Shown in pieces: positions 1-34,841 of a stretch of 34,841 nucleotides of DNA (position 1 is the first letter of the stretch; every line of letters begins with the position of its first letter). The translations under genes were made by a program, and so were the position numbers. The stretch covers positions 1 to 34,841 of the forward strand of contig JAGXHL010000089.1 in assembly GCA_024636215.1 (NCBI GenBank), given 5' to 3'. The notes below the pieces were generated by a model. That model had not been told where the DNA came from and did no database searches. It was given only the letters and a program-made list of their open reading frames with translations. Source of the stretch: Deltaproteobacteria bacterium. GTDB lineage: Bacteria; Desulfobacterota; Desulfuromonadia; Desulfuromonadales; BM103.

Positions 1-609
1 AGTCGAGACAGAGCAGCAGTGCAGCATCATATCGACGAACTTGCTGCAGTTGGTGTCCCAGCGCCAATGTGCGTGCCGACTCTCTTCGCCTTGGGCAACC
101 ACCTGCTAACCACCGCCGATGCAATCCAGGTCCATGGAGATGACACTTCTGGAGAGGTTGAGTATGTTTTGTTCTGGCATCAGGGAGAGGTCTTCGTTAC
201 CCTTGGTTCCGACCATACCGATCGTCGCCTTGAAAAACACTCCATACCAAAATCGAAGAACCTCTGTCTAAATGTCATGGCTCCAGAAGCTTGGCCATAT
301 GCGGAAGTAAAGGAACACTTCGATCAACTGATTCTGGACTGTTCGGTTACACGCAATGGTGTAGATGCTCCCTACCAGCACGACGTTACGGGCGCCTTGA
401 TCGGCCCTGATTACTGGATTAAAGAACTTGAGCAACGCGTTGGTCGTCAGGACAACGGCCTGGTGTTGTTTTCTGGTGCTATCGGAACGATCGCCGGCCT
501 GGTTGTCGGCGATGCATACAGCTTCCGCATGCTCGACCCTGTGCTTGGCCGCAGCATAGAGCATAGCTACAGTTGTGAGATTCTGACCGGCGCCATGGAG
601 GATTACTGA
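1..609 (+). CDS. DUF2848 family protein (5' end outside window)
   Basis: The frame is open from base 1, so the true start lies upstream. The visible 202 residues run through SRDRAAVQHHIDELAAVGVP, which reads as internal sequence of DUF2848 proteins (usually about 220-240 residues), so roughly 20-40 N-terminal residues are missing. Other conserved-looking stretches are QVHGDDTSGEVEYVLF and VTLGSDHTDRRLE. The GTG at 19-21 is an in-frame valine and is unlikely to be the start. The biochemical role of DUF2848 is not established to my knowledge. The gene ends 1 base before the nitrilase-family gene, whose RBS (GGAGG) lies inside this ORF, so the two are surely co-transcribed. By context it is probably an enzyme of the same catabolic route as the 5-oxoprolinase genes. 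The family call is from recalled sequence similarity. Confidence 0.8.
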   Translation, partial: SRDRAAVQHHIDELAAVGVPAPMCVPTLFALGNHLLTTADAIQVHGDDTSGEVEYVLFWHQGEVFVTLGSDHTDRRLEKHSIPKSKNLCLNVMAPEAWPYAEVKEHFDQLILDCSVTRNGVDAPYQHDVTGALIGPDYWIKELEQRVGRQDNGLVLFSGAIGTIAGLVVGDAYSFRMLDPVLGRSIEHSYSCEILTGAMEDY

Positions 610-610
610 T

Positions 611-1414
611 ATGACCCCTGCGCTGACTATTGCCTTGGCACAAACTGGTGTTTCTGCTCTCCCCGAGGAGAATCTGCAGACCGCTCGCCGCTACCTGCAG
701 CAAGCCGCTGCTCAGGGCACTGACTTGATCGCTTTTCCCGAAATGTTCATGGCCCGTCCGCAGGTGGGAGTGCCTTTGACATCTGTAGCCGAGTCCCTCG
801 ATGGCCCTTTCGTCAGTGCCTTGAGCGCCATTGCCGCACAGTATGGAGTTGCCGTGATCTGCGGCTTGTGGGAGACTGTCCAAGGTGAGGCAGATCGTGC
901 GGCCAACGTCGTCGTCGCCATCGGCCCAGACGGAGCACTGCTTGCCCGCTACAACAAGGTTCATCTGTTCGATGCGCTTAGCGTCCGGGAATCCGACCTG
1001 ATGCTGGGGGGCGACACGCCACCACCTCTGTTTTGCCTCAATGAGGTCCACGTCGGGATGGCTATCTGCTACGACCTGCGTTTTCCCGAGCTCTTCCGCG
1101 ATCTGGCACTGCGCGGAGCCGATGCCGTAATTATCCCCTCGGCATGGTACGCAGGACCAATGAAGGAGGAACACTGGCTGACATTACTGCAAGCTCGGGC
1201 CATAGAAAACACCATGTATGTCGGCGGCGCCAACCTTTGTGGCCACCCCTTCTCAGCACGTAGCGCTGTCTTTGATCCTTTCGGCGTAATGCTTGCTGGA
1301 TCAGGAGAGAACGAAGCCCTGGTTTCCACTCGAATCGAACGAGCGCGTATTGACGAGGTTCGCACCAAGCTGCCTTCTCTAACGCACACACGATGTGACT
1401 TGTTCAGGAACTGA
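611..1414 (+). CDS. Carbon-nitrogen hydrolase (nitrilase superfamily amidase)
   Basis: This 267-residue protein has the full catalytic set of the nitrilase superfamily: Glu44 in FPEMF, Lys116 in YNKVHLFD and Cys153 in AICYDLRFPEL. These enzymes hydrolyse a C-N bond of an amide or nitrile through a cysteine thioester intermediate and are cytosolic. The motif style (YNKVHLFD, CYDLRFPEL) is that of the omega-amidase/deaminated-glutathione-amidase branch rather than true nitrilases. Length fits the family. The RBS GGAGG lies in the end of the upstream DUF2848 gene, and the MBL-fold gene follows after 3 bases. Next to 5-oxoprolinase subunits, it may open or deamidate the product or precursor of a cyclic amide. 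The exact substrate cannot be read from sequence. Confidence 0.9.
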   Translation: MTPALTIALAQTGVSALPEENLQTARRYLQQAAAQGTDLIAFPEMFMARPQVGVPLTSVAESLDGPFVSALSAIAAQYGVAVICGLWETVQGEADRAANVVVAIGPDGALLARYNKVHLFDALSVRESDLMLGGDTPPPLFCLNEVHVGMAICYDLRFPELFRDLALRGADAVIIPSAWYAGPMKEEHWLTLLQARAIENTMYVGGANLCGHPFSARSAVFDPFGVMLAGSGENEALVSTRIERARIDEVRTKLPSLTHTRCDLFRN

Positions 1415-1417
1415 AGC

Positions 1418-2176
1418 ATGTCTGTAAACTGGAAAATATTTCTACCTGGCATTCCTGTGACCTCAACCCGCGGTGCCCTCGGTTGGTGCTCGGTGACTTT
1501 GGTGCGGTCTTCAGACCGAGTCATGCTTGTCGATACTGGTTCGTACGGTGACCGAGCCCTTTTACTTACGCGTTTGCAGGAAGAAGCCATTGCTCCAGAA
1601 GATGTTGACGATGTCTTCCTAACCCATTTCCACTTCGATCATGTTTTGAATTTCGATTTATTCAAGAACGCTGTGTTTCACATTTCGGCAACAGAAATCC
1701 GTTATGTCACTGACAACGAATACAAGTCTGCAAACGACCCTTACGTCCCGGCGGTGATCTACCCTTTGCTCGCTCCACAGGTCAGACCCTTTTCCGGAGA
1801 GGTCGAGATATGGCCCGGGCTGAGGACCTTGCCTTTACCGGGGCACACGCCCGGCATGACCGGATTGCTGCTCGAACAGGACAGGGTGTTGATCGCCGGT
1901 GACGGTATCAAAAACGCCAGGGAGTTTTTACACAAGCAAGCACCACCCGTATTCGCCGGTGGCAAAGAGGCCCTACGCAGCTATATCCGCGCAGCAGACG
2001 TGGCTCGAATCATTGTCCCAGGACATGACAATCCCTTTCGGCTACCGATAGTGGAAACCGTAAACTATCTGGACAGCTTTGAACTGTCTATAACCTTCAG
2101 CGGGGATCCCTGCACCGAACCGCATAGCTTCAGTCTCCCTACTGACCCATCCAACGGCTTCAAAACGAAGCACTAA
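1418..2176 (+). CDS. MBL-fold metallo-hydrolase
   Basis: This 252-residue protein has the metallo-beta-lactamase metal site: THFHFDH at 69-75 (His70, His72, Asp74, His75), His143 in LPGHTPG, Asp162 in AGDGIKN and His203 in VPGHDNPF. That is the complete set for two divalent metals, usually zinc. No signal peptide is seen, so it should be cytosolic. The family hydrolyses lactones, thioesters, beta-lactams and related bonds. The glyoxalase-II/lactonase-like HxHxDH plus GHTPG pattern suggests ester, lactone or thioester hydrolysis. It starts 3 bases after the nitrilase-family gene with a modest RBS (AGGAA) and lies 14 bases before pxpB, so it belongs to the same transcript. The specific substrate is unknown. 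Confidence 0.9.
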   Translation: MSVNWKIFLPGIPVTSTRGALGWCSVTLVRSSDRVMLVDTGSYGDRALLLTRLQEEAIAPEDVDDVFLTHFHFDHVLNFDLFKNAVFHISATEIRYVTDNEYKSANDPYVPAVIYPLLAPQVRPFSGEVEIWPGLRTLPLPGHTPGMTGLLLEQDRVLIAGDGIKNAREFLHKQAPPVFAGGKEALRSYIRAADVARIIVPGHDNPFRLPIVETVNYLDSFELSITFSGDPCTEPHSFSLPTDPSNGFKTKH

Positions 2177-2190
2177 CAAAACAGAGAAAC

Positions 2191-2937
2191 ATGCCAGTAC
2201 GCTTTTTAAATATGGGTGACAGTGCCCTTACTTTGGAACTCGGTGATCATATTGAACTCGGCCTCGCCGCGAGCGTTACAGCTCTCGACCATCGACTTAG
2301 CCGTGAGCTGGCTGCTGGTCGGCTGACCGGCTTAATTGAAGCCGTGCCGACCTACCGCTCACTAACTATAATCTTTGATCCACTTGTCCTGTCCCGGGAG
2401 ACACTCAAAAGAGATCTTCTGTCCCTCCTGGCCGAAACCGAAAAAACTACCGATCAGATCGCTTGCTGCTGGCAGCTACCGGTCTGCTATGAAGAGGAGT
2501 ATGGTCCTGACCTGGCTACGGTTGCTGCCGCGAAGGGCTTGACCACGGCACAGGTTGTCCACCTGCATTCCAGCAGGACCTACACCGTATACATGATTGG
2601 TTTCCTCCCAGGTTTCCCTTATATGGGGGATCTCGACCCCGCCCTGCACATGCCGCGCCGGAGCGTACCACGAGTCAGAGTTGCGGTCGGTTCGGTAGCC
2701 ATAGTCGGGGGGCAAACTGCAATCTACCCCTGGGTAAGCCCAGGAGGATGGCAGATTTTGGGTGGCTGTCCACTGCCACTGTTCAACGCCAAGAGCTCCG
2801 AACCTGCACTCCTCGCCCAAGGTGACCGAGTTCAATTCGCACCTGTGTCTGCAGCACGTTTCCGCGCCGTTGAGGCTGCTGCACAGGACGGTTCACTCGA
2901 CATGACCCAGTTCCTAGTCAGTGAGGTTCCCAAATGA
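2191..2937 (+). CDS. pxpB: 5-oxoprolinase subunit PxpB (KipI-like)
   Basis: This 248-residue protein is of the KipI / allophanate-hydrolase-subunit-1 family. It opens with RFLNMGDSALTLELGDHIE and carries the family core IGFLPGFPYMGDLDP followed by RRSVPRVRVAVGSVAIVGGQT. PxpB acts with PxpC and PxpA in ATP-dependent ring opening of 5-oxo-L-proline (pyroglutamate) to glutamate in the cytosol. Family members have also been described as KipI, an inhibitor of a sporulation kinase in Bacillus, but the gene context here favours the metabolic role. It overlaps pxpC by 4 bases (ATGA), typical of translational coupling. The RBS is weak (GAGAAA). Length is normal for the family. Confidence 0.93.
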   Translation: MPVRFLNMGDSALTLELGDHIELGLAASVTALDHRLSRELAAGRLTGLIEAVPTYRSLTIIFDPLVLSRETLKRDLLSLLAETEKTTDQIACCWQLPVCYEEEYGPDLATVAAAKGLTTAQVVHLHSSRTYTVYMIGFLPGFPYMGDLDPALHMPRRSVPRVRVAVGSVAIVGGQTAIYPWVSPGGWQILGGCPLPLFNAKSSEPALLAQGDRVQFAPVSAARFRAVEAAAQDGSLDMTQFLVSEVPK

Positions 2938-3953
2938 CACCCCGTCTTGTCGTGAAGAGCCCTGGCTTTCTTGCGAGTGTCCAGGATTTGGGACGGTTCG
3001 GCTACCGCCGCTTTGGTGTTCCCATGTCCGGGGTACTCCAGCCAGACTTTGCTAAGATTGCAAATGTCATGGCGGGAAACCCTGAAGACGCTGCTGTCTT
3101 GGAATTTTTACTGAGAGGCCCGATTCTTCACCTGGCTGAAGGTTCATTGCGACTTGCGATTGCAGGAGATTGCCTGATTAATATGATTCGCGACGGCAAA
3201 CGAAGGATGTTTTATGCCTGGCGCAGTATCAACCTACAGTCAGGCGACACATTGGAAATTGGCCAAGTTCAATCCGGTAAAGTCGGCTACATCGCTATTG
3301 CTGGCGGATTTGCATTGGCCCCGGTTATGGGCAGTTATGCAACTTACCTGAGGGGTGGTTTCGGGGGGCTGGACGGAGAACCGTTGCAGGAGGGAATGTG
3401 TCTGCCTGTGAAGTCAGCGGCCGCGCCCCAGGATCAGAATTTGCACCTACCTTCGCCACCCCCAACGGCAATGCCTAACAACCATCAGGGATCGACTACG
3501 AGGGTTCCAGCGACGATCCGCGTCATTCTTGGTCCCCAGGATGACTATTTCACTGAAAATGCGCTAAAGAACTTTTTTTCCGGGATATACACCGTTAGCC
3601 GGGAATCAGACCGCATGGGCAGCCGTCTGGAAGGTCCTCTGTTGGAACACCATCCGGACATGAAACCAGAAATTGTCTCCGATGGTATGGTCCCTGGTGC
3701 GATTCAGGTTCCAGGGAATGGAGCCCCTATTGTTATGCTCGCTGACGGGCCAACCGTTGGTGGCTATCCCAAAATAGCTACAATAATCAGCGTTGACGTG
3801 CCCAAGTTTGCCGTTATGACTCCCGGCAGCCAGCTTTGCTTCGAAGCGGTGAGCGTTGGAGAAGCCGAAACAGAGTTGCAGGTCGACAGGGAGCGTCTAA
3901 AGGCCCTGCTCGCAAGCATAAGATTGCTACCAAGGTTTTCAGAACCGTTCTGA
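2934..3953 (+). CDS. pxpC: 5-oxoprolinase subunit PxpC (biotin-dependent carboxyltransferase-like)
   Basis: This 339-residue protein is of the KipA / allophanate-hydrolase-subunit-2 family. The hallmark N-terminus VKSPGFLASVQDLGRFGYRRFGVPMSG is present, followed by ANVMAGNPEDAAVLE, GYIAIAGGF, and the C-terminal SDRMGSRLEGP and VPGNGAPIVMLADGPTVGGYPKIA blocks. It forms the 5-oxoprolinase complex with PxpB and PxpA. Annotation pipelines often call it a biotin-dependent carboxyltransferase by domain homology, but there is no biotin carrier here. The start overlaps the pxpB stop by 4 bases. A middle stretch rich in Pro, Ser and Asn (around 160-190) looks like a linker. A 69-base gap separates it from pxpA. 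Confidence 0.93.
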   Translation: MTPRLVVKSPGFLASVQDLGRFGYRRFGVPMSGVLQPDFAKIANVMAGNPEDAAVLEFLLRGPILHLAEGSLRLAIAGDCLINMIRDGKRRMFYAWRSINLQSGDTLEIGQVQSGKVGYIAIAGGFALAPVMGSYATYLRGGFGGLDGEPLQEGMCLPVKSAAAPQDQNLHLPSPPPTAMPNNHQGSTTRVPATIRVILGPQDDYFTENALKNFFSGIYTVSRESDRMGSRLEGPLLEHHPDMKPEIVSDGMVPGAIQVPGNGAPIVMLADGPTVGGYPKIATIISVDVPKFAVMTPGSQLCFEAVSVGEAETELQVDRERLKALLASIRLLPRFSEPF

Positions 3954-4022
3954 ATCTTGCGTCTCGCTTTGCAGGGAAGTTGACCTATTTGAGTCAAAGA
4001 CAACGGCAGAGGATTCAATCAG

Positions 4023-4799
4023 ATGATCATCAACCTGAATGCAGATATGGGAGAAGGCTTTGGCTCCTACCGGGCTGGCAATGACCACCTGTTGCTCAAA
4101 GTCATCGCATCCGCCAACATCGCTTGTGGTTTCCATGCCGGTGACCCTTGGGTCATGACTGAAACTTTGCAGATGGCCCGTGAGCAGGAAGTCAGCATAG
4201 GAGCACACCCATCTTTTCCTGACCTGCAAGGCTTCGGCCGGCGGGTCATGCACATCTTGCCACACGAACTCAAAGCATTGGTTCTCTACCAGATAGGGGC
4301 CCTGGATGGAATGGCGAGGGCCTCAGGACTTAAGGTCAGCCATGTAAAGCCGCACGGTGCACTGAACAATATGGCCTGCGAAGACAGAAATTTAGCGGCA
4401 ATAATCACCGAAGCGGTCCGAAGTTATGACCGTACAATGATTATTTTGGCTCCGGCTCTTTCAGAACTGGCTAAGGCCGGTATAGCCGCAGAGCAGCCGG
4501 TGGCGCTAGAAGTTTTTGCTGACCGGGCTTACTCTGACACCGGGAACCTCTTACCTCGCAGCCATGCTGGCGCAGTTTTTGAAAATCCGAAGGAATGTGT
4601 TGCCAATGTTACACGCATGGTCGAGCAGGGAGGGGTTGTAAGCATCAACGGCACCCTCCTGCCAACACAATTCCATAGCATCTGCGTGCATGGCGACAAT
4701 GTCCTTGCTGCTGATAGCGCTGCCCAAGTCAGAAAACGTCTGGAAGAACTCGGTTATACGATTGCATCGCTCCCAGAAATGCGAGCACAACTCTTGTGA
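4023..4799 (+). CDS. pxpA: 5-oxoprolinase subunit PxpA (LamB/YcsF family)
   Basis: This 258-residue LamB/YcsF-family protein has the expected blocks: NLNADMGEGFG (4-14), ANIACGFHAGDP (31-42), SIGAHPSFPDLQGFGRR (58-74), HVKPHGALNN (107-116) and, near the end, ICVHGDN. The conserved Asp, His and Glu residues of the polar pocket are all there. PxpA is the third subunit of the ATP-dependent 5-oxoprolinase that converts pyroglutamate to glutamate. In many bacteria pxpA comes first or between the other two; here it is last, after a 69-base gap with its own RBS (GAGG about 10 bases before the ATG). No terminator is visible after it. Confidence 0.94.
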   Translation: MIINLNADMGEGFGSYRAGNDHLLLKVIASANIACGFHAGDPWVMTETLQMAREQEVSIGAHPSFPDLQGFGRRVMHILPHELKALVLYQIGALDGMARASGLKVSHVKPHGALNNMACEDRNLAAIITEAVRSYDRTMIILAPALSELAKAGIAAEQPVALEVFADRAYSDTGNLLPRSHAGAVFENPKECVANVTRMVEQGGVVSINGTLLPTQFHSICVHGDNVLAADSAAQVRKRLEELGYTIASLPEMRAQLL

Positions 4800-5485
4800 C
4801 AGAGGCTGGGTATTACTTCCAATCGCCCTTGATACCGTGCATCAAACCATCACTTGCCTGACGTGTACCACGCTGCCTTGCCCGTCCCGTGCATCAAGGT
4901 TTTAATCATTTCCCGTCCAGCAACCGGCCCAGGCCACCCAGCACCGAACCTTCCCTTTGGCCGTACCGCCGGCCTTCGGCGCATGGGCGATAATCCGGTC
5001 GGCCAGGCGGCTGAACGGCAGGCTCTGCAGCCAGACCTTGCCGTAGCCGCTCAAGGTGGCCAAAAACATCCTTTCGCCGCCAAACAGCATATTCTTCAGA
5101 TTGCCGGCCTGGGCGATGTCGTATTGCACGCTCGGCTCAAACGCCACCAGGCAGCCGGTATCCACCAGCAGAGTCTCGCCCTGCAGCTGACGCTCGACGA
5201 AGGTGCCGCTGGCGTGAGAGCTGGCCGTCATTACAGCGGGAGATCGCCGCGACGCAACAAAGACGAAACGAAGAAGGAATCCTTTATCTGCTTTTCATTC
5301 TGGAGTAGATTGAGATTATCTTATTGTTGAGTTCCAAGGGGAGAGTTGATCGCCAAGCTGTCTGGTCAATTCAAAATCAGAATTTATGTGTGTCGTAATC
5401 TGTTACGCATGTGTCCTATTATTTTACATGCCTACCAGCTGCATCTCGTTGGTAAATACCTTTAGCACATCAAGTGAGGGGATTT
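4800..5485. other. Non-coding gap between pxpA and recC with gene debris
   Basis: This 0.7-kb stretch has no intact gene. It holds the AIM24-family remnant on the minus strand, a short direct repeat (CCGTGCATCAA near 4836 and again near 4887) and about 240 bases upstream of recC that must contain the recBCD promoter. I could not pick a convincing -35/-10 pair there. The open plus-strand frame across 4854-5330 is the antisense shadow of the remnant. Confidence 0.6.
4902..5231 (-). pseudogene. AIM24/TIGR00266-family protein remnant
   Basis: The minus-strand frame reads [29 protein letters not shown], then a degenerate [18 protein letters not shown] and [15 protein letters not shown]. This is the C-terminal part of AIM24-family proteins (normally about 220-260 residues), so more than half of the gene is missing from the 5' end. 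Near the 3' end the frame slips in an A/G run (AAAGGGAAGG). In the next frame the sequence continues [15 protein letters not shown] and stops at 4906-4908, the expected family C-terminus. One G has therefore probably been lost. The function of intact members is poorly known. The ATG at the start of the open frame looks fortuitous. The two lesions together make a dead gene likely. Confidence 0.75.
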
Positions 5486-8400
5486 ATGCCTGGCCTGGTC
5501 ATTCATCAAAGCAATCATGTCGAGAATCTTGCGCAGGCACTCGCTTATGAATTATCTACTTTTAGTCGTGACCCTCTGACCCCGGTTACGATCGTCGTGC
5601 AAAGCCGCGGCATGGAACGGTGGCTCTGCATTGAGCTTGCCCAACGCATGGGTTTGGTCGCCAATGCCCGTTTCCCGTTCCCCAATACTATCCTCAGCGA
5701 AATCTTCACGGCAGTTCTCAACGAGGCACCTCAGAGCAACCTGTTTGATGCCGACTCGCTAACCTTCAGGGTCATGAAGACATTACAGAGTTGCCTTGAT
5801 GAAGAAGGCTTTGCACCTCTGCAAGAATATGTCTGCAAGAGCGAGGACGATCTGCACCGCTTCCAGCTCTGCCAAAAGATTGCCGGCATGTACGATCAAC
5901 TGACCACCTTTCGACCTGAGTTGATCAGATCGTGGGAACAAGGCGAATTTAACTCGTGGCACGGATCTCTTTGGAACCAGATGTTTGATGATGCTGAGCG
6001 CCAGCTACATCGTCCGGCCCTCTTCCACCGCTTCATCGAAAAAATACAATCATGGCAAGGGCCATTAATCGGCATTCCCGACAAGTTGTTTATCTTTGGT
6101 CTTTCCACCCTTCCCAAATTGCATCTTGGAGTCCTTGCCGCAGTCTCTAAATATATCGATGTCCATATGTTCCTGATGAACCCTTGCCAGGAATTCTGGC
6201 ATGATATTGCTTCCGACAAACTCCAGATCAAACTGGCCAGAAAAACCGAACCGGCTTTAAATGATGACGATAAAGACCTGCACTTTGACCGCGGTCATCC
6301 ACTCCTGTCGTCACTTGGAACCTTAAGCCAGGAGTTTCTGAATTTACTTGCAGGGTACAGCCCTGGCTCTAACGACATCTTTCAGAATCCCGGCCAGCAG
6401 ACACTTCTCGCCAGGCTTCAGGCCCAAATTTTGGCGATGTATGACCCGACTTTTGGCGAAAAGCAACTCATTACAGCCTCCGACACGTCAATCCAAATTC
6501 ATTCCTGCCACTCACCAATGCGCGAGGTGGAAGTCTTGCGCGATGCCCTGCTGCATCAATTGACGAAAGACCCGACTCTTGAACCACGTGACATCCTGGT
6601 CATGGCGCCAGACATCGAAACCTATGCGCCTTACATCTCGGCCGTGTTTGACGGCGAGACCCTCGAAAAACAGAAAATCCCTTTTTCTATAGCGGACCGG
6701 TCTCGACACAAAGAAAGCCCTGTCGCTGAGGCTTTCCTGAAACTTCTGGCGATTAAAGGGGCCCGTTTGACTGCCAGCCAGATCCTTGAGTTGCTTGAGG
6801 AACCGACGATTCGAAACCGATTCGGCCTTTCACCTGAGGATCTTGATCTGGTGAGGCAATGGGTCAGCGAAACCCATACCTGCTGGGGGGTTGATGGAAC
6901 CTTCAAGGAACGTTTTGAACTACCAACATTGCATAACAATACCTGGAAGGCAGGCTTTGACCGGTTGTTTCTCGGTTTTGCTCTACCCGCTGAAGAGAAA
7001 GCCTTATTCGAGGGCATTCTCCCCTATGACGGCGTTGAAGGGAGCTCCGCTGAGGTGCTCGGCAAGTTTTATGGATTCTGTGAACATCTATTCAAAAGCA
7101 ACGCATCTTTCGATCGGAGTCGCACTCTTGCGGATTGGGGAGATTTTCTGTCGAATCTGGTAGAGGAATTTTTTCAAACAGATGCCAACAACGAACTCAT
7201 CACATTGATCCGGCAGATCCAGACGCTTGAGCAGATTGAAATCGTCAGCGGCTACAAAGAAGACATCGATTTCGAGGTTTTGCGCTGCATCCTTGCAAGA
7301 GAACTGTCGTTTGCTTCAAGTTCCGGCTTCCTGCGTGGTGGAGTCACATTCTGTTCCCTTTTGCCCATGCGAAGCATCCCGTTCAAAGTCATTGCCCTGC
7401 TGGGAATGAATGACGCTGCCTTTCCGCGAAAATCGCCATCTATCAGTTTTGACCTGATGGCTCAAGAACCACAGAAAGGAGACCCTTCTCGCCGCAAGGA
7501 AGACCGCTACCTGTTTCTGGAAGCCATACTCTCAGCCCGTAATGCTCTCGTCATCAGCTATATCGGCCAGAGCATCAAAGATAACAGCGAAGCACCGCCT
7601 TCCGTCGTGGTCTGTGAACTTCTCGATGTCCTTGACCAGGGGTTCCAAACCACTGAGCAAGCAGACCTCCGTGAGCATCTTGTTACCAGACATCGCCTGC
7701 AAGGATTTAACCCTTTATATTTTTCTGCCGGGCAACGATTGTTCAGCTACAACCACGACAATTACCTGGGCGCACTCGCTGTAACCTCCGAAAAATCAGA
7801 GTCGCCTGACTTTATGAATGGAGTCCTTGCGACTGAAGATGCTGATTTGCAAACAGTGTCTCTTGCCAAACTGGTCAAATTCTTTCAAAATCCAACTCAG
7901 TTTTTTCTGCGGAACCGTCTTGGTATTTATATTGATAACAAGTCCGCCACGCTTCAAGACCAGGAACCCTTCAGCCTCGACGGACTTTCCAATTATCAGA
8001 TTTCGCAAGAGATGGTTGAACAAATTCTGGCCAATGATGTTTCTCCCGACTTGCTTGATATTTATGTAGCGAAAAGTGTTTTACCCCAGGGAAGTTTAGC
8101 CGCCCCGACATTTGAAAAATGTGCTGCATCAGCACGCGACTTCGCTTGCAAAGTTGTTTCTGTTACCCAGGGCAAGCACCCCGAAATTATCCCCTGCGAC
8201 GAGACTTTCGATGGCATTCGACTCATTGGAGAGCTGACGGGGGTCTATCCACAAGGCCTTTTACGCTATCGCTGCGCAAAGATTAAAGCAAAAGACCGAC
8301 TTAGCGCCTGGATTGACCACCTCGCCTATTGCTCTATTGCCCAACAAGGTGGCGGTGCAATCCCTCCCCGGAGCTGTTTGCTCGGCAACATTGGAGGAGA

Positions 8401-8722
8401 CGTGTCTTATGACTTTATTCCGGATAGCCGCGAACTTCTGAACGATCTGCTCAAAATTTATCAGGAAGGGCTGTTAAGGCCACTGCCTTTCTTTCCAAAA
8501 GCTTCTTTCAGTTATTGCGAAGAATTTATAAAGGGTAAACCTCAGGGGAAATGTCTCGACAAAGCCCGCGTTGAATGGCTTGGTAGCGACTATCATCAAG
8601 GAGAATGCCTCGACCGGGACTTTGACTATTGCTTCGGGCGTTTAGATCCCCTCGATGATGAATTCGTAAGCCTTACGCTAAGAATCGTAGAACCGATCCT
8701 AAAAAACGAATCGAAGGTTTGA
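5486..8722 (+). CDS. recC: RecBCD subunit RecC (exodeoxyribonuclease V gamma)
   Basis: This 1078-residue protein matches the RecC layout. The N-terminus GLVIHQSNHVENLAQALA leads into PVTIVVQSRGMERWLCIELAQRMG, the helicase-like inactive domain typical of RecC. Later blocks include KLFIFGLSTLPKLHL, IHSCHSPMREVEVLRDALL, DILVMAPDIETYAPYI, VTFCSLLPMRSIPFKVIALLGMND and FPRKSPSISFDLM. RecC scans for Chi and splits the duplex ahead of RecB and RecD in double-strand-break repair. E. coli RecC is 1122 residues. I chose the ATG at 5486 because GAGGGG lies 4 bases upstream; the GTG at 5474 in the same frame has no such site. recB follows after 3 bases. Confidence 0.95.
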   Translation: MPGLVIHQSNHVENLAQALAYELSTFSRDPLTPVTIVVQSRGMERWLCIELAQRMGLVANARFPFPNTILSEIFTAVLNEAPQSNLFDADSLTFRVMKTLQSCLDEEGFAPLQEYVCKSEDDLHRFQLCQKIAGMYDQLTTFRPELIRSWEQGEFNSWHGSLWNQMFDDAERQLHRPALFHRFIEKIQSWQGPLIGIPDKLFIFGLSTLPKLHLGVLAAVSKYIDVHMFLMNPCQEFWHDIASDKLQIKLARKTEPALNDDDKDLHFDRGHPLLSSLGTLSQEFLNLLAGYSPGSNDIFQNPGQQTLLARLQAQILAMYDPTFGEKQLITASDTSIQIHSCHSPMREVEVLRDALLHQLTKDPTLEPRDILVMAPDIETYAPYISAVFDGETLEKQKIPFSIADRSRHKESPVAEAFLKLLAIKGARLTASQILELLEEPTIRNRFGLSPEDLDLVRQWVSETHTCWGVDGTFKERFELPTLHNNTWKAGFDRLFLGFALPAEEKALFEGILPYDGVEGSSAEVLGKFYGFCEHLFKSNASFDRSRTLADWGDFLSNLVEEFFQTDANNELITLIRQIQTLEQIEIVSGYKEDIDFEVLRCILARELSFASSSGFLRGGVTFCSLLPMRSIPFKVIALLGMNDAAFPRKSPSISFDLMAQEPQKGDPSRRKEDRYLFLEAILSARNALVISYIGQSIKDNSEAPPSVVVCELLDVLDQGFQTTEQADLREHLVTRHRLQGFNPLYFSAGQRLFSYNHDNYLGALAVTSEKSESPDFMNGVLATEDADLQTVSLAKLVKFFQNPTQFFLRNRLGIYIDNKSATLQDQEPFSLDGLSNYQISQEMVEQILANDVSPDLLDIYVAKSVLPQGSLAAPTFEKCAASARDFACKVVSVTQGKHPEIIPCDETFDGIRLIGELTGVYPQGLLRYRCAKIKAKDRLSAWIDHLAYCSIAQQGGGAIPPRSCLLGNIGGDVSYDFIPDSRELLNDLLKIYQEGLLRPLPFFPKASFSYCEEFIKGKPQGKCLDKARVEWLGSDYHQGECLDRDFDYCFGRLDPLDDEFVSLTLRIVEPILKNESKV

Positions 8723-8725
8723 ATT

Positions 8726-11700
8726 ATGCAGATAATTCCACGCTTTGACCTGTTGAACAGCCCCCTCGATGGCAGGAACCTGCTTGAGGCCAGCGCCGGG
8801 ACCGGCAAAACCTTCACTATCGCGGCACTTTACCTGCGACTGCTTCTGGAAACAGATCTCACCGTCGACAGGATTCTGGTCGTTACCTTTACTGACGCAG
8901 CCACCGAGGAACTGCGGGATCGTATTCGCTTGAGGATTCGCGAAGCTTTTGATGCTCTTTCAGGGGAGACTAGCAAAGATGATTTTTTAAATAAATTGCT
9001 CGGAAAATACGAAACTCCCTCGGAACGCAAGCAAGCTGCGACCAAGCTTCGTGAAGCCCTGATCTGCTTCGATGAGGCAGCCATCTACACCATTCATGGC
9101 TTTTGTCAGAGAATTCTTCAGGACAAGGCATTCGAGGCCGGAGCCCTGTTCGACACCGAACTCATCACCGATCAGACCCTTTTGCTTGAGGAGATTGCTC
9201 AGGACTACTGGCGTCGAAATTGTATCAACCAGGCTGGGCCATTTGCCTCGTTTCTCATCGAAAAAAAGATCACTCCCTCCACTTTCACAAAGATCCTCAA
9301 GCAGATCACCGGGGACCCTGCCATCAACGTCATCCCGGATTGGGTTGATGAGGATCTAAGTTCTCTGGAAGAACAATGGCAGAGCCAAAAAGAGCGTTTG
9401 CAAGACTGCTGGCGTGAAAACCACAATATCATTAAGGATATTCTGAACAACACAGATGTCCTGCATCGTAATAAATACAGGCAAGCCAGCCTGCTGGATT
9501 GGTACGCTGAAATTGACAGCTATTTCTCATCACCTAATTCATTCAAAGCCCCAGATAAATTGTTCGAAAAATTCACTACCACCGCTATCGAAGAGGCAAC
9601 AAACAAGAATGGCATCAAGCCACATCACCTTTTTTTCGACTTATGCGAAGTAGCCTCAGAAAATTACACGCAGCTTTTAGAGGCCTATAACAGCAGAGTC
9701 ATTGCCCTACAAGTCGGTTTTATTGCCTATTTGCGACAAGAGTTACCCAAAAGAAAGAAATTACAGAACATTAGACATTTCGATGATCTGCTGCTTGATG
9801 TCCGCGATCGTCTTACCAGCACAGAAGGCCCCCGCCTGTGCGATTCGATACGGAATCAATTCAAGGCAGCTTTTATCGATGAATTCCAGGATACCGATCC
9901 TGTTCAATTTGCCATTTTCAGAATTCTCTATCCCGATCGGCAAAATCCCGTCTTCTTTATCGGCGACCCCAAACAGGCGATTTACAGCTTCCGCGGTGCC
10001 GATATCTTTGCCTACATTGAAGCAACCAAGGTGGTGGAACACCGCTACACTTTATCAACAAACTGGCGCAGCACTCCTGAACTGGTCCGTGCCATCAATA
10101 CGATATTTACCGCGCACGACCGTCCCTTTGTTTTTCAGGAAATCGCTTTTAGCCCGGTTGATCCGAAAAAAACCGATGAAAAAGATGTCTTGATTCTCGA
10201 GGGAATCCTCGATCCAAACCCTCTTCTACTATGGACGTGCGATCCATTGGAACCAGGCAAAGCCGATAACCTTGATGTCTCTAAACGGCGGCTTGCCCAG
10301 GCGGTCAGTCATGAAATCTCACGGCTTCTGACTCTATCTATCAAAAAAGAGGCGACCATAAAAGGCCGCCCGCTTGAAGCCGGCGATATTGCGGTGCTGG
10401 TACGAACCCATAAGGAAGGAGCCTTGATCCAGAAGACACTCAGGAATCTGGGTATTCCCAGCGTGCAGAGTGGCACAGGGAGTCTCTTCGATACCAGGGA
10501 AGCCCAGGAAGTGATGCGTGTTCTCAGAGCGATTGCCGATCCAGTCAATGAGTCCCTGGTCAAAGCAGCGCTGACCAGCGACCTTTTTGGCCTGTCCGGC
10601 AAAGACCTCGTGGCAATGATCAATAATGAGGAACGGCTTGAAGTATGGCTTGAGAAGTTTCTGGAATACAACAGGATCTGGCAAAGTCGTGGTTTGATCG
10701 TCATGACAGGCAAGTTGCTCGCCGGACAGAAGGTCCGCCAGCGTTTGCTCGGTTGGCCAGATGGTCAAAGACGTTTGACCAACCTGCTGCATTGCTTTGA
10801 GGTACTCCACAAAATAACGCAAGAACAGCACTTCGGCATCGACGGGCTGTTGAAGTGGTTTGCCAGACAGTTCGAAGAAGAACGCGGACAGGAAGAATAT
10901 CAGATCCGTCTTGAATCTGACGATAATGCCGTCAAGATCGTTACAATTCATAAGAGTAAGGGACTTGAGTATCCGATCGTTTTTTGCCCCTTCTGCTGGA
11001 ATTCTTCAAAAGTAAAAGTATTGGCGCCAATGTTTTTCCATCATCCAGACAAGGCCAACCAGATGACCATGGATCTTGGGTCGGTTGATCTCCAGGCCCA
11101 CGCCCTGTTGGCCGAGCGTGAAAAACTTGCAGAACAGTTGCGACTGCTTTATGTCGCCATGACCAGAGCAAAATACCGTTGTTATGTCGGCTGGGGGGAG
11201 CTCAAGGACGCACAATATTCTGCTCTCGGATACCTGCTGCATGCGCCAGAACAAACCTCAGTGGATCAATCAGATTCGGGTTTGTCCATCAGCTACCCTG
11301 CCCCCCTGGACAGTGAAATGATTGCAAATGACCTGGCTAAACTCGCCGAACAAGCACGGGGAAGTCTGCTGGTTGAAACTCTGCCCGAGCAAATCCAGCC
11401 TGCATATGCAGGCGCAACATCGCTGCAACGAGATAAGCTTAAGGCACATGAATTCTCGGGGCGGATTGACCGATCGTGGTGTATCTCAAGCTTTTCGAAC
11501 ATGACAGCAGGTCCATTGCATCCTCGCGAATTCCACGTGCAGGAGACAATCTGGACTCGCGATGAAACGAACATTACCATCGAGCCATCCGTCAAAGACA
11601 GCTATGCCTCTTTTATGGATTTTCCCAGAGGAGCGACTGCGGGAAGTTGTTTGCACATGCTTTTTGAGAAACTCGATTTTTGCACAACGGACCCAACTGT

Positions 11701-12373
11701 TATCGAAGAGGTGACCCGGTCAGCACTGAAGGCCTTTAGTTTTGACCTCCGCTGGGTTCCTGCCGTTACAACTATGGTCAGAAGGACTTTAGCCACCCCG
11801 ATCGGCACACCGGAAGGAACCGTTTTACGGCTCAACCAGATCCCATGGCAGGATCGGCTGGCGGAGATGGAGTTTTTGCTGCCGCTCGGAATGATTGAAC
11901 CCACTTCTATGGCTAATACTTTTGCCAGGCATTCTAACGAGCCAGGTCAACTCGAAGGTTTCTCCGACAATCTGACAGCACTGGGCTTTGCTCGTCACCA
12001 TGGAATGTTGCAGGGCTTTATCGACCTGGTCTTCAGACACAATGACCGCTACTACCTGCTCGACTGGAAATCCAATTTCCTCGGCATCAACCCTGAGGCT
12101 TACCGATCTGAATCACTCGGATCAGCAATGAAATCGAATTATTACACCCTGCAATACCACCTTTATCTGGTTGCCCTACACAGACACTTATGTTGCACCC
12201 TGCCCAACTACAGCTATACAAACCATTTTGGCGGTGTTGTGTATGCGTATCTTCGCGGCACGGCCCTCAACAATGATCCCGAAGCAACATTGGGCATTTA
12301 TGGTGATTACCCGGACCTGGCCATGGTTGAAGATCTTGCCAACTATCTCCTGACCGGCAAGGAGGCCGTATAA
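8726..12373 (+). CDS. recB: RecBCD subunit RecB (exodeoxyribonuclease V beta)
   Basis: This 1215-residue protein is a UvrD-like helicase with a C-terminal nuclease. Walker A is EASAGTGKT with Lys28, motif II is IDEFQDTDPVQF, then GDPKQAIYSFRGAD, and motif V/VI regions are TIHKSKGLEYPIVF and LLYVAMTRAK. The nuclease site has Asp1100 in GFIDLVF and Asp1113/Lys1115 in LLDWKSN. The 13- and 2-residue spacings equal those of D1067, D1080 and K1082 in E. coli RecB, so both activities should be intact. RecB is the 3'-5' motor and the sole nuclease of the complex. Its stop overlaps the recD start in TAATG. Length is close to the 1180 residues of the E. coli protein. Confidence 0.96.
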   Translation: MQIIPRFDLLNSPLDGRNLLEASAGTGKTFTIAALYLRLLLETDLTVDRILVVTFTDAATEELRDRIRLRIREAFDALSGETSKDDFLNKLLGKYETPSERKQAATKLREALICFDEAAIYTIHGFCQRILQDKAFEAGALFDTELITDQTLLLEEIAQDYWRRNCINQAGPFASFLIEKKITPSTFTKILKQITGDPAINVIPDWVDEDLSSLEEQWQSQKERLQDCWRENHNIIKDILNNTDVLHRNKYRQASLLDWYAEIDSYFSSPNSFKAPDKLFEKFTTTAIEEATNKNGIKPHHLFFDLCEVASENYTQLLEAYNSRVIALQVGFIAYLRQELPKRKKLQNIRHFDDLLLDVRDRLTSTEGPRLCDSIRNQFKAAFIDEFQDTDPVQFAIFRILYPDRQNPVFFIGDPKQAIYSFRGADIFAYIEATKVVEHRYTLSTNWRSTPELVRAINTIFTAHDRPFVFQEIAFSPVDPKKTDEKDVLILEGILDPNPLLLWTCDPLEPGKADNLDVSKRRLAQAVSHEISRLLTLSIKKEATIKGRPLEAGDIAVLVRTHKEGALIQKTLRNLGIPSVQSGTGSLFDTREAQEVMRVLRAIADPVNESLVKAALTSDLFGLSGKDLVAMINNEERLEVWLEKFLEYNRIWQSRGLIVMTGKLLAGQKVRQRLLGWPDGQRRLTNLLHCFEVLHKITQEQHFGIDGLLKWFARQFEEERGQEEYQIRLESDDNAVKIVTIHKSKGLEYPIVFCPFCWNSSKVKVLAPMFFHHPDKANQMTMDLGSVDLQAHALLAEREKLAEQLRLLYVAMTRAKYRCYVGWGELKDAQYSALGYLLHAPEQTSVDQSDSGLSISYPAPLDSEMIANDLAKLAEQARGSLLVETLPEQIQPAYAGATSLQRDKLKAHEFSGRIDRSWCISSFSNMTAGPLHPREFHVQETIWTRDETNITIEPSVKDSYASFMDFPRGATAGSCLHMLFEKLDFCTTDPTVIEEVTRSALKAFSFDLRWVPAVTTMVRRTLATPIGTPEGTVLRLNQIPWQDRLAEMEFLLPLGMIEPTSMANTFARHSNEPGQLEGFSDNLTALGFARHHGMLQGFIDLVFRHNDRYYLLDWKSNFLGINPEAYRSESLGSAMKSNYYTLQYHLYLVALHRHLCCTLPNYSYTNHFGGVVYAYLRGTALNNDPEATLGIYGDYPDLAMVEDLANYLLTGKEAV

Positions 12374-14196
12374 TGGCTGCTGACGGTTCTTTTTCGCCTA
12401 TTAGTGAGAGCTTTGCCGGATTCATCTGCCGGTTGCAGGGAAGCGACATCCCGCAACTATCCTTGGCAGCCAAGCTGCTCTGCGAAGCGGTTAAAAACGG
12501 TCATGTCTGTCTCGATTTGAACGCCGCTATCGGAGGAGACTTCCAGGAAAGTGTCGGATTGCCCGCAGAGCTGCTGCCAGCATGGTCTGTCGCTGAATGG
12601 CAAAAACAGCTGCTCTCAACCAAGGTTGTTGGACTGCCGGGATCATTTCACCCTTTGATACTCGATAAATATAACCGACTCTACCTTTATCGCTATTGGG
12701 TTTATGAGCAAGCCCTCGCCCAGGGGATTCTTAATCGTTCAAAAACATTTATAACGACGGGACTGGCCTCACTGGCCGGCAAGCTGGATTGTTATTTTGA
12801 GCTTGCTGATGAGGGGACAAACTGGCAAAAAACCGCGGCGCTGCTTGCTGCAACCCGTTCCTTTTGCGTCATCTCTGGTGGCCCCGGTACAGGAAAAACG
12901 ACAACCGTTGTCAAAATACTGGCCCTGTTACTCGAAATGGCGGCGGATAAGCCTCTTTCAATTGCCCTCGCCGCCCCAACCGGCAAGGCAGCCGCTCGTC
13001 TGAAAGCTGCCATCAGCAAAGCCAAGGGGAATCTTCCCTGCAACCAGGAGATTCTTAACAAAATACCCGAAGACGTGCGCACCCTGCACCGTCTCCTCGG
13101 GACGATCCGCAATTCACCGTCATTCCGCCACAACGCGAAGAACCCGTTATCTTATGATGTCGTGGTCGTTGACGAAGCCTCTATGGTTGACCTGCCGATG
13201 ATGGCCAAGCTGGTCCTCGCCCTGCCATTGCATGCCCGTCTGATCCTTTTAGGTGACAAGAATCAACTATCATCCGTTGAGGCTGGAGCTGTCCTTGGCG
13301 ATATCTGCCAAACAGGTATCGAAATCGCTTATTCGACGCAGATGCAGGAAATTCTTGGTCCGCTTTTGGGATTGAGTCCCGAGTCCTTTGGTTCCGTGAA
13401 GAAGACCGGCCCCGGTGACTCTCTTGTGACCTTGCAGAAGAACTACCGTTTCGACGCAACCTCCGGCATCGGCCGCCTGAGCATTGCGGTCAATGCAGGT
13501 CAAAACCAAAAGGCCTTAAGCCTTCTGGAAGATCCCGTTACGCCTGATGTCAGCTGGCTTGATTGTCCACCTGAGAATCAGGTGCTAGACGCCTTGAAAC
13601 CGAGCATTCTGGACGGGTTTACGCCTTATCTCGAAGCAGATTCCGCTGAAGAGGCACTGACAAAGTTTAATCGCTTTCTAGTCCTCTGTGCACTAAGGAA
13701 AGGACCTTACGGTGTCGCGACAATAACCACGCTCGCCGAACAGATCCTTGCTTCGCAAGGCTTGATACGTCCGGTGTCACGTTGGTACAAAGGTCGTCCA
13801 ATCATGATCACGGCAAATGACTACAACCTTGGGCTTTTTAATGGGGATACCGGCGTCCTCTGGCCTGACGACAGCCCAGGAAAGAAACTCAGGGCTTTTT
13901 TCCCGGATTCGAGTGGCCAGCTGAGGTCCTTGGCTCCATCCCGCTTGCCAGCACACGACACAGTCTTTTCCAGTACCGTGCACAAAAGTCAGGGATCGGA
14001 ATTCGATCGCATTCTTCTATTATTGCCCAACCATGACACACGTGTATTGACGCGGGAATTAATTTACACCGGGATCACCCGTGCAAAAAGTGCCGTTGAG
14101 ATTTGGGGGCGAAAAGAGGTGTTTTCTCTGGCTCTTCAGCGCAGAGTACAAAGGACATCGGGACTTCGTGACGCAATTTGGCGGCCAGATCAATAG
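12373..14196 (+). CDS. recD: RecBCD subunit RecD (exodeoxyribonuclease V alpha)
   Basis: This 607-residue SF1B helicase is the 5'-3' motor of RecBCD. Walker A is GGPGTGKTTT with Lys175, followed by LAAPTGKAAARLK, the Walker B block VVVDEASMVDLPMM, LILLGDKNQLSSVEAG, VTLQKNYRF, TVHKSQGSEFDRI and LIYTGITRAK. All helicase motifs are present and the size matches the E. coli protein (608). The ATG overlaps the recB stop by one base and has a GGAGG RBS about 8 bases upstream. The short N-terminal domain that contacts RecC is present, so this is RecBCD-type RecD and not the longer RecD2. recD converges on umuC with about 70 bases between the two stops. Confidence 0.96.
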   Translation: MAADGSFSPISESFAGFICRLQGSDIPQLSLAAKLLCEAVKNGHVCLDLNAAIGGDFQESVGLPAELLPAWSVAEWQKQLLSTKVVGLPGSFHPLILDKYNRLYLYRYWVYEQALAQGILNRSKTFITTGLASLAGKLDCYFELADEGTNWQKTAALLAATRSFCVISGGPGTGKTTTVVKILALLLEMAADKPLSIALAAPTGKAAARLKAAISKAKGNLPCNQEILNKIPEDVRTLHRLLGTIRNSPSFRHNAKNPLSYDVVVVDEASMVDLPMMAKLVLALPLHARLILLGDKNQLSSVEAGAVLGDICQTGIEIAYSTQMQEILGPLLGLSPESFGSVKKTGPGDSLVTLQKNYRFDATSGIGRLSIAVNAGQNQKALSLLEDPVTPDVSWLDCPPENQVLDALKPSILDGFTPYLEADSAEEALTKFNRFLVLCALRKGPYGVATITTLAEQILASQGLIRPVSRWYKGRPIMITANDYNLGLFNGDTGVLWPDDSPGKKLRAFFPDSSGQLRSLAPSRLPAHDTVFSSTVHKSQGSEFDRILLLLPNHDTRVLTRELIYTGITRAKSAVEIWGRKEVFSLALQRRVQRTSGLRDAIWRPDQ

Positions 14197-14267
14197 CTAA
14201 GTCTGTTGACTTACACTTCAGGCACTTCGTGACAGCGGAGCAAGCAGTGGCAAACCCTGATGTCTGC

Positions 14268-15530
14268 TCATTTAACCTCTGGAAGGCAGCTCCACCGCGT
14301 TGTATAGGCTGGTGATACATTGGCCTGTCGCATGTACCAATCTTTTTCTGGTCTTTGCCCTCCAAACCAGACCTTGCCCTGCCCTTTGCGATTGAGCGCA
14401 TCGACGGCCAACATGAGCGCGTCACTGCGCTGCGAGTCGGGCTGATCTGCGAACAGGTCAAGCTGCACATCGTCCGGAGAGCAGAAATCCCCCAGCATGA
14501 TCCCTGCTTTGGCGTAGCGATAACCTTCGCGCCAGATCGCGTCGAACATGCGGACAGCCAACTCAAGGATTTGCCGGGTATCGGAACTCGGCTGCACCAA
14601 GGTACCCGTCGCAGCATTGGAATAGTTTGGCCCGGTCTTATCGAAAGGGCTGGTCCTGATGAAAACAGTGACCATGCGGGCCAGTTGATCCTCACCACGC
14701 AGCTTGGCCGCCGCACGGGCAGCGAATTCGCAAACGGTTTCTTTCAGGTCGGTGCAGCGTGTCAATTTCTCGCCAAAGGATCGGGAGCAGACAATCTGCT
14801 GCCGTTTTGATCCGACGTCGTCAAGTTCCAGACAACTCTCGCCGTTCAGTTCGCACACAGTCCTCTCAAGCACCACTGAATAGCTCTGCCTGGCCTGGCG
14901 CGGGTTCATCCTGGCCAATTTGAACGCAGTGGTAATCCCCTGGCTTTCAAGCTTCCGGGTCAGCTTGCGGCCGACGCCCCAGACCTCATTAACCGGCGTG
15001 ATCTCCATCAATTTCTTTTGTCTGATCGGGTCGGTCAAGTCAACAACACCTTTGGTTCCTTTAAACTTCTTGGCGCCATAGTTTGCAAGCTTGGCGAGAG
15101 TCTTGGTCGGACCGATGCCGACACAGACCGGAACGCCGACATGCCGGATAACCGTCGAGCGTATCTTTTGACCGTACTCTTCCATGGCGCCCATATCGGA
15201 CAGATCCAGAAAGGCCTCATCGATGGAGTAGACTTCGACATGAGGACTGAATTGCTCCAGGGTCTGCATGACGCGTGACGAGATGTCGCCATAGAGAGTG
15301 TAGTTTGACGAGAAGACCAGGATCCCGTGTCTTTTGATCGCGTCTTTAACTTTGAACAGAGGGGCGCCCATTGTGACCCCGAGATCTTTGACTTCCTGAC
15401 TACGCGCGATAATACAACCGTCGTTGTTGGACAAAACGACAATCGGGACGGTTTTCAGGTCCGGTCGGAACAACCGCTCGCAACTGGCGTAAAAATTGTT
15501 GCAGTCGACGAGAGCAAATGTGGAGTTCAT
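14268..15530 (-). CDS. umuC: DNA polymerase V catalytic subunit UmuC
   Basis: This 420-residue Y-family polymerase is the size of E. coli UmuC (422). Catalytic acids are Asp9 in LVDCNNFY and Asp104/Glu105 in VYSIDEAFLDLS. The NNDGCIIARSQEVKDLG block and the helix-hairpin-helix region GVGRKLTRKLESQGI are present. A beta-clamp-binding motif, QLDLF, lies at 356-360, almost the same position as QLNLF in E. coli. With UmuD' and RecA it performs error-prone translesion synthesis in the SOS response. Its ATG overlaps the umuD stop by 4 bases (ATGA), so the two are translated as a pair. It faces the recBCD operon tail to tail. Confidence 0.95.
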   Translation of the reverse strand: MNSTFALVDCNNFYASCERLFRPDLKTVPIVVLSNNDGCIIARSQEVKDLGVTMGAPLFKVKDAIKRHGILVFSSNYTLYGDISSRVMQTLEQFSPHVEVYSIDEAFLDLSDMGAMEEYGQKIRSTVIRHVGVPVCVGIGPTKTLAKLANYGAKKFKGTKGVVDLTDPIRQKKLMEITPVNEVWGVGRKLTRKLESQGITTAFKLARMNPRQARQSYSVVLERTVCELNGESCLELDDVGSKRQQIVCSRSFGEKLTRCTDLKETVCEFAARAAAKLRGEDQLARMVTVFIRTSPFDKTGPNYSNAATGTLVQPSSDTRQILELAVRMFDAIWREGYRYAKAGIMLGDFCSPDDVQLDLFADQPDSQRSDALMLAVDALNRKGQGKVWFGGQRPEKDWYMRQANVSPAYTTRWSCLPEVK

Positions 15531-15955
15531 GATTTGCGCAGACTGTGAATCACTGTAGTTGCCACCCCAAAGACTTCCAGATCAGCCTCATCGGGGACTT
15601 CGATCGGAGCATGCAGGCGGTTCATCGCAACCAGGCGCAGTTTTGGTTCCATTTCCAGGCGCTTGACCATCAATTCACCGTTTATACAGGCAATCACGAT
15701 ATCGCCGTGAGACGCACCAAGAGAACGGTCAACCACCAGCACGTCACCGGGAAAGATTCCGGCCTCGATCATGGAATCTCCCTGGGCCCGAACAAAGTAA
15801 GTGGCCGCAGGATGTTGGACACAGAGTTCATTGAGATCCAGCTTTCGGTCGCAATAATCTGTGGCTGGGCTGGGAAATCCGGCCGGGACAGCATCAGCGA
15901 ACAAAGGGATACCAAGCTTCTCAAACTCACCACTCTCACCGATATTTGAAACCAT
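15527..15955 (-). CDS. umuD: DNA polymerase V accessory protein UmuD (self-cleaving)
   Basis: With the start at 15955 the protein has 142 residues (E. coli UmuD 139). I chose this ATG because AGAGGAGAAA lies about 6 bases upstream; the longer frame to 15997 has no RBS. The LexA/S24 fold is clear. Ala25-Gly26 in VPAGFPSP is the expected RecA-stimulated cleavage site (Cys24-Gly25 in E. coli). Ser61 in QGDSM and Lys98 in LMVKRL form the Ser-Lys dyad. Further matches are HPAATYFVRAQGDSMIEAGIFPGDVLVVD and ASHGDIVIACINGE. Cleaved UmuD' joins UmuC to make polymerase V. A strong palindrome about 95 bases upstream is the likely SOS operator. Confidence 0.95.
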   Translation of the reverse strand: MVSNIGESGEFEKLGIPLFADAVPAGFPSPATDYCDRKLDLNELCVQHPAATYFVRAQGDSMIEAGIFPGDVLVVDRSLGASHGDIVIACINGELMVKRLEMEPKLRLVAMNRLHAPIEVPDEADLEVFGVATTVIHSLRKS

Positions 15956-16047
15956 CAACTTTTCTCCTCTTGCAGCCTGTCGAACTATACGGGCCAAGCA
16001 GCCGGATTTGCAGTCGGCTCATGGATAGTCCGACAAGCTGCTAGCAA

Positions 16048-16072
16048 CTGTTACGTTACCATACAGTAACAG
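16048..16072. promoter_or_regulatory. Palindrome upstream of umuDC, probable SOS (LexA-type) operator
   Basis: Perfect 7-base arms CTGTTAC and GTAACAG are separated by 11 bases, 93 bases upstream of the umuD start. The inner part also carries GTTAC and CAGTAAC, giving a nested repeat. The E. coli LexA box is CTGT-N8-ACAG; the spacing here differs, so a lineage-specific LexA site is inferred from position only. Confidence 0.5.
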
Positions 16073-16232
16073 AGGAAAAACATAAGCGCCATAATTATCA
16101 AAGGGCGTCGACCACGCTACCGGTTAAATCGCTTGAAATTGATATAAAAAAAACCACAAAATGGCAAATTTTGCGGGATTTCCTAGGATCGACTCTGGAA
16201 ATTCACATGTGGGGTAAAGGAGTGAGTGATGG

Positions 16233-16394
16233 TCAGCGCTGTGGCGGTTTGACGTTGCCACAGTCGTCCGACAACCACTTGCCGGCCTGTGTCATCTCCA
16301 GGCGTTCAGGTTTGCCATCGACCTTGGTGTTGATCGTAGTCGTTATCCGCATCAACGAAAAAACCGCCCCGGTCGGATTATTACCACGGACGGC
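16233..16394 (-). pseudogene. DUF3617-like C-terminal fragment
   Basis: The minus-strand frame reads NPTGAVFSLMRITTTINTKV, then DGKPERLEMTQAGKWLSDDC and GNVKPPQR before a stop at 16233-16235. The GKWLSDDCGNVKP ending closely resembles the C-terminus of DUF3617 proteins, small periplasmic proteins of unknown function (GKWLGADCGDVKP-type ending). Only 54 codons remain before an in-frame TAA, with no start codon or RBS, so it appears to be the leftover end of a gene whose main part is gone. The family call is from memory of the C-terminal motif. Confidence 0.5.
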
Positions 16395-16471
16395 TTAAAA
16401 ATTCTTTCTTCCGAACCCCATCACATATCTACGCTGAATATAGAGACATTCCATAAGATGTCAAATGATAG

Positions 16472-17134
16472 TTACCAGGGCAGGTCTTCACCATTGCTGT
16501 GCCAGAACGATCCCGAGTTTTCCAGAGTGAGGGCGGCAATCCGTTCGACCAGCCCGGCGGCGGACTCTTCCGGAGAAATCAAACCATCGAAATTGACCAT
16601 CCGGGTCTTGACGAAACCCGGATGTAGTTGTGCCACGGCGATGCCGCGCCCTTTCAAATCGATCGCCAGCGAGCGCCCGAAAGCATTGAACGCCGCCTTG
16701 GAGGCACGATAACCATAACGGCCACCGGAGTCATTGTCACCAACTGAGCCCATGCGGCTGGTAATGTTGGCGATCTTACTCCCCTCGGCCAGGTTAGGCA
16801 GCAAGGCTTCGCAGACTAGTAAGGGTGCAAAGGCGTTGACTTCCATCTGCAACCGCAGCGAATCGATATTGAGCGAGCCGAGAACATCGTCATGCAGAAC
16901 ACCGGCATTGTTGATCAGCAGGTCGATTGTTTGGCCCTGCAGGGCGGCAGTTAACCGCTCAAGACTCCCTTCCCGCGTGACATCAATGCCTTCTATGACC
17001 TGCGCAGCACATTCATCGAGTTCGGGGGAGGTTTTGCGACAAACGCCTGTGACCCGCCAGCCTTCAGCATGGTAATGGCGCGCCAGTTCAAGGCCAATGC
17101 CACGATTGGCACCAGTAATCAGGACATGTTTCAT
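16472..17134 (-). CDS. Short-chain dehydrogenase/reductase (SDR) family oxidoreductase
   Basis: This 220-residue classical SDR has the cofactor motif TGANRGIG (7-14), LLINNAGVL with NNAG at 75-78, the catalytic Ser126 in ITSRMGS and the Tyr142-x3-Lys146 pair in YGYRASK. It should be a cytosolic NAD(P)H-dependent oxidoreductase. Arg34/Lys35 after the second strand suggests a preference for NADPH, but this is weak evidence. The short length and sequence style match the C-factor/YciK-like SDR group. The substrate cannot be told. An upstream GGAA sits 8 bases before the ATG, and the TAATATAAT stretch further upstream could hold a -10 box. It is a stand-alone gene with gaps of about 100 bases or more on each side. 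Confidence 0.9.
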   Translation of the reverse strand: MKHVLITGANRGIGLELARHYHAEGWRVTGVCRKTSPELDECAAQVIEGIDVTREGSLERLTAALQGQTIDLLINNAGVLHDDVLGSLNIDSLRLQMEVNAFAPLLVCEALLPNLAEGSKIANITSRMGSVGDNDSGGRYGYRASKAAFNAFGRSLAIDLKGRGIAVAQLHPGFVKTRMVNFDGLISPEESAAGLVERIAALTLENSGSFWHSNGEDLPW

Positions 17135-17235
17135 AGCGAGTTCCGTTCGCTACTCCCCCTTAATGGGTGGAATATTATATTAAAGACCACACCCGCTTCC
17201 AGATTATGGATGGTGGTTGCTGGGCAAGCCCTGCG

Positions 17236-17463
17236 CTAATCCTTCCAATCTGTTTCAGTCACTTCATTAGCGCCATGAGTTTCGAATATTTCCCTGATCT
17301 CACTCACGATGGCTTTCGAAGCGATGACCTTGATCTCCTTCTTGTCTTTATCGACGAAGATTTTTTCATTCGGAAAACCGGAAATCTGGCTATTCACGAT
17401 ATCGTCTTTTACGTTCTTCAGAGTATCTTCGGATGCAAATTTAGCTGTCAAGATCTTAGACAT
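17236..17463 (-). CDS. Small conserved hypothetical protein (75 aa)
   Basis: I set the start at 17463 (MSKILTAKF) because AGGAG lies 8 bases upstream; the longer frame to 17523 has no RBS. The protein is soluble, Lys- and Glu-rich, and reads like one compact alpha/beta domain: SKILTAKFASEDTLKNVKDD, then FPNEKIFVDKDKKEIKVIAS and a final SEIREIFETHG helix. The pattern resembles small stress-related proteins that share the phrase GxPxEKIFVDK, but I cannot name the family. No signal peptide or membrane segment is present. A possible promoter lies about 65-90 bases upstream. The function is unknown. Confidence 0.72.
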   Translation of the reverse strand: MSKILTAKFASEDTLKNVKDDIVNSQISGFPNEKIFVDKDKKEIKVIASKAIVSEIREIFETHGANEVTETDWKD

Positions 17464-17527
17464 GAGCATTTCTCCTCGGTAAAGCAGCAAAAGTTTCTTA
17501 GTAGCGCAACGAGTAACGTACATTTCA

Positions 17528-17554
17528 ATTTTAACAGACCATTTCCGTTGTCAA
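17528..17554 (-). promoter_or_regulatory. Possible sigma-70 promoter for the 75-aa protein gene
   Basis: On the minus strand TTGACA (17549-17554) is followed after 15 bases by TAAAAT (17528-17533), about 65 bases before the start codon. The -35 is perfect, but the spacer is shorter than the usual 16-18, so confidence is low. Confidence 0.3.
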
Positions 17555-17743
17555 GAAGAAATCATTGCGCAGCGTCGATCACTCGCAAAAAAATGCCAAG
17601 AAATTGGACAGCGCTTCTCCCACTTCCCAAAGGACACTACCGTCCGACCGATTTTCAGCCGATGGTGACGGCAATCCATGGCACGAAAGTTTGGGGAAGT
17701 GCACCTCCTTTTATGATTATAATGATGTCCTCCGAAGTCACAG

Positions 17744-17968
17744 TTACTTGTCCTCCTTCAGCGCATTCAAACGTTCCTGAGCAATCTTTGCATTTGGCGA
17801 GTCCGCATACTTACTCACCACCTCTTCGTACAGTTTTATAGCATGCTCTCTGTTGTTCTGTTTCTCCTCGAACTGAGCAATTTCAATTTGCTGCCTCCCT
17901 TGATCGTTGGAACAAGCGGCCAAGGCTGAGCAACAAATAAACAGCAGTATCCAGATGTATTTTTTCAT
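17744..17968 (-). CDS. Small lipoprotein with TPR-like repeat (74 aa)
   Basis: The start at 17968 (MKKYIW) follows an AAGGGG RBS; the longer frame from 17992 adds an unlikely MITYKGAC extension. Residues 1-18 form a lipoprotein signal peptide with the lipobox LAAC, so Cys is expected to be lipidated after signal peptidase II cleavage. The mature part, QIEIAQFEEKQNNREHAIKL then YEEVVSKYADSPNAKIAQERL, has the helical pattern of a single tetratricopeptide-like unit (ending with ADSPNAKIA, as in YbgF/BamD-type repeats). It is probably anchored in the outer or inner membrane facing the periplasm. The partner is unknown. It reads in the same direction as the 75-aa gene but 280 bases away. Confidence 0.75.
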   Translation of the reverse strand: MKKYIWILLFICCSALAACSNDQGRQQIEIAQFEEKQNNREHAIKLYEEVVSKYADSPNAKIAQERLNALKEDK

Positions 17969-18459
17969 ACAGGCCCCTTTATAAGTTATCAATTTTTACT
18001 GCATTGAGATGCGTCACTGTCTTCCTGTCATTATTTTGCGTCTAAACATCTGGACTTCTCAATTCACTGCGCTGTTATCGACTCTTCAGTCTATCAATAG
18101 GGTGAACTCTAAATAGACCACTATCATATTTCACAAGTCGTTCCGCGAAAGGGTAAAAAGTCCCAACAAAAACGAGTCTCTATAAAAATTTTCATGCGAT
18201 CCGACCGTCAGCAGCGTCAAGGTGCCAACTTTAGACATAGACTCTTGTAGCAAGCAATCATCGTACATTGCGACACTTGGTTGCAATCTAAAATTTTGGT
18301 CTATGTCGCGTCCAACACAGTTCAATTTTTGCCAGTGCTACCCTTTCCGCCGGACCTTTCTCTGATAAAATAAACTGCGATGCACTCGCAATAAATCAAG
18401 GGATGATTAAGCAAAAATTCATCCTACAAATTACAATTCAGAAGAGTGTCGGACTATCC
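17969..18459. other. AT-rich gap with nested inverted repeats
   Basis: No convincing gene is present in these 490 bases. The small minus-strand frame at 18131-18325 has no RBS or recognisable domain. Two nested inverted repeats are visible: GAAAGGGTA (18147-18155) with TACCCTTTC (18339-18347), and inside it GACATAGAC (18234-18242) with GTCTATGTC (18299-18307). This could be a structured RNA or a decayed mobile element. Confidence 0.4.
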
Positions 18460-19098
18460 ATGGAACAGCGGCATTACAAATCAACCCAGATCGCCAACGT
18501 CGCTTCCCCGGCGCTAGGCTTCATTCTGAGCATTCCCGGACTGATCGCCTTGCTCCTGCATGCGCACAACAACGGGAATGGCATGCATCTCCTGACCTTT
18601 ATCATCTATGGAATGAGTCTGGTCATCTCCTACGCAGTGTTTACGCTGTATCATATCTTTAAATTCCATGCGCGCCTTGGCAGGATGTTCAAAATCCTCG
18701 ATCATGCGACAATTTATCTCCTTATCGCCGGAACCTACACACCCTTTACGCTGGTTTTCCTGCGCGGCAACTGGGGATGGACCTTGTTTGGTGCGGTGTG
18801 GGGAATAACTGTTCTGGGGGTTATTTTCAAAATTTTCTGCATCGATCGTTTCAAATTACTGGGACCGCTGATTTATCTGGCGATGGGATGGCTGTTCATA
18901 TTCGCCATCAAGCCGGCAGTTGATCTGATCCCCGCGGAAGGTTTGCTGCTGCTGTTGGCGGGCGGGCTGTTTTACAGTTTCGGGCTGATTTTTTACGCCT
19001 GGAAGCGGCTGCGCTTTCATCACGCGATCTGGCATCTCTTCGTTCTGGCGGGGAGCGCCTGTCACTATTTTGCGGTATATAATCATGCTATTTCATGA
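18460..19098 (+). CDS. Hemolysin III / TrhA family membrane protein (PAQR-like)
   Basis: From the ATG at 18460 this is a 212-residue protein with about seven membrane segments. The family's metal-site residues are visible: YAVFTLYHIFKFH with S/YH, LDHATIYLLIAGTYTPF with Asp-His, and HHAIWHLFVLAGSACHY near the end. These His/Asp sets mark the PAQR/hemolysin-III superfamily (YqfA/TrhA). Bacterial members are inner-membrane proteins, linked in E. coli to membrane energetics; the hemolysin label is historical. The frame also opens at 18403 (19 extra residues) after AAGGG, but that start is nearly on top of its RBS and the extension is not family-like. The start is therefore uncertain. It is a single gene with its own upstream gap. 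Confidence 0.9.
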   Translation: MEQRHYKSTQIANVASPALGFILSIPGLIALLLHAHNNGNGMHLLTFIIYGMSLVISYAVFTLYHIFKFHARLGRMFKILDHATIYLLIAGTYTPFTLVFLRGNWGWTLFGAVWGITVLGVIFKIFCIDRFKLLGPLIYLAMGWLFIFAIKPAVDLIPAEGLLLLLAGGLFYSFGLIFYAWKRLRFHHAIWHLFVLAGSACHYFAVYNHAIS

Positions 19099-19155
19099 AC
19101 CCGACTGACCACGGTCGATCAGAGCGAATCCACGCGTATCCTGCCCTACCCTCAA

Positions 19156-19183
19156 TTGACATCCCTCGCCGCAGTGTTAATCT
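19156..19183 (+). promoter_or_regulatory. Probable sigma-70 promoter for the DUF1622/ferric-reductase operon
   Basis: TTGACA at 19156-19161 and TAATCT at 19178-19183 are 16 bases apart and end 42 bases before the DUF1622 start codon. This is a good match to the consensus and in the right place. Confidence 0.5.
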
Positions 19184-19225
19184 TAACTAATATTCGCCTT
19201 TTCATTATCTGTGCGGGGGGAAGTC

Positions 19226-19585
19226 ATGGGACTCAAGCTGCTTGACGGGGTCGCTCTTTTCATCGGCCTGTTCGGCGTCCTGACCATCGTCTGGGGGTCG
19301 CTGAAGGCACTGGTGCGCTATGTTCGGGCCGAATACCGAAACCTCCGCAACGATCAGGGCGATCATACCTCGCACCTGCGGCAGAGCTTCGGCACTGATC
19401 TGCTGCTGGGGCTCGAATTTCTCGTCGCGGCGGACATCCTCCACACCCTGATCAAGCCCGATATCGAGGGCATCATCGTCCTGGGGTCCATCGTCGCCAT
19501 CCGCACCGTCATCAGCTACTTCCTCAACTGGGAACTCAGGCAGCCCGACGCGGTCCCGGGGCGGGCTGCGGTGCCGAGGCAATGA
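19226..19585 (+). CDS. DUF1622 family membrane protein
   Basis: This 119-residue protein is chosen from ATG 19226 because GGGGGGAAG lies 3-8 bases upstream; a GTG 15 bases earlier overlaps that RBS. Three hydrophobic segments are visible: about 5-25 (LDGVALFIGLFGVLTIVWGS), 52-70 (TDLLLGLEFLVAADILHTLI) and 75-95 (IIVLGSIVAIRTVISYFLNW). The block LGLEFLVAADILHTLIKP is the hallmark of DUF1622. Family function is unknown; members are small inner-membrane proteins. It overlaps the next gene by 4 bases (ATGA), so it probably works with that haem/flavin oxidoreductase. Its codons are clearly GC-richer than those of the flanking genes. Confidence 0.9.
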   Translation: MGLKLLDGVALFIGLFGVLTIVWGSLKALVRYVRAEYRNLRNDQGDHTSHLRQSFGTDLLLGLEFLVAADILHTLIKPDIEGIIVLGSIVAIRTVISYFLNWELRQPDAVPGRAAVPRQ

Positions 19586-20919
19586 CGATGCAGGGGCACC
19601 GAAACCACTACATCATCAGCGGCTGTTTCTGGATCGGCCTCTACCTCGCCCTGGTCCTGGCGCCCCTGTTCCTGCTCATCGTCGGTCCCGCTCCAGCCGG
19701 CAGCGGTTTTCTCTGGGATCTCTCGGCAGCTGTCGGGTTCGCCGCTGCGGCTATGATCGCCGTCATGTTCATCCTGACAGCGCGCTTCAAGCGGGCAACT
19801 GCCCCTTTCGGCATCGATATCATCTACTATTTCCATCGGCAGATCGCCCTGGTCGGATTCCTCTTTCTACTCGCGCATCCACTGTTGCTGCTGGCGGCCG
19901 ACCCGCGGCTGTTCTTTATTATGCGGTCCGGCGTCAGTCCCTACCACCTGGTGGCCGGAATTGCCGCATTCCTTGCCATGGCGGCCCTGATGGTTTCCTC
20001 GCTGTGGCGCAAACAGCTGGGGATTCACTACGATGCCTGGCGCCTCTGGCATGTGGGCCTGGCGATCCTGGCCGTGGTACTGTCGGTGGTGCACATCGAA
20101 GGCGTCGGACATTACGTCGGCACACCCTGGAAGAGAGGACTTTGGGCGGCGATAGCACTGTCCAGCCTGCTGGTGGTCCTGTTCGTGCGAGTGATCAAGC
20201 CGGCACAGTTACTGCGCCGGCCCTACCGTGTCACCGAAGTCATCCGGGAGCGGGGCGATGCCTGGACCCTGGTGCTCCGGCCCGACGGCCATGACGGGGT
20301 CACCTTTGCGGCGGGGCAGTTCGCGTGGCTGACGCTCTGGCATTCGCCCTTCGCCCTCAATGAACATCCCTTTTCCTTCGCGGGCAGCGCCGAAAATCCC
20401 GGGGAACTGCGTTTCACCATCAAGGAGTTGGGAGATTTCACCCGCAGGATCGGTACTGCCCGGGTTGGGCAGAAGGCCTTCGTCGATGCCCCGTACGGTG
20501 CCTTTTCGCAGGAGCGGCTTCCGGCGCCCGGCTACTGCTTCATCGCCGGGGGGATCGGCATCGCCCCGATCATAAGCATGCTGCGCACCCTCGCCGACCG
20601 GGGCGACCAGCGCTCCCTGCAGCTGATCTACGGCTACAGCAGTTGGGACCGGCTGACGCTGCGGGAAGACATCGAGGCGCTGAAGAGCCGCCTGAACCTG
20701 GAGGTCGTGTATGTACTCCAGCAGGCTCACCCCGGTTGGGAGGGAGAGACCGGGCTGATCAGCCATGAGTTGCTGGCCAGCCGTCTCCCTGCGGACGCAG
20801 CCGCCCGCGAGTTCTTCGTCTGCGGGCCGGTGCCAATGATCGAGGCGGTCGAAAAGGGACTCTATGCCTGTCGGGTCCCGTTGAGCCGCATTCATTCGGA
20901 ACTTTTTGATATGGCCTGA
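19582..20919 (+). CDS. Ferric-reductase-like transmembrane flavin oxidoreductase
   Basis: This 445-residue protein has two halves. Residues 1-210 form about six membrane helices with paired histidines in YYFHRQIALVGFLFLLAHP and WRLWHVGLAILAVVLSVVHIEG, the expected ligands for two b-type haems as in ferric reductases and NADPH oxidases. Residues 215-445 form a ferredoxin-reductase module: GQFAWLTL, HPFS (262-265) for FAD, AGGIGIAP (322-329) for NAD(P)H and FVCGPVPMIEAVEKGL at the end. It should pass electrons from cytosolic NAD(P)H through FAD and haem to an acceptor on the other side of the membrane. The acceptor (metal, oxygen or quinone) cannot be told. It is translationally coupled to DUF1622 and followed by a tiny membrane peptide. 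The region is GC-rich. Confidence 0.9.
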   Translation: MTMQGHRNHYIISGCFWIGLYLALVLAPLFLLIVGPAPAGSGFLWDLSAAVGFAAAAMIAVMFILTARFKRATAPFGIDIIYYFHRQIALVGFLFLLAHPLLLLAADPRLFFIMRSGVSPYHLVAGIAAFLAMAALMVSSLWRKQLGIHYDAWRLWHVGLAILAVVLSVVHIEGVGHYVGTPWKRGLWAAIALSSLLVVLFVRVIKPAQLLRRPYRVTEVIRERGDAWTLVLRPDGHDGVTFAAGQFAWLTLWHSPFALNEHPFSFAGSAENPGELRFTIKELGDFTRRIGTARVGQKAFVDAPYGAFSQERLPAPGYCFIAGGIGIAPIISMLRTLADRGDQRSLQLIYGYSSWDRLTLREDIEALKSRLNLEVVYVLQQAHPGWEGETGLISHELLASRLPADAAAREFFVCGPVPMIEAVEKGLYACRVPLSRIHSELFDMA

Positions 20920-20932
20920 AAGGACGATTACC

Positions 20933-21025
20933 ATGCGCCTTTTGCTCGCCCGCACCCTCGCGTCCTTGACCGGCGTCCTGATCGCCGCTCTCTCGATACT
21001 CTTTGCCTTTCTGCAGAACTCCTGA
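20933..21025 (+). CDS. 30-residue single-pass membrane peptide
   Basis: This short ORF begins 13 bases after the ferric-reductase-like gene, with AAAGGA 7-8 bases before the ATG. It encodes 30 residues: a basic start (MRLLLAR) followed by one continuous hydrophobic helix through LTGVLIAALSILFAFL and a short QNS tail. The composition is that of small accessory subunits of membrane redox complexes (for example CydX-type peptides), but I see no specific family match. Good RBS spacing, the operon position and GC-rich codons like the upstream genes support it as real. It may stabilise the haem protein; this is inference. Confidence 0.6.
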   Translation: MRLLLARTLASLTGVLIAALSILFAFLQNS

Positions 21026-21049
21026 AAGGAGGACTGGGATGGTCTCTGT

Positions 21050-21077
21050 CTGGGACACTCAATTTTGAGTGTCCCAG
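21050..21077. repeat. Perfect palindrome CTGGGACACTCA...TGAGTGTCCCAG (copy 1)
   Basis: Two 12-base arms with a 4-base loop form a very stable hairpin. A near-identical palindrome with 9-base arms (GGGACACTC/GAGTGTCCC) lies at 24546-24569, so this is a dispersed repeat. It sits directly after the GC-rich operon. There is no T-run, so it is not a standard terminator. Confidence 0.75.
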
Positions 21078-21106
21078 ATTCGAGGAGAAGGATTGCTAGT
21101 TCGCAT

Positions 21107-21145
21107 AAAAAAAGCCGATCGGGCGTTGAGGCTCCCGGTCGGCTT
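21107..21145 (-). terminator. Rho-independent terminator of the PRC-barrel gene
   Basis: The arms AAGCCGATCGGG (21112-21123) and CCCGGTCGGCTT (21134-21145) pair over about 12 bases with one G-T type mismatch. On the minus strand the hairpin is followed by seven T residues. It lies 80 bases after the stop of the minus-strand PRC-barrel gene and may also slow plus-strand transcripts. Confidence 0.85.
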
Positions 21146-21223
21146 GCTTTAAGTCTGGTTATGTACTGGTTGCTATCGGTTTGATGTTAGTTAATGGTGA
21201 AGTATGCTGATAAATCAGTATTT

Positions 21224-21889
21224 CTACTGTTTTTTCTCCTGATTCTTCTTATCCATCATCTTATCTTTTTTCGTGTCATCCATCATCTGACGATGGGTAT
21301 CATCCATGCGGTTCAGCTGGCGTTGATTACCTTCCCAATAAGGCGATACACCATAGTGCTCAAAGATTCCCCTGCTCTGATCCTCTTGGGTCAAGGCCTC
21401 CTCGATATCACCTTGAGGGACCTCTTTCAGTTGGTCTTTCTGCATATTGAGCGTGAATACGACATCACGAAGCTGACGCTCGCCTACCCGTGCTTCATTG
21501 CCTTGCGGCATTTTCTGTTGCAGCGCATTGAAAGGAACAATGTACTTGTCTTCACCAACGCCAAGGACGCCGCCGCTAGCCACGGTCACAAAACCAATCT
21601 GGCCGTTTTCCACATCCACCAGGACCCTGTCGATATCACCGATTTTTTCGCCCTGCTGATCCTGGATTTCAGATCCGATCAGATTATCGACCAGCAAAAG
21701 ATTCTGCTTCTGCTGTTGGAATTTTTGGCCCTGTTGGGCCTGGGTCTGAACCTTCTGGTCCTTTTGATATTCACCCTGGCCATATTGCTTATTTTTGTTG
21801 TCGGTAGAACCGCCAGTTGCGAAAGTCGCAGGGACCATGTAAAGCCCAAGCGCAAACAAAAGGGTTGTAAGAATACTTAGTTTTTTCAT
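21224..21889 (-). CDS. Secreted PRC-barrel domain protein
   Basis: This 221-residue protein starts with a Sec signal peptide (MKKLSILTTLLFALGLYMVP, cleavage likely after ATFA). A Gln/Lys-rich low-complexity stretch follows at about 30-62. A PRC-barrel spans about 65-120: LLLVDNLIGSEIQDQQGEKI, then GDIDRVLVDVENGQIGFVTV and KYIVPFNAL. A second region, about 125-190, contains RQLRDVVFTLNM and YGVSPYWE. The C-terminus is highly charged and rich in Met, Asp and Lys. PRC barrels serve as small binding or scaffold domains; periplasmic versions of this type occur widely in proteobacteria and are often linked to stress. The RBS is AAGGAG, 6 bases from the ATG. It is monocistronic with a clear terminator. 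Confidence 0.87.
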   Translation of the reverse strand: MKKLSILTTLLFALGLYMVPATFATGGSTDNKNKQYGQGEYQKDQKVQTQAQQGQKFQQQKQNLLLVDNLIGSEIQDQQGEKIGDIDRVLVDVENGQIGFVTVASGGVLGVGEDKYIVPFNALQQKMPQGNEARVGERQLRDVVFTLNMQKDQLKEVPQGDIEEALTQEDQSRGIFEHYGVSPYWEGNQRQLNRMDDTHRQMMDDTKKDKMMDKKNQEKKQ

Positions 21890-21990
21890 ATTTTTCTCCT
21901 TCGTAATGTTTTATGCAAGCAACCAGTTGACCAGAATAGGTAATGATTAACTCCTTCCTCAACGTTTCCTATTCTAAAATTTACTGCACG

Positions 21991-22133
21991 TAACTAGTGT
22001 CCATCCGGAAACTCCGGGCAACATAGATACAGTTTTCGATTTGGAAACGAGCAATTTTTCGCAAGGTCAAGGAAATCCGCTGATTGACGCAGAGATTGCG
22101 GAAAAGGGCCGTTTCCGGACGAAAACTAACTAG
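21991..22133. mobile_element. MITE-like element with inverted ends and TAACTAG flanks
   Basis: The left end is TGTCCATCCGGAAAC (from 21998) and the right end GTTTCCGGACGAAAAC (to 22126), so the termini share TCCGGAAAC in inverted orientation. Both are bounded by the same 7 bases TAACTAG (21991-21997 and 22127-22133), as expected for a target-site duplication. The inside (about 100 bases) has no coding capacity. The left-end sequence recurs at 27931 and 29195. Confidence 0.45.
22001..22017 (+). repeat. CCATCCGGAAACTCCGG repeat, copy 1
   Basis: This palindromic 17-mer forms the left tip of the MITE-like element. The other copies are at 27931-27947 and 29195-29215. All three are intergenic and in the same orientation. 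Confidence 0.6.
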
Positions 22134-22294
22134 CAACGGAATCAGTTGTGATAGATAAAACGCAATAAGCACGCCAGAAAAAAACGGCAGGTCATACTCA
22201 TGCAACATACTGATATTATTTTGTAAGTTGGAATTCAACTGACAGGTGGGAGAAAAATCTGTTACGAGTAGTCGTCATATGCGACAAAGCCGTC

Positions 22295-22399
22295 TTATGC
22301 GGCGGCCGTATCAAGGTACCAATAGCCGTTTTCCTCGGCATGCATGAGATGGCTATTGCCATCCCATGCATTGAAGGATTCGACCACCTGCCGTGTATG
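22295..22399 (-). pseudogene. Unidentified C-terminal gene fragment
   Basis: Between in-frame stops, the minus strand reads HTRQVVESFNAWDGNSHLMH followed by AEENGYWYLDTAAA. The aromatic-rich, low-repeat composition looks like real protein sequence, but there is no start codon or RBS and an in-frame TAG lies just upstream. An alternative frame upstream (KFLGLGVAYTA) hints at a frameshift. I do not recognise the family. Confidence 0.3.
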
Positions 22400-22563
22400 C
22401 TACGCCCAGACCCAGGAATTTGCCCTAAATAGTAGACTCGTTACTATTGACATGATCCAGGTAATCCGCTTAAGATCACGATTAGAAAATAACGTCGCAA
22501 AAACAAAAACTTAAATGTCAGGAACTTAGTCTGAAATAATCTAATTCATAGCCCGAAAAGTCT

Positions 22564-22648
22564 GCTAAAGGCAAATCCACCGAAAGTTGGAGGCGCAAAG
22601 TCACCGGTCTACAGGGATTTCTCCCCACGACAGCGGGACTGCCAGATT
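22564..22648 (+). ncRNA. GEMM-I (cyclic di-GMP-I type) riboswitch
   Basis: The leader matches the GEMM-I consensus block by block. GGCAAA (22570-22575) is followed by the hairpin TCCACC-GAAA-GTTGGA with its GAAA tetraloop, then the invariant GGCGCAAAG (22592-22600), TCACCGGTCT, a second hairpin (GGGA...TCTCCC) and finally CAGCGGGACTGCC, whose TGCC pairs with the opening GGCA. Compared from memory with the V. cholerae Vc2 aptamer, the order GGCAAAC / GACGCAAAGCC / CCGGCCU / UAGCGGGGUUACC is fully preserved. The ligand is c-di-GMP, or cGAMP for the GEMM-Ib variants. The base I align with Vc2 G20 is G, which would favour c-di-GMP, but my alignment is by eye. It controls the secreted protein gene at 22702. 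Confidence 0.85.
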
Positions 22649-22657
22649 TCTTTACTT

Positions 22658-22699
22658 TAGCAATACCTTGATTTTTTGGGTCAATCAAAGGTGTTGCTA
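22658..22699 (+). promoter_or_regulatory. RBS-masking hairpin (riboswitch expression platform)
   Basis: TAGCAATACCTTGATT (22658-22673) pairs with AATCAAAGGTGTTGCTA (22683-22699) over about 16 positions with one bulge and one G-T pair. The right arm contains the only candidate Shine-Dalgarno (AAAGG, 22687-22691), 10 bases before the ATG at 22702. The hairpin would therefore hide the ribosome site. It lies 10 bases after the riboswitch aptamer and is not followed by a T-run, so control of translation is more likely than termination. Confidence 0.65.
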
Positions 22700-22701
22700 T
22701 T

Positions 22702-23601
22702 ATGAATCCCCGTTCTGCTCCCGAATGCATCCTCCTGAAGGTTCTGCTTGCTCTCAGCTTTTTGATCGCCAGCGTCAGCCCGGCTTTTTGTTTGGATTCC
22801 GCCCCGCACTCCGCGAATGACCAAGGGTTTCCGAACGAGTACGGCCGTGTCGTTTATCAGAAAAATCAAGACGCAACAAACCAGATCTTCATTATCGGAC
22901 AGTCCCATCGCAGCGGAGTGAATGGAAAGAACGACCAGCATACGGTGCAAACCCAGATGGAAATCTATCGGATCGGCGAATGGCTTATACGCCAGAAAAA
23001 GGTGGAAATATTGCTGCCGGAGGGATTTTTCCAGAAAGGTATCGTTCAAAACGATGCGCAAGGTCGGCCATTCGCAAATTATACTTCGAACAGCCTTGAC
23101 AGTGAACGCTTAAGGAGCCTGCTACAGGATACCAGACGATTTGTCAGTGCCGACATTTTGTTATCGGCCCAATATCCCATGCGTTTGGGCCAGGTGGAAG
23201 ATGAAGAGCTGTACCAGACGGTGTCCCACCTGATGCGAAAACTCGGAAATCGAAACGAAGACTTGAACCGTGCGTTTTTTGAGGAATTGAGCGACTACCA
23301 GAGAAAACGCACGGCGATTATGCTCCAGAACATCCCCTTTGCGGTTGAAAGCGTATTCCAAAGAGGGGATGTCGAAAACAAACATGCGATCTTCACGATT
23401 GGGATGGCGCATATCGCGGATATCCTCGAGTTTCTCCATGCGAAAACCGGGAAAATCGCCGGGAATGATGACTTGCTTTCTTCGCCCGCCTTTGATTTGC
23501 TGGAAGAAGGATATGGGGTAACCGTGATCTTGCCAAAGTCGTTGGCCGAAGATGACAAAGTATTGCGTCTCACCCGCCTTGAACAGTTGACATTTCCCTG
23601 A
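22702..23601 (+). CDS. Secreted TraB/GumN/TIKI-like protein under riboswitch control
   Basis: This 299-residue protein has an N-terminal signal peptide (hydrophobic core LLKVLLALSFLIASVSPAF; cleavage near residue 30), so it is exported. The mature part shows the spaced motifs of the TraB/PrgY/GumN/TIKI (ChaN-EreA-like) superfamily: GQSH with His69 in IFIIGQSHRSG, Glu107 in EILLPEGFF, and GMAH with His237 in IFTIGMAHIADILEFL, ending with EEGYGVTVILP. In TIKI proteins the corresponding Gly-His and Glu residues form a metal-dependent peptidase site; other members have unknown activity. The match is by motif pattern, not strong overall similarity. Translation start: ATG after AAAGG that lies inside the hairpin at 22658-22699. 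A c-di-GMP-type riboswitch upstream ties it to a surface or biofilm programme. Confidence 0.75.
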   Translation: MNPRSAPECILLKVLLALSFLIASVSPAFCLDSAPHSANDQGFPNEYGRVVYQKNQDATNQIFIIGQSHRSGVNGKNDQHTVQTQMEIYRIGEWLIRQKKVEILLPEGFFQKGIVQNDAQGRPFANYTSNSLDSERLRSLLQDTRRFVSADILLSAQYPMRLGQVEDEELYQTVSHLMRKLGNRNEDLNRAFFEELSDYQRKRTAIMLQNIPFAVESVFQRGDVENKHAIFTIGMAHIADILEFLHAKTGKIAGNDDLLSSPAFDLLEEGYGVTVILPKSLAEDDKVLRLTRLEQLTFP

Positions 23602-23631
23602 CCCCGCACCCCTATGAGTGGTGCCACTTTC

Positions 23632-23642
23632 GGTCCGACCCC
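23632..23642. repeat. GGTCCGACCCC short repeat (copy 1)
   Basis: A short GGGTCSGACCC-like palindromic word. Similar words occur at 25091-25101 and, as GAGTCGGACCCC, at 26034-26045. All lie just outside gene ends. It may be a repeat remnant or chance. Confidence 0.3.
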
Positions 23643-23723
23643 GAAGCACCTCCCCTTTCAAACCTTGGCCCGCTCATACTGCACCGGCCACTCTTATTGA
23701 AAGTCAAACCAGTGTTGCCAAGC

Positions 23724-24230
23724 TTAATACTTTCGCGAGTCATATGCCCAGTGAAGAATGGCCTGTCTCTGTTTGCGACGACAATTCAAGTCTGCCTCGA
23801 AGCAGTTTCTTTTGATCTGGGTGATGTGCCTGCGCATCCCTTTCCATCTCTTGATCTGACGTTCATCATCTCTACAGCGTCGCCCCATGTAATATCGGCA
23901 ATACCACTGGAACCATCCACGTGGATCTTCCTCATAGATCCACCCTTTCTTTTGCCACACAGATAAGGGTTGTGACGCATTCACTCCAAAATAATTCAGA
24001 ACCGGATCATGCCGCTCGGAACATAGCTTTACATATTTGAACCATTCGGCGGGGAATTCATCCTTGCAATCTGTCATGTATTTACCACCGAACACACCCA
24101 ACTCAAGCATCTCTTCAGGTTTCAACTCGGGACGAAATTCTGGATGGTAATTCTGCCCGACCGGTTCGATGAGTTCATATTTGTAATTTGTCTGCATCAA
24201 ATCATTGACCTGAACGATGACATTGGGCAT
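23724..24230 (-). CDS. Conserved hypothetical protein (168 aa)
   Basis: This 168-residue soluble protein has a near-perfect RBS (AAAGGAGG, 5 bases before the ATG). It has strongly conserved-looking motifs: PEEMLELGVFGGKYMTDCKD, EFPAEWF, FGVNASQPLSVWQKKGWI then YEEDPRGWFQWYCRYYMGRR, DERQIKRW and a C-terminal KRNC...CRRKQRQAILHWAYD. I recall this arrangement as a widely distributed bacterial (and plant) family of unknown function. The many Trp, Tyr, Arg and Cys residues and the basic C-terminus suggest a small globular protein, perhaps nucleic-acid binding, but that is speculation. It is monocistronic and converges on the TraB/TIKI-like gene. Confidence 0.85.
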   Translation of the reverse strand: MPNVIVQVNDLMQTNYKYELIEPVGQNYHPEFRPELKPEEMLELGVFGGKYMTDCKDEFPAEWFKYVKLCSERHDPVLNYFGVNASQPLSVWQKKGWIYEEDPRGWFQWYCRYYMGRRCRDDERQIKRWKGMRRHITQIKRNCFEADLNCRRKQRQAILHWAYDSRKY

Positions 24231-24742
24231 AAAAACCTCCTTTAATAAAGTCGTCTCAGGATCAAGGGTAGCTGTAGAGAGACGTCCGCATATAGTGGAA
24301 CCTTAGCATAAGAGCTAAGCAAATCCCCGATCAAAGCAACGTTTATTTAAGCACTGATTCAGGACCATGCCTGCCACATCGACTATTTATTTAACTTCAG
24401 GAATTTCAGGAATGCCCTCCGTCTATATTGCTCAGGCTCGTTATCATTATTGATTTTCGCGCATAAAGATCGAACGCTAATCGGCCGCCTGCCTGTGATT
24501 GGCTCGAATAAACAATCCCGCAGCAAACATCTCAAGCGAAGACAAGGGACACTCTATTTTGAGTGTCCCCCGGCATTTGATCGAGAACGTAATCCGCTTT
24601 TTTCGGCGCGTCGTCCAACTCTTGCAGATCCCGGGAGGCATCGTCGGTCGGAAAAACCTGGTAAAGTGTGATCGGGATTCATGATACCATGAGATTTATT
24701 GAAGATTGTTTTATTAACCCTGAGGCATTGACTGGAATTACA
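24231..24742. other. Gap with palindrome and possible coding debris
   Basis: No intact gene is seen in these 510 bases. It contains the second GGGACACTC palindrome (24546-24569), a small hairpin near 24304 (CTTAGC...GCTAAG) and a tandem TTCAGGAAT near 24398. On the minus strand between about 24570 and 24680 the frame ITLYQVFPTDDASRDLQELD followed by DAPKKADYVLDQMPG looks protein-like but has no start and runs into the palindrome; it may be gene debris. Confidence 0.4.
24546..24569. repeat. Palindrome GGGACACTC...GAGTGTCCC (copy 2)
   Basis: The 9-base arms with a 6-base loop (TATTTT) match the palindrome at 21050-21077, including the ATTTT loop. It is preceded by AAGCGAAGACAA. There is no T-run. 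Confidence 0.7.
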
Positions 24743-25066
24743 ATGAGAAAAAATTTCAAACTGACCCATCCAAAGATCAAAGGTCCAAGGCTTGTTGAAG
24801 CCATAAAATACGAAGTGAAAAAGTATCTGAAAAGAGAACGGAGAAAGGAACTTCCTGCCAATGTAGATTTTTGGGATTTTGACTGCCGGTTCGGTGCTGA
24901 TGAAGAGAGCAGTGAAGTTATTCATGTTTCGGCCATCAATGAGTCTATTTCCCGGGCAGAATCTGAAAAGCTCGAATCTTTCTATCTGGAGATCCTGGCC
25001 AAACCGGGCCATCGAAGCAAAAGGCCCAGAGAAGAACAGGTAAACGCGGGAGATTCGTTGAGTTAG
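24743..25066 (+). CDS. DUF6172 family protein
   Basis: I start at ATG 24743 (MRKNFKLTHPKIKGPRLVEA), where GGAA lies about 8 bases upstream. The frame opens earlier (24668), but the extra 25 residues are not family-like. The 107-residue protein reads KNFKLTHPKIKGPRLVEAIK, YEVKKYLKRERRKELPANVD, FWDFDCRFG and then IHVSAINESISRAESEKLES and FYLEILAKPGHRSKRP. This is the DUF6172 pattern: a small basic protein with a RERRKELP-FWDFDC core. Function is unknown. It is cytosolic, with no membrane segment. RarD follows 72 bases downstream on the same strand, but a shared transcript is uncertain. Confidence 0.82.
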   Translation: MRKNFKLTHPKIKGPRLVEAIKYEVKKYLKRERRKELPANVDFWDFDCRFGADEESSEVIHVSAINESISRAESEKLESFYLEILAKPGHRSKRPREEQVNAGDSLS

Positions 25067-25090
25067 AGCGAAAGATACAATCAGTTGTGT

Positions 25091-25101
25091 GGGTCCGACC
25101 C
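25091..25101. repeat. GGGTCCGACCC short repeat (copy 2)
   Basis: An 11-base palindromic word between DUF6172 and rarD; see the related words near 23632 and 26034. Confidence 0.3.
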
Positions 25102-25138
25102 GGGAAAGGGCTGACTCCTCTCTCTTGATGGATGACTT

Positions 25139-26023
25139 ATGAACCCGCAGCTATCAGGCGTTCTGTTCGCTTCAGCCGCCTTTGTCGCCTGGGGCTTTCT
25201 GCCCGCCTACTGGAAACAGCTTCAGGCGGTTGCTCACCTGGAAATTCTCAGTCATCGGATTGTCTGGTCCTGCGTTTTCCTCGCCTTGATCATCACATTT
25301 CAGAAAAGATGGCCGGAAGTTAAAGACGCTCTCGGCACATCGTCCATCCTGAAGAAGCTGTCCCTCAGCGGTTTGCTGATCGGCTTCAACTGGTTCATCT
25401 ACATCTGGGCGGTGAATACCGGGCATATCGTGGAAACCAGCCTGGGCTACTACATCAACCCGATGGTCAATGTCCTGATCGGCTATCTGCTGCTCGGGGA
25501 ACGATTCAACCGCCTGCAAATGCTCGCCGTTGTTTGCGCCCTCGCCGGTGTGGCCTATTCACTGGCCGCCTACGGAGATCTGCCACTGTTCGCATTGACC
25601 CTCGCTCTCAGCTTTGCGTTTTACGGGTATGCACGCAAAAAAATCCAGGTCGCGCCGATTCCGGGACTGCTGATTGAAACGGTCGTCCTTTTGGTCCCGG
25701 CCCTGGCATACATCCTCTACCGTCTGTCCGTGATCGAAAGCCTTTTCCTTCATAACCTGGGAACCTCCCTCTGGCTGATCGGCGGGGGGGCCGCCACCAG
25801 CCTGCCGCTGCTCTGGTTTGCCGCCGCAGCCAGAAAACTCAACCTCTCAACCATCGGCATTCTGCAGTATATCGCGCCGAGCATCGCTTTTGTTCTGGGG
25901 GTTTTTGTTTATGAGGAGGTTTTTGACTGGCACAGCCTGATCACGTTTGCCCTGATCTGGTGTGGCGTGGTCATCTACTGCAGTGACTCCATCATCCGCA
26001 ACCGCAAGCACTACCACGCATAA
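25139..26023 (+). CDS. rarD: RarD-type EamA family transporter
   Basis: This 294-residue protein has about ten hydrophobic helices in two EamA repeats. The RarD signature is clear: GVLFASAAFVAWGFLPAYWK, ILSHRIVWS, LIGFNWFIYIWAVNTGHIVE then TSLGYYINPMVNVLIGYLLL, GERF and, in the second half, TSLPLLWFAAAARKLNLSTI and GILQYIAPS. RarD proteins are inner-membrane carriers once linked to chloramphenicol resistance; the natural substrate is not settled. The RBS is weak. Gene length is normal (E. coli RarD 296). It converges on the PNPOx-like gene with about 90 bases between stops. Confidence 0.93.
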   Translation: MNPQLSGVLFASAAFVAWGFLPAYWKQLQAVAHLEILSHRIVWSCVFLALIITFQKRWPEVKDALGTSSILKKLSLSGLLIGFNWFIYIWAVNTGHIVETSLGYYINPMVNVLIGYLLLGERFNRLQMLAVVCALAGVAYSLAAYGDLPLFALTLALSFAFYGYARKKIQVAPIPGLLIETVVLLVPALAYILYRLSVIESLFLHNLGTSLWLIGGGAATSLPLLWFAAAARKLNLSTIGILQYIAPSIAFVLGVFVYEEVFDWHSLITFALIWCGVVIYCSDSIIRNRKHYHA

Positions 26024-26033
26024 TAGTGAGTCG

Positions 26034-26045
26034 GAGTCGGACCCC
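26034..26045. repeat. GAGTCGGACCCC short repeat (copy 3)
   Basis: A third word of the GGGTCSGACCC type, 11 bases after the rarD stop. Weakly supported as a repeat family. Confidence 0.25.
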
Positions 26046-26115
26046 AACTCGAAAAGGACAAATCTCCTGACCAGGGCATGGCGAGGCTGTGCAGACCCGG
26101 CTGGCCACTGCCAAT

Positions 26116-26517
26116 TCAGCCAAGATCGATGTCCAGGCTTTCAGCACCGATCAGCTTCAGAGCCTTTTCTATTTTGAAAAAGACGATAAACCTTGGCCCT
26201 TTGGCAGCATTTTCTTCCGGGGTAAGACTGCGCCGGGTCATCTTCTTGAGCAACTCGGCATCGTCATCCTCTCTGACTTTTTTCAGGGAAAGCCGCGCCC
26301 CTTTGTAGCCAACGGCCTTTTCGATGAACAGATAACTCGCGTACGGATTTTGCGCGACATTACGGTGAGTCAGGCGATCACGCATGATGAAGGCGATCGT
26401 TCCATCGTCCATGACATGGGGACGCGCATAAATCGCTGCATTAACCCTGCCTTGCAGGTCGGCCGTGGACATCACGCCGACGCCTTTTTTGCTTTCAAAA
26501 TATTCTCTCAGTTGCAT
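26116..26517 (-). CDS. Pyridoxamine 5'-phosphate oxidase-like flavin-binding protein
   Basis: This 133-residue protein (start ATG 26517; a GTG 9 bases earlier is also possible) reads as a split-barrel flavin/PNPOx-like domain: GVGVMSTADLQGRVNAAIYA, GTIAFIMRDRLTHRNVAQNP, YASYLFIEKAVGYKGARLSL and KGPRFIVFFKIEKALKL. Such proteins bind FMN or F420 or are inactive relatives. It is not PdxH, which is longer and has a different C-terminus. The ESKKGVGVMSTAD start is typical of stress-related PNPOx-like proteins. It has no clear RBS, so translation could be modest. It stands alone on the minus strand, between rarD and the thioesterase gene. Confidence 0.83.
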   Translation of the reverse strand: MQLREYFESKKGVGVMSTADLQGRVNAAIYARPHVMDDGTIAFIMRDRLTHRNVAQNPYASYLFIEKAVGYKGARLSLKKVREDDDAELLKKMTRRSLTPEENAAKGPRFIVFFKIEKALKLIGAESLDIDLG

Positions 26518-26649
26518 TGTGCGCACCTATGGGGGAAAGTTTTCTGTTGGGATTCATTACAGGGCCGTGATGGCGTCTTGAGTCTAACTATAACCCAATA
26601 TTGATGGCGTCGCCATCCCATGAGTTTTGCGAGTGCTATATCCCCCGAT

Positions 26650-27456
26650 TTATGGAATCGGCCTGATAAAAAGCGTCTGCAGCCCGGCGCCCATACTGCC
26701 ATGCTGATCAAACAGCGTGGTCTGGGTTTGACCGATGCCGTTGTCGTGAATAATCATGCGTGTTGACATCCCCAGCCACTCGCCTACCGGGTGCCGAAAG
26801 AGATTCACAGTCATATCCACCGGAACAAACGACCACTTTGCCGGGTCGAGTTCGGCGCTAATGCCGTTGGCGGAATCGACCGCTGAGAAGAGTAGATCAA
26901 GCTCGTCGTCGGGTTCGCCTGCGATTAAATCGATTCTTTTGCGGAACCAGGCGGTCGCCGGGCCCTTTTCGTGACATGCCCCTTCGGTAAAGTGCCAGTA
27001 GAGTGCCTGGCCATATTTGAAATCGTACGGACTCTCAAAAGAAAGTGGCACGCCAACAGCGGCTGGCGGCAGCGCCGGCAGAGCAAAGGGATAGGTTACC
27101 ACCTCCCCGGCCGTGATGCCCTCTTCCGGCAGCAGGTTCCAGGCATTCGCTAGCAGGACCAGCTTGTCGCCACAGTAGTAAGACCCGCGCAGCAGCTCGA
27201 TCTGTTTGCCGGGGCGGACTCTTTCAACCTTGATTCGGCAAGGTGCCATCGAAATCGGCCCGAGTATTTCAACGGTGACCCTGGAGAGCAGCAGAGCACG
27301 ATTGGCAGAATGGCGGCGCATGACATGGACCAGCAAAGCGCAAGGCGGGCTGCCATGCTGCAACTCCGCAGACCACGGCCCGGCGGTCGCTTCGGTCGGC
27401 TGGTAGTGATCATCACCAAGTGGAGTATAAAAAGCCGCGGGAAAATCTGTCGTCAT
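26650..27456 (-). CDS. Acyl-CoA thioesterase-like (double hot-dog) protein
   Basis: This 268-residue protein matches the thioesterase-family (TesB-like, 4HBT_3) double hot-dog proteins. It has an N-terminal half with STPLGDDHYQPT-type opening (here FYTPLGDDHYQPTEATAGPW), HGSPPCALLVHVMRR, SRVTVEILGPISMAPCRIKV, and a C-terminal half with KWSFVPVDMTVNLFRHPVGE, WLGMSTRMIIHDNGIGQTQT and LFDQHGSMGAGLQTLFIRP. Members hydrolyse or bind acyl-CoA; the substrate cannot be told. The ATG follows AGGAG by 10 bases. The 117-residue gene lies 68 bases upstream on the same strand, so the two may share a transcript. Confidence 0.85.
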   Translation of the reverse strand: MTTDFPAAFYTPLGDDHYQPTEATAGPWSAELQHGSPPCALLVHVMRRHSANRALLLSRVTVEILGPISMAPCRIKVERVRPGKQIELLRGSYYCGDKLVLLANAWNLLPEEGITAGEVVTYPFALPALPPAAVGVPLSFESPYDFKYGQALYWHFTEGACHEKGPATAWFRKRIDLIAGEPDDELDLLFSAVDSANGISAELDPAKWSFVPVDMTVNLFRHPVGEWLGMSTRMIIHDNGIGQTQTTLFDQHGSMGAGLQTLFIRPIP

Positions 27457-27524
27457 GTCAGCAACGCTCCTGGTTAGCCTGGTCCGGCCTTATTGTCCTC
27501 ATGTCCCTGATACCGGCGGCCCTG

Positions 27525-27878
27525 TTACAGCAGAAAATCCTGCAAGTTGCTTTTCCCATAGCTGACGCTTGGATTGGAATCTTTGATCTGCTTGGCCAGC
27601 ATGGCCATGATCGTTTTCACGCCCGGGGTTTTATCAGGATCCGTGAGCGGCAGCAACCTGACCGTCAAGCTGGTTTGTTTCTGCGACAACTCGACGAAGA
27701 AGCTTTGATTGGTGTTGTTTTCAACGGCCAGGGATTCGACGAGGGCCTTGTTCTGTGCTGCATTGAGGTACTTGTCGGTCACTTTCAGCACCCCCCCTTC
27801 TATCCTGGTTGTGAACGGAACAACGCTGTCAAAAGCCACTTTTGCTGAAGTGATATTTTCCAAAACGACATGAGGCAT
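27525..27878 (-). CDS. Hypothetical protein (117 aa)
   Basis: I place the start at 27878 because GGAGG lies 6 bases before this ATG; the open frame continues up to 28052 through the repeat and into the AI-2E gene, which is not plausible. The protein MPHVVLENITSAKVAFDSVV is soluble with an alternating beta/helix pattern (TTRIEGGVLKVTDKYLNAAQ, NKALVESLAVENNTNQSFFV, ELSQKQTSLTVRLLPLTDPD). The MPHVVLE start recalls the tautomerase-like 5-carboxymethyl-2-hydroxymuconate isomerase family (MPHVVME), whose Pro1 is catalytic after Met removal, but overall similarity is unclear. Function is unknown. It sits upstream of the thioesterase gene in the same direction. Confidence 0.7.
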   Translation of the reverse strand: MPHVVLENITSAKVAFDSVVPFTTRIEGGVLKVTDKYLNAAQNKALVESLAVENNTNQSFFVELSQKQTSLTVRLLPLTDPDKTPGVKTIMAMLAKQIKDSNPSVSYGKSNLQDFLL

Positions 27879-27930
27879 CTTGTTCCTCCACTCTCTGTTA
27901 AAGAAATTTGGATATTTAAAACTTAGCGCC

Positions 27931-27947
27931 CATCCGGAAAACTCCGA
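27931..27947 (+). repeat. CCATCCGGAAAACTCCG repeat, copy 2
   Basis: Same word as at 22001 with one extra A. It lies in the short gap between the 117-residue gene and the AI-2E permease gene. No matching inverted end is seen nearby. Confidence 0.5.
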
Positions 27948-27984
27948 ATAACACATGCACAGACGTCTATTGCGGCATAGGGAT

Positions 27985-29115
27985 TCACTTATTGTTGGAA
28001 CGCTGCCCGTCAGCAGCGGCATCATTCTTGGGTATAGCCGTTTGCGGCGCATTAAAGTCCCGCATGAAAATTCCCCAGAAGGCCACGAATAGAGCCGCGA
28101 TCAACGGGCCGACCACGAACCCGTTCATGCCGAACAGCACAAAGCCGCCGAGTGTCGAGAGCAACACGATATAGTCGGGTAGCTTGGTGTCGCGCCCCAC
28201 GAGAATCGGACGCAGAATATTATCGACCAGTCCGATGACACCTGCGCCAAACCCTACCAGAATCAGTCCCTGCCCCCATTCGCCGATGGCAAACAGGTAA
28301 ATCGCAACCGGTACCCAGATCAAGCCGGCTCCGACCACGGGGACCAGCGAAAGCAAGGTCATCACCACCCCCCATAAGAACGCTCCGGGGATGCCGAGGG
28401 CCCAGAAGATGATGCCACCCAAGGTCCCCTGAACGACCGCGACCACCAGGTTGCCTTTGATCGTTGCGCGGGTCACTTCGGCGAACTTGACGAACAGCAA
28501 GTGTTCCCGTTCGTCACCCAGCGGCAGGGCGCGAACCAACAGGGCCACCAGCCGGTCCCCATCGCGCAGCATGAAAAACGCCACATAGAGCATCAGGCCG
28601 AGACTGACGAAGTACTGCAGAAGGCCCTGGCCGAACTGCACGGCGTTCTGCGCAATGAAACCGCTGGCCGTAAGGGCCGCGCCGGAGAGTTGTTCCTTGA
28701 CGTTGTTCAGGTCTAGATTTAAACGCTCCAGAAGTAGCTGCGCCGCGGGAAATGCCTCGCGTATGCGTTCAATACGATTCCCAAGATCGAGGTCGCCGCT
28801 CTGTAGTCGCTGGTACAGTCCGGCGCCCTCCTGAAAAAACGAGCCAAGGACAAACATCGCTGGAACAATGCAGATGACCACGCAAACCACCAATGTGGCC
28901 AACGCTGCCAGACTGGGTCGCTGCCCCCAGGACTCTAAAAAGCGGCGATTCAGGGGATAAAAAAGCAGGCCGATGATGCACGCCCAGAAAATCGCCCCCC
29001 AAAAAGGCTTGAGCAGAAAAAGAAATAACAAAGTCACAATTACAAGCAGCATGAGAAAAGAGCGTTGCTCCAGTTTGGCCTGCTCTTTGTTCGGCCTGTT
29101 CGTCTCGTCAGACAT
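27985..29115 (-). CDS. AI-2E family transporter (PerM-like permease)
   Basis: Starting at ATG 29115 (MSDETNRPNKEQ; GAGG 3 bases upstream) this is a 376-residue membrane protein; the open frame to 29286 adds an arginine-rich, non-family stretch that crosses a repeat. It has about eight hydrophobic helices: paired N-terminal helices (LLVIVTLLFLFLLKPFWGAI, WACIIGLLFYPLN), a central amphipathic region, and the C-terminal cluster WVPVAIYLFAIGEWGQGLIL, then GLVDNILRPILVGRDTKLPD, YIVLLSTLGGFVLFG, then VVGPLIAALFVAFWGIF. The DNILRP and GLxGFxxGP-type signatures define the AI-2E/PerM family. These are efflux or uptake permeases with poorly known substrates; the AI-2 link is not general. The C-terminus is polar (QTAIPKNDAAADGQRSNNK). 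Confidence 0.93.
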   Translation of the reverse strand: MSDETNRPNKEQAKLEQRSFLMLLVIVTLLFLFLLKPFWGAIFWACIIGLLFYPLNRRFLESWGQRPSLAALATLVVCVVICIVPAMFVLGSFFQEGAGLYQRLQSGDLDLGNRIERIREAFPAAQLLLERLNLDLNNVKEQLSGAALTASGFIAQNAVQFGQGLLQYFVSLGLMLYVAFFMLRDGDRLVALLVRALPLGDEREHLLFVKFAEVTRATIKGNLVVAVVQGTLGGIIFWALGIPGAFLWGVVMTLLSLVPVVGAGLIWVPVAIYLFAIGEWGQGLILVGFGAGVIGLVDNILRPILVGRDTKLPDYIVLLSTLGGFVLFGMNGFVVGPLIAALFVAFWGIFMRDFNAPQTAIPKNDAAADGQRSNNK

Positions 29116-29170
29116 GGTCCTCAGTTCCTTTAGCAATATGGGTGCTGCCGCACTCTTTACATTCTTCTTC

Positions 29171-29183
29171 GCAGAAAATCTGC
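29171..29183. repeat. GCAGAAAATCTGC mini-hairpin
   Basis: Five-base arms GCAGA and TCTGC with an AAA loop, immediately upstream of the third repeat copy, in the gap between the AI-2E and CorC/HlyC genes. Too small to assign a role. Confidence 0.25.
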
Positions 29184-29194
29184 GCAATGAGTAT

Positions 29195-29215
29195 CCATCC
29201 GGAAACTCCGGATGG
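29195..29215. repeat. CCATCCGGA-AAC-TCCGGATGG hairpin, copy 3
   Basis: A perfect 9-base stem with a 3-base loop. It has the same core as the copies at 22001 and 27931. It lies in the 127-base gap between the CorC/HlyC gene and the AI-2E gene and may slow transcription between them, but no T-run follows. Confidence 0.6.
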
Positions 29216-29242
29216 CAGCGAGATAGGTGATAGCGTGAAAGA

Positions 29243-30511
29243 TTATCCTTCTTCCTTCGACTTATCCCCCCGGTCCACCGGTTCAATTTTCACCCTGCGA
29301 ATTGCCGTCTGCGTGACTTTGTCACAGGTCATCAGGAAATCCCCCCACTGAATCCGCTCGCCTTTCACCGGCAGATGGTTCAATTCAAAAAGGATCAGTC
29401 CGGCGAGGGTTTCATAAGGGCGCACCTCGGGAAAACTGAGATTCAGAAGGCTAGCCAGGTCGTTGATGGGAAGCAGGCCGTCGACCAGATAACCACCATC
29501 CTGAAGACGCTGGATTCTCTTCGGCTCACCCAGGTCATGTTCATCTTCCATTTCTCCGACCAGTTCTTCCAACAGGTCCTCGGTGGTCACTACCCCGCTC
29601 AAGCCGCCGTACTCGTCCACGACCATTGCCATATGGATGTGGCCGAGCTGCATCTCTTGTAGAAGTTCATTGACCTTTTTCGATTCAGGAACAAATAAAG
29701 GGGCCCGCAGAAGGCTTTCAAGATCGAATTCCGGGGTCTTTATCGCCTGGCGGAGCAGATCCTTGCCATGAATGTAACCAATCACATTATCGATCTCGCC
29801 CCGACAAACCGGAAAACGCGAATACTGGCTCTCCATAACGATATTCAGGATCTGTTCGCGGCTCTGCTCCAGATCCAGAGGTACAACCCGGGGGCGTGGA
29901 ACCATGACCTCCGCCACTCTCAGCGATCCGAACTGTAACAGGTTGGTAATAATGAGAGATTCATTATCACTTAAATGTCCGGTTTGCTCACCGATCCTTG
30001 CCATGGCAAAGAACTCCGTTCGACTGAAAATGTGGATGTCTTTGCCGTGAGAAATGAATTTCGTCAGGTACTCGGAGATGCGGACGATCGGGTAAAGTGC
30101 CATGACCAGGCTGTTTACAAAAAAAGCCGTAGGTACTGTTAACTTCGACCAGTAGAGAGCACCTATGGTTTTAGGAACAATTTCGGAAAGAAAAAGGATC
30201 AGCAGCGTCATGATTGCAGAGAAGAGGCCGAACCAGGTGCTTCCAAATACGACGGTGGCTTTGGCCCCGGCCATGATCGCTCCAACTGTGTGAGCGATGG
30301 TGTTCAGAGTCAAAATAGCGGCAAGAGAGCGATCCACATTGTCTTGTTTCAAGCGCTTCAATAGCGCTGCAAGACGAGGTTTTTTGTCCTTTTGTTCCTC
30401 AATATAAGAAGGCGTAATGCTCAGCAGCACAGCCTCTGCCACCGAGCAGAGAAACGAAAAGAACAAAGCCATCATCACATAGGCAATTAACTGTACGACA
30501 TCAGTATGCAT
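29243..30511 (-). CDS. HlyC/CorC family CBS-domain membrane protein
   Basis: This 422-residue protein has the three-part layout of CorC/HlyC-family integral proteins. An N-terminal DUF21 (CNNM-like) membrane domain spans about 1-180 (SFLCSVAEAVLLSITPSYIE, LAAILTLNTIAHTVGAIMAG, LLILFLSEIVPKTIGALYW). Two CBS domains span about 200-325 (AEVMVPRPRVVPLDLEQSRE, SRFPVCRGEIDNVIGYIHGK, MAMVVDEYGGLSGVVTTEDL). A C-terminal CorC_HlyC domain spans about 335-415 (DGGYLVDGLLPINDLASLLN). DUF21-CBS proteins are tied to magnesium homeostasis; the hemolysin name is historical. The RBS (GAGGA) is about 12 bases from the ATG. The OYE gene lies 39 bases upstream on the same strand. Confidence 0.95.
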   Translation of the reverse strand: MHTDVVQLIAYVMMALFFSFLCSVAEAVLLSITPSYIEEQKDKKPRLAALLKRLKQDNVDRSLAAILTLNTIAHTVGAIMAGAKATVVFGSTWFGLFSAIMTLLILFLSEIVPKTIGALYWSKLTVPTAFFVNSLVMALYPIVRISEYLTKFISHGKDIHIFSRTEFFAMARIGEQTGHLSDNESLIITNLLQFGSLRVAEVMVPRPRVVPLDLEQSREQILNIVMESQYSRFPVCRGEIDNVIGYIHGKDLLRQAIKTPEFDLESLLRAPLFVPESKKVNELLQEMQLGHIHMAMVVDEYGGLSGVVTTEDLLEELVGEMEDEHDLGEPKRIQRLQDGGYLVDGLLPINDLASLLNLSFPEVRPYETLAGLILFELNHLPVKGERIQWGDFLMTCDKVTQTAIRRVKIEPVDRGDKSKEEG

Positions 30512-30550
30512 ATCTTTGAAAGTCCTCTATTGGCAAATATTTGCGACCCA

Positions 30551-31654
30551 TTAACCAAGTGCAGGATAATCGGTGTAACCACGTTCATCTCCGCCATAAA
30601 AAGTATCTTCATCATATTCGTTTAGCAAAGCCCCGATACGGAAACGTTCCGGCAGATCGGGATTGGAGATAAACAGGCGTCCGAAGGTGACAAGATCGCA
30701 CAACCCGGCATCAATCCGCTTGCCGGCCCCTTCCGCAGAATAGTTGCCATTCGCAATATAAGCGCCCTTGAAATATTTGCGAATTTCTTGAATGACCGAT
30801 TCCGGGCGGCCATCCACTTCATTGCCCTGAAAGGAATCTTCAACGACTTCAATGAAAGCAATTCCTGAGTCATTCAGTTTTTTCGCAAAAGCTCCATACG
30901 TTGCCACCGGATCATCGTCATGCATATCGTTAAACGTGCTTGTTGGAGAAACCCGGATGCCTGTTCGCTGTCCTCCCCAGACCTCGACGACGGCATCAAC
31001 GACCATCATGGCAAACCGCAAACGGTTCTCGACAGAGCCGCCATACTCATCCTTGCGACGATTCGAATGGCTGCGGATGAATTGATCGATCAGGTAGCCA
31101 TTGGCAGCGTGGATCTCAACCCCGTCGAAACCCGCCTGCTTGGCATTCTGCGCTCCACGCCAAAATTGTTCGACTATCTCCGGTATCTCGTCTGCAGTGA
31201 GAGCTCGTGGTTCAAGCACGTCGACCAGGCCCGATTTTTCGTCAATGTATGTCTGGGCGCCTTCTGGTTTGATTGCCGACGGGGCAACGGGTTTCCCGCC
31301 GCCAGGCTGCAGCTCGGGGTGTGAAATCCTGCCTACGTGCCATAGCTGAAGGAAAATCCGTCCTCCGGCATCATGTACTGCCCGAGTTACCTTACGCCAA
31401 CCCTCGACCTGTTGATCGGAGTGGATTCCCGGCGTAAAAGCATAGCCCTTACCTTGCGGGGAGACTTGTGTCGCTTCGGCTATGATCAAGCCTGCTCCGG
31501 CACGTTGTGCATAATAGGTTGCGTTGAGTTCCCATGGGATGTCACCTGGATGCTTGGAACGAGACCGTGTCAGCGGGGCCATCAGCACTCGATTGGGCAG
31601 AGAGAGCTCCCCTAAAGTGAACGGACGGAATAAAGGACTGTTTTCTTCCGACAT
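30551..31654 (-). CDS. Old Yellow Enzyme family alkene reductase (NemA-like)
   Basis: Starting at ATG 31654, with AGGAGG 6 bases upstream, this is a 367-residue FMN-dependent (beta/alpha)8-barrel enzyme; the open frame to 31750 has no RBS. Family residues are clear: RVLMAPLTRSRS near 22-33, the GLIIAEATQVSPQGKGY substrate loop, HVGRISHPELQPGG, and the active-site His182/Asn185/Tyr187 in IHAANGYLIDQFIRSHSNRR, then DEYGGSVENRLRF and LVTFGRLFISNPDLPERF. OYE enzymes use NAD(P)H to reduce electrophilic alkenes, nitro compounds and peroxides; N-ethylmaleimide reductase NemA is the closest well-known relative. A perfect 12-base palindrome lies 82 bases upstream of the start and may bind a regulator. 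It is adjacent to the CorC/HlyC gene, which it may precede on one transcript. Confidence 0.95.
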   Translation of the reverse strand: MSEENSPLFRPFTLGELSLPNRVLMAPLTRSRSKHPGDIPWELNATYYAQRAGAGLIIAEATQVSPQGKGYAFTPGIHSDQQVEGWRKVTRAVHDAGGRIFLQLWHVGRISHPELQPGGGKPVAPSAIKPEGAQTYIDEKSGLVDVLEPRALTADEIPEIVEQFWRGAQNAKQAGFDGVEIHAANGYLIDQFIRSHSNRRKDEYGGSVENRLRFAMMVVDAVVEVWGGQRTGIRVSPTSTFNDMHDDDPVATYGAFAKKLNDSGIAFIEVVEDSFQGNEVDGRPESVIQEIRKYFKGAYIANGNYSAEGAGKRIDAGLCDLVTFGRLFISNPDLPERFRIGALLNEYDEDTFYGGDERGYTDYPALG

Positions 31655-32141
31655 AGTGACCTCCTGCTTGTTTGTGCAAACGGTCTTGATTGATACTGGC
31701 CTTCTATAAAAATAGTACAAAAACGACAATTGGCCACTCTTAAGAGTCAAATCAATTCAATCGTTACTCTAACGCCAGATAATGTCGGGAGCTTTGCGTT
31801 CGGACAGCAGCAACTCATTACGGATCGGCGGACACTCTTCCAGTGGCAGCTCGGCCGGCATCCACGGTTGCAGAATAGCTGATCTGGCGAAAAACAGACA
31901 TCTCATTTCAAGCAAACTGGTTTATTACGATAACTTCAGATATAACCTTCCGGGTCAATGCACTGGCAACCTTATTCACCAGCCGTCCGACGCGGGGGAT
32001 CAGGATATCAACCAGGCTGTTACCAGGAGCCTATTGACAAGCCTGCCACGCAGACGGACAATCCACCTTACTGTGACGGGTTTCTCCAGAGAACCAATGC
32101 TTTCGTTGCGCAATCAACATCCTGAAAAAGGTAAACACGCT
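31655..32141. other. Intergenic region between OYE and cmoA
   Basis: These 490 bases hold the OYE promoter region and upstream palindrome. A 45-codon minus-strand frame (31769-31906) reads MRCLFFARSAILQPWMPAEL, then PLEECPPIRNELLLSERKAP and DIIWR. It has protein-like composition but no RBS and no family I know, and could be debris of a lost gene. The plus-strand frame that leads into cmoA from 31782 is not supported. Confidence 0.4.
31736..31747. promoter_or_regulatory. Perfect palindrome ACTCTTAAGAGT upstream of the OYE gene
   Basis: This 12-base perfect palindrome is centred 87 bases upstream of the OYE start codon. Flanking TTGACT and AT-rich sequence suggest a promoter region. Such a dyad would suit a dimeric repressor (TetR/MarR/HxlR type), as known for other electrophile-induced reductases, but no regulator gene is nearby. 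The role is inferred. Confidence 0.4.
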
Positions 32142-32876
32142 GTGGAAAAGAGACAAGATGTTATTTATGCCGCGCCATTAAACGAAATCATCGATTTTCA
32201 TTTTGACGAGCGGGTGGCCGAGGTCTTTCCAGACATGATTCAACGCTCGGTGCCCGGCTACGCGACGCTGATTTCCATGATCGGCACCCTGACAGCACGA
32301 TATGCTCAAGCCAATAGTCATTGTTATGATTTGGGCTGTTCGTTAGGTGCAGTCAGTTTCGCCATGCGGCAACGCATTCATCAGCCCGATTGTGACATTA
32401 TTGCCGTGGATAATTCTCGGGCAATGATTGAACGTGGCCGGCAACTTCTCGACTCTGACGCTTCTTCAAGCGTTCCGGTAAACATGATATGTGCCGGCAT
32501 TCAGGATGTTGCGATTGAAAACGCTTCGATAGTCGTTCTGAATTTTACTTTGCAATTCATCCCTCCAGCAGAGCGTTTAGCACTGGTGACACGCATTTAC
32601 CAGGGTTTAAAACCGGGGGGCCTTTTGATATTGTCTGAAAAACTGGCCTTTGACAGGCAGGATAGACAACGATTTCATATGGAAGCACATCATGATTTCA
32701 AGCGCGCCAATGGCTATAGCGACCTGGAAATCAGTCAAAAACGTGCGGCACTGGAGCGCGTGCTGATCCCGGAAACCCTGAATTGTCATCAACAACGTCT
32801 GAAAGACGCTGGATTTAATTTTAGTGATATCTGGTTCCAATGCTTTAACTTTGTATCCCTGGTCGCTATAAAATGA
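32142..32876 (+). CDS. cmoA: Carboxy-S-adenosyl-L-methionine synthase CmoA
   Basis: The core is almost diagnostic: [50 protein letters not shown] (SAM site), [40 protein letters not shown] and [17 protein letters not shown]. CmoA converts SAM and prephenate to carboxy-SAM. I propose the GTG at 32142 as start (AAAAAGG about 10 bases upstream): this gives 244 residues, against 247 in E. coli. An ATG at 32097 would add 15 residues, and the frame is open back to 31782, but those extensions are not CmoA-like. It overlaps cmoB by 4 bases (ATGA). The substrate carboxy-SAM is handed to CmoB for uridine-34 carboxymethylation. Confidence 0.96.
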
Positions 32877-33844
32877 GGATGTATCAATCGCTATATCAAC
32901 AGCTGGATGTCATGGGTCTCGACCTCTGGGCACAGCAATTAAAGCAAATTCTTCCTGCAAAACTGGCATTGGAGAATCATGGCAAAATGGCTGACTGGCA
33001 AAGAGCCCTGAACGCTTTGCCTCAATTAGTGCCCTCACATATTGACTTTAAAGCAAAGGTTCAAATCGGCTGTCCCGAGGATCTTGGCGATATCAGAGTT
33101 GAGTTATTTACAGAACACCTTAAAGCCTTTCATCCGTGGCGGAAAGGGCCTTACAACCTGTTCGGGGTTGACATCGATACAGAGTGGCGCTCGGACTGGA
33201 AATGGGATCGGCTCTTGTCACACATCCAACCCCTGACGGGCAGAAAGGTTCTTGATATCGGTTGCGGCAATGGCTATCACGGCTGGCGCATGCTCGGCGA
33301 AGGTGCGGAGTTCGTACTGGGTATCGATCCAACCCTGATTTCAGTAATGCAATTTCTGGTAATACAACGCTATGCTACTGATAAGCGCCATTACGTATTG
33401 CCTTTGGGCATTGAAGACGTCCCTGCTGATTTGGCCTGTTTTGACAGTGTCTTTTCTATGGGGGTACTGTATCATCGGCGTTCGCCGCTGGATCATCTTC
33501 TTGAACTGCGCGGTTGCTTGCGCGCCGGTGGAGAGCTGATCCTGGAGACGATGATCGTGGAGGGAGACAAAAGTACGGTGCTGATGCCGGAAGAGCGTTA
33601 TGCAAAGATGCGCAATATCTGGTTCCTCCCCTCGGTTCCTGCCATGATGTTATGGTTGCGTCGTTGTGGATTTATAAATATCGTTTGCGTCAACACCAAT
33701 CACACCAGTCTGGAAGAACAGCGCCGGACTGACTGGATGAGCTATGAGTCGCTAGCAGACTATCTTGACCCAGAAGATCTGAACAAAACAATTGAAGGCT
33801 ACCCTGCCCCACTAAGAGCGATCTTTGTCGCAACCCGGCCATGA
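32873..33844 (+). CDS. cmoB: tRNA U34 carboxymethyltransferase CmoB
   Basis: This 323-residue protein is exactly the E. coli CmoB length. It has an N-terminal domain (W-rich [20 protein letters not shown]), a Rossmann methyltransferase domain with [20 protein letters not shown] and [39 protein letters not shown], and the C-terminal [20 protein letters not shown] and [15 protein letters not shown]. CmoB uses carboxy-SAM from CmoA to make 5-oxyacetyl uridine at tRNA position 34, widening wobble decoding. It is translationally coupled to cmoA, and no other tRNA-modification gene is close. No obvious terminator follows. I have no doubt about the family. Confidence 0.96.
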
Positions 33845-33917
33845 GAAGCAGAAAAGCAAAAGGCATTGGCCGCTGCCAACAGTAGGTGTCCCGAGGCAAT
33901 CAATTTTGATAGGATCG

Positions 33918-33949
33918 GTTGAATCGTTGAATCGTTGAATCGTTGAATT
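33918..33949 (+). repeat. Tandem repeat of GTTGAATC, four units
   Basis: Four 8-base units in a row, the last with T instead of C. The unit count may vary between strains by slippage. Located 70 bases after cmoB. Confidence 0.8.
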
Positions 33950-34080
33950 GTTTTTTGCGACTTGAGTTCTCCCATATAGCTGCCACTGGAGTTTTGTAGA
34001 TGACCAAGAAAGAAAATTTCGAAAAGACAGAACGCACAGTTTAAGGTAAATTTATTGTAACGATTCAGCACACAACGAGT

Positions 34081-34158
34081 GCATGTGGACTGCAGCCATT
34101 GCCTGCGTCCAACGTTGTCACTTAACTTCCCTTAAAGCAACAGCTGCAGCCCACATGC
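34081..34158. repeat. Long imperfect inverted repeat upstream of glgP
   Basis: Arm 1 GCATGTGGACTGCAGC (34081-34096) and arm 2 GCTGCAGCCCACATGC (34143-34158) match at 15 of 16 positions, with a 46-base loop. Similarity extends weakly outward (CAACG on the left, CGTTG on the right). It lies 100 bases before the glgP start and could form a cruciform or RNA hairpin. Confidence 0.6.
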
Positions 34159-34257
34159 TGTGCCGTTGAGTAAGGAGGCTGAATTGTTGCAATTTATTAT
34201 TAAGTCGCGACAATTTTGCCGTGGCTGTGGCCGGCATTTATATGTCAGGAATAATTT

Positions 34258-34841
34258 ATGGACACCAAGGTTTTACAAAAAAAATTCGACGCGAGTTTGA
34301 CCGATCTGCCTCCCCTCGGTATTGATGTGTTCAGCCTGGTAGAAGACTTTCGCCAATACTATTCTCACACACTGGGCCGTGACCGGTATTCACGGTTGGC
34401 TCACTATGCTTACAAAGCCCTGGTTATGACTCTGCGAGACCGATTGATGGAGCGCTGGAAGAAGACCCGCTACGCCTACTATGCAGCAGATGCCGGGCAT
34501 GCCTATTATCTCTCTCTGGAGTTTCTGATGGGGCGCACCCTGGGTAACGCGGCCCTCAATCTCGGTCTTGATGAGGTGACCGAGTTGGCCGTGCGCTGCC
34601 TGGGAATGGAACTCGAGGAGTTGGCCGAGCACGAAAACGATGCCGGACTCGGCAACGGCGGCCTGGGGCGTCTGGCTGCATGTTTTCTTGACAGCTGCGC
34701 TACCTTGCAGTTGCCTGTTACCGGCTATGGCATGCGCTATGAATACGGCATGTTTCGTCAGGTCATCGTCGCTGGCGGGCAGATCGAAGAACCTGATCAC
34801 TGGCTGCGCGAGGGCAACCCGTGGGAACTGGAGCGACCGGA
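34258..34841 (+). CDS. glgP: Glycogen/starch/alpha-glucan phosphorylase (3' end outside window)
   Basis: The first 194 residues are present; the window ends inside the gene. The ATG at 34258 follows AGGA by about 7 bases. The sequence is unmistakable for family GT35: HYAYKALVMTLRDRLMERWK, RYAYYAADAGHAYYLSLEFL, MGRTLGNAALNLGL, ENDAGLGNGGLGRLAACFLD, SCATLQLPVTGYGMRYEYGM and FRQVIVAGGQIEEPDHWL. It releases glucose-1-phosphate from glycogen using phosphate; the pyridoxal-phosphate Lys lies far beyond the window edge. No neighbour links it to other glycogen genes. Confidence 0.96.
   Translation, partial: MDTKVLQKKFDASLTDLPPLGIDVFSLVEDFRQYYSHTLGRDRYSRLAHYAYKALVMTLRDRLMERWKKTRYAYYAADAGHAYYLSLEFLMGRTLGNAALNLGLDEVTELAVRCLGMELEELAEHENDAGLGNGGLGRLAACFLDSCATLQLPVTGYGMRYEYGMFRQVIVAGGQIEEPDHWLREGNPWELERP

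Follow-up and report, generated by a model that had tools for sequence, protein, structure and literature searches.

A c-di-GMP-I riboswitch that likely turns off translation of an exported protein with a TIKI-like predicted fold

The stretch of DNA analysed here (34,841 nucleotides; the window) contains a c-di-GMP-I riboswitch that is likely to be a translational OFF switch; the protein under its control is predicted to be exported and to have a TIKI-like fold, and is probably made only when c-di-GMP is low. Direct support comes from a covariance model for the aptamer, from computed energies for two mutually exclusive folds of the leader, from conservation among relatives of both the aptamer and the masking of the Shine-Dalgarno (SD) sequence, and from structure prediction for the fold of the protein. 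Membership of the riboswitch in a known class is well supported; what is new is the family it controls, the probably ancestral regulation of that family by c-di-GMP and a clear switch between two states at the SD, and the function of the protein we infer, as we do its periplasmic location and any hydrolase activity. The switch would place under direct c-di-GMP control, by a probably ancestral RNA element, a family that is predicted to be exported and has so far been annotated only as hypothetical proteins of Desulfuromonadales-type environmental bacteria. It indicates when the protein is wanted (at low c-di-GMP), and the fold suggests the class of chemistry, neither of which was known before.

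The gene (22702-23601, +) is an open reading frame with full-length relatives and encodes a 299-aa protein of an unnamed family, predicted to be exported. Its N-terminus is signal-peptide-like (residues 1-30; 22702-22791, +), with a hydrophobic stretch and a presumed cleavage site; such a stretch is found in 108 of 112 aligned relatives, and a strict lipobox in none of the 112. The preliminary description had noticed the GxxH / Glu / GxxH spacing, a pattern that marks TraB and Tiki proteins, and the alignment bears this out: the protein carries the motifs IIGQSH69R, LLPE107G and TIGMAH237, and H69, E107 and H237 are invariant (112/112). The first His lies in GQSHR (residues 66-70; 22897-22911, +), where R70 is equally invariant; E107 of LLPEG is encoded at 23020-23022 (+); and the second His ends GMAH (residues 234-237; 23401-23412, +), in which G234 is likewise the same in all 112 relatives. 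In the predicted model all three residues are located at or just past strand ends.

This spacing links the family to TraB/PrgY/GumN (PF01963) and metazoan Tiki, but the family has no PF01963 match, and profile comparison gave only 1 to 2%; separate PF01963 genes are present in 46 of 78 class genomes sampled. Likewise, the family differs from ChaN (PF04187; Campylobacter jejuni structure 2g5g) in having no Pfam match and only 9 to 13% identity, and genes of the ChaN family occur separately in 80 of 117 class genomes sampled. Ere-type esterases use a set of two His and two Glu, with the first Glu two residues before the first His. Unlike these enzymes (EreC, Bcr135), the window family is without the first Glu: at the residue two before H69, 83 of 112 relatives have Gln, followed by His (14), Ile (8), Asn (3), Asp (2) and Thr (1), with Glu in none of the 111 shown.

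The family does not seem to have been described before. No Pfam model matches the window protein, and both TraB (PF01963) and ChaN (PF04187) are absent from the 25 families shown for 112 members. Searches of the PDB gave no match by sequence and two chance-level rows by profile, Foldseek found nothing at E <= 0.001 against the PDB or viral models, plasmid sequences gave no match, and PADLOC reported nothing for the window protein. Of the TraB/TIKI likeness originally proposed, the structural part has moderate support; Pfam matches to TraB and ChaN were not found. For both predicted models ChaN, HopBA1 and EreC are the three best-aligned structures, and the structural alignment is moderate but consistent across ChaN, HopBA1, EreC, Bcr135, PMT and RRSP, Foldseek by itself not being significant. 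ChaN, HopBA1, Bcr135, PMT and RRSP all stand in the top 13 rows of the first fold list, and four of them in the second; PMC6254334 places these five proteins in the TIKI superfamily or compares them within it, and names a conserved His-Glu pair as a feature of the superfamily. Such a pair appears to be present here as H69 and E107 (112/112). Judged by the best-aligned structures, the protein would belong to the TIKI superfamily and its Ere kin.

A rather unlikely, though not negligible, alternative is that the protein lies outside the TIKI superfamily and that the match reflects a common alpha/beta arrangement. Profile comparison of the family with TraB and ChaN gave no link (it used the longest central frame per locus, so that some rows are over-long or wrong), but this carries little weight because ChaN against TraB, built likewise, gave no signal either (0.2 to 0.4%). 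The five TIKI-related proteins among the best rows, the agreement of the top three between models and the placement of H69, E107 and H237 all argue for membership. Structures of TraB or Tiki do not feature in the fold lists, and this excludes nothing.

Upstream of the gene, Infernal (cmscan) identifies a full-length match (model 1-87 of 87) to RF01051 (c-di-GMP-I, GEMM-I) at 22560-22646 (+), with 77.8 bits against a gathering score of 35 (E 7.5e-14). This is the sole Rfam match at or above the gathering score anywhere in the window, and it confirms the GEMM-I leader of the preliminary description. The hairpin reported directly after it also stands: its 16 pairs join 22658-22673 with 22683-22699 (22658-22699, +), with A22687 bulged, cover the SD AAAGGTG (22687-22693, +) and end 2 nt before the ATG at 22702. 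The region from aptamer to ATG folds at -17.4 kcal/mol (z -4.45), with none of 200 dinucleotide shuffles equally stable; the leader taken as a whole (22550-22720) shows no unusual stability (z -0.83, with 47 of 200 shuffles as stable). Two amendments are needed, in that the element starts earlier, at 22551, with the 5' strand of an antisequestor, and in that the hairpin, while it does mask the SD, is one of two mutually exclusive folds, the antisequestor having been absent from the earlier account. Transcription presumably starts near 22483, given a promoter-like site TTGACA-18-TAAGAT (22447-22476, +), which is weak, with 10 of 12 consensus matches and three such sites in the scanned region against 1.6 expected. 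Termination of transcription was rejected as the mode of control, as no terminator-like site is present in 22230-23750. With a promoter-like site upstream and no terminator-like site, control is therefore expected at translation.

Switching requires a second fold, because a hairpin that always masked the SD would be no switch. When the leader is folded computationally, 22551-22570 (+) forms the 5' strand of an antisequestor, a helix of 20 pairs with 22655-22662 and 22670-22681 (-24.3 kcal/mol) whose stability none of 1000 spacer shuffles equalled. The two closest relatives have similar helices, of -24.0 kcal/mol in L015 (0/1000) and -19.4 kcal/mol in L016 (4/1000; 11/1000 in a repeat). The full helix emerged once 10 upstream bases were added to the 5' strand; a shorter strand (model 1-16) gave only -10.8 kcal/mol in the window (p 0.09). 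A 3'-strand antisequestor was also tried for the window and dropped (-6.1 kcal/mol, 848 of 1000 shuffles as stable). The switching strand (22655-22681, +) can thus pair with 22551-22570, leaving the SD free, or, through its 22658-22673 part, with the SD arm, masking it. The antisequestor takes up the P1 5' strand and the ligand-contact base G22570 and, from the SD hairpin, both the loop and the 5' arm, and therefore excludes P1 as well as the SD mask.

The two states are close in computed energy. For 22550-22704, the SD-open state has -44.2 kcal/mol and the state with P1, P2, P3 and SD hairpin has -43.0 kcal/mol, about 1 kcal/mol apart and within the error of such energies. Folded from the presumed transcription start, the RNA has probabilities of 0.48 for the antisequestor, 0.52 for the SD hairpin and 0.02 for P1, and because the states are so close, the result flips from the SD hairpin for 22550-22720 to the antisequestor for 22550-22724. 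The SD-open arrangement appears when the RNA end reaches 22663 and is the minimum-energy fold at each length tried up to 22711. Folding with and without the aptamer constraint, a comparison that the preliminary description had proposed, affected the SD: with aptamer and P1 enforced, using standard pairs only (-43.0 kcal/mol in the window, and -45.5 and -37.5), the window's SD pairing rose from 0.75 to 0.93 and that of L016 from 0.40 to 0.88. L015 differs in that its SD is masked even in the free fold, and enforcement raises pairing only from 0.91 to 0.93; switching there is predicted to be small unless cotranscriptional folding decides.

A search with the single protein over 1534 candidates gave 238 relatives at E <= 0.001 (120 of the 238 were listed), and a profile gave 926 at E <= 0.01 among 7994 candidates scored. 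The single-protein search includes close relatives of 65-89% identity, and for one relative, P0026, a database gives the name Geoalkalibacter ferrihydriticus. The family occurs in 28 of 277 class genomes, the same 28 by either search and with one copy each; for G097 the profile search gave two adjoining stretches of the family gene. A phylum sample of 395 genomes contained four with the family gene, two of them outside the class list and from an order in which 2 of 17 genomes hold it. Part of the family keeps the aptamer: an aptamer lies upstream on the same strand in 16 of 28 class genes (15 RF01051 and one RF03167, c-di-GMP-I-GGC, with 59.1 bits against a cut-off of 59), another has a sub-threshold aptamer (29.1 bits), and none was found for 11 class genes or for either gene outside the class. 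Scoring of up to 15 candidates per genome puts the background in the 28 genomes at no fewer than 227 aptamers over about 96 Mb, and against this background 15 aptamer-linked genes of 28 is far above chance (1.4e-32 assuming independence, although the genomes are related). In G067 (3.3 Mb), the sole RF01051 match reported, under stricter filters and with 15 candidates scored, precedes the family gene. On a tree of 31 proteins with the aptamer label on 17 rows, the label changes five times against 10.6 when shuffled (0 of 500 as low), and carriers fall on either side of the midpoint root, which serves for drawing only. An ancestral aptamer with later losses would fit this pattern best.

Masking of the SD follows the aptamer. 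Pairing of the SD region (-14 to -5) reaches 0.8 in 7 of 11 scored aptamer leaders, compared with 14 of 241 neighbouring genes (Fisher 2.7e-6; these controls start at the first ATG of each open frame, and some starts are wrong) and with 0 of 12 relatives lacking a gathering-score aptamer (Fisher 0.0013; starts hand-picked, and including L039, at 0.78, the carrier of the sub-threshold aptamer). With the window clade collapsed, the count is 5 of 9 (1.5e-4), and among control genes with an SD-like 4-mer, 6 of 112 reach 0.8. The four leaders below this value are L020 (0.41), L023 (0.62), L024 (0.77) and L036 (0.79). Only 11 of the 17 aptamer leaders were scored, as in the other six the start codon coincides with the aptamer or is not evident. 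Five leaders (L029, L031, L033, L038 and L042) have an in-frame ATG at the aptamer 3' end, the likely start in all of them except L029, where it is one of two; with the ATG so placed, the aptamer may do without a separate platform there and itself shield the ribosome site. Within the window branch (window, L015, L016 and L017), the spacer complements the aptamer 5' strand (0, 0, 11 and 9 of 1000 shuffles as stable), and the spacers of the remaining 13 leaders lean towards complementing the 3' strand, a modest signal (combined p 0.0025); the reverse tests are flat (0.81 and 0.999), and all of these p values are flattering, the leaders being related. The expression platform looks rewired between branches, with a 5'-strand antisequestor on one side and a 3'-strand antisequestor, the modest signal, on the other, and SD masking persists in 7 of the 11 leaders scored.

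It is improbable that the SD hairpin acts alone, as constitutive damping or a thermosensor, with the aptamer a relic. The hairpin is very stable by itself, and the 11 class relatives without an aptamer, which they lost or never had, and the one with a sub-threshold aptamer would suit such a role, but the window aptamer scores well above its gathering score and those of relatives reach 74 to 88 bits (except the RF03167 one), masking is found in 7 of 11 leaders with an aptamer versus none of 12 without, and the antisequestor, far beyond what shuffles give, joins aptamer and hairpin.

Under the favoured OFF switch, in the absence of c-di-GMP the helix of 22551-22570 with 22655-22681 would break P1 and tie up the ligand-contact G, leaving the SD (22687-22693) free and translation on. 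Bound c-di-GMP would hold the aptamer and P1, so that 22658-22673 would become free to bind the SD arm, shutting translation off; the protein would then reach the envelope at low c-di-GMP. We infer the direction of control, like the ligand, and the computed folds agree with it in that the SD is masked together with the aptamer fold and freed in the exclusive alternative. That the ligand instead turns translation ON has a similarly small chance: GEMM riboswitches that work in either direction exist (PMC9262584), but here the aptamer with P1 reaches to 22649 and the SD hairpin starts only at 22658, so that there is no overlap and the enforced fold contains both, and P1 must break for the SD-open fold. 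An OFF switch would resemble Vc2 of Vibrio cholerae, described as a translational OFF switch in the same paper (PMC9262584), since the leader shares with Vc2 and RF01051 a complete aptamer, a G at the G20 position and predicted translational OFF control via P1. It is unlike known c-di-GMP-I riboswitches in its target, a family that we did not find tied to any riboswitch; in open-licence literature, we found no paper on a c-di-GMP riboswitch together with TraB or with Desulfuromonadales, on a c-di-GMP-I riboswitch together with TIKI, or on a riboswitch together with GumN.

The ligand-selectivity base, at model position 11 of the aptamer alignment, is G22570 (+) and corresponds to G20 of Vc2, for which PMC9262584 gives G11 of Cd1 as the equivalent. 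It is G in all 17 aptamers (the window and 16 relatives; the position is approximate in L035, whose aptamer was matched with RF03167). Because this base is G, c-di-GMP is likely to be the ligand. The A that marks GEMM-Ib (cGAMP) riboswitches at this position is absent from all 17, and the choice between c-di-GMP and cGAMP left by the preliminary description can therefore be narrowed to the former, with cGAMP unlikely. The GEMM-Ib riboswitches of Geobacter have the same aptamer architecture and come from related bacteria, but their selectivity base is A. The least probable alternative is that the aptamer senses 3',3'-cGAMP as these do, which would suit likely relatives that are mostly Desulfuromonadales, the 12 of 17 GEMM-I riboswitches of G. 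sulfurreducens that bind cGAMP (PMC8835794) and the view that G20 contributes to selectivity without being a hard filter (PMC9262584); with class-I aptamers accepting cGAMP upon the G20A mutation (PMC7288161 and PMC6274999) and a G here throughout, we set it aside.

The window gene seems to stand alone. Of the 31 neighbourhoods compared, 13 contain a small secreted protein with a peptidoglycan-binding domain (PF01471) and 6 one with a PRC-barrel domain (PF05239), with both at one locus and neither near the window gene; the domains were verified on three proteins of each kind. These proteins (for example L101:8554-9000 (+) and L076:6571-7188 (-), respectively) belong to unrelated families and have a similar C-terminal motif, EFFGLSPEFG / EFYGVSPYWE (F/Y-G-x-S/A-P-like). 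The genomes of L001-L003 contain nine further aptamers, eight with a downstream frame; these frames encode a flagellar rod protein, fn3/Ig- and PKD-domain proteins, a multihaem-type cytochrome, a T2SSE ATPase, a response regulator and two proteins without a Pfam match. Flagellar, surface-domain, cytochrome and secretion targets are the usual company of GEMM riboswitches, and because the targets are so familiar, an envelope or surface role for the window protein would be a fair guess. More speculatively, and with the odds against it, c-di-GMP could directly silence translation of a dedicated envelope hydrolase, from a new family of the TIKI superfamily, that acts on peptidoglycan-linked or surface proteins in the dispersing phase at low c-di-GMP, with the peptidoglycan-binding and PRC-barrel neighbours as partners or substrates. 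If the proposal is true, a riboswitch and a TIKI protein would achieve here what receptor-controlled periplasmic proteases do in other bacteria.

Two minor observations concern other genes. Genome G102 has a second c-di-GMP-I aptamer (63.7 bits; L024:1138-1225 (-)) just downstream of the family gene, and this aptamer precedes a Cache-HAMP-PAS sensor gene (L083:3-1280 (-)). Elsewhere in the window, 31782-32876 and 32873-33844 form a cmoA-cmoB pair; the CmoA frame is 364 aa long, but the CmoA model matches it over residues 125-364 only, pointing to either a long N-terminal extension or a wrong start.
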